Below the pieces are notes generated by a model. It did not search any database and was not told the DNA's origin. It was given only the letters and a program-made list of their open reading frames with translations. Below, piece after piece: positions 1-64,000 of a stretch of DNA of 64,000 nucleotides. How positions within the stretch are numbered: position 1 is the stretch's first letter; every line of letters starts with the position of its first letter. The stretch is from Rothia halotolerans (lineage in GTDB: Bacteria > Actinomycetota > Actinomycetes > Actinomycetales > Micrococcaceae). Both the position numbers and the translations under genes were made by a program. The stretch covers positions 124,001-188,000 of the forward strand of contig NZ_NOIU01000004.1 in the NCBI RefSeq assembly GCF_004136635.1, given 5' to 3'.

Positions 1-1004
1 GCGTCGAGGGTCGTGTCGACGATCCCGCCCCAGGTGCGCAGCAGATGCGCCCGGGCGAAGATCGGGAACAGCTCGACGGCGGCCGCCATCTGGTCCTCGA
101 TGATGTGGAACCCGCCGCGCTGGCCGTAGCCGTTGAAGGAGTCGACGCCGGCGCCCATGACCAGCTCCCCCTTGTGCGCCTGGGAGACGTACACGTGGAT
201 GTGGTTGGACATGACCACGGTGGGGTGCACGGGCTCGAACAGCTCCGAGACCAGGGCCTGCAGCGGCCGCGACTGGATGGGCAGGCGGACGCCCGCCATC
301 TCGGCGAGGACCGAGGAGTGCCCGGCCACGGCGAGGCCGACCCGGTCCGAGTTGATGCGGCCCCGGTTCGTCTCGACGCCGACCACCCGGTTGCCGTCCT
401 TGAGGAACCCGGTGACCTCGCAGTTCTGGATGATGTCCACGCCCATCCGGTCGCAGGCCCGCGCGAACGCCCAGGCCACGTGGTCGTGCTTGGCGATGCC
501 GGCACGCGGCTGGTAGGTGGCGCCCATGACGGGGTAGCGGATGTCGTCCTCGATGTTGATGATCGGGCAGACGTCCTTGACCTGCTGGGGGTCCAGGTAC
601 TCGGCGTCGACGCCGTTGAGCCGGTTGGCGTTGACCCGGCGCTTGGAGTCGCGCACCTCCTGCATCGTGTGGGCCACGTTCAGCACGCCGCGCTGCGAGA
701 AGAGGAAGTCGTACTCCAGCTCCTCGGGCAGCTGCTCCCAGAGCTTCAGCGCCTGCTCGTAGATGGCGGAGGACTCGTCCCACAGGTAGTTCGAGCGGAT
801 GATGGTGGTGTTGCGCGCCATGTTCCCGCCGGCGAGCCATCCGCGCTCCAGGATGGCGATGTTGCGCATGCCGTGTTCCTTGGCGAGGTAGTAGGCCGTC
901 GCCAGGCCGTGGCCTCCGCCGCCGACGATGATCGCGTCGTACTGGGACTTCGGTTCGGGGTTGCGCCAGAGGAAGTCGGGGTGCTCCGGCAGTTTCTCGG
1001 CCAT
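1..1004 (-). CDS. soxB: Sarcosine oxidase beta subunit family FAD oxidoreductase (partial)
   Basis: This is the beta subunit of heterotetrameric sarcosine oxidase. It oxidises sarcosine (N-methylglycine) to glycine and passes the one-carbon unit to tetrahydrofolate or releases it as formaldehyde. About 334 codons are visible and the C-terminus runs off the left edge (the family is about 400 residues). A Rossmann FAD motif GGGGHG lies at residues 28-33 after the strand DAIIV. The segment AKHDHVAW resembles the region holding the covalent FMN histidine in SoxB. The ATG at 1004 lies 3 nt after the glyA stop, so the two are co-transcribed. The order glyA-soxB matches glyA-soxBDAG operons, so soxD, soxA and soxG are expected to the left of the window. 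Confidence 0.9.
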
Positions 1005-1007
1005 GCT

Positions 1008-2345
1008 TCAGGCTCCGATCGCGGTGGTGGCGGGGGTCAGGCTGGGGTAGAGGGGGTGCGCGTCGGCCAGGGCGCGCACGCGGTCCCGCAGGGGCTCGAG
1101 GAGCTGGGAGGGGACCTCCTCGTGCTCGGTGCCGAGGATCAGCAGCTCCGCGATGATGTCGGCGACCTCCTCGAAGGCCGCGTCGCCGAAGCCTCGGGTG
1201 GCCAGGGCCGGGGTCCCGATCCGCAGGCCGGAGGTGACCATGGGCGGGCGGGGGTCGAAGGGGACGGCGTTGCGGTTGACGGTGATGTCGATCCTGGACA
1301 GCAGGTCCTCGCCCCGCTTCCCGTCGAGGGAGGAGTTCCGCAGGTCCACGAGGACGAGGTGGACGTCCGTGCCCCCGGAGACGACGTCGATGCCGCGCTC
1401 GGTGACGTCGGAGCGGGTCAGCCGCCGCGCGAGGGCCTGCGCACCCGCCAGCGTGCGCTGCTGGCGCTCGGCGAACTCCGGGCTCCCGGCGATGCGGAAG
1501 GCGACCGCCTTGCCCGCGATCACGTGCTCGAGGGGCCCGCCCTGCTGGCCGGGGAAGACGGCCGAGTTGACCTTCTTGGCAACGTCGGGGTCGTTGGTGA
1601 TGATGAGCCCGCCCCGTGGGCCGCCCAGGGTCTTGTGGGTGGTGGTCGTGACGACGTGGGCGTGCGGGACCGGGCTGGGGTGCAGTCCCGCCGCGACCAG
1701 CCCGGCGAAGTGCGCCATGTCGACCATCAGGTACGCGCCGACCTCGTCGGCGATGGCCCGGAAGCGGGCGAAGTCGAGCGTGCGGGGGTAGGCGGACCAG
1801 CCGGCGACGATCAGCTGGGGCCGGTGCTCCCTGGCCAGCTCCTCGACACGGTCCATGTCGACGACGTGGCTCTCCTCGTCCACCCCGTAGCCGACCACGT
1901 GGTAGAGCTTCCCGGAGAAGTTCAGCTTCATGCCGTGGGTGAGGTGCCCGCCGTGCGCGAGGTTCAGGCCGAGGATCGTATCGCCCGGCGTGATGAGCGC
2001 GTGCATCACCGACGCGTTCGCCTGGGCGCCGGAGTGCGGCTGGACGTTGGCGAACTTGGCGCCGAAGATCCGCCGCGCGCGGTCGATCGCGGCCTGCTCG
2101 ATGACGTCGACGTGCTCGCACCCTCCGTAGTAGCGCTTGCCGGGGTAGCCCTCGGCGTACTTGTTGGTGAGGACGGACCCCTGGGCCGCCATCACGGCCT
2201 GGGCCGTGTGGTTCTCCGAGGCGATCATCTCCAGCCCGTTGCGCTGCCGGTTCAGTTCCCGGTCGATCTCCTCGGCCACCAGGGGGTCCAAGTCGGCGAG
2301 GTCCGCCGTCAGCGAGGCATCGGCGAGGGGCGTGTAGTCGGTCAT
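1008..2345 (-). CDS. glyA: Serine hydroxymethyltransferase
   Basis: A PLP enzyme that interconverts serine and glycine with (methylene)tetrahydrofolate in the cytosol. In this operon it would turn the glycine and methylene-THF from sarcosine oxidation into serine. The 445-residue product has the usual family length. The PLP lysine is K238 in [13 protein letters not shown], and the family motifs [21 protein letters not shown] and DMAHFAGL are present. The ATG at 2345 is chosen because the protein begins just before the conserved N-terminus; reading upstream gives unrelated sequence that overlaps the divergent regulator. A GntR operator palindrome sits 30 nt upstream, next to the likely transcription start. 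A second housekeeping glyA elsewhere in the genome is likely, since this copy is a pathway gene. Confidence 0.95.
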
Positions 2346-2374
2346 GCGGAACCTACTTCCATCCGTGTGATCGT

Positions 2375-2429
2375 CAACTGATATATCAGTTGTGGGTCTA
2401 GCGTAGGATGAGTGATGTGGACCACGCAA
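2375..2429 (-). promoter_or_regulatory. glyA promoter with GntR (FCD) operator palindrome
   Basis: A perfect 18-bp palindrome CAACTGATATATCAGTTG lies at 2375-2392. Reading leftward, a plausible promoter precedes it: -35 TTGCGT (2424-2429), an 18-nt spacer, and -10 TACGCT (2400-2405). This places the operator at about +1 to +18 of the glyA-sox transcript. The core TGATATATCA is typical of FCD-type GntR operators. A close copy is found in front of the permease at 3442. The regulator encoded at 2475-3140 is the natural candidate to bind both. The pairing is inferred. Confidence 0.7.
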
Positions 2430-2474
2430 TACCCTGCGACGAATCCGCTCCGGGGTCGGAGGAGGAGGAGAACG

Positions 2475-3140
2475 GTGACGACTGAACTGGTGAAGGCGGC
2501 CCTGCCTGCGGCGGCCTCGAAGGCCCAGCTGGCTTACCACACCCTGAGGGATCGGCTCACGCTGCTCGACATCCCGCCCGGGGCCCCCATGATCGAGTCG
2601 ACGCTGAGCCAGGAGCTCGACGTCGGCCGCACGCCCCTGCGCGAGGCGCTCAAGCGGCTGGAGGCCGACCACCTCGTCGTCACCTATGCGCGGCGGGGGA
2701 CCTTCGCGACGAACGTGGACCTCTCCGAGCTGACGCCGATCTCCGAGATGCGCCAGGCGCTGGTGCCGCTGGCGGCCCGGCGGGCCGCCTCGTGGTGCGG
2801 CGGAGAGGTGCGGGACGAGCTGGAGGAGGCGCTGGAGGGCATCCGGCTCTCGACCTCGGAGAGGGAGCACCGGCGTCTCATGGAGCTGGACCTGCGGGTG
2901 CATCGGCTCATCAACCAGGCGGCCAGGAGCCCGCACCTGGAGGAGGAGCTCGTGCGCCTGGACAACCTCGTGACGCGGATGTGGTGCCTGGTCATGGACC
3001 GGCTCCCGCCCATGGAGGAGCACATCGCGGAGCACGTCGAGCTCATCGAGCAGATCCTCGCGGGGGACGAGGCGAGGGCGGAGGAGCTGGCCTCCGAGCA
3101 CGTCGCGAACTTCGACGCGACGGCACGCTCGGTCCTGTAG
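2475..3140 (+). CDS. GntR family regulator, FCD subfamily
   Basis: A transcriptional regulator with an N-terminal winged helix-turn-helix (about residues 15-75; motif [18 protein letters not shown]) and a C-terminal all-helical FCD ligand-binding domain containing the usual Asp/His ligands ([18 protein letters not shown]). The GTG at 2475 is preferred because GGAGGAGGAG lies 4 nt upstream; an ATG at 2412 would add 21 residues rich in arginine. The product is 221 residues. It is divergent from glyA-soxB and followed by the YkvI-like permease. The shared operator suggests it controls both, with an intermediate such as glycine, sarcosine or glyoxylate as the likely effector (inference). Confidence 0.85.
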
Positions 3141-3441
3141 CTGATGGTCGGGCCCTCGGGCCCTCCCGCCCGGAGGGGGCGCCCGGGATCGAGGCCGCGG
3201 GGTGTCAGGGCCGTGCGGTCGGGGCGGAGGGGGCCTCTCGGTGCCGGCCCTTCATCGAGCGTCACGGCGTCCTGCCAGTGTTGACTGGGTCACATTCCCA
3301 CCCTACAGTCTCCCGTGAGCCTGAGATCCAACTGATATATCAAACGACGGCGGGAGCGGCCGCGAGGGCGCACCGCAGCCGTGCCCGTCCCTGAGGAGCT
3401 TCCCGGCCCGCCGGCACCCCGAGCCAGGAAGAGGCGCACCG
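3141..3441 (+). promoter_or_regulatory. Promoter and second GntR operator for the YkvI-like permease
   Basis: This 301-bp gap carries no gene. It contains a good promoter, TTGACT (3281-3286), 17 nt, TACAGT (3304-3309). An operator half-conserved with the glyA palindrome, CAACTGATATATCAAAC, lies at 3329-3345, about 13 nt downstream of the expected start point. A GC-rich inverted repeat at about 3150-3187 may terminate the GntR gene. Confidence 0.7.
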
Positions 3442-4566
3442 ATGTCAGAGACCGCCCCCAGCACGAGAGACGCCGACGTGGCCCGCCGCCCCCGGCCGGC
3501 GAGGATCCTCACCTACGCGGGGGCCATCCTCGCCTTCCTCATCGGCTCCGGCTTCGCCACGGGCCAGGAGGTGCTCCAGTACTACTCCTCGTACGGGTAC
3601 TGGGGGATCTTCGGCACGGGGCTCGTGGTGCTGGTGTTCATCACCTACGTCGCGGTCGAGTTCCTCCGGGTCGGCCACGCGGAGAGGTTCGAGCGACCCT
3701 CGCTGGTCTTCCGCCACTACTGCGGGAAGCACCTGGGCACCTTCTTCGACTACTTCTCCATCCTCTTCGTCTTCCTGAGCTTCACGGTGATGGTCGCGGG
3801 CGCCGGGGCGGTGTTCGAGGAGCACTACGGGCTCTCCAAGTACGTGGGCGGGGTGGGGCTCGCCGTCGTGGTCGCCGCCGTCGTGTGGTTCGGCCTCGGC
3901 GGCATCGTGGAGGTCATCGGCAAGATCGGGCCGCTGATCGTGGTGGCGGCGGTGGCGCTCGGGATCTTCGGGGTGGTGAACAACCCGGAGGGCCTGGGCG
4001 AGGCCGGCTCGGTCCTGCCGGGGCTGGAGGTGACCCAGGCCTCCTCGAACTGGTTCTTCGCCGGCCTCTCCTACGTGGGCTTCTGCATGCTGTGGCTCGC
4101 GGCCTTCCTCACCGCGCTCGGGCGCAAGGCGGAGCGGCGGAGGGAGGCCGCCTCTGGCGGCGTCCTCGGCGGCGTCGCGTTCGCCCTGGCGTGCATGGTG
4201 GTGGGCCTGGGGCTGCTGGCCAACATCGCCCGGGTGCACGACGCAGAGATCCCCATGCTGGTCCTGGCGGGAGACCTCAGCGCCGTGCTCGCCTCGGGGA
4301 TCTCGGTCATGATCCTGGCGGGCATCCTCACCACGGCGGTGCCGCTGCTGTGGACGGTCTCCTCGCGCTTCTGCGCCGAGAGGACGCCGGCCTTCAAGTA
4401 CCTGACGATCGGCCTGGCCGTGCTCGGCACGGTGGTGGGGCTCGTGCTCCCCTTCTCGCAGATGGTCAACATCGTCTACGTCATCAACGGGTACGTGGGC
4501 ATCCTGCTGCTGGCCCTGATGCTGTTCAGCACGGGGCGGCGCCTGCTGGGCCGCAGGGCCGCGTGA
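3442..4566 (+). CDS. YkvI-like membrane protein (APC-superfamily permease)
   Basis: A 374-residue polytopic membrane protein with about ten hydrophobic segments. The N-terminal segment GAILAFLIGSGFATGQE matches the conserved first helix of the uncharacterised YkvI family, which is related to amino-acid/sodium symporters. No YkvI member has a firmly assigned substrate that I know of. Its operator is shared with glyA-soxB, so it may import or export sarcosine, betaine, glycine or a related compound; this is inference from context only. The start follows a GAGCCAGGAAGAGG stretch. It ends 40 bp before a strong bidirectional terminator. Confidence 0.75.
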   Translation: MSETAPSTRDADVARRPRPARILTYAGAILAFLIGSGFATGQEVLQYYSSYGYWGIFGTGLVVLVFITYVAVEFLRVGHAERFERPSLVFRHYCGKHLGTFFDYFSILFVFLSFTVMVAGAGAVFEEHYGLSKYVGGVGLAVVVAAVVWFGLGGIVEVIGKIGPLIVVAAVALGIFGVVNNPEGLGEAGSVLPGLEVTQASSNWFFAGLSYVGFCMLWLAAFLTALGRKAERRREAASGGVLGGVAFALACMVVGLGLLANIARVHDAEIPMLVLAGDLSAVLASGISVMILAGILTTAVPLLWTVSSRFCAERTPAFKYLTIGLAVLGTVVGLVLPFSQMVNIVYVINGYVGILLLALMLFSTGRRLLGRRAA

Positions 4567-4604
4567 GGCCCGAGGCCGCCCCGGCGGTCGGCCGGGACAT
4601 GACG

Positions 4605-4642
4605 AGAGGGGGTGTGCGAGCCAGGCTCGCACACCCCTCTTT
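4605..4642. terminator. Bidirectional rho-independent terminator
   Basis: A near-perfect inverted repeat with arms AGAGGGGGTGTGCGAGC and GCTCGCACACCCCTCT and a 3-nt loop, followed by TTT on the plus strand. It lies between the convergent permease and hydroxyacid dehydrogenase genes. A short tandem duplication (TTTCCGCAGGGGGGG, twice) follows it. Confidence 0.8.
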
Positions 4643-4682
4643 CCGCAGGGGGGGGAAGGATCTTTCCGCAGGGGGGGAAGGA

Positions 4683-5648
4683 CTACCGCTGCCGGATGGG
4701 CGTGGGCGGCTGCTCCCCGCGCAGGACGGCCAGCACGTTCTCCGCGGCGAGGGTCGCCATGGCGGTGCGGGTCTCCAGCGTGGCGGAGCCCAGGTGCGGC
4801 AGGAGCACGACGTCGTCGCGCTCCAGCAGTCCGGGGTGGACCTCCGGCTCGTGCTCGTAGACGTCGAGCCCCGCACCCGCTATCTGCCCCTCCTCGAGGG
4901 CCGCGACGAGCGCCTGCTCGTCCACCACGGGCCCCCTCGCCGTGTTCACCAGATAGGCGGAGGGCTTCATGGCGGCGAACTGCTCCGCACCCATGAGGTG
5001 CTGGGTCTCGGGGCCGTAGGGGCAGTGCAGGGAGACGACGTCGGCGCTGGCCAGCAGTTCGTCCAGCCCCAGCCTCCGGGCCTCCAGCTCCTCCGCCGTC
5101 TGCGGGTCGATCTCGCTCCGGGAGTGGTAGACGACGTCCATGCCGAAGGCCCGGGCGCGCCGCGCCGTCGCCTGGCCGATGCCGCCCATCCCGACGACGC
5201 CCAGCGTCTTCCCCTGCAGCCCGCTGCCGAGGAGGAACATCATCCCCCACTTCCACGGCTGGCCGGAGCGGATGATCCGCTCGCCCTCGCCCAGGCGCCG
5301 CGTCGTCATGAGGATCAGCGAGAGGGCGAGGTCGGCCGTGGCGGCGGTGAGGACCCCCGGGGTGTTGGTGGCGACCACGCCCCGGGCGGCGCAGGCGGGG
5401 ACGTCGACGTTGTCGTACCCCACCGCCGCGTTGGCGACGACCTTGAGCTGCGGCCCGGCGGCCTCCAGCAGCTCCTCGTCGATGCGCTCCGTGAGCAGGC
5501 TGAGGACGGCGTCGACCCCGGCCACCCGCTGGAGCAGCTCCTCCCGGCCCATGGGATCCCGGCCGGTCCAGGCGTCGACGTCGTGCTCCGCCTCGAGCCT
5601 GCGGACGGCCTCTTCCGGGACCCGCCCGGTGACGATGACCCGGCTCAT
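4683..5648 (-). CDS. D-2-hydroxyacid dehydrogenase (glyoxylate/hydroxypyruvate reductase type)
   Basis: An NAD(P)-dependent reductase of 2-keto acids, 321 residues. It has the Rossmann motif GVVGMGGIGQATA, the catalytic arginine region VNTARGPVVDE, and the His/Glu pair (EHEPEVHP, LLPHLGSAT) of the glyoxylate/hydroxypyruvate reductase group. The ATG at 5648 overlaps the stop of the upstream aminotransferase by 4 bp (ATGA), so the pair is translationally coupled. Together they could handle glyoxylate or hydroxypyruvate made from serine and glycine, which fits the neighbouring glyA-sox genes. The exact substrate is not readable from sequence. Confidence 0.85.
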   Translation of the reverse strand: MSRVIVTGRVPEEAVRRLEAEHDVDAWTGRDPMGREELLQRVAGVDAVLSLLTERIDEELLEAAGPQLKVVANAAVGYDNVDVPACAARGVVATNTPGVLTAATADLALSLILMTTRRLGEGERIIRSGQPWKWGMMFLLGSGLQGKTLGVVGMGGIGQATARRARAFGMDVVYHSRSEIDPQTAEELEARRLGLDELLASADVVSLHCPYGPETQHLMGAEQFAAMKPSAYLVNTARGPVVDEQALVAALEEGQIAGAGLDVYEHEPEVHPGLLERDDVVLLPHLGSATLETRTAMATLAAENVLAVLRGEQPPTPIRQR

Positions 5649-6841
5649 CCCGCCTCCACCCAATCGCGCAGCCGTCCCAGGCCCTCCTTGATCTCGGGCA
5701 GGTCGATGCCCGAGTAGGCGAGACGGATGTACTGCCGCTCTTCGCTGGGGTGGCGTCGGCCGAAGTGCAGCCGGGTGCAGAAGGACATCCCGGTCTCGTG
5801 GAGCGCGTTCTCGGCGAAGGCCGAGACGTCGGAGACGCCGAGCCGCTCCATCGCCTCGGTGACATCGGGAAAGAGGTAAAAGGTGGACTGCGGCACCGCG
5901 ACCTTCATGCCGGGGATGCTGTTGACTAATTCACAGGCGGCGTCTCGGCGCTCGCGTAATGTATTCAGCATTTCGTGGACCGGGTCTTGCGTTCCTTGCA
6001 ACGCGGCAATTCCCGCCCATTGCACATAATGCGTCGTGCAGGACTCATCATTGGTATTGAGCTTGGAAATGATATCGGCGATTCGCCGAGGCGCGACGGC
6101 GCATCCGAGCCGGGATCCCGTCATCGCGAACTTCTTGCTGAACGTGTAGAGGATGACGGTTCTCTCCGCCATGCCGGGGAGGGAGGCGATCGACGTCGAG
6201 GTCCCCTCGTAGCGGGTCTCGAAGTAGGCCTCGTCGGAGAGCACCCAGAGGTCGTGCTGCTGCGCCAGGGCCGCGATGGCCTCCCGCTCCTCGGGGGTGG
6301 ACTCCGCGGAGATCGGGTTCTGCAGATCGTTGTAGATGATCGCGGTGGTGTTCGGGGTGATCAGCGACTCGAGGTGCTCGACGTCGATGGCGAAGCCGTC
6401 AGCCGTGGGGGTGTAGGCGTACGGGACCGCGGTCCCGCCGAGGTACTCGATCTGCGACTCGTATATGGGGAAGCCGGGGTTGGGGTAGAGCACCTCCTGC
6501 CCGGGGTCCATCACGGTCTGGAGGAACTTGGTGATGACGGGCTTCCCGCCGGTGGTCACCACGACCTCCTCCGGGCTGATCGACATGCCGCGATGCGCGC
6601 CGATGTCCTCCGCGAGCGCCTCGCGGAGGGCCGGGATGCCGGGTCCGGGGCAGTAGCCGGTCTTGCCGTCGGCGATGGCCGCGTTCATCGCCTCGACGAT
6701 GTGGGGAGCCGTGGGAATGTTGATGTCACCCAGGTGGAACGGGTACACCTTATTCCCCTTCGCGGACCAGGCCGCCGCAGCCTGCGCCACCGCAAAGGCG
6801 GTTTCAGTGCCCAATCGGTCTAACCGCTGTGCTAATTCCAT
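5645..6841 (-). CDS. Class I/II PLP aminotransferase
   Basis: A fold-type I aminotransferase of 398 residues. Landmarks are the substrate-binding YCPGPG (63-68), NPGFPIYES (121-129), the Asp of LSDEAYFETRYEG, and the PLP lysine around K236 in YTFSKKFAMTGSRLG, plus a C-terminal Arg in IRLAYSG. The ATG at 6841 has GAGAGG 8 nt upstream; an in-frame ATG at 6856 is possible. It heads an operon with the overlapping glyoxylate-reductase-type gene. Parts of the gene (about 5930-6080 and 6780-6841) are clearly poorer in GC than the rest. It contains four TTA leucine codons, which are otherwise very rare in this window, suggesting mosaic or transferred origin. Substrate unknown. Confidence 0.85.
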   Translation of the reverse strand: MELAQRLDRLGTETAFAVAQAAAAWSAKGNKVYPFHLGDINIPTAPHIVEAMNAAIADGKTGYCPGPGIPALREALAEDIGAHRGMSISPEEVVVTTGGKPVITKFLQTVMDPGQEVLYPNPGFPIYESQIEYLGGTAVPYAYTPTADGFAIDVEHLESLITPNTTAIIYNDLQNPISAESTPEEREAIAALAQQHDLWVLSDEAYFETRYEGTSTSIASLPGMAERTVILYTFSKKFAMTGSRLGCAVAPRRIADIISKLNTNDESCTTHYVQWAGIAALQGTQDPVHEMLNTLRERRDAACELVNSIPGMKVAVPQSTFYLFPDVTEAMERLGVSDVSAFAENALHETGMSFCTRLHFGRRHPSEERQYIRLAYSGIDLPEIKEGLGRLRDWVEAG

Positions 6842-7155
6842 GGTTGTACCTCTCATGTCCGTTGACGGGGTAATAATGATGATCGGCGGGCGAAGCTGAG
6901 AGGCGACGCAACGATCTAAGGGAGTACCTGAAAACAAACCCTATGTTCTCGGTCACACTTTTGGGAAGGGGTCGTTTACCGTGTGGAAAAAAATGACCGT
7001 CTGCCTCTTTCGAGGTGCTTCGGACGGGCCCTCCGCGGCCTCGGAGCAGACCACCCCTGATTCCGGCGGAGCGGGTCGTCTCCGGGGCCATCCCGCCCCC
7101 GGCGGGCGAGGCCGCCGGGCCGTCTCCCCTCCCGCCCTGTGTCAGGATGGTCCCC
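6842..7155. other. Intergenic region between divergent aminotransferase and LacI genes
   Basis: This 314-bp stretch encodes nothing I can support. It starts at lower GC (about 6842-6990, continuing the AT-richer patch of the aminotransferase start) and turns GC-rich towards the LacI gene. It must hold both promoters. I do not see a convincing palindromic operator. Confidence 0.5.
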
Positions 7156-8220
7156 ATGGACAAGCCAGCCGGTTCCGCCTCGCGGGCCACCATCCGCGAC
7201 GTCGCCGCGCAGGCCGGGGTCTCCAAGTCCCTGGTCTCGCTGGCGTTCAAGGACGCCAGCCGGGTCGGCGAGGCAAGGCTCCGGCGCATCCGCGAGGCCG
7301 CCGAGGAGCTGGGGTACCAGCCGAACTTCCTGGCCCGCTCGCTCGCGGCCGAGGGGTCGCCGTTCATCGGCATCGTGGTGGTGGACCTGCGCAACCCCCT
7401 GTTCGCGGACATCGCCGACGCCGCCCGCGCCGAGCTCGACGCCCAGGGCCAGTACGGGCTGATCACCAGCGCCAGCGTGCCCGGTGTCGCCGATGAGGGG
7501 GAGCGGTACGGCCGCGTGGACGACCGGGTCATGACGATGCTGCAGGATCTCCGGCCCCGCGCGCTGCTGGTGATCGGCACGGTCGCCGACGCTTCGGCGC
7601 TGCCCAGGGGCGTCCCCATCGTCTACGCCAGTGCGGCCCCGGAGGCGGGCTCCGGCCACGCCTCCGTCCGGGTGGACGACCGCGCGGGCATGGAGCTGCT
7701 CTTCGAGCACCTGATGGAGCGGGGTCACCGGCGCATCGCCTTCGTCGGCGGCGAGGGAGGCGGGGTTTCGCGCTCCCGGCGGGAGGCGTACGCCGCCTCG
7801 TGCCGCGCCCGCGGCCTGGAGGAGCTGGTCTTCCCCGCCTCCTACTCGGAGCGGGAGGGGGCCGACGCCGGCGCGCGCCTGCTGCGCACCGAGCCGCGCC
7901 CCACCGCGGTGATCGCGGTCAACGACCTGGCGGCGCTCGGCGTCCAGTCGGCCGCCGAGCGGGCCGGGCTCGAGCTGCCGCGGGAGCTCGCCGTCGCCGG
8001 CTTCGACAACACCTACCTCGCGGGCCTGCCGCGGATCTCGCTGACCTCGGTGGATCCGTGCAACGCGGAGATCGGTCGGCTCGCGGCCCGCCGCATCCTC
8101 GCCGCGCTCCAGGACCCGACGGCGCTCGGCGGCGACGAGCTGGTCCGGCCCGGCCTGGTGGTGCGCGCCTCGACGCAGGCAGCGCCCGGAGGCGCCCAGC
8201 CCGCCTCCCGGGCCGTCTAG
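7156..8220 (+). CDS. LacI family regulator of the cyclitol cluster
   Basis: A 354-residue repressor. The N-terminal LacI helix-turn-helix is IRDVAAQAGVSKSLVSLAFK (about residues 11-30) with the hinge region ELGYQPNFLARSLA, followed by a periplasmic-binding-protein-like effector domain (VVVDLRNPLFADIA, GHRRIAFVGG, VAGFDNT). ATGs at 7147 and 7156 are both possible; 7156 keeps the usual short N-terminus. It faces the convergent cyclitol operon. The twin operators at 10249-10306 have the LacI-type centre (ACCGGT), which makes it the obvious candidate regulator. The effector is probably an inositol or a downstream ketone (inference). Confidence 0.9.
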   Translation: MDKPAGSASRATIRDVAAQAGVSKSLVSLAFKDASRVGEARLRRIREAAEELGYQPNFLARSLAAEGSPFIGIVVVDLRNPLFADIADAARAELDAQGQYGLITSASVPGVADEGERYGRVDDRVMTMLQDLRPRALLVIGTVADASALPRGVPIVYASAAPEAGSGHASVRVDDRAGMELLFEHLMERGHRRIAFVGGEGGGVSRSRREAYAASCRARGLEELVFPASYSEREGADAGARLLRTEPRPTAVIAVNDLAALGVQSAAERAGLELPRELAVAGFDNTYLAGLPRISLTSVDPCNAEIGRLAARRILAALQDPTALGGDELVRPGLVVRASTQAAPGGAQPASRAV

Positions 8221-8235
8221 GCCGCCTGCGAGAAC

Positions 8236-8250
8236 GCCCCCCGGGGGGGC
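8236..8250. terminator. GC-only inverted repeat between convergent genes
   Basis: GCCCCCCGGGGGGGC forms a short perfect palindrome between the stops of the LacI gene and the TIM-barrel gene. There is no T tract, so it is a weak terminator candidate that serves both directions. Confidence 0.4.
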
Positions 8251-8252
8251 TC

Positions 8253-9143
8253 CTATCCCGTCTCGGGGAATGCCGAGAGCGCCGAGTCCCTCGCGACCTC
8301 GAGCGCCTCGCGCAGCGGCCGGCGCCGGTGCTCCCTCGAGAGGATCTCCACGCCCCACGGTCCCCGGAACCCCACGCGCCGCATGGTCTCCACGAAGCCC
8401 GCGACGTCCTGCTCGCCCTCGCCGATGAGCCTCCGATGGTCGCGGGTGTCCTCGAAGAGGCCGACGCCCGCGACGGCGTCCTCGGCGTCCGAGAGCTCCA
8501 CGCCGAAGACGCTCTCGGGGGAGAGGCAGCGCCCGAGCTCCGCGAGCGGGGTGCCCGCGCGGAATACGTGCCAGAAGTCGACGACGAGCCCCGCAGCAGG
8601 ATGCCCCGCCCTCCGCACGAGCTCGGCACCCTGCGGGATCGAGGCGACCATCGCGAAGGGCAGGGGCTCCAGCGCCACGCGGGTGCCGCGCGCCTGCGCC
8701 TGGTCCGCGAGCCGGCGCATCGGCTCCACGAGCGGGCCGACGTCCTCCAGCGCGGCGGAGTGCGCCGTGCCGACCTTGACGAAGGCCGCGCCCAGGGCCT
8801 CGGCGGCGTCGAGCAGCAGCTCCCAGGTCACCCGCCAGGCCGGATCCTCCTCCCACCAGCCGGAGCACAGCTCCACCTCCACGTGCTCCAGGCCCGCGGC
8901 CTCGATGCCCTCGCGCAGGGCGGCGAAGCCGATGGTCTCGCGGACCCGTCGCAGGTCGTCCTGCCCGAAGCCGATGCCGGCCCAGCCCGTCTCTCCCGCC
9001 AGGCGCACCCGCTCGAGGGCGTCGAAGGGGCTCAGCTCGGGCGGCTCGCCGGGCATCGCGGCCCCGGCGCTGGTCCAGCAGGTGGCCACGAGGCGGGGCT
9101 CGCTCCGCCTCGCCGCCTCGTCCCGGGCCTCCGGCGGGCTCAC
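8253..9143 (-). CDS. Sugar phosphate isomerase/epimerase family TIM-barrel protein
   Basis: A 296-residue xylose-isomerase-like TIM barrel (AP endonuclease 2 superfamily) of the kind that isomerises or dehydrates keto-sugars and inososes. Visible features are the metal-ligand region VALEPLPF, LVVDFWHVFRAG and the terminal GPWGVEI. The GTG at 9143 overlaps the stop of the upstream dehydrogenase (GTGA), so the two are coupled. In inositol clusters such proteins are annotated IolE, IolH or IolI; I cannot choose among them. The gene shares its promoter region with the upstream dehydrogenase and lies divergent from the main cyclitol operon. Confidence 0.75.
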   Translation of the reverse strand: MSPPEARDEAARRSEPRLVATCWTSAGAAMPGEPPELSPFDALERVRLAGETGWAGIGFGQDDLRRVRETIGFAALREGIEAAGLEHVEVELCSGWWEEDPAWRVTWELLLDAAEALGAAFVKVGTAHSAALEDVGPLVEPMRRLADQAQARGTRVALEPLPFAMVASIPQGAELVRRAGHPAAGLVVDFWHVFRAGTPLAELGRCLSPESVFGVELSDAEDAVAGVGLFEDTRDHRRLIGEGEQDVAGFVETMRRVGFRGPWGVEILSREHRRRPLREALEVARDSALSAFPETG

Positions 9144-10153
9144 GCCGAGGGCTCCACGGCCACGGCGACGCCGCGCTCCGCCGACTCCTGGGCGGCGTCG
9201 GCGAGCAGCAGCGCCGCGCGGCCGTCCTCGAAGCCGGGGTTGCGCACGGTCCCGCTGCGGACCCCCTCGGCGAACTCCGCCAGCTCGGCGCGGTAGGCCT
9301 CGGCGTAGCGGTCCACGAAGGAGGAGTAGTACGGCGTCGTCCCCTCGACGCCGCCCGCGCCGAAGCTGCGGGTGGTCAGCGGCAGGAGGTTCTCGAGCCG
9401 GGCCGCCCCGGCGTCGCCGAAGGCCTCGAGGCGCTGGTCGTAGCCGTAGGCGCAGTGCCGGGAGTTGACGATCGTGACGACCTCGCCGCCCGCGCCGCGC
9501 AGCACGGTGGTCGCGGTGTCGAAGTCGCCGGCCGCCGCGATCTCGGGGCTGAAGCTCTGCGCGGCGCGCGCCGTGACCTCGACGATCTCGGGGACGAAGA
9601 GGCGGGCGATGTCGAAGTCGTGGATGGTCATGTCCCGGAAGATGCCGCCGGAGGCCGCGATGTACTCGGGACCCGGGGGCTCGGGGTCCCGGCTGACGAT
9701 GGTCAGCTGCTCCAGGCGCCCGACGCCGCCCGCCCGCACGGTCCGGTGCAGGTCGGCGATGCTCGGGTCGAAGCGGCGGTTGAAGCCGATCGCGACCGGC
9801 GTCGTCGCGGCCCGCGCCTTCTCCCGCAGCTCGTCGACCCGGCGGATGTCCAGGTGGATGGGCTTCTCGCACAGCACCGGCAGGCCGCGGTCGATGCACT
9901 CCTCGATGAGGCCCACGTGGGTGGGCGTGGGGGAGGCGACGACGACGGCGTCCAGGTCCCCCGCGGAGAGCATCTCCTCCGGGTCTGCGGTGACGTGGGG
10001 GACGCCGTACTGCTGCGCGGTCTCGCGGGCGCGCTCGAGCGCGGGGTCGCAGATGCGGTGCAGCACGGTGCCGGGGAGGGTCGCGGCGTTGGCGGCGTGC
10101 ACGAAGCCGATCCGGCCGGTGCCGAACAGCCCGATCCTGAGGGGTGAGGTCAT
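9140..10153 (-). CDS. iolG: Gfo/Idh/MocA oxidoreductase, inositol 2-dehydrogenase type
   Basis: A 337-residue NAD-dependent dehydrogenase. The N-terminal Rossmann fold begins GLFGTGRIGFVHAAN, followed by the family lysine motif CEKPIH (about residue 96) and the C-terminal domain with GGIFRDMTIHDFD, where the Asp/His pair acts in catalysis. Its length and motifs fit myo-inositol 2-dehydrogenase, the first step of inositol degradation. The start lies about 96 bp from the first LacI operator, so it is likely repressed together with the divergent operon. Three other family members are in this window, so the division of substrates is uncertain. Confidence 0.8.
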   Translation of the reverse strand: MTSPLRIGLFGTGRIGFVHAANAATLPGTVLHRICDPALERARETAQQYGVPHVTADPEEMLSAGDLDAVVVASPTPTHVGLIEECIDRGLPVLCEKPIHLDIRRVDELREKARAATTPVAIGFNRRFDPSIADLHRTVRAGGVGRLEQLTIVSRDPEPPGPEYIAASGGIFRDMTIHDFDIARLFVPEIVEVTARAAQSFSPEIAAAGDFDTATTVLRGAGGEVVTIVNSRHCAYGYDQRLEAFGDAGAARLENLLPLTTRSFGAGGVEGTTPYYSSFVDRYAEAYRAELAEFAEGVRSGTVRNPGFEDGRAALLLADAAQESAERGVAVAVEPSA

Positions 10154-10216
10154 GGAGGATTCCCTTTCTGGCGGCGTCGGGTGGTGGGGTGCGTCAGGGG
10201 ACGCGTCACGACGTCG

Positions 10217-10306
10217 TTGACAGCGTGCCCTGCATCACTCTAGATTACTTGGACCGGTTCAATTTTCCGAGCCCCCCCGGGAGCCAGATTTTGGACCGGT
10301 TCAAAA
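10217..10306 (+). promoter_or_regulatory. Cyclitol operon promoter with twin LacI-type operators
   Basis: A strong promoter, TTGACA (10217-10222), 18 nt, TAGATT (10241-10246), reads toward the aldehyde dehydrogenase. Two near-identical inverted repeats follow: TTGGACCGGTTCAATT at 10249-10264 and TTTTGGACCGGTTCAAAA at 10289-10306. Their spacing is 42 bp, about four helical turns, which would suit binding by a LacI tetramer or two dimers on one DNA face. The first operator covers the expected start point. The same site also lies upstream of the leftward iolG gene. Confidence 0.8.
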
Positions 10307-10344
10307 TACCTTTCAGCACCATCCCGAGACCCCGAAGGAGCGCA

Positions 10345-11790
10345 ATGACGCGCAGCGAACTGCTCATCGGCGGCGCCTGGCAGGCCGCCGCGGCCGGCGG
10401 TGCGACCCGCCCCGTCACCTCCCCCTACGACGGCCGGGCGGTCGGCGAGGTCGCCTCGGCGGGCCCCGACGACGTCGAGCGCGCGATCCGGGCGGCCGAG
10501 GCCGGTGCCGCCCGCTGGCGCCGCACCCCCGCCCACGAGCGCTCCGACGTCCTGCTGCGCGCGGCCGCCCTGGCCGACGAGCGCGCGGACCGGATCGGCG
10601 AGATCCTCAGCGCGGAGAACGGCAAGACCCTGGCCGAGGCGCGCGGCGAGGCCCGTCGCTCCGGGGACATCATCCGGCTCGCGGCCTTCGAGGGCACCCA
10701 GCTCTACGGCGAGACGCTGCCGCTGGACGCCAACCGCGGCACCGGCCAGGAGAAGCTCGGCTTCACCCTGCGCCAGCCGGTGGGCATCGTCGCCGCGATC
10801 ACCCCCTTCAACTACCCGGCCCTGCTGGTCAACCACAAGATCGCCCCCGCGCTGGCGGCGGGCAACGCGGTGATCCTCAAGCCGGCCGGCACCACCCCGC
10901 TCACCGCCCTGGCGCTCGCCGAGTGCTTCGTCGACGCCGGGCTGCCCGAGGGCGTGCTCTCGGTGCTGACCGGCTCCGGCGCGGAGCTCGGCGACGCCAT
11001 CGTCTCCGACCCGCGGGTCCGCAAGATCTCCTTCACCGGCTCCACCGCGGTGGGCGAGCACATCGCCTCCATCGCGGGCGTCAAGAAGCTCTCGCTCGAG
11101 CTCGGCTCCTCGGCCCCGGTGGTCGTGCTGCCCGATGCGGACCTGGAGCTCGCGGCCGACGCCGTCGCAGCCGGCGGGTACATCAACGCCGGCCAGGTCT
11201 GCATCTCGGTCCAGCGCGTCGTCGCCCACGAGGCGGTGGCCGGGGAGTTCGTCGAGGCCCTCACGGACCGGGTCGCGAAGCTCACCACGGGGGACCCGGC
11301 GTCGGCGGAGACCTCGGTGGGCACGCTCATCACCGAGAAGGAGGCCCGGCGCGTCGAGGAGTCGATCCGCCGCGCGGCCGAGGGCGGGGCGCGGCTGACG
11401 GTCGGCGGGGAGCGGGAGGGCGCGATCGTCCGGCCCGCGGTGCTGGCCGACGTCGATCCCGACTCGCCCATCGCCCAGGAGGAGCTCTTCGGCCCGGCGG
11501 TCGCGGTCTCCACGGCCGCCGACACCGCCTCGGCCCTGCGCACCGCCAACAACTCGGCGTACGGGCTGGCCGCCGGCGTCTTCACCCGCGACGTCGACGC
11601 CGCGGTGCGGGCCGCCCGGGAGGTCGACGCCGGCGTCGTGCACGTGAACTGGACGCCCCTGTGGAGGGCGGACCTCATGCCCTACGGCGGCCTCAAGGCC
11701 AGTGGCATCGGCAAGGAGGGGCCGCGCGCGGCGGTCGAGGAGATGACCGAGAGCAAGACCATCGTGCTGCACGGGCGGCCCTGGGACTGA
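10345..11790 (+). CDS. Aldehyde dehydrogenase (NAD-dependent) of the cyclitol cluster
   Basis: A 481-residue aldehyde dehydrogenase. Visible are the cofactor segment ITPFNYPALL and KPAGTTPLTA (176-189), the general base E252 in LELGSSAP, and the catalytic cysteine C286 in GQVCISVQ. It differs from classical methylmalonate-semialdehyde dehydrogenase (MmsA/IolA), whose cysteine motif is GQRC. The GLKASGIGKEGP end is more like lactaldehyde or glyceraldehyde-type enzymes. It is the first gene downstream of the twin-operator promoter. A product aldehyde from the aldolase at 13859 is a plausible substrate (inference). Confidence 0.85.
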   Translation: MTRSELLIGGAWQAAAAGGATRPVTSPYDGRAVGEVASAGPDDVERAIRAAEAGAARWRRTPAHERSDVLLRAAALADERADRIGEILSAENGKTLAEARGEARRSGDIIRLAAFEGTQLYGETLPLDANRGTGQEKLGFTLRQPVGIVAAITPFNYPALLVNHKIAPALAAGNAVILKPAGTTPLTALALAECFVDAGLPEGVLSVLTGSGAELGDAIVSDPRVRKISFTGSTAVGEHIASIAGVKKLSLELGSSAPVVVLPDADLELAADAVAAGGYINAGQVCISVQRVVAHEAVAGEFVEALTDRVAKLTTGDPASAETSVGTLITEKEARRVEESIRRAAEGGARLTVGGEREGAIVRPAVLADVDPDSPIAQEELFGPAVAVSTAADTASALRTANNSAYGLAAGVFTRDVDAAVRAAREVDAGVVHVNWTPLWRADLMPYGGLKASGIGKEGPRAAVEEMTESKTIVLHGRPWD

Positions 11791-11924
11791 AGCCCGGACC
11801 GACGACTCGTCATCCGCAGCGACGACTCGTCAGCCCCCGCCTCGGACCGACGTGCCCCCTCCCGCGGCGCCCCTTACGGCACATGACACGGCCTCGCGGC
11901 CCCACCACCAGCAGAAAGAGCACC

Positions 11925-13862
11925 ATGACCCAGCACGAGAAGACCATCAGGCTCACCGTGGCCCAGGCGGTGGTCAAGTTCATCACCGCCCAGCACTCGG
12001 TGGCCGACGGGCAGCGCCGCCGCTTCATCCCGGCCGCGGCCGGGATCTTCGGCCACGGCAACGTGGCCGGATTCAGCCAGGCGTTCTCCCAGTACTCCGA
12101 CGAGCTGCCCTTCATCCAGGGCCGCAACGAGCAGGCCCTCGGCCACGCCGGCTCGGCGCTGGCCAAGGCCACCCGGCGCCGGCAGACCCTCGCGGTCACC
12201 GCCTCGATCGGCCCCGGCGCCATGAACCTGGTGACGGCGGCCTCCCTGGCGACCGTCAACCGCCTGCCCCTGCTGCTCCTGCCCGGGGACACCTACGCGA
12301 CCCGCCGACAGGGTCCCGTCCTCCAGCAGCTCGAGGACCCCGCGGACCCGGGGCTGACCGTCAACGACGCCCTCCGCCCGGTCTCCCGGTTCTTCGACCG
12401 GATCACCCGCCCGGAGCAGCTCATCACCGCCCTGCCCCAGGCCTTCCGCGTGCTGGCCAACCCGGTGGAGACCGGCGCCGTCGTGCTCTCCCTGCCGCAG
12501 GACATCCAGTCCCACGCCTACGACTACCCCGTGGAGCTCTTCCGCCCCCGGGACTGGACCATCCGCCGCCCCATCCCGGCACCGGACGAGGTCGCGGACG
12601 TCGCCGAGAGGATCCGGGAGGCCGAGCGGCCGCTGCTGATCGCCGGCGGCGGCGTCCACTACTCGGAGGCCGGCGAGGCCCTCGAGCGGTTCGCCGAGTC
12701 CACCGGCGTCCCGGTCGCGGAGACCTTCGGCGGCAAGGGCGCCGTCCAGCACGACGCCGCCTGGTTCCTCGGCGGCATCGGCCTGGAGGGCAACCCCGCC
12801 ACCAACCGGCTCGTCGCCCGGGCGGACCTGATCCTCAGCGTCGGCACCCGGCTGACCGACTTCGCGACCGGCTCCCAGACCATGTTCCAGGACCCCGGGG
12901 TGCGCTTCGCCTCGATCAACGTGACCGAGCTGGACGCCCTCAAGCAGGGCGCCGCGGCCGTGGTCGGCGACGCCCGCCTGGGCCTGGAGGGCCTCGCCGA
13001 GGCCCTGTCCGGGCACCGCGTCGCCCAGGACTGGAGCGAGGAGATCGCGGCCCGCAAGGCCGAGTGGGCCCCCGAGCGCTCCCGCGCGCTGGACCCGGAC
13101 GTCCCCTTCGACCGCGCGGCGGCGGAGGCGGAGGGCCTCGAGATCCCCGCGACCGACGCCGAGGTCACCCAGGGCCAGCTGATCGGCCTGCTGCAGGAGC
13201 ACGCGCGTTCCGGCGACACCGTCATCGCCGCCGCCGGAGGGCCCCCGGGCGACCTGCTCAAGGTCTGGGACGCCACCGAGGGCCGCGCCTGCCACCTCGA
13301 GTTCGGCTTCTCGTGCATGGGCTACGAGATCCCGGCCGGGATCGGCGTGCGGCTGGCCGACCCCGACCCGGAGAAGCGGGTAACCGTGTTCATCGGCGAC
13401 GGCACGTTCCTGCTCAACCCCACCGAGATCCTCACCGCCGCCCAGGAGCGGCTGGACGTCACCTACGTCGTCTCCGAGAACCACGGCTACCAGGTCATCC
13501 GCCGGCTGCAGATGATGAAGTACGGCGAGCAGTTCGGCAACGACTTCCGGTACCGGGAGCCCGGCGAGGGCGGCCGGCTGGAGGGCGGCTACCTCGAGGT
13601 GGACCTGGAGGGGATCGGCGGCGGCCTGGGTGCCACCGCCATCCGCGCCACCACCGCGGCGGAGGTCCGCCGCGCCCTGGACGAGACGCGCGGAAGCTCC
13701 GGCCCCGTGCTCATCGTGGTCCCGACCGTCCCGCTGGTGGACCTGCCCGGCTCGGGCGTCTTCTGGGACGTCGCCCCCGCCGAGGTCAGCGAGCAGGAGT
13801 GGGTCGCGCCGCTGCGCGAGGAGTACGAGCAGGGCCTGGCCGAGCAGAGGTGGCACGTATGA
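11925..13862 (+). CDS. iolD: 3D-trihydroxycyclohexanedione hydrolase (ThDP enzyme IolD)
   Basis: A thiamine-diphosphate enzyme that hydrolytically opens the six-membered ring of the diketo-cyclitol made from inosose, giving 5-deoxyglucuronate. The 645-residue length and the N-terminal DGQRRRFIPAAAGIFGHG are diagnostic of IolD. The catalytic-glutamate region is FIQGRNEQALGH, and the ThDP/Mg motif starts at GDG (491-493) and continues to NPTEI. The ATG at 11925 begins the conserved N-terminus after a 134-bp gap. The stop overlaps the next start (ATGA). As the ring-opening enzyme it is the best marker that this island degrades a cyclitol. Confidence 0.92.
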   Translation: MTQHEKTIRLTVAQAVVKFITAQHSVADGQRRRFIPAAAGIFGHGNVAGFSQAFSQYSDELPFIQGRNEQALGHAGSALAKATRRRQTLAVTASIGPGAMNLVTAASLATVNRLPLLLLPGDTYATRRQGPVLQQLEDPADPGLTVNDALRPVSRFFDRITRPEQLITALPQAFRVLANPVETGAVVLSLPQDIQSHAYDYPVELFRPRDWTIRRPIPAPDEVADVAERIREAERPLLIAGGGVHYSEAGEALERFAESTGVPVAETFGGKGAVQHDAAWFLGGIGLEGNPATNRLVARADLILSVGTRLTDFATGSQTMFQDPGVRFASINVTELDALKQGAAAVVGDARLGLEGLAEALSGHRVAQDWSEEIAARKAEWAPERSRALDPDVPFDRAAAEAEGLEIPATDAEVTQGQLIGLLQEHARSGDTVIAAAGGPPGDLLKVWDATEGRACHLEFGFSCMGYEIPAGIGVRLADPDPEKRVTVFIGDGTFLLNPTEILTAAQERLDVTYVVSENHGYQVIRRLQMMKYGEQFGNDFRYREPGEGGRLEGGYLEVDLEGIGGGLGATAIRATTAAEVRRALDETRGSSGPVLIVVPTVPLVDLPGSGVFWDVAPAEVSEQEWVAPLREEYEQGLAEQRWHV

Positions 13863-14680
13863 GCACCCCGCTGGACAACGGACGGCTCGCCCGGCGCATC
13901 CGCCAGGGCGGCACCGTCATCGGCTCCTTCTCCGGCCTGGGCTCCCCGGCCGCCGCGGAGGTCATGGCCGCCGCGGGCGCCGAGTGGATCCTGCTGGACC
14001 TGGAGCACGGCGGCGGCTCGGAGCGGCTGGTCGGGGACACCGTGCCGGCCGTGGGGGCCTACGGCGCCGCGACGCTGGTGCGGGTCGAGCAGGCCGAGCG
14101 CATCCGGATCGGCCGGGTGCTCGACGCCGGCGCGGCCGGCGTCATGCTGCCGCGGCTGAGCAGCGCCGCCGAGGTCGAGGAGGCCGTGCGGCACCTGCGC
14201 TACCCGGCCGCCGGGGACCGCGGCGTGGCCACCTACAACCGCTCGGTGCGCTGGGGGATGGACCGCGGCGCGCTCGGCCGGGCCGGCGACGAGGCGATCA
14301 CGATCGTGCAGATCGAGACCCTCGGCGCGTTGGAGGAGGTCGAGCGGATCGCCGCGATCGACGGCGTCGACGTGCTCTTCGTCGGCCCGCTGGACCTCTC
14401 CTACGCCCTGGGCACCCCGCTGGACCTCGAGTCCGAGCCGTTCCGCGCCGCCGTGGACCGGGTGCTCGCCGCGGCCTCCTCGGCGGGGATCTGCGCGGGT
14501 ATCCTCAGTCCCACCGCCGACGCCGCGCGCCAGCGGGCCGAGCAGGGCTTCCGCTTCCTGGCGGTCGGCTCGGACTCCACCCTCCTCGCCGCGGCCACGA
14601 GCGACCTCGTGGCCCGGCTCACCCCGGACAGCACCTCAGAAGTCATCCCGGACAACATCTCAGAACAAGGAGCATCATGA
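13859..14680 (+). CDS. HpcH/HpaI family aldolase
   Basis: A class II metal-dependent aldolase of 273 residues that cleaves 2-keto-3-deoxy or 4-hydroxy-2-keto acids, typically to pyruvate plus an aldehyde. Family motifs are the catalytic ILLDLEHGG (about 44-52), GVMLPRLSSAAEVE, the metal-binding glutamate in IVQIETLGALE, and LFVGPLDLSYALG. It overlaps iolD by 4 bp and the next dehydrogenase by 4 bp (ATGA at both ends), so it is firmly within the operon. Canonical inositol catabolism uses IolB, IolC and IolJ instead, and these are absent here. This enzyme may carry the C-C cleavage step (inference). Confidence 0.85.
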   Translation: MSTPLDNGRLARRIRQGGTVIGSFSGLGSPAAAEVMAAAGAEWILLDLEHGGGSERLVGDTVPAVGAYGAATLVRVEQAERIRIGRVLDAGAAGVMLPRLSSAAEVEEAVRHLRYPAAGDRGVATYNRSVRWGMDRGALGRAGDEAITIVQIETLGALEEVERIAAIDGVDVLFVGPLDLSYALGTPLDLESEPFRAAVDRVLAAASSAGICAGILSPTADAARQRAEQGFRFLAVGSDSTLLAAATSDLVARLTPDSTSEVIPDNISEQGAS

Positions 14681-15906
14681 CCGAAACCCGCGAGATCGGC
14701 GTCGGACTCATCAGCGTCGGCTGGATGGGCAAGCTGCACAGCCGCGCCTACGCCAGCCTGCCCGTGGTCTACCCCGAGCTGGGCATCCGACCCCGGCTGG
14801 TCCAGGCCGCGGACACCTCCGCCGAGCGCGCGCAGTACGCCGTGGACGTGCTGGGCTACGAGTCGGGCACCACCGACTACCACGAGGTCCTCGCCAACCC
14901 TGAGGTCGACGTCGTCTCGATCTGCGCGCCCAACTTCCTCCACGCCGAGATGGGCAAGGCCGCGGCCGCGGCGGGCAAGGCGTTCTGGATCGAGAAGCCG
15001 GTGGGCCGCTCCGCCGAGGAGACCGGCGACGTGGCCGAGGCCGCCGACGCCGCGGGCGTGCAGACCGCCGTGGGCTTCAACTACCGCAACGCCCCGGCCA
15101 TCGAGTACGCCCGCCAGCTCGTCGCGGAGGGCAAGCTGGGCCGGATCACCAACGTGCGCGGCGCCTTCTTCGCCGACTACTCGGCCGAGCCCAAGGGCGC
15201 CCTGTCCTGGCGGTTCATCCGCAACCTGGCGGGCTCCGGCGTGCTGGGCGACCTCATGGGCCACCTGACGGACCTCTCCCACTACATCGTGGGGCCCATC
15301 GACCGGGTCACCGCCGCCACCTCCACGGTGTACACGGAGCGGCCCGAGCTGCCGATGGGCAGCGGGACCCACTTCGCCGTCATCGAGGACGGGAACATGC
15401 TCCCGGTGGAGAACGAGGACTACGCCGCGATGCTGGTGCACTTCGCCGACGACGCCCGGGGCGCGGGGGCCATCGGCACCCTGGAGGCCTCGCGGGTGAC
15501 GATCGGCCCGCGCGCCAGCTACGGCATCGAGGTCTACGGCACCGAGGGCTCGCTGCGCTGGGACTTCGAGCGGATGAACGAGCTGCAGCTGGCCCTGGGC
15601 CACGAGAGCCACGTGGGGTACACCCGGGTCATGGCGGCGGCCGGCTTCGGAGACTTCGAGAAGTTCCAGCCCGGCGCGGGCACCAGCATGGGCTACGACG
15701 ACCTCAAGGTCATCGAGGCCAAGAAGTTCCTGCAGGCCTACCTCGGCCAGGACTCCGCCCACGCGGACGTGCACGACGCGCTCGCGGCCAACCGGGTGGT
15801 CTACGCCGCCGAGGCCGCCGCGGCGAGCGGCGGCTGGGAGTCCGTGGAGCAGGTCCCGAACACCAGCGCCGCGCGCCGCCCCCGCGAGGAGTCGCGGCAT
15901 GGGTGA
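14677..15906 (+). CDS. Gfo/Idh/MocA family oxidoreductase
   Basis: A 409-residue NAD(P)-dependent dehydrogenase. The Rossmann start is GLISVGWMGKLHSRAY (about 10-25); the family motif is WIEKPVGRS and the second-domain signature is GVLGDLMGHLTDLSHY. It resembles the longer inositol/sugar dehydrogenases (IolW/IolX-like or glucose-fructose oxidoreductase-like) more than IolG. The ATG overlaps the aldolase stop by 4 bp and the gene overlaps the next one by 8 bp. It may oxidise a different cyclitol stereoisomer or interconvert inositols (inference). Confidence 0.85.
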   Translation: MTETREIGVGLISVGWMGKLHSRAYASLPVVYPELGIRPRLVQAADTSAERAQYAVDVLGYESGTTDYHEVLANPEVDVVSICAPNFLHAEMGKAAAAAGKAFWIEKPVGRSAEETGDVAEAADAAGVQTAVGFNYRNAPAIEYARQLVAEGKLGRITNVRGAFFADYSAEPKGALSWRFIRNLAGSGVLGDLMGHLTDLSHYIVGPIDRVTAATSTVYTERPELPMGSGTHFAVIEDGNMLPVENEDYAAMLVHFADDARGAGAIGTLEASRVTIGPRASYGIEVYGTEGSLRWDFERMNELQLALGHESHVGYTRVMAAAGFGDFEKFQPGAGTSMGYDDLKVIEAKKFLQAYLGQDSAHADVHDALAANRVVYAAEAAAASGGWESVEQVPNTSAARRPREESRHG

Positions 15907-16819
15907 TCGGAGGGTGGTCGTGGGGCTCGGGCCGGTGCCGCCGGGCAGCGTCGAGCCCCTGCTGGGCGAGGACATCGACTTCCGGCCCGAGCCCACCGCG
16001 GAGGACCTGGCGCTGGCCGAGGGCGCCATCGTGCGCGCCGCGGTCACGGTGGGGGAGGACGAGCTCGCCGCGATGCCGCGGATGCGGGTGCTGGCCCGCA
16101 CTGGCGTCGGGACCGACCAGGTGGACCTCGACGCCGCCGCCCGGCGCGGCATCCCCGTGGCCGTGACCCCGGGGACCAACACCCACGCCGTCGCGGAGGG
16201 CGCCTTCGCCCACCTGCTGCACCTGGTCAAGCGGCTCGCGCCGCTCACGGAGCTGATCCGCTCCGGCGGCTGGGCCGAGCGGACCTCCATCCCGGTCGGG
16301 GATCTGGAGGGCGCGACGCTGGGCATCGTGGGCTACGGCAGGATCGGCCGCCGCGTCCATGCGCTGGCGGAAGCGTTCGGCATGACCGTGCTCGCCCACG
16401 ACCCCGTGGCTGAGGTGCCGCCGGCCATCCGCGCCGGGAGCCTCGAGGAGCTGCTCGCCGCCTCCGACGCCGTGACCCTGCACCTGCCGCTGCTCGAACA
16501 GACCCGCCACGTCATCGACGCCGCCGCGCTGTCCCGGATGCGCGAGGGCGCGATCCTGGTCAACGTGAGCCGGGGCGGGCTGATCGACGAGGACGCCGCG
16601 CTCGCGGCGCTGGAGTCGGGGCGGCTGGCGGGCCTCGGCCTGGACGCCTTCGACCCCGAGCCGGCCCGGCCCCACCCGCTCTACCGGCACCCGGCCACGG
16701 TGCTCACGCCCCACGTCATGGGGCTGAGCGCGCGCGCCGCCGAGGCCACCTTCGTCGCGGCGGCGCAGGCCGTCCGGGCGGTGCTCGACGGCGGCGCCCC
16801 GGCGGCCACGGCCGGCTGA
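15899..16819 (+). CDS. D-2-hydroxyacid dehydrogenase family protein
   Basis: A 306-residue NAD-dependent 2-hydroxyacid dehydrogenase of the PGDH/FDH superfamily: ARTGVGTDQVDLDAA, Rossmann motif GIVGYGRIGRRVHA, arginine motif VNVSRGGLIDED, and the terminal TPHVMGLSA where the catalytic histidine sits. It overlaps the upstream dehydrogenase by 8 bp. It would reduce or oxidise a 2-keto/2-hydroxy acid made by ring cleavage or aldol cleavage; no family member of this kind belongs to the textbook inositol pathway. Confidence 0.85.
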   Translation: MGDRRVVVGLGPVPPGSVEPLLGEDIDFRPEPTAEDLALAEGAIVRAAVTVGEDELAAMPRMRVLARTGVGTDQVDLDAAARRGIPVAVTPGTNTHAVAEGAFAHLLHLVKRLAPLTELIRSGGWAERTSIPVGDLEGATLGIVGYGRIGRRVHALAEAFGMTVLAHDPVAEVPPAIRAGSLEELLAASDAVTLHLPLLEQTRHVIDAAALSRMREGAILVNVSRGGLIDEDAALAALESGRLAGLGLDAFDPEPARPHPLYRHPATVLTPHVMGLSARAAEATFVAAAQAVRAVLDGGAPAATAG

Positions 16820-16875
16820 CCGCCCGCCCGCCGCGACGCCGGCCCGCCACACACACGCTTCTTCGAGGAGGAACC

Positions 16876-17760
16876 ATGAACCACCACAAGATCGCTGCCG
16901 CTCCCATCTCCTGGGGCGTGTGCGAGGTCCCCGGCTGGGGATACCAGATGGCCCGCGAGCGGGTGCTCGCCGAGATGGGCGAGCTGGGCTTCACCGCCAC
17001 CGAGTTCGGCCCCGAGGGCTTCCTGCCCGAGGACCCGGCGGAGAAGGCCGAGCTGCTCGCGCGGCACGGCCTGAAGGCCGTCGGCGGGTTCGTCCCGGTC
17101 GTCCTCCACGATCCCGAGGCGGATCCCCTGCCGATCATCGAGCGCGAGCTGGAGGGGTACCGCTCGGCGGGCGCCGGGACGCTCGTGCTCTCGGCCGCGA
17201 CCGGCGTCGACGGGTACGACGCCGAGCGCCCGGTCCTGGACGAGCGTGGCTGGGAGACGCTGCTGGGCACCGTGGACCGGGTCGTCGCGCTCGCGGCGGA
17301 GGCCGGCGTCGCCGTCGCCCTGCATCCGCACGTGGGCACCATGGTCGAGACGCAGGCCGAGCTGGACCGGGTGCTGGCGGGCTCGGAGGTGCCGATCTGC
17401 TTCGACACCGGCCACATGTTCATCGGCGGGATCGATCCCGCAGCCTTCGCCCGCGACCACGCCGACCGGGTCTCCCACGTGCACCTGAAGGACGTGAAGC
17501 TGGACCGGGCCCGGCAGGTGCAGGAGGGCGAGCGGAGCTACTACGGCGCCGTCGTCGAGGGCATGTACCAGCCGTTGGGCGAGGGCGACGTCGACATCCG
17601 CGGGATCGTGCGCAGCCTGCGCGCGGCGGGGTACGAGGGCTGGTTCACGCTGGAGCAGGACAACGTGGTGGGCTCGGAGCCCGCCGCCGGCGAGGGACCG
17701 CGCGAGGAGGCCCGGCGGAGCGTCGAGTACCTCCGGGGCATCCTGGAGGAGGCGCGGTGA
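16876..17760 (+). CDS. iolE: Myo-inosose-2 dehydratase-like TIM-barrel enzyme
   Basis: A 294-residue TIM barrel. The N-terminal APISWGVCEVPGWG is typical of inosose dehydratases, which remove water from 2-keto-myo-inositol to give the diketone used by IolD. Metal-binding positions are suggested by ALHPHVGTMVE, ICFDTGHMFIGG, VSHVHLKDVK and FTLEQD. A GAGGAGGAA ribosome site precedes the ATG. The stop overlaps the GTG of the next dehydrogenase. Together with iolD and iolG it supplies the first three steps of cyclitol breakdown. Confidence 0.85.
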   Translation: MNHHKIAAAPISWGVCEVPGWGYQMARERVLAEMGELGFTATEFGPEGFLPEDPAEKAELLARHGLKAVGGFVPVVLHDPEADPLPIIERELEGYRSAGAGTLVLSAATGVDGYDAERPVLDERGWETLLGTVDRVVALAAEAGVAVALHPHVGTMVETQAELDRVLAGSEVPICFDTGHMFIGGIDPAAFARDHADRVSHVHLKDVKLDRARQVQEGERSYYGAVVEGMYQPLGEGDVDIRGIVRSLRAAGYEGWFTLEQDNVVGSEPAAGEGPREEARRSVEYLRGILEEAR

Positions 17761-19013
17761 GCGCCGCGCGGGGGCTGCGGATCGGGGTGCTCGGGCTCGG
17801 CCGGATCGGCCGGATGCACGCCGCGCACCTCATCCTGACCGAGGGCGTCGGCGAGGTGGTCCTGATCGGGCGCGACGCCGGGCGCCTGGAGGAGGCTGCC
17901 GCGGCGGTCGAAGAGGAGGTCACGGCCGCCCTCGGGCGGGAGGCCGCGGCCACCGCCGCCGTGTGGGGCGAGCCGGCGCGGGAGGGGGTGAGCGCGGCCG
18001 CGGCCCGGCCTGAGGCCGCCTCCCGTCTCGGGGCCGCATCCCGTCCCGGCGCCGCCGGCCGGGACGGAGGCGCTCGGGACCCGGGCGTGCAGGGTGCGGA
18101 CATGCAGGGCGCGGATCCCCGGGGCTCGGAGGGCAGGAGCCGCGCCGCGGTCAGCCGCCGCCTGACCGACGGCGACGGCGGGCACCTGGAAGGGCTGGAC
18201 GGCGTCGTCATCGCGACCTCCACCGCCAGCCACCCCGAGCTGATCCGCGAGGCCGCGGCGGCCGGGCTGCCGGTGCTGGCGGAGAAGCCGCTGGCGCTGG
18301 ACCCCGAGGCGCAGGACGCGCTGATCCGCGACCTCGCGGACGCGCCGGCCCCGGTCATGCTCGGCTACCACCGCCGGTACGACCCCGCCTACCGCGATCT
18401 GCGCTGCCGGGTGCGGACCGGGGAGATGGGCCGGATCCGGCTCGTCCACGCGGTCAGCCACGACCACCACCACGTGAGCCCCGACTACGTCGGGCCCTCC
18501 GGCGGCATCTGGCGGGACCTGGCGATCCACGACTTCGACGCCGTCCCCTGGCTGCTGGGGGAGGAGGTGCGCAGCGTCTACGCCACCGGCTCGGCGATCG
18601 ACGGGCCGGGCTACGCCGAGCAGGGCGACCTGGACACCGCGACGGCGATCCTCACCTTCGCCTCCAGGGCGCAGGCCGTGGTCAGCGCGGCCCGCAACAT
18701 CGCGGCGGGCCACGACGTCCGCACCGAGGTGTACGGCAGCGAGGGCGCCTACGGCACGGGCCTGGACGGCATGGTCCCGGTGCTCTCCACGGAGCCCGGG
18801 ATCGCGCCGCCGGGGGACACCCACGAGGAGTTCACCGACCGCTTCGGCCGGGCCTTCCGGGTGGAGGCCGCCCACTTCGTGAGCCTGCTGCGGGGCGAGG
18901 CGGAGAACCTCACCCCTCCGGCCGCGTGCGCGGGCGCCCTGCGGCTGGCGCTGGCCGCCGAGAAGTCGGTGCGGACGGGGATGCCGGTCGCGGTGCCTGC
19001 CTCTTCTAAGTGA
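17757..19013 (+). CDS. Gfo/Idh/MocA oxidoreductase with an internal insertion
   Basis: A 418-residue dehydrogenase starting at a GTG that overlaps iolE (GTGA). It has the Rossmann start GVLGLGRIGRMHAAH, the lysine motif LAEKPLALD and the catalytic domain GGIWRDLAIHDFD, closely like IolG. It is about 80 residues longer than its relatives. An Ala/Gly/Arg-rich, low-complexity stretch (about residues 50-140) interrupts the nucleotide-binding domain between the second beta strand and the GVVIATSTASHPELI strand. No stop or frameshift is needed to read through it, so the gene appears intact, but the insertion is unusual. It is the last gene of the cyclitol operon. Confidence 0.8.
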   Translation: MSAARGLRIGVLGLGRIGRMHAAHLILTEGVGEVVLIGRDAGRLEEAAAAVEEEVTAALGREAAATAAVWGEPAREGVSAAAARPEAASRLGAASRPGAAGRDGGARDPGVQGADMQGADPRGSEGRSRAAVSRRLTDGDGGHLEGLDGVVIATSTASHPELIREAAAAGLPVLAEKPLALDPEAQDALIRDLADAPAPVMLGYHRRYDPAYRDLRCRVRTGEMGRIRLVHAVSHDHHHVSPDYVGPSGGIWRDLAIHDFDAVPWLLGEEVRSVYATGSAIDGPGYAEQGDLDTATAILTFASRAQAVVSAARNIAAGHDVRTEVYGSEGAYGTGLDGMVPVLSTEPGIAPPGDTHEEFTDRFGRAFRVEAAHFVSLLRGEAENLTPPAACAGALRLALAAEKSVRTGMPVAVPASSK

Positions 19014-19023
19014 AACCCCCGCT

Positions 19024-19064
19024 CCTGTATTTTTACTTTAGCTAGGCTAGAGTAAAAATACAGG
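19024..19064. promoter_or_regulatory. Long palindromic operator upstream of fic
   Basis: A 41-bp interrupted palindrome with perfect 14-bp arms, CCTGTATTTTTACT and AGTAAAAATACAGG, and a nearly symmetric centre (TAGCTAGGCTA). It ends about 14 nt before the fic start codon and is strikingly AT-rich in this genome. It should be the binding site of a dimeric regulator. The Fic protein itself has a C-terminal winged-helix-like domain and could autorepress (inference). Confidence 0.75.
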
Positions 19065-19078
19065 GAGGGGGTGCGCGG

Positions 19079-20386
19079 ATGACGGAGTACGTGGAGCGGC
19101 TCTGGCGCCCCGAGGACAGCGGCCTCGGCGGGGGGCTCAGCCGGAGGGATCGGGAACCGGGGCGCTACCTCGCCTACGTCCCGGACGAGCTCGGCACCGA
19201 GCTGCCGCACCTGGGTACCGGCGCGGAGGAGGCCGCCGCGGATGCGCTGGCCGTCCTCGCCCGCGCCGATGAGAGGATCGGCGAGCGGGGCCGCTTCCTC
19301 AACCATCTGCTGATCCGCTCGGAGAGCATCTCCTCCTCCTGGATCGAGGGCAACAGGGTGACGCCGAAGAAGCTGGCCGTCGCCGAGCTGTTCCAGCAGG
19401 GACCTGCCGTCGCGCTTGAGGTCGTGGCGAACGTCCGCGCCACGGAGGACGCCGTGGCGGCCTTGGCGGACCGGTCGCGGCCGGTGACCGTGGAGGACGT
19501 CGAGCGGCTGCAGCACGTCATCGAGCCTTCCTTGGAGCCCGGCATCCGGCGGGAGCAGAACTGGGTGGGAGGTTCCGGCCTGAGCCCGCTGCGGGCCGAC
19601 TTCGTGCCGCCGCCGGAGAGCGAGGTGCCTCGGCTGCTGGAGGACCTCTCCCGCTTCGTCACGCAGACCCACGGCAACCCGGTGGTGCGGGCGGCGATCG
19701 CGCACGCCCAGTTCGAGACCATCCACCCTTTCATCGACGGCAACGGCCGCATCGGGCGCGCGCTGATCCACACCGTCCTGCGCCGCACCGATGCGCTGCG
19801 GAACACGCTCATCCCCATCAGCATGGTCTTCGCGGGGGACACGAACGCCTACCTGGCCGGGCTGATGGCCTTCCGCGGCGCCCCTCCGGACCTCGACGCG
19901 TGGGTGACGGCCTTCGCCGAGGCCACCGAGCGGGCCGCCGCGAACGCCGTCCGCCTGGCGGACGAGGTCGCCCGCGCCGACGGGATCGTGCACGAGGAGC
20001 TCATCGCCCATCGCAGGGAACAGGGGCGCTCGCCCGTGGAGCCGCGTCGTGACGCCCTCACCCGGCGCATCCTCGGCATCCTGGCCAGCGAGCCGGTGCT
20101 GACGGCCGCGGCGGTGCAGCGACGCCTCGGAGGGTCTCCCGCCGCGATCCACCGTGCCCTGACGGAGCTGGCCGACGCCGGGATCCTGAAGCGCACCAAG
20201 AACCAGAAGGGACGGCTGGTCTGCTGGAGCGCCGACCGGTACCTCGGGCTGGTCACCCTGACGGAACGCAGCAATCGGGCGGGCGGCATCGACACGGCCG
20301 TCCGCGCGCCGCGGCTGGGGCCGGCCGTGCCTGACCCGCGGAGTGCGGGGATATTGCGGCCGGGGAGGACCGGCTCCGCCTCGTGA
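19079..20386 (+). CDS. Fic family protein with C-terminal winged helix
   Basis: A 435-residue Fic protein. The Fic core motif HPFIDGNGRIGR is at 216-227, with the catalytic histidine at 216, so AMP or another nucleotide-derived group could be transferred to a target protein. An N-terminal inhibitory helix SSSWIEGN (85-92, Glu90) precedes the core, the class II arrangement in which one chain holds both parts. Residues about 325-385 look like a winged helix (ILGILASEPVLTAAAVQRRL, GRLVCWSADRYL). Such Fic-wHTH proteins are often encoded alone. The palindrome directly upstream suggests autoregulation. The tail after about 395 is disordered. Confidence 0.85.
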   Translation: MTEYVERLWRPEDSGLGGGLSRRDREPGRYLAYVPDELGTELPHLGTGAEEAAADALAVLARADERIGERGRFLNHLLIRSESISSSWIEGNRVTPKKLAVAELFQQGPAVALEVVANVRATEDAVAALADRSRPVTVEDVERLQHVIEPSLEPGIRREQNWVGGSGLSPLRADFVPPPESEVPRLLEDLSRFVTQTHGNPVVRAAIAHAQFETIHPFIDGNGRIGRALIHTVLRRTDALRNTLIPISMVFAGDTNAYLAGLMAFRGAPPDLDAWVTAFAEATERAAANAVRLADEVARADGIVHEELIAHRREQGRSPVEPRRDALTRRILGILASEPVLTAAAVQRRLGGSPAAIHRALTELADAGILKRTKNQKGRLVCWSADRYLGLVTLTERSNRAGGIDTAVRAPRLGPAVPDPRSAGILRPGRTGSAS

Positions 20387-20446
20387 GAAGGTGCGCGGAC
20401 TGGACCGCGCGCCTTCCTCCGGGGCGCTCCCCGGGCCCCGGCGGCC

Positions 20447-20722
20447 TCAGTGCCCCGCCGGGGTGCCCCAGGGGCGGTGGCGGGAGGGGCCACGGCGCCG
20501 CCTCGTGCGGTGGTGCTGGAGGCGCGAGTGCTCGATCGCGTCCTGGGCCTCGTCCAGGGTGCGGTAGTCGCCCAGGTGCTGGCCGTACTGGCCGTGCAGC
20601 GAGTAGCGGGCCTCGGCGGTGGTGATGTATCCGGCGAACTGCCCGTCGCGGATGCCGGAGTAGACGGTGTGGTCGGCTTGGTGCCAGACGACCTCGGAGG
20701 CCGCCGGCGCGTTCGTGTTCAT
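20447..20722 (-). CDS. Small hypothetical protein with basic tail
   Basis: I do not recognise this 91-residue product. It has a compact N-terminal part with repeated aromatic/Gly patterns (TVYSGIRDGQFAGYITT, RYSLHGQYGQHLGDYRTLDEAQDAIE), reminiscent of small DUF1508-like or SPOR-like beta-alpha modules, then a strongly basic tail (HHRTRRRRGPSRHR). Codon use fits the genome. The ATG at 20722 is preceded by AATTCC rather than a clear ribosome site. It lies downstream of fic in the opposite direction with no evident partner. Confidence 0.5.
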   Translation of the reverse strand: MNTNAPAASEVVWHQADHTVYSGIRDGQFAGYITTAEARYSLHGQYGQHLGDYRTLDEAQDAIEHSRLQHHRTRRRRGPSRHRPWGTPAGH

Positions 20723-21251
20723 GGGAATTTCTGTAACTTCAATTCGTGCAGGGCACGGCGCGCCCATCGTCGGGCTTCGCGTGCTGGTGTCAGTGCGAGG
20801 CGGAAACCTCCGGCGTTCACGCGTCGGAGAAGACGTCGCCTCGGGCCGCGGCAGGATCCAGGACGGTTCGCCGTCGGATCGGCCGTGCGGGCCAAGAGCA
20901 ACCTTCACTATAGCACGGGGGCCGTGCGGGGATAGGGCTGGGTCGCGGAGAAGGTGCGGGGCCGGGGTCTGCCGGGCTGGACCCCGCTGGTCCGGGGCTC
21001 GCTGGCCTGGAGCCAGCCGGTCCGGAAGCCCGCCGGTCTGGAAGCCCGCCGGCCCGGGAGCCTGCCGCTCTGGAGCCCGCCGGGGCGGCGTCGTCCGCCG
21101 GAAGGGCTCGCGCGCGGGCGGCCGACGTGGAAGACTTGAGGGGACGGCGGATGCGCCGTCGCGGCGGTGGGGCTCGCCGTACCCAACCTCGAGCATTCGA
21201 CAACAGTCCCTACCCGGATGGCCCGAACGCGCCCGAAAGGTAGGAGAGACG
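20723..21251. repeat. Intergenic region with 15-16 bp degenerate tandem repeats
   Basis: This 529-bp gap between divergent genes contains six degenerate copies of a 15-16 bp unit, TCYGGAAGCCCGCCGG-like, at 20991-21083. A GGAGAG ribosome site for the UspA gene lies at its right end. The left part (about 20720-20920) is less GC-rich and should hold the promoter of the small leftward gene. I see no riboswitch for the downstream fluC genes that I could defend. Confidence 0.5.
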
Positions 21252-21785
21252 ATGAGCGCACTTCCCCCCGATGACACCGGATACCGCCCAGGCCCCGTCG
21301 TGGCCGGGGTGACGCCCGGGCAGCTTCCCGCGGTCCTCGCCGAGGCCGCCGGCTTCGCGGAGCACTTCGGCGCCGAGCTGATCTGCGTGAGCGTCGACGC
21401 CTCACGCTACTCGACCGACACAGAGACCGAGGAAGGCCTCACCGCGCGCCCCATCGACCCCGACGCCGCCGGCGACGAGGCCGTCTCCTTCGACCCGACG
21501 CTGCGCGAGGAGATCGCCGCCGTGCTGGCCTGCCGCTCGGTGCCATGGTCAGTCCGGGCGCTCGCGGGCAATCCCTCCCGGCGGCTCGCCCGGTTCGCGG
21601 ACGACGTCGACGCCTCGATGATCGTGGTCGGCACCCGCGAGGCGGGGCTCCGGGGATCCCTGCGCGAGTTCTTCAACGGATCGGTCGCCGTGCAGCTGGC
21701 CCACACCCAGCGGCGCCCGGTGGTCGTGATCCCGCTGGACCCCCGCGCCGACCACAGCGGCTCGCCCCTGGGGCGGGACGAGTAG
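21252..21785 (+). CDS. Universal stress protein (UspA) domain protein
   Basis: A single-domain UspA-like protein of 177 residues. The end of the fold is clear (DASMIVVGTREAGLRGSLREFF, RRPVVVIPLD). The ATP-loop G-x2-G-x9-G(S/T) is only partly kept (GTREAGLRGSLREFFNGSV), so nucleotide binding is uncertain. It has TAGGAGAG upstream and its stop shares one base with the GTG of the first fluC gene, so it forms an operon with the fluoride channel genes. Confidence 0.75.
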   Translation: MSALPPDDTGYRPGPVVAGVTPGQLPAVLAEAAGFAEHFGAELICVSVDASRYSTDTETEEGLTARPIDPDAAGDEAVSFDPTLREEIAAVLACRSVPWSVRALAGNPSRRLARFADDVDASMIVVGTREAGLRGSLREFFNGSVAVQLAHTQRRPVVVIPLDPRADHSGSPLGRDE

Positions 21786-22366
21786 TGGCGCCGCACGACG
21801 ACGCCGCGCGGCCGGGTATCTCCTCCGGCAGCGGCGGGCATGGCCTCTCCTCCGACGCCGGCGGACCGGGCACCTCGCCCGCCCGCGGCCGGGAGCGGCC
21901 CATCCACCTGCGTCCCTCCTCCATGCTGCTCGTCTTCCTGGGCGGGGCCGCGGGGGTCTCCGCGCGGGAGGCCCTCGTGCTGGCCTTCCCCACGGCCCAC
22001 GGGTTCCCGTGGGCGGTGCTCGGGATCAACGTCACCGGGGCCTTCCTGCTCGGGTTGCTCCTCGACGCCCTCGCCCGCAGCGGGCCGGACCGGGGCGCAC
22101 GCCGGGCGGCACGGCTGGGGCTCGGGACCGGCCTGATCGGCGGGTACACGACCTACAGCGCGCTCGCAGCGGACGCGGCGCAGCTGATCGGCTCGGGCCC
22201 CGTCGGGGCGGGGATCGCCTACGCCATGGCGACCCTGCTGCTCGGGGGGATCGCGACGGGGCTCGGCGTCGCGGCCGCCACGCTCGTCCGCCGGTCGACG
22301 ACGCAGGGCCGGGACGGAGCGTCGGAGCGGGTCGGAGCCTCCGAGACTGGGGAGGGCCGCTCATGA
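21785..22366 (+). CDS. crcB: Fluoride efflux channel subunit FluC/CrcB (first copy)
   Basis: A small four-helix membrane protein of 193 residues that exports fluoride as a dimer. Family signatures are GGAAGVSAREAL, INVTGAFLLG and LIGGYTTYSALA. It carries a 45-residue hydrophilic N-terminal extension and a charged C-terminal tail not seen in the second copy. The GTG at 21785 overlaps the UspA stop by one base; an internal ATG at M47 (SSMLLVFLG) would give a protein of ordinary length and cannot be excluded. Paired crcB genes usually build a heterodimer with opposite orientation. Confidence 0.85.
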   Translation: MAPHDDAARPGISSGSGGHGLSSDAGGPGTSPARGRERPIHLRPSSMLLVFLGGAAGVSAREALVLAFPTAHGFPWAVLGINVTGAFLLGLLLDALARSGPDRGARRAARLGLGTGLIGGYTTYSALAADAAQLIGSGPVGAGIAYAMATLLLGGIATGLGVAAATLVRRSTTQGRDGASERVGASETGEGRS

Positions 22367-22740
22367 CCCCTCTGATCTTCGCACTCATGGCGGTCGCCGG
22401 CGGGCTGGGCGCGGTGTGCCGCCTGGTGCTCGACGGCGTCGTGCGTTCCCGCACCAGCGGTGCCGTGCCGTGGGGGACCGTCCTCATCAACCTCACCGGC
22501 TCGTTCCTGCTGGGGCTGCTGACCGGCCTGGTGGGAGGCCAGGCCCTGCCCGACGCATGGCTGCCGATCCTCGGCACGGGGTTCCTCGGCGGCTACACCA
22601 CCTTCTCCACGGCCAGCTTCGAGACCGTGCGGCTGCTCCAGCAGCGGCGGTGGGCGGCCGGCGTCGTCAACGGCCTCGGCGTGCTGGTGACCGCGACGGT
22701 GGCCGCCGGCCTGGGGCTGTGGATCGGTTCGCTCTTCTAG
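22363..22740 (+). CDS. crcB: Fluoride efflux channel subunit FluC/CrcB (second copy)
   Basis: A 125-residue FluC subunit with four hydrophobic helices and the signatures GGLGAVCRLVLD, INLTGSFLLG and GYTTFSTASFE, where the Phe box and central sodium site lie. Its ATG overlaps the stop of the first copy by 4 bp (ATGA). Together they should form the dual-topology pore in the cell membrane. Confidence 0.9.
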   Translation: MTPLIFALMAVAGGLGAVCRLVLDGVVRSRTSGAVPWGTVLINLTGSFLLGLLTGLVGGQALPDAWLPILGTGFLGGYTTFSTASFETVRLLQQRRWAAGVVNGLGVLVTATVAAGLGLWIGSLF

Positions 22741-23235
22741 GATCGGATTCCGGAGAGGCATCGAGAGGTTCAGGCGCTGGCGGACGCGCGGGGACGTCAG
22801 CCGTCAGGCGCGGCGTGGAATAAGCGGTTTCGCAGGTATCCGACGTCGTGAGCTAGGCATTTTCGGAGCTTTCGTTCCGAAAAATTAGTGGCGAGGCACG
22901 ATAGGTGATGCGGCGAAGCGTCGGATTTCCGGTAGGAAAGCTCCGAAAAACGCTAGTACTGCGCACCTCTGCTCGTGATCCCGATCGAGATGTCCGGACT
23001 GCTCGCGCCGTGTGTCGTGTGTTGGGCTAGCCTGTGAGCCGATCGCCTCCTCCTGATCGATGGGGCGGAGCCTTCGCGCGGCGGGAAGGTCGGCAGCCGT
23101 ACCGCCGCGCGGGATCGGCCCGTAGAATGCTCGGCAACCGAGGATCTCCGCGCACGCGCACTTCGTCCCAGGCGGGCGGACGCAGCGCCCGGGCGGGCCC
23201 CGGGCAACCGTGACCACAGGCGGAAGGTGCGTGTC
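22741..23235. repeat. Intergenic region with two copies of a dispersed repeat
   Basis: The 495-bp gap has no gene I can support. A hairpin, ATTTTCGGA / TTCCGAAAAAT, lies at about 22859-22885. A repeat containing AAAGCTCCGAAAA and GCTAGTACTGCGCA lies at 22931-22995; a related copy is at 23883-23945, on the far side of the RibD-like gene. A third, more diverged copy overlaps the hairpin at about 22870-22899. Confidence 0.55.
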
Positions 23236-23798
23236 ATGCGGAGACTGGTCTACGGCATGAACGTCTCCCTGGATGGCTACATCGCCGCGCCCGGCGACGA
23301 CCTCAGCTGGAGCGAGCCGAGCGAGGAGCTGTTCCAGTGGTGGCTCGACGAGGAGCGGGCGATCAGCCTGCTGCTGTACGGGCGCAGGCTGTGGGAGACC
23401 ATGAGCTCCTACTGGCCGACCGGCGACCGGCAGCCGGGCGCCACCCCGGCGCAGGTCGAGTTCGCGCGGAACTGGCGGGACACGCCGAAGGCGGTGTTCT
23501 CCTCGACGCTCGGCGAGGTCGGCTGGAACGCCCGCCTGGTCACCGGCGACGCCGTCGAGGAGATCACGCGGCTCAAGGCGGGCGAGGGCGGGCCGATGCG
23601 CGTCGGCGGCGCGGCGCTCGCCGGGGCCGTGATGCGGGCCGGGCTGATCGACGAGTACGCGGTCGTCACCCATCCGGTCCTGCTGGGCGGCGGGGCCCCT
23701 TCTTCGCGACGCTGAACAGCTGGTCGGGACTGAGCCTGACGGAGAGGCGGACGTTCCCCGGCGGCGTCGCCCTGAGCAGGTACGAGACGAGGCGCTGA
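23236..23798 (+). pseudogene. RibD/dihydrofolate-reductase-like protein, frameshifted
   Basis: The start (ATG 23236, with GGAAGG upstream) encodes LVYGMNVSLDGYIA, the N-terminus of the RibD C-terminal/DHFR-like family that binds NADPH. The reading continues through YGRRLWETMSSYWP and EYAVVTHPVLLGGG, then breaks at about 23695 in a run of G and C bases. The expected C-terminus (FFATLNSWSGLSLTERRTF, GGVALSRYETRR) follows in another frame up to 23798. The break removes only the last 35 residues or so. It is either a recent single-base indel or a sequencing error in a homopolymer-like stretch. Confidence 0.75.
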
Positions 23799-23876
23799 CC
23801 TGCGCGAGCACTCGGTTCCAGGTGTCGTCCGCGGCCATCCGGTGACACCGGGGCGGCTAATCCGGCGGACCGGCTT

Positions 23877-23945
23877 CTTTTCGGAGTGAAAGCTCCGAAA
23901 AGCGCTAGTAGTGCGCAGGTCGTGGTGTGAATCCGCTCGATGTCC
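23877..23945. repeat. Dispersed repeat copy with 10-bp hairpin
   Basis: A perfect hairpin CTTTTCGGAG - TGAAAG - CTCCGAAAAG (23877-23902) continues into GCGCTAGTAGTGCGCA. The stretch 23883-23945 aligns with 22931-22995 over about 63 bp with few changes, including a shared end GATGTCC. The hairpin could also serve as terminator for the RibD-like gene. Confidence 0.6.
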
Positions 23946-24003
23946 CAAGGGAGGGATCGGCCGAACTGGCAGGTCGCCCGGCCGCCCGGACCGCCGGCGC
24001 GGC

Positions 24004-24984
24004 TCACCTCTTCGCGACGGGATCCCCGCCCGGGACGAGGACCGGCATCAGCCGGACCAGGACCACCATCCCGATCAGCTCCACCAGCGTCTGCGTGACC
24101 ACCGCCAGCGGCGCGAGGGCCAGCGGCTCCGGCAGGGCCAGGGCCAGCGGCAGGACGACGAGGGAGTTGCGCGTGGCGGTCGAGAACGCGGCCGCGCGCC
24201 GGGCCGGCGCGTCCAGGCGGGCCAGGCGGCCGGCGACCAGCCCGAGAGCCACCGCCAGCACGAGGAAGGCGGCGTACAGCGGGACCAGCCGGGCCAGTTG
24301 CCCGGCCTGTCCGCCCACCGCGGCGACCTGGGAGCCGATCACCACGGCCAGCGTCGCCATCATCAGCGGCACCATGGCACCCGCCATGATCCCCTCCACG
24401 GCGGTCCCCGCCCGGTGCCGGCGCCCGAGGGCCTGGACCGCGGCGGCCGCGGCGAGCGGGATCACGATGAGGACCAGGAACGCCTCCAGGAAGGGGCCGA
24501 CGTCGATCACCGCGATGGCCTCGCCTCCGGCGAAGAGCAGGAGGTACAGGGGCAGCAGGGCCATCTGCAGGAGCATCAGCAGCGGGGTGGCCGCCAGCAG
24601 CCGGGCCCTGGCGCCCCCGGCCAGCCCCGTGAAGACGATGACGTAGTCGACGCAGGGCGTCAGCAGCACCAGCAGGACGCCGAGCAGCAGGCCGCGGTCC
24701 CCGGCCACGAAGCGCGAGAGGCCGAAGACGATCAGGGGGACGGCCAGGAAGTTGGTCGCCGTGACCGTGAGCAGGAAGCGCGCGTCCCTGAAGCCCTTCC
24801 CGACCTCTGTGAGGGGGATGCCCAGGAAGGTGGCGAAGAGCAGCAGGGCGAGGACCGGGTTGATCGAGGCCTCGAGGGCGGGAGCGAGTCCCGGGGCGCC
24901 TAGGCCCGCCGCGGCGCCCGCGAGCATCGCGACCAGGTAGAGCGGCACCTGGTGCCCCTCCCACCACCCGATCGCTCGGCGCAA
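24004..24984 (-). CDS. Bile acid:sodium symporter / ACR3-like arsenic transporter family protein
   Basis: A 326-residue membrane protein with about ten hydrophobic helices. The segment LLTPCVDYVIVFTGLAGG has the conserved cysteine region of ACR3-type arsenite permeases, and the general fold is that of the BASS superfamily. The TTG at 24984 is chosen because GGGGAGGA lies 6 nt upstream; a longer start at 25044 lacks one. There is no ArsR regulator or arsenate reductase nearby, so arsenite export is only a family-based guess. Confidence 0.7.
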   Translation of the reverse strand: MRRAIGWWEGHQVPLYLVAMLAGAAAGLGAPGLAPALEASINPVLALLLFATFLGIPLTEVGKGFRDARFLLTVTATNFLAVPLIVFGLSRFVAGDRGLLLGVLLVLLTPCVDYVIVFTGLAGGARARLLAATPLLMLLQMALLPLYLLLFAGGEAIAVIDVGPFLEAFLVLIVIPLAAAAAVQALGRRHRAGTAVEGIMAGAMVPLMMATLAVVIGSQVAAVGGQAGQLARLVPLYAAFLVLAVALGLVAGRLARLDAPARRAAAFSTATRNSLVVLPLALALPEPLALAPLAVVTQTLVELIGMVVLVRLMPVLVPGGDPVAKR

Positions 24985-25098
24985 TCCCGGTCCTCCCCGC
25001 AGTACGTGTGCTCTTCCCGAGCAGAGTACCCGTTCCGGCCGCACGGTCGGGTCCTCTGAGGGGCCCGACGGCGCTCAGGCCGGTCCGGGCCCGCCCCT

Positions 25099-26361
25099 TC
25101 AGGCAATCGCGGCCGCCGTCCGCGGCTGCTTCAGGAACTGCGTCAGCACCATCCCGACCAGGTACAGCGTCGCGATGACCCAGACCACCGGCGTCATGCC
25201 GATGACCGGGACCAGGGAGGCCAGCACCGGGCCCACGAGCTGGCTCGCCCCCGCGCCCAGGTTGAGCACCGCGATGGCAGGCCCCTTGTTCTCCCCGGCG
25301 AGCTGCGGGATGAGCGCGCTGAGCGGCACGAACATGCCCAGGGCGAGCCCGTAGACCACCGCGATCACGATCGTGACCCAGAAGTTCGGCCCGATCCAGG
25401 TGGGCACGAAGTACAGGGCCAGCACCGTGACGAAGCAGCCGAAGCCGCCGGCCCAGGTGATGATCTGCCGCGGCCCCAGGTAGTGCGCGCCGTAGCCGGC
25501 GATGATGTTCGCCAGGACGTTGGCGAAGAGCATCGTGCCCCAGATGAGCTGCCACTCGGTGTCGCTGAAGCCGATCTGCTTGACCATGTAGGTGGTCAGG
25601 AACGCCACGAACGCGTAGAAGCTCGTGGTGTTGATGACGCGCACGACGCCGCCGATCCCCACCCGCGGATGGTCCCGGATCACGGTGATGCCCCTGACCA
25701 GAGAGCCGAGGCTCTCGGCGAGCGGGACCCGGCGCCGGGCCGCGCCGGGAACCTTGAACAGCGCGATGGCCGAGCCGGCCGCGACGAACGCCAGCGCCAG
25801 CCACAGGGTCCCGAGCTGGCCGATCACCGGCAGCGTGAAGCCCGCGACGTACGAGCTGATGACGCCCAGCCCCAGCGCGTAGGCGAACCAGTACCAGCCC
25901 ACCGACTTGTGCAGGGTCCTCGGCTCGGCCTCGTCGTTGACCCACACCAGGAACCCGAAGGCGAACATGGCGTAGCCGGCCGCGCGCACCGTGAAGGCGA
26001 TCAGCATCAGCGGGTAGCTGCCCACCGAGACGCCGAAGACCAGGAACACCACGTGCATGGCGAGCCAGATCGCGGCACCGGTCATGATGACCCGCTTGGA
26101 GCCCCACGCCTGCGCGAGGGCCCCGGCGGCCCACGCGGCGATGGCGGCGCTCGCGCCGTAGGCGCTCCACAGCAGGGCGACGCGGCCGGCGTCGAACCCC
26201 AGGGTGTCCAGGTAGGGGGAGAGGAAGGCGGTCTCCATGCCGTCGCCGACCATGAAGACGGTCAGCGCGGCCAGGGCCCAGACGAGCTTGCGGTTGCGGG
26301 AGGGACCCGGGCGGCGGGCGGCCGTGGGAGCGGCGAGGTCCTCGCCGGTCCGCGCGCTCAC
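25099..26361 (-). CDS. MFS transporter of the organosulfur operon
   Basis: A 420-residue major facilitator with about twelve helices. The N-terminal motif VFMVGDGMETAFLSPYLDTLG resembles the RbtT/DalT/CsbX group of MFS carriers. The GTG start overlaps the monooxygenase stop (GTGA), so it is the last gene of the riboswitch-controlled operon. Polyols are known substrates of that group, but the operon context suggests uptake of a sulfonate, sulfone or other organosulfur compound here (inference). Confidence 0.8.
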   Translation of the reverse strand: MSARTGEDLAAPTAARRPGPSRNRKLVWALAALTVFMVGDGMETAFLSPYLDTLGFDAGRVALLWSAYGASAAIAAWAAGALAQAWGSKRVIMTGAAIWLAMHVVFLVFGVSVGSYPLMLIAFTVRAAGYAMFAFGFLVWVNDEAEPRTLHKSVGWYWFAYALGLGVISSYVAGFTLPVIGQLGTLWLALAFVAAGSAIALFKVPGAARRRVPLAESLGSLVRGITVIRDHPRVGIGGVVRVINTTSFYAFVAFLTTYMVKQIGFSDTEWQLIWGTMLFANVLANIIAGYGAHYLGPRQIITWAGGFGCFVTVLALYFVPTWIGPNFWVTIVIAVVYGLALGMFVPLSALIPQLAGENKGPAIAVLNLGAGASQLVGPVLASLVPVIGMTPVVWVIATLYLVGMVLTQFLKQPRTAAAIA

Positions 26362-27842
26362 GCCCGGCCCCCGGGTCCGGAGGCGGCGCCCGCGCCGGCG
26401 TGGGCCGGTTCGCGCTGCTCACCGGCGGCGGCCCGCACGGCCTCGCCGGCTACCCTGCCGGGGTGCCCCTCCGGCAGCCGGTCCCCGGCGCCGAAGAGCT
26501 TGTGGCGCAGGGTCCCCTCCTCGTACTCCTCGGGATAGGCCCCCAGCCGCTGCAGTTCGGGCACCACGTACTCGACGACGTCCTCGAAGGTCCCCGGCGT
26601 GATCGCGTAGGCCAGGTTGAAGCCGTCGACGCCGGTCTCCTCGACCCACTCGACCAGCTCGCGCGCCACCGACTCCCCGGAGCCGACGATCCGCGGCCCG
26701 AAGCCGCCGATGCCCACGAACTCGGCGATGTCCCGCACGGTCCACGGCCGCCCGTCCTCGTTGACCTTCTGGAAGGTCTCGATCGCGGAGTGGATCGCGT
26801 TGGACTTCACGTTGCCCAGCGGCTCGTCGAGGTCGAAGCCGGACAGGTCCAGGCCCATCCACCCCGAGATCAGCGTCAGCGCGCCCTCGTGGTCCACATA
26901 CTCCTGCAGCTCGCGGTGCTTGGCGTGCGCGGCCTCGTCGGTGGGGCCGGTGACCACGGTCAGCAGCGTGTAGATGCGGATCGAGTCCCGCGGGCGGCCC
27001 GCGGCCTCGACGGCGTCGCGCAGCCGGGTCACCGTCTCGCGCAGGTGCGTCCTGCTGGGGCTCGCGACGAAGACGCACTCGGCGTTCTCCGCCGCGAACC
27101 GGGTGCCGCGCTTCGAGGCGCCCGCCTGGAACAGCACGGGGGTGCGCTGCGGGGAGGGCTCGCACAGGTGGATGCCGGGGACGGTGAAGTACTCGCCGCG
27201 GTGGTCGATCTCGTGCACGCGCGAGGGGTCGGTGAAGGTGGCGGACTCGGCGTCGCGCACGACGGCGTCGTCCTCCCAGGAGCCCTCCAGCAGCTTGTAG
27301 ACCACCTGGAGGTAGTCCTCGGCGTGCTCGTAGCGCTCGTCGTGCTCCAGCTGGTCGGCGTTGCCGAAGTTCCGGGCCGCCGAGGGCAGGTAGCCGGTCA
27401 CGATGTTCCAGCCGAGCCGGCCGCGGGTCGCGTGGTCCAGGGTGGAGAGGCGGCGGGCGAAGGAGTAGGGGTGCTCGTAGGCGGTCCCGGCGGTGACGCC
27501 GAAGCCGAGGTGCTCGGTCACCGCCGCCATCCCGGAGACCAGCAGCAGCGGGTCGTTGACCGGGACCTGGGTGCCGGCCTTCAGCGTCGCCTCGTTGGAC
27601 CCGCCGTAGACGTCGTAGGTGCCCAGGACGTCGGCGATGAAGATCCCGTCGAACAGCCCCTTCTCCAGGGTCTGCGCGAGCCCGGTCCAGTAGCCCAGGT
27701 CCTTGTACGACGCCGAGCGGTCCTCCGGGTGCCGCCACAGGCCGGGCGACTGGTGGCCCACGCAGTTCATGTCGAAGGCGTTGAGGCGGACGCGGACGGC
27801 GGTCCGGGCGGGGGCGGGCGAGTGTACGGCGTGCTCAGGCAT
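26358..27842 (-). CDS. Flavin-dependent monooxygenase, NtaA/SnaA/DszA group
   Basis: A bacterial-luciferase-like (LLM class) FMNH2-dependent monooxygenase of 494 residues. Typical features are FDGIFIADVLGTYDVYGG, RLGWNIVTGYLPSAARNFG, DERYEHAEDYL and PVLFQAGASKRGTRFAAENAE. Members oxidise sulfones, nitrilotriacetate and other small molecules, and DszA opens the sulfone ring in biodesulfurisation. Its neighbours are two DszC/SfnB-like flavoproteins under SAM-riboswitch control, so the role is most likely release of sulfite from an organosulfur compound. It overlaps the upstream gene by 8 bp. Confidence 0.88.
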   Translation of the reverse strand: MPEHAVHSPAPARTAVRVRLNAFDMNCVGHQSPGLWRHPEDRSASYKDLGYWTGLAQTLEKGLFDGIFIADVLGTYDVYGGSNEATLKAGTQVPVNDPLLLVSGMAAVTEHLGFGVTAGTAYEHPYSFARRLSTLDHATRGRLGWNIVTGYLPSAARNFGNADQLEHDERYEHAEDYLQVVYKLLEGSWEDDAVVRDAESATFTDPSRVHEIDHRGEYFTVPGIHLCEPSPQRTPVLFQAGASKRGTRFAAENAECVFVASPSRTHLRETVTRLRDAVEAAGRPRDSIRIYTLLTVVTGPTDEAAHAKHRELQEYVDHEGALTLISGWMGLDLSGFDLDEPLGNVKSNAIHSAIETFQKVNEDGRPWTVRDIAEFVGIGGFGPRIVGSGESVARELVEWVEETGVDGFNLAYAITPGTFEDVVEYVVPELQRLGAYPEEYEEGTLRHKLFGAGDRLPEGHPGRVAGEAVRAAAGEQREPAHAGAGAASGPGGRA

Positions 27843-29103
27843 GTCCTGCTCCTTTGTTGACTCCGACGTCCCAGACCAGCAGCGGCTGATTCCCGTTGAC
27901 CAGGAGATCGCCGAGCTGACGGGCCTTGAAGATCCAGGGGTTGTGGTTGGCGACGGTGCGCGCGTTGCGCCAGTGTCGGTCCAGGCTCAGCCCGGTCTCG
28001 GTGGCGGAGGCGCTCAGCGCGTCGAAGAGCTTGGTCGCGGCCTGCGGGACGATCCCGCTCAGGGCGACCTGGGCCTTGGCGGTCGCGGTCTCGAACGCCA
28101 GGATGTGGGCGGGGGCGGCGGCCTTCTCGGGCCGATCGCTCCAGCCCGCCCGCTCGACGTCGATGGCCGTGTCCAGGAGCCGGGCGGTGCGCAGCGCGAG
28201 GGTCCGCGCGGTGAACGCGGCGGCCTCGAGCTCGCCCGCGACCTGCAGGATCTGCGGGTCGTCGCGGACCAGCTCGGTATTGGCGTGGGAGTAGTTGCGG
28301 GTGCGGTTCCGGACGGCGACGCCGAGGTCGTCCACCACGCCCTGGGCGATGCCGGCATGCACGGTCAGGAGGAACTGCTGGTACAGGCCCGTCTGGTACC
28401 CGATGCGCTCGGCGAAGGGCTTCACCTGGCCGGCGGGGACGAACACGTCGTCGAACCTCGCGGTCCCGGACCCGGTCTGGCGCTGCCCGAATCCGGACCA
28501 GTCGTCGCTGATCGCGACGCTGCCCTCGGGGGCGCCGGCGGCAGGGGTCAGGGGCGCGACGACGTCGAGCGCCTCCCCGGTCTCCGCGTGGCGGGCGGTG
28601 ACGTCGGCCCAGTCGGCGAAGATGCTGCCGGTCGTGTAGTACTTGGTGCCGCTGAGCAGGTAGCCGGCGACGCCGTCCCGCTCGGCCGGCGTCGCCGTGG
28701 TGGCGGTGCCGCCGGCCCCGGGCTCGGTCCAGGCATTGCCGGCCAGCCGGCGCTCGGCCGCGAACCGCAGCACGTGCTCGGCCTGGGCGACGGCGGCCGG
28801 TGTGCGGTGCCGGCGCAGCGCGAAGGTCTCCAGGGCGTCGTCGACCAGGGTGAAATGGCCGCGCAGGGCCTGGACGATCGAGGAGTCGGCGGCGGCGAGG
28901 TCGATCAGGAGGCCGGTGGTCTCCTCCCAGCTCAGGCCGGCGCCGCCCTCCTCCCGCGGGAGGCGCACGGCGCCGAGGCCGGCGTGGGCGAGGTCGCGGA
29001 TCTCCAGGTGCGGGAGCACGCGGTTGCGCTCGCGCTCGACGGCGCCCGCGGCGATCCCGGGGAACAGGGCGCGGATGCCGTCGATGGACACGGGGTCGGT
29101 CAT
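27835..29103 (-). CDS. Acyl-CoA dehydrogenase-like flavin monooxygenase (DszC/SfnB type), copy 2
   Basis: A 422-residue flavoprotein with the acyl-CoA dehydrogenase fold but related to flavin-dependent sulfur monooxygenases (DszC, SfnB). Recognisable parts are VRLPREEGGAGLSWEE, AGNAWTEPGAGGTATTAT, SGTKYYTTGSIFADW and the C-terminal DRHWRNARTVANHNPW. The sequence HWRNARTxxxHNP is characteristic of this monooxygenase group rather than true acyl-CoA dehydrogenases. It would use FMNH2 supplied by a separate reductase, which is not in this window. Confidence 0.85.
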   Translation of the reverse strand: MTDPVSIDGIRALFPGIAAGAVERERNRVLPHLEIRDLAHAGLGAVRLPREEGGAGLSWEETTGLLIDLAAADSSIVQALRGHFTLVDDALETFALRRHRTPAAVAQAEHVLRFAAERRLAGNAWTEPGAGGTATTATPAERDGVAGYLLSGTKYYTTGSIFADWADVTARHAETGEALDVVAPLTPAAGAPEGSVAISDDWSGFGQRQTGSGTARFDDVFVPAGQVKPFAERIGYQTGLYQQFLLTVHAGIAQGVVDDLGVAVRNRTRNYSHANTELVRDDPQILQVAGELEAAAFTARTLALRTARLLDTAIDVERAGWSDRPEKAAAPAHILAFETATAKAQVALSGIVPQAATKLFDALSASATETGLSLDRHWRNARTVANHNPWIFKARQLGDLLVNGNQPLLVWDVGVNKGAGHA

Positions 29104-29253
29104 GGGGGCTGGTCCTCTTTCACGGTGGGGGTCGGTCGGGAGCGGGCTGGGGGCGGGTCGCCGGCAGGGCAGGGAGAGCCGTGCCCTCGGGCGAGGGACA
29201 TACCGGCTAGAGGAAGGGAACGCAGTGCCCAGGAGCGTCTGGTGCGGAAGCCC

Positions 29254-29279
29254 GAGGGGCGGGCCCCGGCACGCCCCTC
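29254..29279 (-). terminator. Intra-operon hairpin after the first sulfur gene
   Basis: GAGGGGCG and CGCCCCTC form a GC-rich stem that starts in the stop codon of the first flavoprotein gene. There is no T run. In a 173-bp gap between operon genes it may act as a partial terminator or protect the 3' end of the upstream transcript segment. Confidence 0.4.
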
Positions 29280-30549
29280 AGGTGTACAGCGAGATCGGCT
29301 GGAGCTCCCCGCGCAGGAAGTGGATGCCCACCTCGGCGCGCTTGTAGTCCACCGGGTCGTGCAGGGTGTGGGTCCGGACGTTGCGCCAGAACAGGTCCAG
29401 GCCGGTGCCCGGCGTCGCCGAGGAGGCGCCGGTGGCCTCGAAGACCCGCTGGGTGGTGTCCAGGCCGACCTCGGTCGCCACGATCTTCAGCGAGGCGACC
29501 TCCACCGCGTACTCCCCGCGCTGCGCCGCGGTCAGCTGCCCGCCCAGCCCGAGGTAGCGGGCGGAGCGGCGGTTCAGCTGGTCGGCCAGGGCAAGCCCCG
29601 CCTTCAGCTTGGCCACCAGGTCGCCGTAGAGGCGCTCGACGTAGGGGTCGTGCGCGTAGTCCGCCGCCGGGCTCAGGAACCAGGAGTTCCGGCGGGCCAG
29701 CGTGATCTCCCGGCCCCGCAGCAGCGCGCCCTCGGCCACCCCGAGGTAGAGGTTGGAGAAGGCCAGCTGGATCAGCGGCGTCACCAGGGTGGAGAAGGGG
29801 ATCTCGCCGACCGGGCCGACGAGGTCCTCCGGGGTGATGCGGACGTCGTCGTAGGCGACCCCGCCCGAGGCGGAGAGGCGCTGGCCGAGGGAGTCCCACG
29901 CCTCGTCGAAGCCGACGCCGGGGCGCTCGCGGTCCACGATGAACGCGGCGGTGGCCCCGGCGAGCGGCCCCTCGGCGATCTCGGCGTTGACCAGGGTGAC
30001 CTCGCCGACCGAGGCACCGGTGCAGAAGCGCTTCCGGCCGTTGAGGATGAAGCCCTCGCCGGCGTCGTCGGGCGTCAGGGTGAAGGCCGGGTCCACGGGG
30101 TTCACGGCATCGCCCCAGATCCAGGAGCCCGCCGCGGAGGCGCGGAAGAGGCGCTCCTGGACCTCCTCGCCGCCGTAGAAGGCGGCGGCCGAGACGTTGG
30201 CGTAGTGGTAGGCGAGCAGCTGGGCGATCGAGGCGTCGTAGCGGGAGAGGACGCGCACCGCGCGCAGGCCCGCCTCCCAGACGGCGCCCTCGCCGCCGAA
30301 CTCGCGGGGGATGAGGAGGTTCACCAGGCCGGATTCCTTGAGGAGGCGGAGCTCCGCGCTGGGCTGCCGGCCCGCGGCGTCGCGCTCGACGGCGTCGGCG
30401 GCCAGCTGCTCGCCGACGCGGCGGGCGACGTCCTCCCAGCGGGTCAGCTGCTCCTCGGAGGCGGGCTCGGTCCACGGCGTGTGCACGGCCGCGGGCCGCT
30501 CCAGGATGCGTCGGGCGGTGGGGGAGATGTCGGTGGATGAAAGGCTCAC
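29278..30549 (-). CDS. SfnB-like sulfur acquisition flavoprotein, copy 1
   Basis: A 423-residue acyl-CoA dehydrogenase-like monooxygenase. Markers are LLIPREFGGEGAVWEAGL, SWIWGDAVNPVDP, LNGRKRFCTGASVGEV and LFWRNVRTHTLHDPVDYK near the end, again the WRNxRTxxLHDP signature of the SfnB/DszC group. The GTG at 30549 has GAGGA 7 nt upstream and is preferred over the longer reading from 30594. It is the first gene after the riboswitch and the probable first oxygenase of the sulfur-scavenging route. Confidence 0.87.
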   Translation of the reverse strand: MSLSSTDISPTARRILERPAAVHTPWTEPASEEQLTRWEDVARRVGEQLAADAVERDAAGRQPSAELRLLKESGLVNLLIPREFGGEGAVWEAGLRAVRVLSRYDASIAQLLAYHYANVSAAAFYGGEEVQERLFRASAAGSWIWGDAVNPVDPAFTLTPDDAGEGFILNGRKRFCTGASVGEVTLVNAEIAEGPLAGATAAFIVDRERPGVGFDEAWDSLGQRLSASGGVAYDDVRITPEDLVGPVGEIPFSTLVTPLIQLAFSNLYLGVAEGALLRGREITLARRNSWFLSPAADYAHDPYVERLYGDLVAKLKAGLALADQLNRRSARYLGLGGQLTAAQRGEYAVEVASLKIVATEVGLDTTQRVFEATGASSATPGTGLDLFWRNVRTHTLHDPVDYKRAEVGIHFLRGELQPISLYT

Positions 30550-30880
30550 GGGTCGGTCCTCGGCGTCGGGGCGCATCCGCAGGACAGGACGCACCGCACT
30601 TACCGGCGGCGGGGGAGCGCGCCGGCCGGATCGTCATCTGGGGCACCCCACCACGGTGAGAGGGTTGCCGCCCAGGCCAGCCAGAGCTTCGCGCCTGGAT
30701 CTCTTGATCCTTCTGAACACGCCCAACTTAACAGCGGCGGGCAGACGGCGGCGAGTGTTTACGGTTCGTGAATCCGCGTGACGCAGGTCGTTCCGGGCGG
30801 CGTCATATTCGGGTCGTGCGGGAGCGGTCGCCGCGCTGGAGCGAGGGGCGGCCGCCGGAGCCGGGGAATACCATGGGCAC
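30550..30880. other. Gap between the sulfur operon and cobW-like gene
   Basis: This 331-bp divergent region holds the riboswitch (30620-30716) and, to its right, both promoters. The segment from 30717 to 30780 is the least GC-rich part (CAACTTAACAG, GTGTTTACGGTTCG) and is the likely start region of the riboswitch transcript. Confidence 0.5.
30620..30716 (-). ncRNA. SAM-IV-type (S-box clan) riboswitch
   Basis: On the minus strand the order of elements fits the SAM-IV/SAM-I-IV layout: closing stem GGATC ... GATCC, then ATCAAGAG, an imperfect GC hairpin, the core GGCGGCAACCCTC, the stem CACCGTGGTG, and the conserved GGGGTGCCCC followed by GATGA. The GCAACCC and GGTGGGGTGCCCC boxes are the parts I rely on. 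It sits about 75-165 nt upstream of the sulfur operon. High S-adenosylmethionine would switch off the organosulfur genes. No lab evidence; a covariance search would settle the subclass. Confidence 0.8.
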
Positions 30881-31930
30881 ATGGCAGCTGCGACCGTCCC
30901 CGTCATCGCCCTCACCGGCCACCTGGGTGCCGGCAAGACCACGGTGCTCAACCACCTGCTGCGCCGGCCCGGCGCGCGGCTGGGGGTGATCGTCAATGAC
31001 TTCGGGGAGATCAACGTCGACGCCGGCCTGATCACCGGCCAGGTCGACGAGGCGGCCTCCATCGCGGGCGGCTGCCTGTGCTGCATGCAGGACACCGAGG
31101 GCCTCGACGTCGCCCTGGAGAAGCTGACGCGGCCGAAGCTGAGGCTGGACGCGGTGATCGTGGAGGCCAGCGGCGTCGCCGAGCCCCTGGCCCTGACGAG
31201 CCTGATCCGGGCCAGCGGGAGCCGGCGGGCGCGCTTCGGCGGGCTGATCGACGTCGTCGACGCCGCCCAGCATTTCGACACCGTGGACACCGGCCCGATG
31301 CCGCCGGTGCGCTACGCGGCCGCCTCTCTGGTGCTCGTCAACAAGACCGACCGCCTGGACCCGGAGCGGGCCCCGGAGATCCTGGAGAGGATCCGGGAGC
31401 GGGTGCGCCGGCGCAACCCCGGCGCGCACCTGCTGGAGACCACGCACGGCCGCCTCGATCCACAGCTCGTCTTCGACGTCGCGAGCGCCCAGGACGCGCC
31501 GGACCAGCTGCCCATCGGCGCGCTGCTCCGCGAGGCCGCCGAGGAGGCGTCCGGCGCGGAGCCCGGCCACCACGCGCATCCCCATGCCGACGCCGTCACC
31601 GTCCGGCTGCCCGGCCCGGTGTCCCCCGGTGCGCTCGCCGACCTCCTGGAGGACCCGCCGGAGGGCGTCTACCGGATGAAAGGCTCCGTCTCCGTCGGCG
31701 GGGACGGCGCCGAGCGGACCTGGACGGTCAGCATGGTCGGCCCGCAGCTGCACCTCGATCGCGGCGGTGCGGCCCCGGAGGAGCCCGGCCTGGTGGCCAT
31801 CGGCATGCACCTCGACGAGGAGGCCGTGAGGGAGCGGCTGGAGCGCGTCGCGGAGGAGGCCGGGCCGACGGCGCAGGCGCGCGAGGAGGGGCTGCGGAGG
31901 CTGAAGCGGCTGATGGCGCTCAGCTCGTGA
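30881..31930 (+). CDS. CobW/COG0523-type metal-binding GTPase
   Basis: A G3E-family GTPase of 349 residues that acts as a metallochaperone. The Walker A motif GHLGAGKT is at 13-20, the metal-binding CxCC motif GGCLCC at 63-68, Walker B VIVEASG near 93-99 and the base-specific NKTD at 154-157. A His-rich stretch GHHAHPHAD lies around residues 228-236, then the CobW C-terminal domain. Zinc, cobalt or iron could be the metal. I do not see a Zur-like box upstream. It is divergent from the sulfur operon with no proven link. Confidence 0.88.
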   Translation: MAAATVPVIALTGHLGAGKTTVLNHLLRRPGARLGVIVNDFGEINVDAGLITGQVDEAASIAGGCLCCMQDTEGLDVALEKLTRPKLRLDAVIVEASGVAEPLALTSLIRASGSRRARFGGLIDVVDAAQHFDTVDTGPMPPVRYAAASLVLVNKTDRLDPERAPEILERIRERVRRRNPGAHLLETTHGRLDPQLVFDVASAQDAPDQLPIGALLREAAEEASGAEPGHHAHPHADAVTVRLPGPVSPGALADLLEDPPEGVYRMKGSVSVGGDGAERTWTVSMVGPQLHLDRGGAAPEEPGLVAIGMHLDEEAVRERLERVAEEAGPTAQAREEGLRRLKRLMALSS

Positions 31931-32000
31931 GGGGACGGGAGGGGCCGCCGTGCGCAAGGAGCGGGGCGACTGCGTCGTCATCGGACGAAGGGACGGCGAG

Positions 32001-32031
32001 GGCCCGTCACCGGGGAGGACCGGGACGGGCC
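32001..32031. terminator. Inverted repeat between convergent genes
   Basis: GGCCCGTC and GACGGGCC form an 8-bp stem with a 15-nt loop just before the stop of the leftward LacI gene and about 70 bp after the GTPase stop. No T tract is visible. Confidence 0.5.
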
Positions 32032-32032
32032 G

Positions 32033-33106
32033 CTAACGGGGGCACCCGGCGTCCTCGGCCCGGGGGCCCGCCGTGCTGGAGCGGAGGACGAAGTGCGGCG
32101 CCTCGCGGTGGCGCACGGGGACGGCGTTGGGTTCCTCGATGCGCCGGATCATGCCGGCCATAGCGAGATCGGCGAGGCGGGCGGGGTCGTAGCCGACCGT
32201 CGTCAGCTGCACGTAGGGGAGCCGAGCGAGCGAGGCATCGTCGAACCCGGCGACCGAGACGTCCGCCGGGACCCGCAGGCCATGGCGGATGAGGGTGCCG
32301 AGGACCCCCATCGCGATCCGGTCGTTGCCTCCTACCACGGCGGTCGGCAGTCGCTCGCGTGAGAGGATCCGCAGCGTGGCCTCGGCCCCGCCCTCCTCGG
32401 TGTAGCGGCCGGGCACGACGTCGATCGATCCCGTCAGACCGTGGGAGGCCATCGCCTCCTCGTAGGCGGCCCGGCGGGTCTCGCCGTTGGGACCGTCCCC
32501 GCCGGTCACGTACGCGATGCGGGAATGGCCCAGGCCGACGAGGTGCTCGATGACCAGGCGCGTCCCGATGCCGTCGTCCACGCGGAAGTCGTCGGGGGAG
32601 CTATCGCTGCGCGGCCCGCCCAGCATGAGGGCGGGGACGCCGTCCGGCAGGCCCCGGATCTCGGCACCCCCGTGTTCGGCGGCGAGCACGATGACCCCTT
32701 CGACCCGCTGCTCCAGCAGCTCCGCCATCACGGCTTCCTGGCCCCGCCGCGGGGTGATGGGGGCGAGGACGAGCGAGAAGCCCCGCTCGCGCGCGGACTC
32801 GAACAGGTTCTCCACGAGGTCCACCTCGAACGGCTGACGCATGGTGAACACGACGCCGATCCGCCGCGTCCGCTTGCCGCGCAGCGCCCGAGCCGAGGCG
32901 TCCGGGTGGTAGCCCAGCTCCCGCGCGGCGGCGAGGACGCTCCGCCGCGTCTGATCGCTGGCGCCCGGCAGCTCCCGCAGCACGATCGAGACGAGCTGCC
33001 GGGAGACCCCCACCCGGTCCGCGATCGACTTCATGGTCGGCCGGCCGGTGCGCGAGGCACCGCCGACCGGTGCCGTTTCCTCATGAGGGGGGCCGTCCGC
33101 GTGCAT
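32033..33106 (-). CDS. LacI family regulator
   Basis: A repressor of about 357 residues. The helix-turn-helix is MKSIADRVGVSRQLVSIVLRE and the hinge LGYHPDASARALRGKRTRRIGVV; the effector domain shows GVIVLAAEHGG, GHSRIAYVTGGDGPNGE and VAGFDDA. Several ATGs (33106, 33118, 33157) could start it; the helix-turn-helix begins about 24 residues after the first chosen here. A hairpin separates it from the upstream isomerase gene, so it may have its own promoter. The twin operators in front of the MFS transporter (36715-36761) are its likely targets. Confidence 0.85.
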   Translation of the reverse strand: MHADGPPHEETAPVGGASRTGRPTMKSIADRVGVSRQLVSIVLRELPGASDQTRRSVLAAARELGYHPDASARALRGKRTRRIGVVFTMRQPFEVDLVENLFESARERGFSLVLAPITPRRGQEAVMAELLEQRVEGVIVLAAEHGGAEIRGLPDGVPALMLGGPRSDSSPDDFRVDDGIGTRLVIEHLVGLGHSRIAYVTGGDGPNGETRRAAYEEAMASHGLTGSIDVVPGRYTEEGGAEATLRILSRERLPTAVVGGNDRIAMGVLGTLIRHGLRVPADVSVAGFDDASLARLPYVQLTTVGYDPARLADLAMAGMIRRIEEPNAVPVRHREAPHFVLRSSTAGPRAEDAGCPR

Positions 33107-33138
33107 GGATCCCATCATGGCACGCGGGGAGCGGGCCC

Positions 33139-33173
33139 GAGGATCGGCTGGGGCCATGCCCCGGCCGATCCTC
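33139..33173. terminator. Strong hairpin downstream of the hydroxypyruvate isomerase-like gene
   Basis: GAGGATCGGC and GCCGATCCTC pair perfectly, with further GGGGC/GCCCC pairing inside. It lies between the end of the transporter operon and the LacI start, and probably ends that operon. On the plus strand it is followed by GTTT. Confidence 0.65.
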
Positions 33174-33235
33174 GTTTCATCGGGGGAGAAGGCGACGGCC
33201 CGACGGTCGAACAGCGGACCGAGGAGGTCCGCGCC

Positions 33236-34015
33236 TCACCGCGGGGAGAAGGCCTCTCTGAACGCCTCCAGGGCCCGGTCCGAGTCGGAGGAGGCCCAGG
33301 CCTCCAGCGCCACCGTCCCCTCGTAACCCGCCCCCGCCAGGGCGCGGGCGATGCCCGGGTAGCTGATCTCGCCCGTCCCGGGCTCACATCGGCCCGGAAC
33401 GTCGGCCACCTGGATCTCGCCGACCCACGGCAGCGCCTCGAGAGTGCGCTCGATGAGGTTCCCCTCGTCGATCTGCGCGTGGTAAAGATCCAGGTTCAGG
33501 CGCAGGGCGGGACTGTCCACGGCCTGGATGAGGCGCGCCGTGTCCTCGGAGGCCGCGAACGGGGTTCCGGGGTGGTCCACGCGGGTGTTGAGGTTCTCCA
33601 GGGTGAAGACGCGTCCGGCCTCCTCGCCGAGCGCGGCGATCCCGCGCAGGGTCTCGATGGCGTGCAGCCAGTCGCTTCCGGAGGTCCGCCACTTCGGCGT
33701 CACCGGCAGCCCTTGGCCGTCCAGGCCGGTCCCGTGCAGGTTCAGCCGCGGGCAGTCGAGCCGCTCCGCGACCTCCAGGGAGCGGCGCGCGGTCTCCAGG
33801 AGCTCGGCGGATCCCTGAGGGTCCACGAGGTCCCCGGTGACGTACCCGGTCATCGAGGAGAAGGTCGCGCCGGTGGCGCGCAGCTCGTCGATGTCCTTGG
33901 CGGTCCAGTCCCAGATCTCGACCTCGAACCCGGCGTCGTGGATCCTGGCCACGCGGCGGGCGAAGGGTTCGTCGAGGTACAGCATCTCGGCGTTGGCGGC
34001 GAGGACGAAGCTCAT
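33236..34015 (-). CDS. Hydroxypyruvate isomerase-like TIM-barrel protein
   Basis: A 259-residue xylose-isomerase-like TIM barrel. Key segments are FEVEIWDWTAKDIDEL, RLNLHGTGLDGQG, FTLENLNTR (catalytic Glu), LNLDLYHAQIDEGNL, IQVADVPGRCEPGTGEI and VALEAWAS (second catalytic Glu). The DxYHxQ and VADxPGRxEPGTGE pattern is typical of hydroxypyruvate isomerase (Hyi) and OtnI/2-oxo-tetronate isomerases. Its ATG overlaps the dehydrogenase stop by 4 bp. The true substrate in this operon is unknown. Confidence 0.82.
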   Translation of the reverse strand: MSFVLAANAEMLYLDEPFARRVARIHDAGFEVEIWDWTAKDIDELRATGATFSSMTGYVTGDLVDPQGSAELLETARRSLEVAERLDCPRLNLHGTGLDGQGLPVTPKWRTSGSDWLHAIETLRGIAALGEEAGRVFTLENLNTRVDHPGTPFAASEDTARLIQAVDSPALRLNLDLYHAQIDEGNLIERTLEALPWVGEIQVADVPGRCEPGTGEISYPGIARALAGAGYEGTVALEAWASSDSDRALEAFREAFSPR

Positions 34016-35046
34016 GCGCTCACCCCCGCCAGCTGGACGGGGCGGTTCTGCTGGTAGGACTCGATGCAGACCAGCGCGATCTCTAGCGCGGCCCGGGCAT
34101 CCTCACCGCGGGCCTGTTCGACGACGCCGGAGCGCACCGAGGCCGCGAAAGCCGCCAGCTCGTCGGTGTAGGCCTCTCGGAACAGGTCGATGTTGAGGCG
34201 GGTGGTCTCGCTCGAGGCGCCTTCCGCACCGTAGAAGCGCATGCTGGAGGAGCGAACGTCGCCGGCGGTGACCATGCCGCGGGAGCCGAAGACCTCGCCG
34301 CGGATGTCGTAGCCGTAGGCGGCGGAGAAGCTGGCCTCGGCGGTCGCGATGGCGCCGTTGTCGTAGCGGATGGTCACCGAGGAGGTGTCCAGCAGCCCGG
34401 AGTCCTTGAAGCCGGGGGCGACCAAGGCGTCGGCGGCCGCGTAGACCTCGACGGGGCGGGCGCCGTCGTTGAACCAGTTCAGGGTGTCGAAGTCGTGGAT
34501 CAGGGTCTCCAGGAAGATGGTCCAGGGCTTGACGGAGCCGGGATCGGCCAGGCCGGGGTCGCGGGTCACCGAGCGCAGCAGCTGCGGGGTGCCGAGACGC
34601 CCCTCGGCCACGACTGCCTTGGCGGCGGCGAAGTCGGTGGCGAAGCGCCGGTTGAAGCCGACCTGGAGAGGGACGCCGGCCTTCGCCGCCGCCCCGATGG
34701 CCCGATCGGCGTCGGCGAGGGTCAGGGCCATGGGCTTCTCCACGAAGACCGCCTTGCCGGCTTCGGCGGCGGCCACCACCAGGTCGGTGTGGGTGAAGGC
34801 GGGGGAGGCGATCACGACGCCTTCGACGTCGGGGTCCTTGATGAGCTCGAGGGCCTCGAGGTAGACCTTCTCGGTGCCCAGAGGATGTGCGACTGTTTCG
34901 GCGGCGCCGGCGCGGGGGTCGGCGACGGCTTCGAGCACGGCGCCGGGGATGCGGTGGGCGATGGACTCGGCGTGGAAGCTGCCGATCCAGCCGGTGCCGA
35001 TGACGCCGAGGCGGACGGGCTCGGGGAGGGAGATGGCGTTGGGCAT
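34012..35046 (-). CDS. Gfo/Idh/MocA oxidoreductase, inositol 2-dehydrogenase-like
   Basis: A 344-residue dehydrogenase starting at the ATG that follows GAAAGGACCTCCC. Motifs: GVIGTGWIGSFHAESIA, FVEKPMALT, WTIFLETLIHDFDTLNWF. The IHDFDTLNW region with its Asp and His resembles IolG. It follows the MFS transporter gene by about 130 bp and overlaps the isomerase. With a transporter of the sugar-porter type and an isomerase it makes a small uptake-and-oxidation operon for a sugar or cyclitol. Confidence 0.85.
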   Translation of the reverse strand: MPNAISLPEPVRLGVIGTGWIGSFHAESIAHRIPGAVLEAVADPRAGAAETVAHPLGTEKVYLEALELIKDPDVEGVVIASPAFTHTDLVVAAAEAGKAVFVEKPMALTLADADRAIGAAAKAGVPLQVGFNRRFATDFAAAKAVVAEGRLGTPQLLRSVTRDPGLADPGSVKPWTIFLETLIHDFDTLNWFNDGARPVEVYAAADALVAPGFKDSGLLDTSSVTIRYDNGAIATAEASFSAAYGYDIRGEVFGSRGMVTAGDVRSSSMRFYGAEGASSETTRLNIDLFREAYTDELAAFAASVRSGVVEQARGEDARAALEIALVCIESYQQNRPVQLAGVSA

Positions 35047-35179
35047 GGGAGGTCCTTTCGAGTCGGATGTTCGGGAAACTGTGGGCCGGGGCGGCGCCGC
35101 CGTCCTCGACGATGCGGTGCCGCCCCGGGGAGGCGGGAGGCCACGGTGAGTCACCGTCCCGGGGAGGGCGGCGGCTCCG

Positions 35180-36649
35180 TCAGCCGGAGCGCCGGGCGCC
35201 CCTCCGGCCCTTGGGCTTGACGGCGAAGATCGCGCCGGTGGTGACCGCCTCCTCGACGGCCTCGAGGGTCTGACCCCGCGTCTCCGGGAGGAAACGGATC
35301 ATGACCACCACGGCGACGGCGTTGACCACGGCGAACCCGAAGAAGGAGCCAGTGATGCCGAAGGCGCCGATGAGGGTGGGGAAGAAGAGGCTGAGGAAGG
35401 CGTTGGTCATCCAGAGGCAGAAGACCGAGATGCCCATGCCGAGCGCGCGGATCCGCAGGGGGAAGATCTCGCTGAGCAGCACCCAGGTGGCGACGTTGAG
35501 GAACGTCTGCATGGATCCGACGAAGGCGACGATCAGCACGAGCAGGACGTACGGCCGGGCGGCGCTGTCCTCGGGGACCAGCACCGAGGCCAGCCCGATC
35601 AGGAAGTGGCAGGCCGCGGTCAGCGAGTACCCGATGATGAACGTGGTGCGCCGGTTGATCTTCTCCATCATCCACAGGGCGATGAAGGCGCCGACGACGC
35701 CGATCACCCCGGGCGCGATGTTGGCGATCAGCGCGGCCTGCTCGCCGAAGCCCGACTCCGTCAGGACCACCTGGCCGTAGTAGAGGATGGAGTTGATGCC
35801 GGTCAGCTGTTGGAATACCGCCACCGCGATGCCGACCAGGACGATCCGGACCAGCCACTTGTTCTTCAGGAGCAGCCCGATGCCGACCTTCTCGGTCTTC
35901 TCCTCGAGCTTGACGATCTCGCGGATCTCCCGGGCCTCGGCCTCGGCGCGCTCGGGGGAGCGGATCGTGCTCAGGACCGTGACGGCCTCGTCGTGACGCC
36001 CCTTGGAGAGCAGCCACCGGGGCGACTCGGGCATCCGGAGCATGCCGAAGAACAGCGCGATGGCGGGCAGCGCGGCCACGGCGAGCATGATGCGCCAGAC
36101 TCCGTCGATGTGCCCGAGGGTGTTGCCGATGATGGCGTTGACGACGAAGGCGGCGAGCTGTCCGGAGACGATCATCAGCTCGTTGCGGCCCGAGAGCGAA
36201 CCGCGGATCTCGTAGGGCGCGAGCTCGGCCAGGAAGACCGGGACCACGGTCGAGGCGCCGCCCACGGCCAGGCCCAGCAGCACGCGGCCGACCACCAGGA
36301 CCTCGTAGACCGGGGCGCCCACGCAGACCATGGTGCCGACGAAGAAGATGACGGCGAGCAGGAGGATGGTCTTGCGGCGTCCCCAGCCGTCCGAGAGTCG
36401 CCCGATGGTCATCGCGCCGACGGCGGCGCCGAAGAGCAGGGAGCTGGTGACGACGCCCTCGGTGAAGGCCGTCAGCCCGAGTTCTGCCGTCATTGGCAGC
36501 AGGGCGCCGTTGATGACGCCGGTGTCGTAGCCGAAGAGCAGCCCGCCCAGAGTCGCCACGAGTGCGACCAGGCCGAGCCGCCGCTGGTGCGGGCCTCGGG
36601 TGAGCGGTGGGAGAGGTGTCATGGATTTCTCCGCGGGCGTGTGCGTCAT
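35180..36649 (-). CDS. MFS sugar porter (inositol/sugar transporter)
   Basis: A 489-residue member of the sugar-porter branch of MFS with twelve helices. Signatures are GYDTGVINGAL, the loop motif GRLSDGWGRRK, PESPRWLLSKGR, VFQQLTGINSILYYG (sugar-binding QQxxGxN) and PETRGQTLE at the end. It is close in pattern to IolT-like proton/inositol symporters. The ATG at 36649 follows GAAGGAGTCCTC; a longer start at 36697 is less likely. Its promoter region carries two LacI-type operators. It may also feed the cyclitol cluster at 8-19 kb, which has no transporter in this window. Confidence 0.88.
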   Translation of the reverse strand: MTHTPAEKSMTPLPPLTRGPHQRRLGLVALVATLGGLLFGYDTGVINGALLPMTAELGLTAFTEGVVTSSLLFGAAVGAMTIGRLSDGWGRRKTILLLAVIFFVGTMVCVGAPVYEVLVVGRVLLGLAVGGASTVVPVFLAELAPYEIRGSLSGRNELMIVSGQLAAFVVNAIIGNTLGHIDGVWRIMLAVAALPAIALFFGMLRMPESPRWLLSKGRHDEAVTVLSTIRSPERAEAEAREIREIVKLEEKTEKVGIGLLLKNKWLVRIVLVGIAVAVFQQLTGINSILYYGQVVLTESGFGEQAALIANIAPGVIGVVGAFIALWMMEKINRRTTFIIGYSLTAACHFLIGLASVLVPEDSAARPYVLLVLIVAFVGSMQTFLNVATWVLLSEIFPLRIRALGMGISVFCLWMTNAFLSLFFPTLIGAFGITGSFFGFAVVNAVAVVVMIRFLPETRGQTLEAVEEAVTTGAIFAVKPKGRRGARRSG

Positions 36650-36714
36650 GAGGACTCCTTCGTCGGACCACGCGTCGGGATTCTCGGGAGCCGGCAAGGA
36701 GGCCGGCCGAGGTA

Positions 36715-36761
36715 CTAGCTCGTGCTAGCAATGTGATGCAGATCAATCTAGCTCGTGCTAG
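36715..36761. promoter_or_regulatory. Twin LacI-type operators of the transporter operon
   Basis: Two identical palindromes CTAGCTCGTGCTAG at 36715-36728 and 36748-36761, 33 bp apart, lie 66-112 nt upstream of the transporter start. The centre differs from the ACCGGT operators at 10.2 kb, so a different LacI protein, most simply the one at 32033-33106, should bind here. Confidence 0.8.
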
Positions 36762-36931
36762 TCACCTTTGTCCAGTCAAAGTTTCCATCCGGTTTCGCCC
36801 TCGACGCGGGAACTTCCTCATCCACAGGCGCGCACCTTCCCGGGCATCTGCCGAAGGAGATGTGATCTGATGAGAGGGAAACCACAGAAACCGATCCAGG
36901 GGCGTGACGAGGCGCCCGGGAAGGGCCCGCG

Positions 36932-37819
36932 ATGAGCGAGGACGGGACGAAGCACCTGCGCCTGGTCTGGCCGCAGTGGCAGGGGGCCGGCACGCAGAGC
37001 GTGCGGGAGATGGCGGCGGAGTTCCCCTTCGACGTCGCACGCCGCGGCTACGCCGTGGGCTCGAGGGTGCTCGAGGCCGTCCTGCCGGAGCACTCCGGGC
37101 CGAGCGAGTGGGTCCCGGCGGAGATGGGGGACACCGGGCTGGAGGAGCGCGACGGCGTCGAGGCCAAGACCGCGGTGCTGGAGCAGCTGCGGGCGGCCCT
37201 GCGGATCATCGGCGAGCACCGGCCCGAGCGGATCACCACCCTCGGCGGGGAGTGCTCGGTGAGCATGGCGCCGTTCTCGGTGCTCGCGGAGAGGTACGGC
37301 GAGGATCTGGCGATCCTGTGGATCGACTCCCACCCGGACATGGGCACGGGCGAGAGCGACTACCCCGGTTACCACGCCATGGTCGTCTCCGCGCTCACCG
37401 GCCACGGGGACGAGGAGCTGCTCGCCACGCTCCCGGCCACCGTCCCCGCCGAGCGGGTCGCCCTGGTGGGCATGCACGACTGGACGGACGACTCCTACCC
37501 GGAGATCGCCGAGGAATGGGGGCTGACCGTCTTCTCGCCGGAGACGCTCCGCCGGGACAGCGCCCTGCTCCTGGCCTGGCTGCGGGAGACCGGAGCGTCC
37601 AAGGTGGCGGTCCACTTCGACGTGGACACCATCGACTCCGACGAGGTGCGCCTGGGCCTCGGGGCGGACCGGGGCGGGCTCACGAGCGAGCAGGCGCGGC
37701 GGGTGGTCGCCGACGTGGACCGGGAGGCCGACGTCGTCGCCCTCAGCATCGCGGAGTTCGTCCCGCGGCAGGTGATGCACCTCCAGCGGGTGGTCTCGGG
37801 GTTCCCGCTGATCGGGTGA
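36932..37819 (+). CDS. Arginase/agmatinase family protein
   Basis: A 295-residue ureohydrolase-fold protein. The metal-ligand segments are present: WIDSHPDMG (131-138, usual DAHxD) and HFDVDTID (228-235, usual DxDxxD). The first ligand motif reads GGECS at 105-109 where arginases have GGDHS, so a cysteine replaces a manganese-binding histidine. This occurs in distant, uncharacterised members and makes the arginase reaction doubtful. It stands alone, divergent from the sugar operon. Confidence 0.8.
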   Translation: MSEDGTKHLRLVWPQWQGAGTQSVREMAAEFPFDVARRGYAVGSRVLEAVLPEHSGPSEWVPAEMGDTGLEERDGVEAKTAVLEQLRAALRIIGEHRPERITTLGGECSVSMAPFSVLAERYGEDLAILWIDSHPDMGTGESDYPGYHAMVVSALTGHGDEELLATLPATVPAERVALVGMHDWTDDSYPEIAEEWGLTVFSPETLRRDSALLLAWLRETGASKVAVHFDVDTIDSDEVRLGLGADRGGLTSEQARRVVADVDREADVVALSIAEFVPRQVMHLQRVVSGFPLIG

Positions 37820-37849
37820 GGTGAGGCCGGATGGGGCGAATGAGAGCGG

Positions 37850-37869
37850 GACAGGGCGAACGCCCCGTC
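37850..37869. terminator. Short hairpin between convergent genes
   Basis: GACAGGGCG and CGCCCCGTC pair with one mismatch between the arginase-like gene and the convergent lipoprotein gene; no T tract. Confidence 0.35.
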
Positions 37870-37877
37870 GCCTCAGC

Positions 37878-38465
37878 TCAGTCGGACTCCCACTCCGTGC
37901 AGCTCAGCTCGCCGGTGATCACCGCACCGCCGATATCGGCCCCCTCCGCGACGAGGCCCTCGTCGGTGTAGCCGACGTCCGCGGGGCTGTTGGTCTTGTA
38001 GGGAGGCCCCTGCTTCTCCGGCTTGTACATGGCGAGCTCCCCGCCTGCCAGGCGGAACAGCGGCGGCTGGTTGTTCACGGACGCCACGAGGTGCTGGATG
38101 TTCCCGGGTTCGCCCGAGCACCGGACGATGTCGGGGGTGAACTCGTGCTCCTCGGAGCCGGTCCGCACGGTCAGGACGTTGCCCTGCGCACCCGACGCCG
38201 GGGGAGAGGCCTCGGAGCTCGGCGCGGCGGTCCCCTCGGAGGCGGAGGAGCCGGAGGATGCCTCGGGCGACGGGGTCTCCTCCGGCGAGGCCTCGGTCGA
38301 GGAGGCGTCGGGTGACGAGGTCTCCGCGGCGGAGCTCGAGGAAGCCGCAGGCGAGCCGGCCGCCGAATCGCCTCCCTCTCCTTCGGCCTCGGAGGAGCTT
38401 CCGCATCCGGCGGCCAGCAGGGCGACGAGGACGGCGGGCAGCGAGAGTCTCTTCAAGGTGCGCAT
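37878..38465 (-). CDS. Secreted lipoprotein of unknown function
   Basis: A 195-residue predicted lipoprotein. The start MRTLKRLSLPAVLVALLAAGC has a signal peptide ending in the lipobox LAAGC, so Cys21 would be lipidated and the protein anchored outside the membrane. Residues about 25-100 are a Ser/Ala/Glu/Pro-rich linker. The folded C-terminal part (TVRTGSEEHEFTPDIVRCSG to CTEWESD) has two cysteines that could pair and resembles small lipoprotein antigen-like (LpqH-type) domains, but I cannot name it. An upstream ATG at 38501 would spoil the signal peptide. Confidence 0.75.
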   Translation of the reverse strand: MRTLKRLSLPAVLVALLAAGCGSSSEAEGEGGDSAAGSPAASSSSAAETSSPDASSTEASPEETPSPEASSGSSASEGTAAPSSEASPPASGAQGNVLTVRTGSEEHEFTPDIVRCSGEPGNIQHLVASVNNQPPLFRLAGGELAMYKPEKQGPPYKTNSPADVGYTDEGLVAEGADIGGAVITGELSCTEWESD

Positions 38466-38553
38466 GGGGACCACCGTAGGCGAGCGCGGGGCCGCTCGCA
38501 TCCGCCGTGTCCCGACCGACCCGGCTGGGCGGAGGAGCGGACGCCGTCGGCTG

Positions 38554-40194
38554 CTACGCGGCCCTCTCCCGGGCCTGTTCCCGCGGCGCCTGCGTCTGCC
38601 GAGCCTTCCGGATCGCGGCCGCGTTGATCAGCAGCGTCAGCACCAGCGCGAGGGCGAACGACGTCGCCATCGCCAGCACCATCCCGAGGATGCTCGTGGA
38701 GATGAACGGCGCGACGACGGCCGGCAGGTACGCCGTCGCCTCCGCCCCCGTCACGCCGACCACGGCCCCGCCCGCCGTCGCGGCCAGCAGCGCGCCCGTG
38801 AACACCTTCCTGTCCCCGAACATGAAGGGGTACGAGGCCTCGGCGAAGGTCCCGAAGAGGAAGTTGACCGCCGCCCCGGAGCCGGCCAGCGCCCGCTCCC
38901 CGCTGGTCCGCGGCCTGATGACGTTGGCCAGCGTGACGCCCAGGGAGACCATGATCAGCGCGACCATGTCGATGGCCCCGAAGAAGCTGTGCCCCTTCTG
39001 GCCCATCTCCAGCAGCACCAGCGGCAGGATCACGGAGTGGTACACGCCGCCGATGATCGCCGGCCAGATGACGACGCCGGCCAGGGCGCCCGCCAGGATC
39101 GGGCTCACCTCCAGCGCCCACTCGATGCCGAACTTGACCCAGTCTCCGAGCAGGCTGGTGAAGGGCGCGAGCACGAAGTGGACCACCAGCCCGGGCAGCA
39201 GCCCGGCGAGCGCGCCGGTGACGATGTTGGCCGTGGTGGCCGGGAACCGCCAGGCCAGGGTCCACTTGATGAGGAGGGAGGCGAGGAGCCCGGCGAGGAT
39301 GCCGCCCACCAGCCCACCCAGGATGCCGCCGTCCTGGGAGAGGATGCCGGCCACGGCGCCGGCGACCAGCCCCACCTCGTCCAGCCCGCTGATCCGGCGC
39401 GCCGCGACGGCCGCGACGACGATCGGCAGCGCCGCGATCAGCAGGTCGAAGACCGGCGTCAGCACGTCCAGGCCGGGGATCTTGCTGACCGCCAGGACCA
39501 GCGCTAGCGAGATGAAGGCCGGGATGGAGCCGACCATGATGCCGCGGATGCTGATGCGCCGCCAGGCCGGCTCGCCGCCGGACCCGGCCGAGGAGGCCGA
39601 GGACGACCCGCCCAGGGAGGGCCGGTACCTCGTCCCCCAGTGCCGCGCGAGCCCCGAGACGTAGGAGACGGCGCGGGTGGTGCTGGTGGTCCCGGTGGTC
39701 CCCGAGACGGAGACCAGCCGCAGGCCCATCCGCTGGGCTGCGGCGATCGAGCTGCCGCCGGTGCCCGCGGCGGGGATCCCGCGCTCGACGGCGGCGCCCA
39801 CGCTCCGCGCGTTGGTGTCCCCGGGATCGGCGCTCATCATGATCAGGGCGTCGACCTCCCCGGCGCGGATGCGCTCGGCCAGCTCGCGGTCGCTCCGGCG
39901 GGCGACGTCGTTGACCTCCCCGAGCGGCCCGGCCGCCCTCACGCTGGGTTCGCCCTCCTCGAGGGCCCACAGCTCGGCGGGCGCGGACTCCGCGATCCCG
40001 TCCATGGAGGCCGAGGCCGCCACCAGCTGGACGCCGGCGAGCTCGAAGCCGGCGGCGTCGAGCTGGCGCCCGACGTCGCGGATCAGGCGGGCGGGGTCGT
40101 CGCCGCCGTGGCTGCGCAGGTTCCCTCCGCTGCTGCCGATCACGACGACGCGGCGTCGTCCCGCCTCCCGGGGCGCCGTGGCCTCTTGTTCCAT
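38554..40194 (-). CDS. PTS EIIC-like membrane protein with N-terminal soluble domain
   Basis: A 546-residue protein with two parts. Residues 1-190 are soluble and Rossmann-like (VVVIGSSGGN near 15-24; DALIMMSADPGDTNARS; GIPAAGTGGSSIAAAQ). Residues 215-530 form about nine or ten membrane helices, with GGVYHSVILPLVLLEMGQ and IDMVALIMVSLGVTLAN resembling the EIIC permease of fructose/galactitol-type phosphotransferase systems. No EIIA, EIIB or HPr gene is nearby, and the N-terminal domain lacks an evident EIIB cysteine. I would call it a PTS-like transporter of unknown substrate. Confidence 0.6.
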   Translation of the reverse strand: MEQEATAPREAGRRRVVVIGSSGGNLRSHGGDDPARLIRDVGRQLDAAGFELAGVQLVAASASMDGIAESAPAELWALEEGEPSVRAAGPLGEVNDVARRSDRELAERIRAGEVDALIMMSADPGDTNARSVGAAVERGIPAAGTGGSSIAAAQRMGLRLVSVSGTTGTTSTTRAVSYVSGLARHWGTRYRPSLGGSSSASSAGSGGEPAWRRISIRGIMVGSIPAFISLALVLAVSKIPGLDVLTPVFDLLIAALPIVVAAVAARRISGLDEVGLVAGAVAGILSQDGGILGGLVGGILAGLLASLLIKWTLAWRFPATTANIVTGALAGLLPGLVVHFVLAPFTSLLGDWVKFGIEWALEVSPILAGALAGVVIWPAIIGGVYHSVILPLVLLEMGQKGHSFFGAIDMVALIMVSLGVTLANVIRPRTSGERALAGSGAAVNFLFGTFAEASYPFMFGDRKVFTGALLAATAGGAVVGVTGAEATAYLPAVVAPFISTSILGMVLAMATSFALALVLTLLINAAAIRKARQTQAPREQARERAA

Positions 40195-40398
40195 GCCGAT
40201 GCTGCCTTCCCTGCTCCTGCTCGTGGCGGCGGACGACGCCGAGGAGCGGATCCGCCTGGATCAGTGTAGGTGCTCCGGCTCTCACGTCATCTGCGTGGAG
40301 GCCCTGAGGGATGGGGGGGAGTATGCACTCTCCTCCCTCGAGCCGAGGTGGCAGGCCCGCCGAATGCACGATGGGGCGGCGCGGATCGCAGGGGCGCG

Positions 40399-40959
40399 TC
40401 ACGTACGGCGGAAGGCATCGTCGAGGGCCCCTGCGAAGAGAGGTAACCCTGAGGCCGAAAGGCCTTGGACGTATTCGGTCCACCCTATGCGCGGTCGCCT
40501 CATGTCCTCGATGACTTCTCGCGCCACGGCGAGTACTGCCGAGGCGTTGAGATCGAGCTGGTCGAGCAGGAAGTCATCGGGCGAGCGCGCTTCGATTTCG
40601 TATGGGTCGAGGGCGGCGGGGGGAAAGTCCTTCAGGTTGAAGGTCACGATGAGTTCTGCGTTCGCACGGACCGCCGCGGCCAGCACGTGCCGATCTTTGG
40701 GGTCGTTGGTCATGGCCTGGCTGAGGCCTTCATGGCCCTCGACCAGAGCATCCGGGAAGTACTCTCGCATGCGGTCCACTCTTCTCCGCGCCTGCTGCGC
40801 GGTTCTGCCCAGCTGCGAGACGAGGTTCCGTTCGACCTCTTCGAGGATCTCCTCGGACCACAACGCCCTGTACTGCTTGGCGGTGGTGAGCCGGAGCAGC
40901 ATATCGGCGACGGGCATGGGTATGAGCGCACAGGCGTCCAGGAGTACGGGGAACGACAT
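40399..40959 (-). CDS. PIN domain toxin
   Basis: A 186-residue PIN-domain ribonuclease (VapC-like). Acidic active-site residues appear as D8 in VLLDACALIP, E38-E41 in SEEILEEVERN, D89 in TNDPKDRHVLAAA and D111 in TFNLKDFP. Such toxins cut RNA unless bound by an antitoxin. It follows the HTH gene by 7 bp in the same direction, as expected for a toxin-antitoxin pair. It is longer than classical VapC (about 130 residues) and belongs to the PIN group with an alpha-helical C-terminal extension. Confidence 0.85.
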   Translation of the reverse strand: MSFPVLLDACALIPMPVADMLLRLTTAKQYRALWSEEILEEVERNLVSQLGRTAQQARRRVDRMREYFPDALVEGHEGLSQAMTNDPKDRHVLAAAVRANAELIVTFNLKDFPPAALDPYEIEARSPDDFLLDQLDLNASAVLAVAREVIEDMRRPRIGWTEYVQGLSASGLPLFAGALDDAFRRT

Positions 40960-40966
40960 CCCCGCC

Positions 40967-41452
40967 TCACCTCGTGCGGGAAGAAGGCGGCAGGTCGAAA
41001 TAGGCCTCTTCCTCCGCGGTCTCCCGGGTCTCCTCCGCGAGGCCCGCTCGGCGTCGTCCCGTCACGTCGCGCTCATAGCTCAGGAGGTCGGTCAAGAGAA
41101 CCCGGCGGTGTCTGCCCACCGTGGTGAAGGGGACCTCTCCCCGCTCCAGCAGCTTCACCAGGGTGGGGCGGGAGATTCCCAGGTGGTCGGCGGCCTGCTG
41201 AGTGGTCAGCTGGGTGTTCGTCGGCACCACAGATACCCCGCGTCCTTGAGAGAGGGCCTCGACGATGCGGGTGAGCAGCGAATACACCTCACCCGGGATC
41301 TCCTGCCGCTCGCCGGTGGGGGAGGACAGATAGGGGGCCTCTCGGTCCGCCCCTGAGGGGGCGCTCTCCAGGAAGGCCGCCAGGGCCCGGATGGTGTCTT
41401 CGTGGCTCGGGTCGGGAGCCACCGTCTCGCGTTCGAGGGATGCCGATGTCAT
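40967..41452 (-). CDS. Excisionase-type HTH antitoxin
   Basis: A 161-residue protein with a MerR/excisionase-like helix-turn-helix at about 80-120 (LTTQQAADHLGISRPTLVKLLERGEVPFTTVGRHRRV) and a C-terminal tail that probably wraps the toxin. It precedes the PIN gene, the usual antitoxin-first order, and should repress the pair. The mRNA looks leaderless: TAGAAT ends about 7 nt before the ATG and no ribosome site is visible. An inverted repeat CGAA-ATA-TTCG at 41474-41484 lies between the -35 and -10 regions and is a candidate operator. Confidence 0.82.
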   Translation of the reverse strand: MTSASLERETVAPDPSHEDTIRALAAFLESAPSGADREAPYLSSPTGERQEIPGEVYSLLTRIVEALSQGRGVSVVPTNTQLTTQQAADHLGISRPTLVKLLERGEVPFTTVGRHRRVLLTDLLSYERDVTGRRRAGLAEETRETAEEEAYFDLPPSSRTR

Positions 41453-41697
41453 GCACCCATTCTATCGGCTAAACGAAATATTCGAAACGCCTGGAGCTTC
41501 TGCCCCGGCCAGACTCAGCGCGCCCGCTACCCCGCCCCTCCGGCGCCTGCTGACATGCCCCGGACCATCGGAAACCAGGGGGAAACAGAAATGACATCCG
41601 CCGTGCCCGCCGTACTGTAGATTGAACCGGGCCGCCGCGAGGAGGCTCCATCGTAGAGACGGCCTCCCGGCGCGGCGGATGAGGAAAGGCGAAGAAC

Positions 41698-43131
41698 ATG
41701 AGCATGACGAAGGCGCTCGAGGAAGTGCACGAGCACGGCCCGGGCCTGAAGAAGGTCATCGGCCCCAAGCTCCTGCTGCTGCTCATCATGGGCGACATCA
41801 TCGGCGCGGGCATCTTCGCCATCACCGGCAAGGTGGCGGGCCAGGTCGGCGGCATCGCGTGGCTGCCCTTCCTGATCGCCTTCGCCATCGCGACGCTGAC
41901 CGCCTTCTCCTATCTGGAGCTGGTCACCAAGTACCCCTACGCGGCCGGCGCCGCCCTCTACGCGCACAAGGCCTTCGGGGTGCACTTCGTGACCTTCATC
42001 GTCGCCTTCGCGGTGGCGAGCTCGGGGATCACCAGCGCGGCGACCTCCTCGACGCTGGTGGGGCAGAACCTGCTCATCGGCGTCGGGCAGTTCGTGGACG
42101 GCGTCCCCACCGACTCCACCGCCACCATGTTCGCGGCGATCGCGATCATCCTGGTCCTGGCCCTGATCAACCTCCGGGGCGTGGGGGAGAGCGTCAAGTT
42201 CAACCTGGTGCTGACGCTGGTCACGCTGGCCATCATGGCGATCGTCATCCTCATCGGCGTCATCGCCATCGTCAACGGCGAGGGCGACGTGCACCGGCTC
42301 GTGCTCTTCGAGACCCCGGGGGACAAGGGCGCCTTCGCGGCGATCACGATGGCCACGGCCACGGCGTTCTTCGCGATGGTCGGCTTCGAGGACTCGGTGA
42401 ACCTGGTCGAGGAGTGCAAGAACCCCAAGCGGGACTTCCCCCGGATCATGTTCACGGGCCTGGGCCTCTGCGCCCTGATCTACATGCTGGTCGCCGTCAC
42501 CGTGATCATGGTGATCCCCGCCGGGGACCTGCTGAACCCCGAGAACCCCGACGCCGGCATCCTGCTCGACGTCGTGCGGATCGGCGCGCCGGGCATCCCG
42601 GTGGACGCGATCTTCCCGTTCCTGACCATCTTCGCGGTGGTCAACACCGCGCTGATCAACATGCTGATGGCCAGCCGCCTGCTCTACGGGATGGCCAAGC
42701 AGGACGTGCTGCCGCGGGTGTTCGGCGTCGTGCTGCCCAAGCGCCGCTCCCCGTGGGTCTCGATCCTCTTCAGCACGCTGCTCGCGGTGGGCCTGGTGGT
42801 CTACGTCAACCTGGACTCGGAGAGCAGCATCGTCGGCGCTCTGGGCGGCACGACGTCGCTGCTGCTGCTGTGCGTCTTCGCGGTGGTCAACGTCGCCCTG
42901 CTGGTCCTGCGGCGGGACAAGGCGCCCGAGGGGGCCTTCCGAGCCCCGACCGCCATCCCGATCCTCGGCGCGGTGATGAGCCTCTTCCTCGCCGGGCCCT
43001 GGGCCCGCAGCCGGGAGGACTGGCTCCAGTACGAGATCGCCGGGATCCTGCTGGTGATCGGCCTGGCGCTGTGGGTGGTGGCCTACGTGGCGCACCGCGT
43101 CGGGAAGAAGCGGCAGGCCGAGTCCCGCTAG
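41698..43131 (+). CDS. APC family amino acid permease
   Basis: A 477-residue transporter with twelve predicted helices. The first helix LLLLLIMGDIIGAGIFAITG has the GAGIF substrate-backbone motif of the APC fold, and FAMVGFEDSVNLVEECKNPKRDFPR is the conserved TM6-loop region of the AAT/APC permeases. The substrate is unknown; polyamine or basic amino acids are common in this branch. It is monocistronic, with GAAAGGCGAAGAAC before the ATG. Confidence 0.88.
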   Translation: MSMTKALEEVHEHGPGLKKVIGPKLLLLLIMGDIIGAGIFAITGKVAGQVGGIAWLPFLIAFAIATLTAFSYLELVTKYPYAAGAALYAHKAFGVHFVTFIVAFAVASSGITSAATSSTLVGQNLLIGVGQFVDGVPTDSTATMFAAIAIILVLALINLRGVGESVKFNLVLTLVTLAIMAIVILIGVIAIVNGEGDVHRLVLFETPGDKGAFAAITMATATAFFAMVGFEDSVNLVEECKNPKRDFPRIMFTGLGLCALIYMLVAVTVIMVIPAGDLLNPENPDAGILLDVVRIGAPGIPVDAIFPFLTIFAVVNTALINMLMASRLLYGMAKQDVLPRVFGVVLPKRRSPWVSILFSTLLAVGLVVYVNLDSESSIVGALGGTTSLLLLCVFAVVNVALLVLRRDKAPEGAFRAPTAIPILGAVMSLFLAGPWARSREDWLQYEIAGILLVIGLALWVVAYVAHRVGKKRQAESR

Positions 43132-43157
43132 CCGGCGGCGGCCGCCGACCGCCTCCG

Positions 43158-43628
43158 TCAGTGCGTCGGCTGGAAGTCCGCGTACTGGTGCTCGGGGTCG
43201 TCCAGGTGCACGGTGACCTGGTAGTCCTCCAGCACCTGGGAGGCGCTGGCCCGGTCCGAGTCGAGCAGCCGCTGGACCTCCGCCGAGGAGGCACCGAGGC
43301 GGTCCAGCACGCAGCGGACGTCGCCGTTCGCGACGTCGAGGTTCCCGGCGTCGGACTCCTCGGCGGCGGCCCAGCTCATCCGCATCTCGGGGTTCTGCTC
43401 GCCCTGCCGGAAGCTGACGCCGTCCCGCTCGGCCACGCCGCAGGCCATGACCGCCTCCGCCGTGGTGGAGCTCCTCCCCGAGGCCTCCGGCGAGAGCAGC
43501 ACGGTGCACAGCAGCGTGATCAGGACTCCGATGACGACGCCGACCGCGCCCGCGAGGACGGGCAGCAGCCACGGCCAGGGGCGACGCCGGAGCGGATGGG
43601 AGTGCGGCGGAGCGGAGGGGTCGGTCAT
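43158..43628 (-). CDS. Membrane-anchored hypothetical protein
   Basis: A 156-residue product with one N-terminal membrane helix (about residues 20-45, WLLPVLAGAVGVVIGVLITLL) after a proline/histidine-rich cytoplasmic stretch, and a soluble outer part with two cysteines. It is convergent with the APC permease gene, the two stops being about 27 bp apart. I do not recognise the family. ATGs at 43628 and 43637 are both possible. Confidence 0.65.
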   Translation of the reverse strand: MTDPSAPPHSHPLRRRPWPWLLPVLAGAVGVVIGVLITLLCTVLLSPEASGRSSTTAEAVMACGVAERDGVSFRQGEQNPEMRMSWAAAEESDAGNLDVANGDVRCVLDRLGASSAEVQRLLDSDRASASQVLEDYQVTVHLDDPEHQYADFQPTH

Positions 43629-43780
43629 GGCGGTCAAGTCTAGGCCCTGCGGGCGGTCCCGTATCCGCGTTCTGCATCACAGGGGCGGAAGCCCGGCGTG
43701 GGACCTGGCCGAGGCTGCTGCTGCCCGCGCCTTCTGGGCCACAGGGGCAGGAGGTGGCTGGCCCGCCGGGTGCGGCCGCC

Positions 43781-45130
43781 TCAGTCCATGGCCTCCAGGC
43801 TCGGCGTCGGCCGGCGGAACCCGCGGGTGATGACGGCGACCCAGACGACGCCGAGGACGCACCAGCTGATCCCCACGATGAGCGCGAGGGAGGAGAGGCT
43901 GGTCCACAGCCATACGGTCACCAGCAGCCCGGCCCCGGGCAGCACCAGGTTGGAGAGCACCCCTCCGGCCCCGCGCTGCCGCCGCTCGAAGAAGTAGTGC
44001 TTGATCACCGCGAGGTTGACCAGGGAGAACGCGGTCAGGGCGCCGAAGCTGATGAGCGAGGACACGGACTCCAGCTCCAGGACCAGGGCCAGCAGCGCCA
44101 CCGCCGAGGTGACCGCGATGCCGCCCACGGGGCTCTTCCACCGGGCGCTCAGTCGTCCGAAGACCGAGCGGGGGAGGACGCCGTCGCGCCCCATCGCGTA
44201 GAGGATGCGGGAGACGGCGGCCTGGGAGGTCAGCGCCGAGCCCAGGGAGCCGGCGACGTAGGCGGCCGTGAAGAACGCGGCGAGGAAGACGCCTCCGGCC
44301 GTGTTCATGACCTCGAAGGCCGCGGCGTCGGCGTCGTCGAAGACGGTGCCCGGCAGCACGAGGTAGGAGAGGTAGGAGACGCCGATGAACAGCACGCCGG
44401 CGATGAGGGTGGTCTGCATGATCGCCCGCGGGATCACCCGCTCGGACTCGCGGGCCTCCTCGGCGAAGGTGCTGACGGCGTCGAACCCCAGGAAGGACAG
44501 GCACAGGATGGCGGCCCCGGCGAAGAGCGGCAGGACGCCGGGCTCGGAGCCGTCCCCGGTCAGCGGACCGAGGAGGTCCACGGTGCCGGTGCCGCTCAGC
44601 GCGGTGAAGGCGCAGACGGCGAAGACGACGAGGAAGATCGCCTGGACCCCCACGATGACGTAGTTCGCCCGGGCGATCGCGACGATGCCGAAGAGGTTGA
44701 GCGCGGTGACCAGCACGATTCCGGACAGAGTGAAGACCCAGACCGGCACCGAGGGGATGGCCGCGTGCAGGTAGATGCCGATCACCAGGTAGTTGATCAT
44801 CGGCAGGAAGATGTAGTCCAGCATCAGCGTCCAGCCGGTCACGAAGCCGACGGCGCCGCCGAAGGTCCGCCTGCTGTACGCGTACGCCGAGCCCGCGACG
44901 GGGTAGGCGCGCGCCATCCGCCCGTAGGAGCGGGCCGTGAGCAGCATGGCCGCCAGCGTCACGGCGTAGGCCACCGGCAGGCGCCCGCCGGTGATCTCGG
45001 TGACGATGCCGTAGGTCGTGAAGACCGTCAGCGGCACCATGTAGACGAGCCCGAGGAGCACGAGCGAGGGAGTGCCCAGAGCCCTGCGGAACTCGACGAC
45101 GTTCGTGGCGGGGGCGCTGGAATCTGGCAC
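43781..45130 (-). CDS. APC family amino acid/polyamine permease
   Basis: A 449-residue permease with twelve helices. Motifs are VYMVPLTVFTTYGIVTEITGG, YPVAGSAYAYSRRTFG and LSFLGFDAVSTFAEEARESERVIPRA. This pattern is like the putrescine/amino-acid importers of the PuuP/YjeM group. It is divergent from the LacI gene at 45266, which may control it. Confidence 0.85.
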   Translation of the reverse strand: MPDSSAPATNVVEFRRALGTPSLVLLGLVYMVPLTVFTTYGIVTEITGGRLPVAYAVTLAAMLLTARSYGRMARAYPVAGSAYAYSRRTFGGAVGFVTGWTLMLDYIFLPMINYLVIGIYLHAAIPSVPVWVFTLSGIVLVTALNLFGIVAIARANYVIVGVQAIFLVVFAVCAFTALSGTGTVDLLGPLTGDGSEPGVLPLFAGAAILCLSFLGFDAVSTFAEEARESERVIPRAIMQTTLIAGVLFIGVSYLSYLVLPGTVFDDADAAAFEVMNTAGGVFLAAFFTAAYVAGSLGSALTSQAAVSRILYAMGRDGVLPRSVFGRLSARWKSPVGGIAVTSAVALLALVLELESVSSLISFGALTAFSLVNLAVIKHYFFERRQRGAGGVLSNLVLPGAGLLVTVWLWTSLSSLALIVGISWCVLGVVWVAVITRGFRRPTPSLEAMD

Positions 45131-45265
45131 CGGCGATCTTCTCCTTCATACGGCGGCGCGACCTTCCGGCCTGCCGTGACGCTGCGGGATCGATCCCGCA
45201 ATGCGAGAGTCTAGGCCTCGAATGTGATCCAGCACAAGGTCGTCTCTGATCTAGGATGGGGGACT

Positions 45266-46294
45266 ATGCGCAACCAGAACATCACCCTGCTCGACGTGGC
45301 CCAGGCCGCGGGCGTCTCCAGGACCACCGCCTCGGCCGCGCTCGGGGGCTCCGGGCGGATCTCGGAGGGCACCCGCGAGCGGGTCCGGTCCACGGCGGAG
45401 CGGCTGGGCTACCGGGGCAACGCCGCCGCCCGGCACCTCCGGCAGGGCAGGGCGGGGGTGCTCGGCCTGCACCTGCCCTTCCAGGTGGGCATGCTCGAGT
45501 ACTACATGCGTTTCGTCTTCGGCGCCGCCGAGGGTGCCCGCCGCGCCGGCTACGCGCTGACCATCCTCCCGGCCGGGCAGGACGCCGCCTCGGCGCTGGA
45601 CGGGGTGGACGGCGTCCTGGTCGTGGACCCGCTGGGCGACGACCCGGGGCTGGGCGAGGTCCTGGACGGCGAGAAGCCGTGCGTGGCCAGCGAGCGGACC
45701 CCGGGGAGCGGACGCGCGGCCGAGGTGGTCGTGGAACCCGACCACCGGGCGGCGATCGAGGCCCTCTTCGACCACCTGCTCGCCCGGGGAGCGCGCCGCC
45801 CGGCCTTCATCGGCGCGGGGACCAACTCATCGTGGGGCCTCCGCTCGGCCCGGGCGTACGAGCAGTGGTGCGCGGAGCGCGGCATCGCCCCCATCCTGGA
45901 GCAGACCTCCTTCGCCGCCTCGGCCCGCGAGGTCGCGCGGGCGGCCGGCCGGATGCTCGACGCCGAGCGGCCGCCGGACGCCATCGTCAGCGCGCCGGAC
46001 GGCACGGCCCTGGGGGTGCTCGACGCCGTGCACCTGCACGGCCTGACCGTGGGGGAGGACGTGCTGGTCGCCGGCGCGGTGGACAGCACGCCCTACCGGC
46101 ACGTCACGCCGGGGATCACCGCCCTGGACCACCGGCCCGCGGAACTCGGCGAGCTGTGCGCGAGCCTGCTGATCGAGCGGATCGCGGCGGGCGGCCGGGC
46201 CGAGGAGGGCGCCGGCGATCCCGCACCCGCCCACCCGCTGCGGCTCGTGGAGCGGGGCTCCACCGGAGCACCGGCCGGCGGCTCACCGCACTGA
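45266..46294 (+). CDS. LacI family regulator
   Basis: A 342-residue regulator: helix-turn-helix ITLLDVAQAAGVSRTTASAAL, hinge LGYRGNAAARHLRQGRAGVLG, then a type I periplasmic-binding-like domain (GVLVVDPLGDDPG, VVVEPDHRAAIEALFDHL, VAGAVDSTPYRHV). The ATG at 45266 is chosen over an upstream ATG at 45224 because the helix-turn-helix then begins at residue 6, as usual. It is divergent from the APC permease. No operator is clear. Confidence 0.85.
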   Translation: MRNQNITLLDVAQAAGVSRTTASAALGGSGRISEGTRERVRSTAERLGYRGNAAARHLRQGRAGVLGLHLPFQVGMLEYYMRFVFGAAEGARRAGYALTILPAGQDAASALDGVDGVLVVDPLGDDPGLGEVLDGEKPCVASERTPGSGRAAEVVVEPDHRAAIEALFDHLLARGARRPAFIGAGTNSSWGLRSARAYEQWCAERGIAPILEQTSFAASAREVARAAGRMLDAERPPDAIVSAPDGTALGVLDAVHLHGLTVGEDVLVAGAVDSTPYRHVTPGITALDHRPAELGELCASLLIERIAAGGRAEEGAGDPAPAHPLRLVERGSTGAPAGGSPH

Positions 46295-46313
46295 GCCATC
46301 GGGTCGGTGACGG

Positions 46314-47360
46314 CTAATCCCGCTTCCTGGTGGGTACCACCAGCACGGGGCCCGCGGAGCGGTTGAGCACGCTCTGGCTCACCGAGCCGAGCAGGAGCCC
46401 GGTGAATCCGCTGTGCCCGCGGGTGCCCAACACCACCAGGGCCGCGGTCCGGGTGGCCTCGGCGAGCACGCCCGCCGGGGTGCTGTCGAAGAACCGCCAG
46501 CGGACCGAGAGGTCGGGGTGCTTCTGCGAGACCTGCCGGACGACCTCCTCCAGCCGCTCGGCGTGGCGCTCGCGGAACTCCGGGATCTTCAGGCCGTAGC
46601 GCGCGGAGGTCGGGAAGAAGTTCAGGCTGGTCAGCGGCTCGGCCGAGACCAGGGTCAGCGGCTTCCTGAGCTGCTCGGCGTACTCCGCGGCCTTCTCCGT
46701 GACCGCGTCCACCGCCGCCGCGGCGGAGTCGCCGTGGTCGATGCCGACGACGACCTCGTCGTCGAAGTTGAGCGCGACCTCGACGTTCTCGAACTCCCGG
46801 GCGGGCTCCCGCCGCTCGGACTCGGCGATCAGCTGGGTCGGCTCCTCCTCGGCCTCCCGCTCGGGACGCTCCTGGGTGGGGGCCAGGAGCCGCCCGCTCC
46901 CCTCGGTGCCGGCCCGGTCGGGGACCACCAGCGTGGGGCAGTGCGCGTGGGCGGAGAGCGCGGCGGAGACGCTGCCGAGGAACCTCCCGGCGAAGCGGTT
47001 GTGCCCCCGCTTGCCGACCACCGCCAGCTGCGCGGAGCGGGACTCCTCCACCAGCAGGCTCACCGCCTCGTGCTCCGTGGTCTCGGAGCTGATGGCGACG
47101 CCGGCCTCCTTGGCCTTCGCCGCCATGCCGTCGAAGATGCCCCGGGCCTGCTCCTCGTACTCGCGGCGGCTCTGCGCCATCAGGTCCGCGCCGTAGGCGT
47201 AGGGCATGGTGAGGCTGGAGTACGCGTGGATCACGTGCAGGTCCCAGCCCCGCCGCTTCGCGATCGCCAGCGCGACGTCGAAGGCCCGCTGGCTGTTCTC
47301 CGAGCCGTCGATCCCGACGACGACCGTTTCGCTCCGGTTTTTCTCGTGTGTATTCTCCAT
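46314..47360 (-). CDS. Tandem universal stress protein
   Basis: A 348-residue protein with two UspA domains, about 12-147 and 203-346, joined by a Glu/Arg-rich linker. Both keep the ATP loop (GKRGHNRFAGRFLGSV and GTRGHSGFTGLLLGSV), so both should bind ATP. Such proteins respond to starvation, redox stress or low oxygen. The sequence before the ATG (TAAACTTGTGAT) has a -10-like box about 6 nt from the start and no ribosome site, so the transcript may be leaderless. Confidence 0.88.
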   Translation of the reverse strand: MENTHEKNRSETVVVGIDGSENSQRAFDVALAIAKRRGWDLHVIHAYSSLTMPYAYGADLMAQSRREYEEQARGIFDGMAAKAKEAGVAISSETTEHEAVSLLVEESRSAQLAVVGKRGHNRFAGRFLGSVSAALSAHAHCPTLVVPDRAGTEGSGRLLAPTQERPEREAEEEPTQLIAESERREPAREFENVEVALNFDDEVVVGIDHGDSAAAAVDAVTEKAAEYAEQLRKPLTLVSAEPLTSLNFFPTSARYGLKIPEFRERHAERLEEVVRQVSQKHPDLSVRWRFFDSTPAGVLAEATRTAALVVLGTRGHSGFTGLLLGSVSQSVLNRSAGPVLVVPTRKRD

Positions 47361-47682
47361 ATCACAAGTTTAGTGTCTTGCGTGTGGAAACTGTAGGGCG
47401 CGGGTCGTTTCCGGAGATATTTCCTCGGCCCATCTCCCGATGAATCATCAAGTGTTTCCGCGAATACGTTGGAAAAGGAGACGGGCAATAATGCCGGGGA
47501 GCAGAGAAATGCATCAGCACGGAGCGGGGCATCTTGCACCACAGCAGAAGGCTTCACTTCGGAGTCGATCTGCGAAACCTCGTACGCAGTATGGTCTCGA
47601 GAGACCCACCAGCGGATCTACAGGGGGTCAATGGTCCCCGCGTCGGCTGGGGCGGCATCGGCCGGATGCCGCCCCAGCTGCC
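47361..47682. other. Intergenic region before the cas operon end
   Basis: I see no gene in this 322-bp stretch. It contains the promoter side of the UspA gene and, at its right end, the cas5e hairpin. The middle (47400-47620) is of mixed GC and has no CRISPR-like repeat or recognisable RNA. Confidence 0.45.
47646..47678. terminator. Hairpin ending the cse1-cas5e operon
   Basis: A perfect inverted repeat, GCTGGGGCGGCATC and GATGCCGCCCCAGC with a 5-nt loop, lies 4 bp beyond the cas5e stop. There is no T tract, but the position and stem strength fit a terminator. Confidence 0.65.
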
Positions 47683-48387
47683 TCAGAGAGTATGACGACG
47701 CCGCAGCGTCCTGCCGACCTCCTTGAGCCAGTCCGCGCGCGATCCCACGACGGGCACCTCCTGCTTCGTCGGCTTCCTGCTCGACGCGAAGGGCGAGCGG
47801 GAATGGAAGAGGAGCGGCACATGCTTCCGCGTCGCCCCTGCCGAACAGAGGGGAAGCGCACTGAGCAGCTCGCTGTTGCCGATGCCGAGGTAGAACGGGA
47901 AAGCCGCCGGGAACGCCTTGCGCCCGAGGTAGGTGCTGAAGGCCGGTGAGGCCAGCGCCTGGTCGATCTCCTCGGTGTGCCCCGGGCAGGTGATCCTGAC
48001 CAGGAACTCCGCGTCCGCGATGTAGGTGCGGTTGACGATGGAGGTCCCGCTCTGGGCATCGGGGGTGAACACGAGCGCCTTGTCCCCGCGGGCCTTGCGA
48101 CCCTGTGCGAGCAGGATGCGCCGACGGAACTCCTCCTCCTGACGGCGGGGGTTGATGGTCTGGTAGTCGTCCATCAGGCGGCCGCCCCGGTCCTCCCGGA
48201 CCGTGAAGTCCACCTCGTCGAGCCATGCCGGCCACTCCCCGCGGCGGGCGCCGAGGGCTCCGGCTACCAGGCCCCGCAGCGCCGTCGTCGTCGGAAGCCG
48301 TTCGGTGCGGACGATGTTCCCCGTGACGGCCGGCCCCGCCCATGACTGGATGGGGCCGGCCAGCCGGATGTAGACGGAGTCGCTCAT
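47683..48387 (-). CDS. cas5e: Cas5e, Cascade subunit
   Basis: The type I-E Cas5 (CasD) subunit, 234 residues, which holds the 5' handle of the crRNA at the foot of Cascade. The RAMP start MSDSVYIRLAGPIQSWAGPA and the early TERLPTTTALRGLVAGALG are typical, followed by a Cas5-type C-terminus. The ATG at 48387 overlaps the cas7e stop by 4 bp (ATGA); an ATG 12 nt further upstream is less likely. It is the last gene of the leftward operon and ends just before a strong hairpin. Confidence 0.93.
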   Translation of the reverse strand: MSDSVYIRLAGPIQSWAGPAVTGNIVRTERLPTTTALRGLVAGALGARRGEWPAWLDEVDFTVREDRGGRLMDDYQTINPRRQEEEFRRRILLAQGRKARGDKALVFTPDAQSGTSIVNRTYIADAEFLVRITCPGHTEEIDQALASPAFSTYLGRKAFPAAFPFYLGIGNSELLSALPLCSAGATRKHVPLLFHSRSPFASSRKPTKQEVPVVGSRADWLKEVGRTLRRRHTL

Positions 48388-49448
48388 TTGCGGATCCATC
48401 CGACGACCCGCTGGACGAACGCGTCCTTGTCCACCGGTGTCAGCTCTCCGAAGCGGCCCTCGAGGCCCGCGTAGGTGCCGGTCAGCGCCTCGGTCGGGCC
48501 GAAGTTCCCGGGGTCGAAGCTGCGGGCCTGTGCGTACTGCTCACCCAGACGGTCGATGGTGGTCTCGAGGTAGCCGCCCTCTTCAGCGTTCTGGACCGGG
48601 GTCTCGAAATCGTATGCGGTCCGGTAGCGCTGCTCCTCGGCGAGCACGAGCGCGGGCTGCACGTAGGGGGCGGAGCTGTGCTCCTTGCCGCGGGGGAGCC
48701 CGTAGAGGATCGCGGTGATCAGCTCGCCGAGCCTCTCCTCGGCATCGGGGAGGTCGAAGCCGGACCAGCTCTCCTTCAGCTGCTCCTTGTCGATGGTGAC
48801 GGTGCGGTAGAAGACGCCGTTGACGTACTGGGAGACGCCGAGGAAGGTCGCGCCGGTCTGGCGCTCCCGCTCCTTGACGTCGTCCACCGTCGAGAAGTAG
48901 TCCGTGTCGATGCTGACTCGGTGGGTGGTGACGCCGGGGGAGACGCTCAACGCGGCCTCGGTTCCCTTCTCGGGAGCCGCTGCGAACATACGCCCGAAGG
49001 CAGCGATGGCGAGGGATCCGGAGCGGCCCGGCTGGACGAAGTCGGCCGAGGGCTTGTCGGACGCGTCCAAGGCTGCCTGCGCTGCGGTGGTGATCTCCTC
49101 GCTGCTCAGCCACGTCGAACGATCGGCCCCGTCGTCGGTGCTCTCATTCTTGGTGAGCGCGCCGATGATCTTCTTGGCCTGTTTCTCCACGGCGGTCTTG
49201 TCCGCCGCGGGATCGATGGTCAGGGCGATGTCCGCAACCTCCGCCGCGATCTTGCCAGAGCGGATGCTGCGGTCTTCGAGGCTGGCGTTCTCGTAGGCGG
49301 TGCGGATGCCGCGTTTGATGGACTGCGAGGAGTGCAGGGCCCGGAGTGCCCCGCCCTGCATGACGCGCTTGGGGACGCCGCCGTCGTCGCGATTGAGGTT
49401 GGAGTAGGGGACGACGGTGACAAGGCTGATGGTCAGGTGACGTGCCAT
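48384..49448 (-). CDS. cas7e: Cas7e (Cse4/CasC), Cascade backbone
   Basis: The backbone subunit of type I-E Cascade, 354 residues, six copies of which normally coat the crRNA spacer and bend out every sixth base. Recognisable parts are the start MARHLTISLVTVVPYSNLNRD, then PKRVMQGGALRALHSSQSIKRGIR, and later GATFLGVSQYVNGVFYR. Length fits the family. It follows cse2 by about 35 bp and overlaps cas5e. Confidence 0.94.
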   Translation of the reverse strand: MARHLTISLVTVVPYSNLNRDDGGVPKRVMQGGALRALHSSQSIKRGIRTAYENASLEDRSIRSGKIAAEVADIALTIDPAADKTAVEKQAKKIIGALTKNESTDDGADRSTWLSSEEITTAAQAALDASDKPSADFVQPGRSGSLAIAAFGRMFAAAPEKGTEAALSVSPGVTTHRVSIDTDYFSTVDDVKERERQTGATFLGVSQYVNGVFYRTVTIDKEQLKESWSGFDLPDAEERLGELITAILYGLPRGKEHSSAPYVQPALVLAEEQRYRTAYDFETPVQNAEEGGYLETTIDRLGEQYAQARSFDPGNFGPTEALTGTYAGLEGRFGELTPVDKDAFVQRVVGWIRK

Positions 49449-49483
49449 GGGTGTTCCTTCGGTCGGTGTTCGGTGGGGGGGGG

Positions 49484-50158
49484 TCAGGAAGGGTCGGACT
49501 GATCGAGGGGGTCTTCCGCAGTGCCTGCGGCCTCGGGGGCTGCGGCATAGCCGGAGTAGAAGTCCTGGAGGACACGGCGTCGAACCTGCGCAGAGGCCTC
49601 GGAGACGCCGTTGCCCCAGCGCAGGAAGAGCCAGTAGAGGGATGCATAGTCCATGTCGGGGATGCGGGCGCCGAGGCCGGAGGCCATCTGGAGGAGACGC
49701 CGTACCGCGGTGATGGCCTCCTCATGATCCTGGGTGTGGAGGTAGGCGATCCTGCTCGCCACCATGCCGGGGCGATCCGGATCGAGGGACGGCGTCCCCC
49801 CGGACCTCGCCGCCTCGAGCTCGTAGGCCCAGCGGCCCAGGGACTTGCGGGCGGGTGTGCTCCGCTTCCTGTGTTCGCCCTCCGGCCGTTCCGCCTCGGA
49901 GATTTCCCGGCGAGGCGAGAACGGGGGCACGGCCGTGAACTCCGCAGCGAGTGCCGCGATCCGGAGCAGGACAGTGCGGCTGGTGCCATCGGCCGGATTC
50001 GCCAACCGAGGGATGACGTAGGGGTAGGCGTAGTGTTCGGTGGTCGGCGAAGCTCCGCGACGGATCTCCGCCCTGGCCCGTCGATAGCTCTCGTGCTCCC
50101 GACGCCGGAGGATCTCGTGGATCAACGCGAGTTCGGGACTTCTTTGCTGCTCGGTCAT
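49484..50158 (-). CDS. cse2: Cse2 (CasB/Cas11e), small Cascade subunit
   Basis: The small, mainly helical Cascade subunit, 224 residues, normally present as a dimer that stabilises the R-loop. Typical segments are SLGRWAYELEAARS and DYASLYWLFLRWG, with a helical C-terminus. The ATG at 50158 overlaps the cse1 stop by 4 bp, so an upstream in-frame ATG inside cse1 is not used. The C-terminal tail is acidic and longer than in E. coli CasB. Confidence 0.9.
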   Translation of the reverse strand: MTEQQRSPELALIHEILRRREHESYRRARAEIRRGASPTTEHYAYPYVIPRLANPADGTSRTVLLRIAALAAEFTAVPPFSPRREISEAERPEGEHRKRSTPARKSLGRWAYELEAARSGGTPSLDPDRPGMVASRIAYLHTQDHEEAITAVRRLLQMASGLGARIPDMDYASLYWLFLRWGNGVSEASAQVRRRVLQDFYSGYAAAPEAAGTAEDPLDQSDPS

Positions 50159-51855
50159 CGTTCTTCTCGTTCCATCTCGTGGGGGTCGTCTGTCTCGTCG
50201 TCGTTGCCGATGAAAGTTCTGATGGTCCACAGAACGCGACGTTGGATCCGGGACCGGACGAAGGCCGCGCGGCCGGGCATCTGTTCGCGGTGCGGGGCGA
50301 GGATCTCGTCGAATGCGGCCATGCAGGCCTGCTGCGCTTTCAGGACGGTGGCATCCGGTATGAAGTGCTGCTCGCCGCTTCCTTCGCGGATGAACTCCTC
50401 GTACACGGGGGTGATGTGACGCCAGAAGGCCGTAGACGCGTCGCCGCGACGGGCCTCGAGGTTGTCGAAGACGACGGCACCGTGGCCTTGCGCCTCGCGT
50501 TTGGCGTCTCCGGCGTTGCGGCGCCGGAAAGGGGCACAGACGATGCCGTGGAGCTGCCGGATCAGGCCCGCGTGCCCTATGACGGCAATTTGCGTCTCAT
50601 CGTCGAAGCCGAAGGTCCACTGGTCCTCGCTGGGCTCGAAGATCTGGGAGGCGCGGATGCTGGGGGAGGACGCAGTACCCTCGACCTGGTGGCGGGCGAA
50701 GGACGGAGTGATCCTCTCCGGCAGATCGAGGCGGTCGGAGGCGCTCGCAGCGGCGGCTTCCACCTTGCCCTCGGCGACCCATTCGACGGCCAGGTCCACG
50801 GCGTCGCGGCCGAAGTCCAGGCGCTGCGCCTTGAGCTCGCCGTTCTGGTTCGGGAGATACAGATAGAAGGGATCCTCGGTGTTGCGCTGGTCCCACCAGT
50901 TCTTCCGGCTCTGCTTGTCCTGGCCCATCGACGGCACATACCACTCCTCCGGAATGCCGCCGGTACGGGCGCCGACGAGGTCGGTCCCCTCCCATGCGGC
51001 GGCCACCGTGTTGGAGCTCCACGTGGCGCGCCAGAGCGGATGCTCGGTCCCCTCGGAAGGGTTGGTGGAGAGGGCGCCGGTGCGGTCGGCCCAAGCGGGA
51101 AGGCCGGTTCCCTCGACCCAGGTGCGGGGAACGGAGAAGAGGAGCGTTTTCAGCAGCGAATCGCCGCGCCAGAAGATCTCGGTGGCCGCGAACCCCTTGC
51201 CCGGATAGCGGAAGCCCGGGGCGCCCATGGCGCATTTGTCGCCATCGTAGGCGTTGTTCCCCGCCATCGAAAAGTAATGGTAGATGACGAGGGCCAGGGT
51301 CGCCTCCTCCACCGGCAGTCTGCCCGGCTGCGCGACGGAGAGGTGCCAGAAGTCCTCCCCGGCGTCGGAGGGCATAGCGGGGGAGAGCTTCTTGACCGGC
51401 TGCTGGCCTGGCCCGAGGGCTCGTGCGGTGTCCTTGGGGCCGCTCGGGGGAACGGGCGGACGCTGCATGAAGGGCTGGGTCGCGTCGAAGAGGTTCGCGC
51501 CCCTCTGCAGAGTGGCCAGCCCCCGGTCGACGGCGTCTTCGGGCAGTCCATGCCTGAGCAGATGCGGTGCGGGATTGTGTCGTCGCCTCATGGTGTCATC
51601 TGGCTCACATTCGCGCAGGATGGAGGGGATGAGGGAGGCGAGGAAGCGGTACTGGGCGGAGAGCGCATACGCAGGCAGGGACAGGTCGAGGTCGACGCCC
51701 GACTCATGCGCCATGAGGAGGGCATCGCGAGGAGTCGCCGAGCGCCGGACGCGTGGGGTCGGGGACTTTTCATCCGCGTGGCTGGTGTCTGAGCAGCTCT
51801 TATCGGGGACGCTCAGCTGAATCCAGCTGGTGTCTATCAGGGCATTGGTTCCCAC
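50155..51855 (-). CDS. cse1: Cse1 (CasA/Cas8e), large Cascade subunit
   Basis: The large subunit of Cascade, 566 residues, which reads the PAM, starts unwinding and recruits Cas3. Characteristic parts are LIDTSWIQL at the start, LFDATQPFMQRPPVP, AGNNAYDGDKCAMGAPG, and a C-terminal four-helix bundle. The GTG at 51855 has AGAGGAGG about 5 nt upstream. The proximal promoter probably lies at about 51911-51939, and the mini-array at 51967-52057 lies directly upstream in the same direction. It is the first gene of cse1-cse2-cas7e-cas5e. Confidence 0.93.
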   Translation of the reverse strand: MGTNALIDTSWIQLSVPDKSCSDTSHADEKSPTPRVRRSATPRDALLMAHESGVDLDLSLPAYALSAQYRFLASLIPSILRECEPDDTMRRRHNPAPHLLRHGLPEDAVDRGLATLQRGANLFDATQPFMQRPPVPPSGPKDTARALGPGQQPVKKLSPAMPSDAGEDFWHLSVAQPGRLPVEEATLALVIYHYFSMAGNNAYDGDKCAMGAPGFRYPGKGFAATEIFWRGDSLLKTLLFSVPRTWVEGTGLPAWADRTGALSTNPSEGTEHPLWRATWSSNTVAAAWEGTDLVGARTGGIPEEWYVPSMGQDKQSRKNWWDQRNTEDPFYLYLPNQNGELKAQRLDFGRDAVDLAVEWVAEGKVEAAAASASDRLDLPERITPSFARHQVEGTASSPSIRASQIFEPSEDQWTFGFDDETQIAVIGHAGLIRQLHGIVCAPFRRRNAGDAKREAQGHGAVVFDNLEARRGDASTAFWRHITPVYEEFIREGSGEQHFIPDATVLKAQQACMAAFDEILAPHREQMPGRAAFVRSRIQRRVLWTIRTFIGNDDETDDPHEMEREER

Positions 51856-51906
51856 GGGGCCTCCTCTGTCGGGTGGACTCCACGGTAAGCGAAAAGAAGG
51901 GGGTGG

Positions 51907-51926
51907 TCAACTTATAGCCAACTGTT
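51907..51926 (-). promoter_or_regulatory. Candidate Cascade target and -10 region of the cse1 promoter
   Basis: On the minus strand, AAC (51926-51924) is followed by AGTTGGCTATAAGTTGA (51923-51907). The mini-array spacer starts AGTTGCCTATAGGTTCA. The two agree at positions 1-5, 7-11, 13-15 and 17 and differ at 6, 12 and 16, after which similarity ends. The -10-like TATAAG (51916-51911) of the leftward cse1 promoter is inside the matched stretch. The AAC takes the PAM position of type I-E. A Cascade bound here would cover the cse1 promoter without a full R-loop. Confidence 0.7.
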
Positions 51927-51966
51927 TGAAAAATAACAGATAATGAGTAGCCTGGATGGTGGCTCA

Positions 51967-52057
51967 TCTTGTACCCCCACTGTTGTGGGGAAGGGCCACG
52001 AATCTATGCATGAACCTATAGGCAACTTGAAGTACCCCCGCTCCGCGCGGGGAAGAA
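51967..52057 (-). CRISPR. Solitary crRNA-like mini-array (two degenerate repeats, one spacer)
   Basis: Read on the minus strand, a 5' repeat (about 52057-52028) ends in the handle GTACTTCA, then a 32-nt spacer (52027-51996), then a 3' repeat (51995-51967). The repeats start 61 bp apart, exactly the period of the main array. Both keep TTCCCC and GGGGGTA, and their hairpins covary with the main repeat: CCCCGT/ACGGGG in the array, CCCCGC/GCGGGG in the 5' repeat, CCCCAC/GTGGGG in the 3' repeat. The spacer seed matches the cse1 promoter. It looks like a processed guide RNA for autoregulation rather than a decayed immune array. Confidence 0.8.
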
Positions 52058-52069
52058 GCGCAGGCATCA

Positions 52070-52075
52070 ATTCTA
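52070..52075 (-). promoter_or_regulatory. Possible -10 of the mini-array promoter
   Basis: TAGAAT on the minus strand lies about 13 nt before the first mini-repeat, so a transcript would start near 52063 and enter the repeat at once. The -35 region is weak (TGGTGTC, 17-18 nt upstream). The same transcript could continue into cse1, making the mini-array its 5' leader. A short promoter box of this kind is suggestive only. Confidence 0.4.
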
Positions 52076-52111
52076 TGTCCGCGTTCGATCGAGACACCAG
52101 GAGGATGCCCG

Positions 52112-52807
52112 ATGAACCCCCCGACCTACCTGATCCGCTACCCGGTCCACGAGGCGCTCCTGCGAACGCAGGAGAACAAGCCCGAGGGTGGCTGGGACGT
52201 GGACGATCCGCGCTTCCGGCACCGCGCCGTCATGGGTCTCTTCGGAGATCTCGGAGAGGATCACCCGCGTCAGGATTCACGCATCCTCTTCCGTCTGGAC
52301 CATACGCCGGGACTTCCGCCCTATTTCCTGGTGCAGGCGGCCGTTCCGGTGGAGGCGCCGGATCTGGCGGGGCGTCTGGACGTCCGTGAGGCAGATCTCT
52401 CGGCACCGGTTGAAGGGACGGCCGTGGCCTTCCGGCTGGCCGTTAACGCGATCCAGCGCCGGACCAAGGCTTCGGAGAGGAGGGCCAAGGGTGAGAGGAC
52501 GATCACGCCGATTCCCTTCGATCACGACGATGCGGCTCCGATGGATCTGCCTCGGATGAGCGAATGGGTGGCCCGGAAGCTCGAGGGCGCGTTGGCGGAC
52601 GTCGCGTTGAACAACCACCAGCGTCAGGTCTTGGGCGCCGACAGACGGGGCCGGAAGACCGGAGCGGGGCCGACCGTCCAGGTCGACACCGTGGACGGCG
52701 TGGGTTACGTCGAGGATCCCGCGAAGCTGGAGCGGTTGCTGCGCGAGGGCGTCGGGCGGGCGAAGTCCTACGGGTGCGGTCTGCTGAGCATCCGGCGGAT
52801 CCCGTGA
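52112..52807 (+). CDS. cas6e: Cas6e (Cse3/CasE), crRNA endonuclease
   Basis: The ribonuclease that cuts the repeat hairpin and stays bound to the 3' end of the crRNA, 231 residues. It has two RAMP folds, the likely catalytic His37 in RFRHRAVMGLFGDLG, and the terminal glycine-rich loop VGRAKSYGCGLLSI. A clear AGGAGG lies 7 nt before the ATG. It starts the rightward operon; its stop overlaps the GTG of cas3. It should also process the mini-array, whose repeats keep a foldable hairpin. Confidence 0.93.
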   Translation: MNPPTYLIRYPVHEALLRTQENKPEGGWDVDDPRFRHRAVMGLFGDLGEDHPRQDSRILFRLDHTPGLPPYFLVQAAVPVEAPDLAGRLDVREADLSAPVEGTAVAFRLAVNAIQRRTKASERRAKGERTITPIPFDHDDAAPMDLPRMSEWVARKLEGALADVALNNHQRQVLGADRRGRKTGAGPTVQVDTVDGVGYVEDPAKLERLLREGVGRAKSYGCGLLSIRRIP

Positions 52808-55431
52808 AGCGGACGCACGAGGCGCTGTGGGCCAAGCAGCATGGTCTAGAGGAGCCCTATCCACTCCTTGCGCATCTGCTGGACACCGCCGTCGTCGCAC
52901 GCCAGCTCTACCGGCACTGGCTGCGCCCGGGGCTCCGAGGGCTGCTCGAGGAAGGGCTCGGCGAGAACGCCGAGCGGCTCGTGGCATGGGTCGCCGGAGG
53001 GCACGACGTCGGCAAGGCGTCTCCGGTCTTCCAATGGCAGCCGCATGCTCACGGTCCCGAGTGGGACCGGATCAGGGCCCGGCTCCTGGAAGCCGGCGAC
53101 TATACGTTCGATCCCGTCAAGGGGCTGCAGGGCCGCGCGCAGATCGAGGGAGCCTCCCGCCACGAGCAGGTCACCGCGAAAGCTCTCCATCCCGGGGTGT
53201 TCAGTTCCGCAGAGGAGGCTGAGGATCTGTGGAAGGTCCTGCCGGCTATGGGGCATCATGGCCGTTTCGTCGTTCCCTTCCTGTACGGGGCAGGAGCGAC
53301 GCTGAAAGAGAAGAAGATCGAGCAGATGCACGAGAAGGGAGGCTGGGTCACCGCCCAGCGGGATCTTCTCGGCATCCTCAGGGAGAGTCTTGGCCTGGAA
53401 GAGGCAGATCTTCCGGAGAGCGCCCCGAATGCCGTGACCATCCTCCTCTCCGGGCTGACGGTGCTCGCGGATCGGATCGCCTCCGGGACCGACTGGGTGA
53501 TGGAGGCCCAGGGGCTCATGGCGTCCGGGGAGCTGAGCCTCCAGGAGCCGGGAGCGTGGCTGACCAGCCGGGAGGAGAGCGCGCTGCGTCGCATCCGGCA
53601 GACGGTGGGGATCTACTCGGGGTGGGAGGACGAGGAAGAGGCGAAGCGGGCGATCCTCGGAGAGTTCGAGCCCCGCCCTCTCCAGGAGGAGGCGCTGAAG
53701 GCGGGGCGAGGCCTGTGGAACGTCATGGTCCAGACCGGGGGAGGCAAGACGGAAGCTGCAGCGCTGCGGCATTCGACGGCGGAGGAGCGGCTGATCTTCC
53801 TGCTTCCCACCCAGGCGACGTCGAACGCCCTGATGCGTCGGATCCAAGGATTCTTCCGCGACAACCCCAACGTGGCGGCCCTCGCCCACGGCCTGGCCTC
53901 CACGGAGGACTTCTACAGCACTCCCGTCACGGTGGTCCAGGACGGGGAGGGCGAGCCGGACAACGGCGGTCTCTATCCTGCCGAGTTCGTCAGGTCCGGC
54001 AGCTCCAGGCTGCTGGCCCCCGTCTGCGTGGGGACCGTGGACCAGGCGCTGATGGGCTCGCTTCCCGCCAAGTGGACGCACCTCCGGCTCCTGGCGCTCG
54101 CCAACGCCCATGTGGTGCTGGATGAGGCGCACACCATGGATCAGTACCAGTCACAGCTGCTCCTCCCGTTGCTCCGGTGGTGGGGGACCACGGGGACTCG
54201 GGTGTCCTTGCTGACTGCCACGCTGCCGGCCTGGCAGCGGAGGATGTTCGTGGAAGCCTATACGCAGGAAACCGTTTCGGCGGCCCCCTGCTTCCCCTCC
54301 GTCGAGAACTTCGCCTCTGAGTCGCCCTCCCGGGAGCGCACCGATCTGCCGGCTCGGGAACATGCCATCTCGTGGGAGATGAGCGAAGCTCCAGCCGATG
54401 AACTCGTCGACTCCCACATCGAGTGGGTCCGCAACATGCGGGAGCAGTGGCCCGAGGCGCGCATCGGCGTCATCTGCAACACGGTGGCCCGCGCGCAGGG
54501 CGTCGCTGAGACCCTGGCTCACGAGGAGGAAGACGTAGTCCTCCTGCACTCGCGGATGACCGCCGAGCATCGACGCCGCAACGCCACGATGCTGGAAGAG
54601 CGGATCGGCTCGGGGAGGAGGGGGCGGGCCCTCACCGTCGTCGGGACCCAGGCGATCGAAGCGTCCCTGGACATCGATCTCGATCTCCTGAGCACCGAGC
54701 TCTCGCCGGCGCCCTCCCTGATCCAGCGGGCGGGACGCGTGTGGAGGCGGGAGGATCCCGAGAGGAAGCTCAGGATTCCGGGGGCTCAGGGGATGTCTAT
54801 TCGTCTTCTCCGGATCGCCGATGCTGATGAGTACAAGGCCAAGCCGTACTTCAGGGCCGAGTTGGACAGGACGTGGGAGTGGCTCTCAGCGACGCGCACG
54901 CTGAGGGTGCCGCAGGACTGTCAGGACTTTATCGATGGTTCCGCCGTCACCTTCGAGAACATCCTGGATCCGACCGAGGCCGATCTCGAGAAGTACGCGG
55001 ACGACGCCCTTCGGTCGCAGAAGGGGCGAATCTCCGCCCACGATATGGGCTGGATCCTGGATCCATGGTGCGACCTCGGAACCTTCACGAGTTTGACGAG
55101 GGCTGAGAAAGACGTATCAGAAGAGGCCGTGGAGAGGCGGACGCGCCTGATCGACCAGGAGCTCCGGCAAGTGATCCTGTGCGGGGACCCGGCCGTTGTG
55201 CCGGGGGCATGGCCGGGCACGGTGGAGGAGCTGAAACGGCTGAAGGGTCGCGATCAGGAGAAGATCAGACAGGCCCTGCGGTCCTCGGTGGCTCTGCCAG
55301 CCAGTCACCGGGAGATCTACGCACGTCTTGAGCCGTTGCGGGATGCCGAGTCCGTGCTGAGCAGATACTGGGTGCTGGAAACTGCCGAAACTCATTACGA
55401 TCCGGTCTTCGGGCTCCGGAAGAACGCATAG
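52804..55431 (+). CDS. cas3: Cas3, HD nuclease-helicase
   Basis: The target-degrading effector, 875 residues. The N-terminal HD nuclease domain shows H24 in LLAHLLDTA, HD67-68 in AGGHDVGK, H120 in GASRHEQ and HH151-152. The superfamily 2 helicase follows, with Walker A TGGGKT at 311-316, DEAH at 440-443 and TATLPA near 465, then the RecA2 motif QAIEASLDIDLD and QRAGRVWRR (motif VI), and a C-terminal domain. The GTG at 52804 overlaps cas6e (GTGA). All key residues seem intact, so interference should be active. Confidence 0.94.
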   Translation: MKRTHEALWAKQHGLEEPYPLLAHLLDTAVVARQLYRHWLRPGLRGLLEEGLGENAERLVAWVAGGHDVGKASPVFQWQPHAHGPEWDRIRARLLEAGDYTFDPVKGLQGRAQIEGASRHEQVTAKALHPGVFSSAEEAEDLWKVLPAMGHHGRFVVPFLYGAGATLKEKKIEQMHEKGGWVTAQRDLLGILRESLGLEEADLPESAPNAVTILLSGLTVLADRIASGTDWVMEAQGLMASGELSLQEPGAWLTSREESALRRIRQTVGIYSGWEDEEEAKRAILGEFEPRPLQEEALKAGRGLWNVMVQTGGGKTEAAALRHSTAEERLIFLLPTQATSNALMRRIQGFFRDNPNVAALAHGLASTEDFYSTPVTVVQDGEGEPDNGGLYPAEFVRSGSSRLLAPVCVGTVDQALMGSLPAKWTHLRLLALANAHVVLDEAHTMDQYQSQLLLPLLRWWGTTGTRVSLLTATLPAWQRRMFVEAYTQETVSAAPCFPSVENFASESPSRERTDLPAREHAISWEMSEAPADELVDSHIEWVRNMREQWPEARIGVICNTVARAQGVAETLAHEEEDVVLLHSRMTAEHRRRNATMLEERIGSGRRGRALTVVGTQAIEASLDIDLDLLSTELSPAPSLIQRAGRVWRREDPERKLRIPGAQGMSIRLLRIADADEYKAKPYFRAELDRTWEWLSATRTLRVPQDCQDFIDGSAVTFENILDPTEADLEKYADDALRSQKGRISAHDMGWILDPWCDLGTFTSLTRAEKDVSEEAVERRTRLIDQELRQVILCGDPAVVPGAWPGTVEELKRLKGRDQEKIRQALRSSVALPASHREIYARLEPLRDAESVLSRYWVLETAETHYDPVFGLRKNA

Positions 55432-55439
55432 GAGGATAC

Positions 55440-56378
55440 ATGGCGTATTCGGATGAGGCCGTGGCCTTCTCCACGCTCCCCGTGGGACATCAGGTGCGGT
55501 TGGAGGACCGCGTATCGTTCCTGTACATCGAGTACTGCGCTGTACGGCAGGACCGCACCGGCGTCGTCGCCATCGGGGAGGACGACGCCGCGGAGAAGGT
55601 GGTGCGGCGTCGTGTGCAGATGCCCGTGGCGGGGATATCGGTTCTCATTCTGGGGCCGGGGACGAGCATCACCCAGCCTGCGATTACGTCCTGCACTCGG
55701 TCGGGGGTCACGGTGCTGTTCGCAGGTGGAGGCGGGGTGCCGGCCTACGCCCATGCGACGCCGTTGACCTCTTCGGCGCGGTGGGCCATCGCCCAGGCTC
55801 GCCTTGTCGCTCAGGAGAAGCACCAGAGGATCGCGGCGATGGTGTTCTACAAGAAGCAGCTGGGCATGGAGCATATGCCCGGCGGCTCTATCGCGACCAT
55901 GCGCGGCCTCGAAGGGCGGGCGATGAGGAACCTATACCGGGAGATGTCCAAGAAACACAAGGTGGAGAAGTTCAAGCGCAACACCGATTCCGATGACCCG
56001 GTGAACATCGCTCTGAACATCACGAACTCCATCCTGTACGGGTGTGCTGCATCCGCCTGTGCGGCCATCGGGATCAATCCGGCACTGGGCATCATCCACC
56101 GGGGGAATGCGCGATCGCTGCTCTACGACCTGGCGGACCTCTATAAGCCGACTATCAGCATTCCGATCGCCTTCGCCGCCTCGAAGGAGGACGATGTGCC
56201 TACTACGGTTCGGAAGGCTGTACGGGCCGAACTGGTCCGACAGGGGGTCCTCAAAGGAATGCTCGCTGCGCTCATGGAGGTCCTTACCCCTTATCTGCCG
56301 GCGCGTGATGACGACAGGTTGGTGGCGGATACCGAGGATGAAGCCATTGGGCATACCCAATACGGAAAGGAGGAGTAG
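55440..56378 (+). CDS. cas1e: Cas1e, spacer integrase
   Basis: The integrase that inserts new spacers together with Cas2, 312 residues. Metal ligands E158 (GLEGR), H220 (GIIHRGN) and D230/D233 (YDLADLYKP) match the E141/H208/D218/D221 set of E. coli Cas1. The ATG has AGGAGG 4 nt upstream and the gene starts 8 bp after cas3. It is followed by cas2 after 5 bp. Confidence 0.94.
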   Translation: MAYSDEAVAFSTLPVGHQVRLEDRVSFLYIEYCAVRQDRTGVVAIGEDDAAEKVVRRRVQMPVAGISVLILGPGTSITQPAITSCTRSGVTVLFAGGGGVPAYAHATPLTSSARWAIAQARLVAQEKHQRIAAMVFYKKQLGMEHMPGGSIATMRGLEGRAMRNLYREMSKKHKVEKFKRNTDSDDPVNIALNITNSILYGCAASACAAIGINPALGIIHRGNARSLLYDLADLYKPTISIPIAFAASKEDDVPTTVRKAVRAELVRQGVLKGMLAALMEVLTPYLPARDDDRLVADTEDEAIGHTQYGKEE

Positions 56379-56383
56379 GAATC

Positions 56384-56698
56384 ATGTTCGTCGTCGTATC
56401 GGCCAGCGCGATCCCGGAGCATCTGCATGGATATCTGAGCCGTTTTCTGTCCGAGGTGTCCACAGGGCTGTACGTCGGAAATCTCTCGCCCGGGGTTCGC
56501 GATCATCTCTGGGGACGGTGCGATGAAGCTGTGAAGGAAGGGGCTGTGACGATGATCTGCGGAGCTCCGAAGCACGAGCAGGGATTTGAGCTTCGGACCT
56601 CGGGACCGCAGCGTCGTCCCATCGTGGAGCTGGACGGGGTGCAGCTGGCGACGACCGCCGCACCGAAAGATGCCCAAAATCGGCCGACGAGCCGATAA
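56384..56698 (+). CDS. cas2e: Cas2e
   Basis: The 104-residue Cas2 of type I-E, which bridges two Cas1 dimers in the adaptation complex. The start MFVVVSASAIPEHLHGYLSRFL and VSTGLYVGNLSPGVRDHLW fit the Cas2e (CRISPR-associated ygbF) family. Its stop codon lies only 18 bp before the first CRISPR repeat, so the array leader and promoter must overlap the end of this gene. Confidence 0.93.
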   Translation: MFVVVSASAIPEHLHGYLSRFLSEVSTGLYVGNLSPGVRDHLWGRCDEAVKEGAVTMICGAPKHEQGFELRTSGPQRRPIVELDGVQLATTAAPKDAQNRPTSR

Positions 56699-56716
56699 AA
56701 TGCCTAGTCAGTTGGT
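56673..56716 (+). promoter_or_regulatory. CRISPR leader/promoter embedded in the end of cas2
   Basis: Only 18 bp separate the cas2 stop from the first repeat. A -10-like TAAAAT (56696-56701) contains the cas2 stop codon, which would start transcription about 9 nt before repeat 1. The AT-rich tract CCAAAATC (56674-56681) is the only -35/leader-like sequence. The usual AT-rich 60-200 bp leader is absent, so adaptation signals must lie within the cas2 coding sequence. Confidence 0.5.
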
Positions 56717-59700
56717 CTCTTCCCCGTACGCACGGGGGTATTTCCTTTTTCTGCTGCTTCTCCAAGTGGATATTGATCTCTTCCCCGTACGCACGGGGGT
56801 ATTTCCGTGGAAGCCGTCCCGAAGTCCGGGGCGACCATCTCTTCCCCGTACGCACGGGGGTATTTCCCGAAGGAGCTCACCCAGTGAACATCTCCTGCAC
56901 TCTTCCCCGTACGCACGGGGGTATTTCCGGGGGCCTTTTTGAATATGGTGGGGATCAGAACTCTTCCCCGTACGCACGGGGGTATTTCCGATTACCACGA
57001 AGGGATGATCCGCCACGCCTGCTCTTCCCCGTACGCACGGGGGTATTTCCGCCGAGTGGACCAAGCACAACATGTGGAGTGGCTCTTCCCCGTACGCACG
57101 GGGGTATTTCCCTGAGCTCCGGATCGGCGACCAGGTTGCCGATCTCTTCCCCGTACGCACGGGGGTATTTCCTCGGTGGTCGCGAAATTGTTGCCGAGCT
57201 CCACCTCTTCCCCGTACGCACGGGGGTATTTCCTTACCCTGGTCGTCCTTCACGCGCAGGTCCGGCTCTTCCCCGTACGCACGGGGGTATTTCCCGGCGA
57301 CCCTCTGTTTAAGGGTCACAGCGCCCCTCTTCCCCGTACGCACGGGGGTATTTCCCGATCTCCCACCGGAGACCACCATTGAGACCACTCTTCCCCGTAC
57401 GCACGGGGGTATTTCCATGGTTCAGCCCTCCTTCACGGTGAGCTCGGTCTCTTCCCCGTACGCACGGGGGTATTTCCTCATGGCAGCAACCACCAAGACC
57501 CGCAAGAACCTCTTCCCCGTACGCACGGGGGTATTTCCCAGTCCCCCTCGCCACTGTTCCGCGGCGTGTACTCTTCCCCGTACGCACGGGGGTATTTCCA
57601 TCGAGCAGACCATGACCCACAAGTAGACATGCTCTTCCCCGTACGCACGGGGGTATTTCCGTCATCGTCAAGGGCAAGGTCATCAAGATCCTCTCTTCCC
57701 CGTACGCACGGGGGTATTTCCGATATCAAGGGCGTGCTGAGCCAGGCCGGGCGCTCTTCCCCGTACGCACGGGGGTATTTCCGACGAAGGAATAAGCGCT
57801 CATGATCCACGGAACTCTTCCCCGTACGCACGGGGGTATTTCCTGATCGAGCAGTGGGAAGCCACCCATGCCGGCCTCTTCCCCGTACGCACGGGGGTAT
57901 TTCCATCCGGGCCGGGAAGTCCTCGGTGCTGATCGCCTCTTCCCCGTACGCACGGGGGTATTTCCCGCGGAGAAGCGTCTGGCGCGGATCCAGTCCGCTC
58001 TTCCCCGTACGCACGGGGGTATTTCCAGGAGTCTAAATGGATGAGCTGACCGCGATCACTCTTCCCCGTACGCACGGGGGTATTTCCCCCATCCCAAAAC
58101 CGGCCATGCTGCTGTGGGGCTCTTCCCCGTACGCACGGGGGTATTTCCGAGTTCGTGGTCTCCAAGGCGGCCCGGCGGAACTCTTCCCCGTACGCACGGG
58201 GGTATTTCCGAGTTCCCGCGGCTGCGGTTCCGCACGGTGATCTCTTCCCCGTACGCACGGGGGTATTTCCGGTAAGAGCACCGTTCGGTACACCACGGTC
58301 CGCTCTTCCCCGTACGCACGGGGGTATTTCCAGCAAGGCGTCCGGTTACAACTGGATCCGCTGCTCTTCCCCGTACGCACGGGGGTATTTCCCTCGGCGG
58401 GAGCGCGACCGGCTTCCAGTGGCACTCTTCCCCGTACGCACGGGGGTATTTCCGATCTCGGGCCCCTGCGCACGATGATCGAGGACTCTTCCCCGTACGC
58501 ACGGGGGTATTTCCGTCGCAAGGATCCTCGGATACCGCGACGCCGCCTCTTCCCCGTACGCACGGGGGTATTTCCGTGCTCTCCGGCATGGCCGCCTCCG
58601 CCGAAGACTCTTCCCCGTACGCACGGGGGTATTTCCTTGAGGTCCTTGGGGGCGGGGATGGAGATCTTCTCTTCCCCGTACGCACGGGGGTATTTCCCTG
58701 CGCATGACCCAGGAGCAGCAGAAGGTCGACTCTTCCCCGTACGCACGGGGGTATTTCCGCGTTATTACCGCTGTCGTCCTTGTACGCAGTCTCTTCCCCG
58801 TACGCACGGGGGTATTTCCCGAACCATCCATGCCAGGCGCCGGAGGCGTCCCTCTTCCCCGTACGCACGGGGGTATTTCCTGCTCGGCAGCCTGGATCAG
58901 TTCCCTGGGCATCTCTTCCCCGTACGCACGGGGGTATTTCCCGGGTCGGGCAGGTCGCCGAGGTCAACGTCGGCTCTTCCCCGTACGCACGGGGGTATTT
59001 CCTGCTCGGCAGCCTGGATCAGTTCCCTGGGCATCTCTTCCCCGTACGCACGGGGGTATTTCCCGGGTCGGGCAGGTCGCCGAGGTCAACGTCGGCTCTT
59101 CCCCGTACGCACGGGGGTATTTCACCTGGTGAAGGAGCAGTGGGACAAACTTAAAGCTCTTCCCCGTACGCACGGGGGTATTTCCACGTGCAGCCGTGCT
59201 GCGTCCGGGTGCTGCCTCTCTTCCCCGTACGCACGGGGGTATTTCCCTGGACCCCCGCGATCTGCTGATCCGCGATCCCTCTTCCCCGTACGCACGGGGG
59301 TATTTCCAGCATCGGCTGGTTCATGGCGGTTCCTTTCTGCTCTTCCCCGTACGCACGGGGGTATTTCCCACCGACCGGCGGTACAAGGGCTTCCGCCCGA
59401 CTCTTCCCCGTACGCACGGGGGTATTTCCTCCTTCGTCCCGGGGCGCAGGCCCATCTGAGCCTCTTCCCCGTACGCACGGGGGTATTTCCGTGCACTCGG
59501 CGATGCGGGTGATGACACGCTTCTCTTCCCCGTACGCACGGGGGTATTTCCCACCGACCTGCCCACCATCCGCAACCAGCAAACTCTTCCCCGTACGCAC
59601 GGGGGTATTTCCGGAGACAGCCTGCTCGACGGGGAGCATGTAGGCTCTTCCCCGTACGCACGGGGGTATTTCCTTCTCCTGCAGGTCCGGCCGCAGGTAA

Positions 59701-60695
59701 TGGCCCTCTTCCCCGTACGCACGGGGGTATTTCCCTCTGGGTGCGGGCCTCGGATTCCAAGGTGCACTCTTCCCCGTACGCACGGGGGTATTTCCGAACG
59801 CGCTCCACGTCGTTGGCCGAGACGATCCTCTTCCCCGTACGCACGGGGGTATTTCCGAAAGCGTGGAGATCGTTCAGGAGGGCAAGGCCTCTTCCCCGTA
59901 CGCACGGGGGTATTTCCCGTGGGTGGAGACGATGTTGCGGCTGTCCAGGCTCTTCCCCGTACGCACGGGGATATTTCCGAGGACGTCACGGTCTGGGGCG
60001 GCGTGAAGGTCTCTTCCCCGTACGCACGGGGGTATTTCCGCGGAACGCGGAATCCCTCGCGTTGGACATGGCTCTTCCCCGTACGCACGGGGGTATTTCC
60101 TGGCCACGCGCTGCTGAGCGCAGCTCACGCGTCTCTTCCCCGTACGCACGGGGGTATTTCCAGCCACTTGCCGGATATCTTGATCGTGCGATCCTCTTCC
60201 CCGTACGCACGGGGGTATTTCTCACGACCGAGCCGCGGACGGCCTCGATGACGCCTCTTCCCCGTACGCACGGGGGTATTTCCCTGCCGGCGGCGTGCGG
60301 GGAGTTCTCGGACCGCTCTTCCCCGTACGCACGGGGGTATTTCCCTCCTTCACCCCAGAGGCCGTGATCGTGCAGGCTCTTCCCCGTACGCACGGGGGTA
60401 TTTCCACGTTGTGCCGGCGGTTCGAGTTCGAGGCCTTCTCTTCCCCGTACGCACGGGGGTATTTCCGACGGCATGACCGTGGCCTGCTCCCGGGAGGCCT
60501 CTTCCCCGTACACATGGGGTATTTCCGTCCACGCGAAGCGGCACATCGTCCGCCTGGACTCTTCCCCGTACGCACGTGGTTATTTCGGGGGACTGGTCAG
60601 TCTGCCACGGCCCGTTCACCTCTTCCCCGTTTGTGGGATCATGGCCGGTGTTGCTCTGAATCCCGGGCCTTCTCTGCCTACGCGGGGATATTTCT
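56717..60695 (+). CRISPR. Type I-E CRISPR array, 62 regular repeats plus decayed tail
   Basis: The 29-bp repeat starts CTCTTCCCCGTACGCACGGG and ends GGTATTTCC. It forms the stem CCCCGT/ACGGGG with loop ACGC and leaves the 8-nt handle GTATTTCC. Repeat starts fall on a strict 61-bp grid from 56717 to 60438 (62 repeats), so spacers are all 32 bp. The crRNA direction is rightward, from cas2. Variant repeats (ends TTTCA at 59096, GGGGATATTTCC at 59950, TTTCT at 60194) lie in the distal half. Repeats at 60499, 60559 and 60620 and a remnant near 60667 are degenerate, which marks the old end. A two-spacer block at about 58881-59002 is duplicated in tandem at about 59003-59124. Confidence 0.98.
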
Positions 60696-60938
60696 AAGTA
60701 CGAGGTACTTCATAATCCCTGTGCAGCATTCTTTCTGCGCCCATACAGTCGAATTCTGGGTATCTACTTCATCGCCTTTCGGTTCCCTGGCCCCTTGTAT
60801 TATGATGAGGAGCGTAAGCGTAATTACCCCACTGATCGACCTCACATCTGCTATCGCCAGATCACTTTCAGTCGGGACGGAAATCCTTCCATGTTCCAGG
60901 GGTGCGCTGTCTCTAGCCGCTAAGCAGCCGTCCCGCCT
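60696..60938. other. AT-richer spacer after the CRISPR array
   Basis: About 240 bp with noticeably lower GC and no open gene. It begins with a small hairpin AAGTAC-GAG-GTACTT next to the last repeat remnant. It may be the eroded trailer of the array. The fabF stop follows. Confidence 0.4.
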
Positions 60939-62168
60939 TCACTCCCGCGTGAACGCCAGCGACACGTTCTGACCCCCGAACCCGAAGGAGTTGCTCAGCA
61001 CGGCCCCCTGCGGGAGATTCCGCCGCTGCGTCGCGACGTCGAGCCCCACCTCAGCGTCGACGCCGGCCGTGGCGAGGTTCCGGGTGGGCGGGACGACGTC
61101 GTGCCGCACGCTGAGGATCGCGAGCACCGCCTCGATCGCGCCGGCCGCCCCGAAGAGGTGCCCGAGCGCGGCCTTGGGCGCGGTCGCCGTGATGGGACCG
61201 AAGACCTCGTGGATCGCCCGGGCCTCGGCAACGTCGCCCACCGGCGTCCCCGTGGCGTGGGCGTTGACGTGCCCGAACTCCTCGGGTGAGAGCTCCGTCT
61301 GGGCCAGCGCCTTGCGCATGGCCGAGACCTGCCCGCGGCCGTCCGGGGCGGGCGCGGTGATGTGGTGCGCGTCGGAGCTGACACCGGCGCCGGCCAGCGT
61401 CGCGTAGGGCCGGGTGCCCCGGGCCGCGGCGTGCTCGGCGCTCTCCAGGATCACGACGGCGGCGCCCTCGCCGAGGACGAATCCGGTGCGGTCCGCCGCG
61501 AACGGCCGCGAGGCCTCGGCCGGGTCCCCGGTGCTGCGCGCCAGCGCCCGCGTCTGGGCGAAGCCGGCGACGGTGATCGGCGTGATGGCCGCCTCCGTCC
61601 CGCCCGCGATGACGACGTCGGCCTCTCCCGCCCGGATGAGCCGCGCGCCGAGGGCAAGCGCCTCGGCGCCGGAGGAGCAGGCCGAGACCGGGGTATAGGA
61701 GCCGGCCCGCGCGTCGTAGCGGATGCTGATGTGGGCCGCGCTCGCGTTCGGCATCAGCATCGGGACCGTGCGGGGCGAGACGCGGCGGGCTCCGGAGGCC
61801 TCCAGGACGTCGTCCTCGTGCAGAAGGCTGCGGACGCCGCCGATGCCCGTCCCCACCGCCACGGCGAGGCGCTCGGGGTCGGCGGCGGGGGCGCCGGCAT
61901 CCGCCCAGGCCTCCGCCGCGGCGGCCAGCGCCGCCTGCTGGGAGCGGTCGAGCCGCTTGGCCTCCACGGGCTTCAGCAGGCCGGCCGGGTCGAGCGCCAT
62001 CGTCCCCGCGACCGTATCCGAGGCCCCCTCTCCCTCGGGGAAGGAGAGGGGGCGGACCCCCGACTTCCCGGCCAGGAGCGCCTCCCACGTGGTGGCGGCG
62101 TCGCCTCCCAGGGGCGTGACCGCCCCGATGCCCGTGACCACTGCCTTGCTGCCCAGTCCCATTCTCAT
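60939..62168 (-). CDS. fabF: Beta-ketoacyl-ACP synthase II (FabF-type)
   Basis: A condensing enzyme of fatty acid synthesis, 409 residues (407 if the ATG at 62162 is used). The catalytic triad is C164 in SACSSGAEAL, H304 in NAHATGTP and H337 in LGHLFGAAG; the end has the SNSFGFGGQN motif. No acyl carrier protein or other fab gene lies next to it, so it may be a lone copy tuned by its regulator. Two palindromes sit between it and the divergent TetR gene. Confidence 0.9.
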   Translation of the reverse strand: MRMGLGSKAVVTGIGAVTPLGGDAATTWEALLAGKSGVRPLSFPEGEGASDTVAGTMALDPAGLLKPVEAKRLDRSQQAALAAAAEAWADAGAPAADPERLAVAVGTGIGGVRSLLHEDDVLEASGARRVSPRTVPMLMPNASAAHISIRYDARAGSYTPVSACSSGAEALALGARLIRAGEADVVIAGGTEAAITPITVAGFAQTRALARSTGDPAEASRPFAADRTGFVLGEGAAVVILESAEHAAARGTRPYATLAGAGVSSDAHHITAPAPDGRGQVSAMRKALAQTELSPEEFGHVNAHATGTPVGDVAEARAIHEVFGPITATAPKAALGHLFGAAGAIEAVLAILSVRHDVVPPTRNLATAGVDAEVGLDVATQRRNLPQGAVLSNSFGFGGQNVSLAFTRE

Positions 62169-62176
62169 CCCCGTTC

Positions 62177-62218
62177 TTGTATGCCATACAACTCTGCGTC
62201 GTTTTGTATGCTATACAA
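62177..62218. promoter_or_regulatory. Twin operators between fabF and the TetR regulator
   Basis: TTGTATGCCATACAA (62177-62191) and TTGTATGCTATACAA (62204-62218) are 15-bp inverted repeats whose starts are 27 bp apart. They stand next to both start codons, so a bound TetR protein would block both genes. A half-site TTGTATGCC recurs near 63057, upstream of the formaldehyde dehydrogenase. Confidence 0.82.
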
Positions 62219-62225
62219 TCGGAGC

Positions 62226-62834
62226 GTGAAACAGAAGCCTGGCGAGCAGCGCGCAGCCCCCGAGCCGGTCCTGGATCGCGGGCGCACCACCCGGCGGCGC
62301 ATCATGGAGGCCGCCGCCCGCCTGTGCGTGGAGCGGCCGGGGCGGGAGCTGAGCGTAGCGGAGATCGCCCGCGCGGCCGGCGTCTTCCCGAACCAGATCA
62401 CCTACTACTTCGGCTCCAAGGACTCGCTGCTCGTGCACGCGGCCTTCCTCGCGCTGCTCCACGACACCCGGCGCATCGAGAGAATGGGGGCCGGGGCGCC
62501 TGACGCCGAGGCTTTCCGGCGGCGGATCGCGCGCGGGGTGCTCTCCCTCTCCTCGCTGCCCCCGGTCGCCCGGGCGCTCGCGGCAGGCATCTCGCGGGCG
62601 GAGCTCGCCCCCGTGGTGGACACGCACGTGCATCTGCTGTTCCGCCAGTCCGAGCGGTACCTCCGGCGGCTGCTCGAGAGCCGCGGGTGGATCCTCGACC
62701 GGTCCCTCGAGCTGGAGGTGAAGACCTTCTGGAGCGCCGCCCTCGGAGCCGCGCTGCTCTCCCGGGCCGGCGTGCAGGGCACTGGGGCCGACGTCGATCT
62801 GGCGGGGACGCTGACCGTTCGCGACGGAAGCTGA
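62226..62834 (+). CDS. TetR family regulator
   Basis: A 202-residue repressor. The N-terminal helix-turn-helix is RRRIMEAAARLCVERPGRELSVAEIARAAGVFPNQITYYFGSKDSLL (residues about 22-68), and the C-terminal ligand domain is helical. The motif VFPNQITYYFGSKDSL is typical of regulators in actinobacterial lipid genes. The GTG at 62226 lies right after the second operator, so the mRNA leader is very short. It most likely represses itself and the ketosynthase. Confidence 0.85.
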   Translation: MKQKPGEQRAAPEPVLDRGRTTRRRIMEAAARLCVERPGRELSVAEIARAAGVFPNQITYYFGSKDSLLVHAAFLALLHDTRRIERMGAGAPDAEAFRRRIARGVLSLSSLPPVARALAAGISRAELAPVVDTHVHLLFRQSERYLRRLLESRGWILDRSLELEVKTFWSAALGAALLSRAGVQGTGADVDLAGTLTVRDGS

Positions 62835-63085
62835 ACGGCCGGGATGGCGACTGGCTGTCTGGGGTTGGCGCTGACTGTCCGCGATGGATGCTGACAGATC
62901 GGGGCGTACGCCGGCCGTCCGCGATGGAAGCTGGCGGGTCGCGACGGACGCTGCCAGGTCGGGGCTGACGCAGCCCCCGTGACGAGGCGGGACTCTTCTG
63001 GCGCTAGTGACCGGCGCGATTTTGTGACATAGACTACAGAAACTCGGCATCCAGCGTTGTATGCCGGACGACAAGGAGGTCACCC
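62835..63085. repeat. Degenerate tandem repeats before the formaldehyde dehydrogenase
   Basis: Between 62815 and 62985 a unit like GTCCGCGATGGAAGCTG followed by a GGTCGGGG-like stretch recurs four or more times with changes. The right part holds the promoter of the next gene (CTAGTGACCGGCGCG, TTTTGTGACATAGACTACAG) and a half-site of the TetR operator at about 63057. Confidence 0.5.
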
Positions 63086-64000
63086 ATGTCCGATAACCGC
63101 GCCGTCGCCTATCAGGGTCCCGGCAGGGTCGAGGTCATCGACACCAGCTACCCCACCTTCGAGCTCAAGGACGGTCCGGGAGTCCATCCCGCCAACGTGG
63201 GGCGCAAGCTTCCCCATGCGGCCATCCTCAAGGTGGTCACCACCAACATCTGCGGCTCCGACCAGCACATGGTCCGGGGCCGCACGACTGCTCCCGAGGG
63301 ACTCGTCCTCGGCCACGAGATCACCGGCGAGGTGGTCGAGACCGGCCCCGGTGTCGAGTTCATCCAGAAGGGCGACATCGTCTCCGTCCCCTTCAACATC
63401 TCCTGCGGGCGCTGTGTCAACTGCAAGAAGCAGCGCACGGAGATCTGCCTGAACGTCAACCCGGACCGGCCGGGCAGCGCCTACGGCTACGTGGACATGG
63501 GCGGGTGGGTCGGCGGCCAGGCCGAGTACGCGCTGGTGCCCTACGCCGACTGGAACCTCCTGAAGTTCCCCGACCGGGACCAGGCCCTGGAGAAGATCCT
63601 GGACCTGACGATGCTCTCGGACATCTTCCCCACGGGCTTCCACGGCGCCGTGACCGCCGGTGTCGGGCCGGGCTCCTCGGTCTACGTCGCCGGCGCCGGG
63701 CCGGTGGGCACCGCGGCGGCGGTCGGCGCCCAGCTGCTGGGCGCTGCCGTGGTCATCGTGGCGGACATGAACGCGGACCGGCTCGCCAACGCCCGGAAGT
63801 TCGGGTGCGAGACGATCGACGTGTCCGAGGAGGACCCCCGCGAGGGCATCGCCCGGATCCTCGGACGCGAGGAGGTCGACGCCGGCATCGACGCCGTGGG
63901 ATTCGAGGCCAAGGCCCACGGGCACGACGCCCCGGAGGCCCCTGCGGCCGTGCTCAACACGCTCATGGACATCACGGAGGCCGGCGGCGCGCTCGGGATC
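63086..64000 (+). CDS. fdhA: Glutathione-independent formaldehyde dehydrogenase (partial)
   Basis: A zinc-dependent medium-chain dehydrogenase that oxidises formaldehyde with tightly bound NAD. 305 codons are visible and the gene continues beyond the right edge (the family is about 400 residues). Catalytic zinc ligands are C56 (TNICGSDQH) and H77/E78 (LGHEITGE). The structural zinc cysteines are C107, C110, C113 and C121, and the NAD fold is VAGAGPVGTAAAVGA. AAGGAGGT precedes the ATG. It could detoxify the formaldehyde made by sarcosine oxidase, although that operon is 60 kb away. Confidence 0.93.
   Translation, partial: MSDNRAVAYQGPGRVEVIDTSYPTFELKDGPGVHPANVGRKLPHAAILKVVTTNICGSDQHMVRGRTTAPEGLVLGHEITGEVVETGPGVEFIQKGDIVSVPFNISCGRCVNCKKQRTEICLNVNPDRPGSAYGYVDMGGWVGGQAEYALVPYADWNLLKFPDRDQALEKILDLTMLSDIFPTGFHGAVTAGVGPGSSVYVAGAGPVGTAAAVGAQLLGAAVVIVADMNADRLANARKFGCETIDVSEEDPREGIARILGREEVDAGIDAVGFEAKAHGHDAPEAPAAVLNTLMDITEAGGALGI

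Follow-up and report, generated by a model that had tools for sequence, protein, structure and literature searches.

A putative cas-regulating mini-CRISPR between the divergent type I-E cas operons of Rothia halotolerans and its relatives

Short guide matches that repress without cutting are described for scaRNA and known for tracr-L, both of which work with Cas9 in type II CRISPR systems. For types I-B, I-E and V-A, the primary description of cas-regulating RNAs (CreR) is reportedly that of Liu et al. (2023; doi 10.1016/j.chom.2023.08.005). In the accounts drawn on here, a CreR is a crRNA-like guide that originates from a mini-CRISPR, is partly complementary to a cas promoter and brings about Cas autorepression (PMC13131331, PMC12737573, PMC12948488), which is released through competition from crRNAs or by inhibitors (PMC12737573). 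Such autorepression is reported for type I-E as well as for I-B and V-A (PMC13131331), whereas the original prediction for the locus described below had mentioned reports for other subtypes. CreA, a related guide of I-B haloarchaea, is described as requiring nt 1-5 and 7-11, with the 6th and 12th freely mutable, and as needing Cascade (PMC8501985). Here, we analyse a type I-E locus of Rothia halotolerans that, with a probability which we put at roughly 0.9, is a CreR locus whose guide would let Cascade repress its own cse1 operon without cutting.

The type I-E locus and its mini-array

The window, that is, the whole 64-kb stretch of DNA analysed, contains a type I-E system comprising two divergent cas operons and one main CRISPR array (Table 1). 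The leftward operon (cse1, cse2, cas7 and cas5) begins with the GTG start codon of cse1 at 51855, and the rightward one (cas6e, cas3, cas1 and cas2) begins at 52112. The scores of Cse1 and Cas6e, as well as that of Cas7 (short by one bit), fall below the NCBIfam cut-offs, and these proteins were therefore named also by position. The repeat of the main array, CTCTTCCCCGTACGCACGGGGGTATTTCC, runs on the plus strand from 56717. Within this array, a pair of adjacent spacers is present twice (58852-59095), representing a tandem duplication. The stop codon of cas2 and the first repeat are only 18 nt apart (56698-56717), which means that either the leader extends into the end of cas2 or there is none. 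A second small array, with four degenerate copies of the same repeat type by eye, lies near 187093 on another contig, C7, of the same genome (L065) and adjoins genes that, also by eye, resemble an ABC transporter ATPase.

Between cse1 and cas6e, a gap of 256 nt holds a minus-strand mini-array with degenerate repeats and one spacer. Its coordinates bear out the original description of a 32-nt spacer between two repeat-like hairpins spaced as in the main array: the two handle ends are 61 nt apart, equal to the main-array unit. The 5' handle reads GTACTTCA in the mini-array versus GTATTTCC in the main array. In type I-E systems, Cas6e cuts within the repeats to yield crRNAs, and the guide previously predicted at 52035-51975 agrees with the recomputed positions of handle and repeats. 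With regard to a possible processing by Cas6, the mini-array has the handle and the inverted repeats. The mini-array differs from a canonical immunity array, with its near-identical repeats and foreign-derived spacers, in that neither of its repeats is identical to the other or to the main repeat, and its spacer matches the cell's own promoter region. A consensus scan, run without a control, gave a candidate -10 upstream of the first repeat and no clear -35 to go with it. The minimum-energy fold of the precursor did not show the classical first hairpin, and Rfam gave no match at the gathering score over 51800-57000.

Table 1. Features of the cas locus, the mini-array and its putative target, in window coordinates
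Feature	Position	Strand	Remarks
cas5e	47683-48399	-	TIGR01868
cas7e	48384-49448	-	TIGR01869, 177 vs cut-off 178.05 bits
cse2	49484-50230	-	TIGR02548
cse1/cas8e (large subunit)	50155-51855	-	TIGR02547, E 1.6e-6, 27.3 vs cut-off 70.05 bits; operon position
Predicted cse1 -10, TACCGT	51887-51882	-	17 nt after -35
Predicted cse1 -35, TTGACC	51910-51905	-	Guide positions 14-19
Target site, first 15 nt of protospacer 51923-51892	51909-51923	-	Mismatched to guide at 6 and 12 only
PAM of target, AAC	51924-51926	-	
Candidate opposite promoter (cas6e-cas3-cas1-cas2)	-35 TTGAAA 51926-51931; -10 TAGCCT 51948-51953	+	Spacing 16; p 0.08
Repeat-like 2, 29 nt	51995-51967	-	CCCTTCCCCACAACAGTGGGGGTACAAGA; inverted repeat CCCCACAACAGTGGGG
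Spacer (guide), 32 nt	52027-51996	-	AGTTGCCTATAGGTTCATGCATAGATTCGTGG
Repeat-like 1, 30 nt	52057-52028	-	TTCTTCCCCGCGCGGAGCGGGGGTACTTCA; 3' end is the 8-nt 5' handle (52035-52028)
Predicted mature crRNA-like guide, 61 nt	52035-51975	-	From positions and I-E processing (Cas6e cut in both repeats)
Candidate -10 of mini-array, TAGAAT	52070-52075	-	12 nt before repeat 1; consensus scan without control
cas6e	52112-52807	+	Below NCBIfam cut-off (39 vs 45.2 bits)
cas3 (ORF)	52564-55431	+	
cas1e	55440-56378	+	
cas2e	56384-56698	+	
Main CRISPR array	56717-60587	+	64 repeat copies found, 61-nt unit, final two copies degenerate

The guide match upstream of cse1

Upstream of cse1, the guide, AGTTGCCTATAGGTTCAT, is matched by a target of the same strand that starts at 51923, reads AGTTGGCTATAAGTTGAC and is preceded by the PAM AAC. 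Within positions 1-18, the two differ at 6, 12, 16 and 18, so that 13 of the first 15 nt agree, as originally observed. The match exceeds chance: when the downstream region was dinucleotide-shuffled 20,000 times, an unmasked best-of-15 score of 13 was equalled in six cases and exceeded in none, and the combination of PAM and site, with up to two mismatches allowed, has a single occurrence in the window, whereas 100 shuffles yielded none. Across the 3.04-Mb genome, AC followed by AGTTGNCT occurs once, as does AC followed by AGTTGNCTATA, which was used to scan for other targets; because the backward control of the shorter AGTTGNCT pattern also gives a single occurrence, no selection is claimed from these genome-wide counts.

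The PAMs of the system's immunity spacers agree only in part with that of the mini-array target. Six distinct main-array spacers are matched at 28-31/32 in a congener (G024), where the PAM is AAC in two cases, GAC in two and GAG in two. The seventh (at 57083) is matched at 93%, over 29-30 nt, by one phage record and one plasmid record, in which the PAM place reads, by eye, AAA and AAG, respectively; three further plasmid records match in the same search at 60-80%. PAMs ending in AC thus accompany four of the seven distinct spacers, with AAC/GAC the commonest type, two placings at 24-25/32 in one locus (GAC and GTG) having been left out as likely chance matches. Several of the sequences matched at 28-31/32 by window spacers lie within about 8 kb of each other on contig 5 of G024 (L062, L067, L071 and L077), and this cluster might be a prophage.

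Guides and targets among relatives

Searches for Cse1 were positive in 3/39 relatives, 4/35 congeners, 9/396 genomes sampled from the order, 22/213 from a single family, 5/393 from the class and 14/239 from the genus to which Corynebacterium sp. MSK297 (G953) belongs. The window's own genome is counted in the totals for relatives, congeners, order and class, and beside it the class-wide sampling gave weak hits only (E 6.6e-7 to 5.5e-4). Following the addition of 16 named Cse1 loci and the removal of second hits and of distant or partial ones, 35 non-redundant Cse1 loci with upstream DNA were retained. In 24 of these, a mini-array carries a spacer that matches the region upstream of cse1 in the same genome; counted over 16 nt, 21 different seeds are represented. 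The start of the spacer matches at 11-15 of 15 nt, and a divergent Cas6e homologue adjoins the mini-array in every one of the 24. The handle pattern G.GGTRNTTCN, drawn up after the first loci had been read by eye, fits all positive loci and is also present in four of the 11 negative ones.

These matches were compared with several controls. Among the first 18 positives, which this test covered, the score was reached by none of 300 shuffles in 17 and by 0.3% in L045 (Varibaculum). When the spacers of 19 loci (the 18 positives and Mobiluncus) were set against the regions of other groups, none of 328 comparisons exceeded 11/15 (10 were at 11; mode 9), and scores of 8-11/15 were obtained on the opposite strand of each spacer's own region. 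The weakest positive, L045, scores 11/15, no better than the best cross control, and rests on its 10/10 seed and its PAM. The case for co-evolution is illustrated by two Corynebacterium loci, L015 and L016, in which spacer and site carry identical substitutions at guide positions 7 and 10; within positions 1-16, the site is otherwise changed at position 12 only. Comparison of seed and promoter site in relatives had been proposed as a check on the original prediction; judged by it, guide and target change together in 24 of 35 loci, over the 21 seeds.

In Cascade, every sixth base is described as flipped out (PMC5904413), so that positions 6 and 12 are those that selection should ignore. Over the 21 distinct seed pairs, mismatches fall at position 6 in 14 and at position 12 in 13 (27/42 cells), compared with 3/252 cells at the other positions from 1 to 14 (Fisher 2.9e-24), in line with the original view that differences at 6 and 12 are not functional mismatches. 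Position 15 is mismatched in 4/21, and positions 16-32, which in short guides extend into the second repeat, in 261/357 cells, that is, at chance level. Position 6 matches in 7/21 seeds here, compared with 45%, above chance, at E. coli off-target sites (PMC5904413). The AAC originally noted at the PAM place has counterparts throughout: although the PAM was not used in scoring the matches, it ends in AC at all 24 sites (GAC in 13, AAC in eight and TAC in three).

Guide lengths were estimated on the assumption that the second repeat begins 5 nt ahead of its stem, as in the main repeat; the values for L045, L099 and L101 come from a second estimate, which otherwise differs by about 1 nt, and by six at L097, where the stem was misread. 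The spacer is 32 nt in the window and ~31 nt in L002, whereas it is ~27 nt in three Actinotignum-type loci, ~19-21 nt in fourteen others and ~15-16 nt in five (the Arcanobacterium pluranimalium locus and four of genus g55), so that 22 of the 24 guides are, by estimate, shorter than 32 nt (~15, 20 or 27). Pairing beyond 15-17 nt would thus be prevented either by mismatch, as in the window, or by a short guide. That the lengths step by ~6 nt is only a suggestion, the values being estimated and mostly clade-bound.

The feature is lacking in 11 of the 35 loci, eight of which retain an adjacent cas6e. L010, L011, L036, L037, L043, L044 and L105 have cas6e and no matching mini-array, and L046 (Mobiluncus) has cas6e and repeats with no significant match (7/10, p 0.51). 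For L038 (Actinotignum timonense) and L102, no Cas6e hit was obtained in the upstream DNA examined. An unbiased search for AC-preceded pairs gave 9-10/13 in the 11 negative loci versus 11-13 in four positives run alongside. A single repeat, with no Cas6e hit beside it, is found in C. silvaticum (L100, identical to L022), whereas L101 has two repeats with a spacer between them; the C. silvaticum guide appears to have been lost through repeat-repeat recombination in a decaying locus. Upstream of the distant cse1 of L053, a repeat-like hairpin is flanked, by eye, by the similar sequences TCATCGCGAT and TTATCGCGAT, possibly another guide with one repeat.

Proposed regulation and related systems

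On the cse1 strand of the window, the best promoter is TTGACC-17-TACCGT (p 0.02, 300 mononucleotide shuffles), which would place the -35 on guide positions 14-19. TATAAG, which lies just upstream of this pair, had been read as the -10 within the matched site; we reject this placing and with it the notion of a guide that blocks the -10, the site overlapping the -35 TTGACC. Among the 24 positive loci, consensus matches on the cse1 strand reach p <=0.05 in eight, with values of up to 0.81 in the rest, so the placing of the -35 at the target site is only suggestive for many relatives.

We propose that Cas6e would cut the minus-strand transcript of the mini-array to give a crRNA-like guide, which would be loaded into Cascade. 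Following recognition of the AAC PAM, guide positions 1-5, 7-11 and 13-15 would pair with the cse1 promoter over its -35, and the bound complex would block transcription of cse1-cse2-cas7-cas5. Since pairing would stop at ~15-17 nt, the R-loop would be too short for cutting by Cas3, and the operon would be released when immune crRNAs compete for Cascade or when Cascade is inhibited. The binding without cutting that was originally proposed fits what is described for an E. coli target mismatched at 19-32, which showed robust Cascade binding, no interference and no priming (PMC5904413). That Cascade represses its own genes through this guide is strongly supported, at the level of sequence, by co-variation in 24 of 35 loci, by the AC-ending PAMs at 24/24 sites and by the near-confinement of mismatches to positions 6 and 12.

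The reach of this regulation is less certain. The original prediction extended repression to cas6e-cas3-cas1-cas2, and the bound complex may also cover an opposite promoter of that operon: in the window, the candidate -35 TTGAAA touches the target PAM (p 0.08), and among the 15 positives from Rothia and Actinomycetaceae, 10 have their best -35 on that strand starting 2-4 nt away from target base 1, within the PAM or adjoining it (p 0.01-0.08 for eight of the ten, 0.30-0.36 for L031 and L032). In the remaining five, by contrast, the best opposite -35 is further away, and no such promoter near the PAM was found in the nine Corynebacterium positives (scores 5.5-7.5, p 0.32-0.96), although these keep both the guide and the cse1 site. 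The extension is thus plausible, with modest support, and a narrower, compatible form of the CreR reading, in which only the cse1 operon is controlled and cas6e-cas3-cas1-cas2 is transcribed, unrepressed, from a promoter elsewhere, falls slightly short of even odds. If the opposite promoter does drive cas6e, the guide gene would be antisense in the leader of that operon. It is conceivable, if rather doubtful, that shortened guides yield smaller Cascades that bind without a complete R-loop and that the antisense guide gene in the cas6e-cas3 leader also makes the switch self-reinforcing; derepression would then entail cas6e-cas3 antisense transcription through the guide gene, from a -35 that abuts the target PAM.

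Readings other than CreR fare considerably worse. An antitoxin guide of the CreTA kind, repressing a promoter that drives a small toxin RNA, would share the seed logic (1-5 and 7-11) and a cas-adjacent mini-CRISPR (PMC8501985). However, only 26 nt lie between the end of the predicted -10 (51882) and the cse1 start (51855), leaving no room for a toxin gene in the window, and the site is upstream of cse1 in all 24 positives; no toxin gene driven by the target promoter was observed beside the mini-CRISPR, and we regard this reading as very improbable. Even less credit is due to a functionless leftover of self-targeting, in which an old spacer derived from the promoter, or a local duplication, would have persisted. 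The degenerate repeats and the partial match are what such a relic would show, but drift at every position would be expected of a neutral duplicate, whereas spacer and site change together over 21 seeds, with mismatches almost only at unpaired positions and PAMs ending in AC. Equally implausible is that the inverted repeats do no more than terminate transcription or form a leader structure between the two operons: they are GC-rich and intergenic, as such elements would be, yet the handle, the seed match, the PAM and the pattern at positions 6 and 12 would be left unexplained.

If the CreR reading holds, these genomes alone indicate that a CRISPR effector has probably been under dedicated guide control over long evolutionary times, and the rule that every sixth base is exempt from Cascade pairing becomes visible, independently of experiment, in the changes that have been tolerated. 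The short natural guides suggest how a cell may protect its own promoter against cleavage by a DNA-cutting complex, and a seed match that masks positions 6 and 12, combined with a PAM, provides a recipe for finding such guides in other type I systems.

Among known RNAs, scaRNA and tracr-L share repression by a short match without cutting, and differ in effector and RNA and in lacking a Cas6-cut mini-CRISPR. A type I-E immunity crRNA shares the 61-nt unit, the handle and the commonest PAM, whereas the mini-array has degenerate repeats, a single spacer and an evolutionarily kept partial match to its own promoter. CreA/CreT of I-B haloarchaea shares degenerate repeats, the 1-5/7-11 seed, free 6th and 12th positions and a PAM beside the site, but its target is described as the promoter of a toxin RNA (PMC8501985), whereas here it is the cas operon itself. 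The closest likeness is to CreR, which, as described, includes type I-E and combines a crRNA-like guide, a mini-CRISPR, partial complementarity to a cas promoter and autorepression. The window locus has a one-spacer mini-CRISPR near cas genes, and its spacer is partly complementary to the cognate promoter (13/15, with AAC, a seed and the predicted cse1 -35); to these we add our own, unpublished criterion, complementarity that appears to be kept while the sequence changes (24/35 loci, 21 seeds). In the portions of the CreR review literature consulted, we found no mention of drift at positions 6 and 12 across many natural guides or of short natural I-E guides, an absence that is not proof. As a putative member, the locus joins an already reported class in a subtype for which guide-based autorepression is already reported; its characteristics here are hosts from Rothia, Actinomycetaceae and Corynebacterium, a mini-array placed where the cse1 and cas6e operons diverge, guide spacers ranging from ~15 to 32 nt and 21 seeds that appear to co-evolve with their targets.
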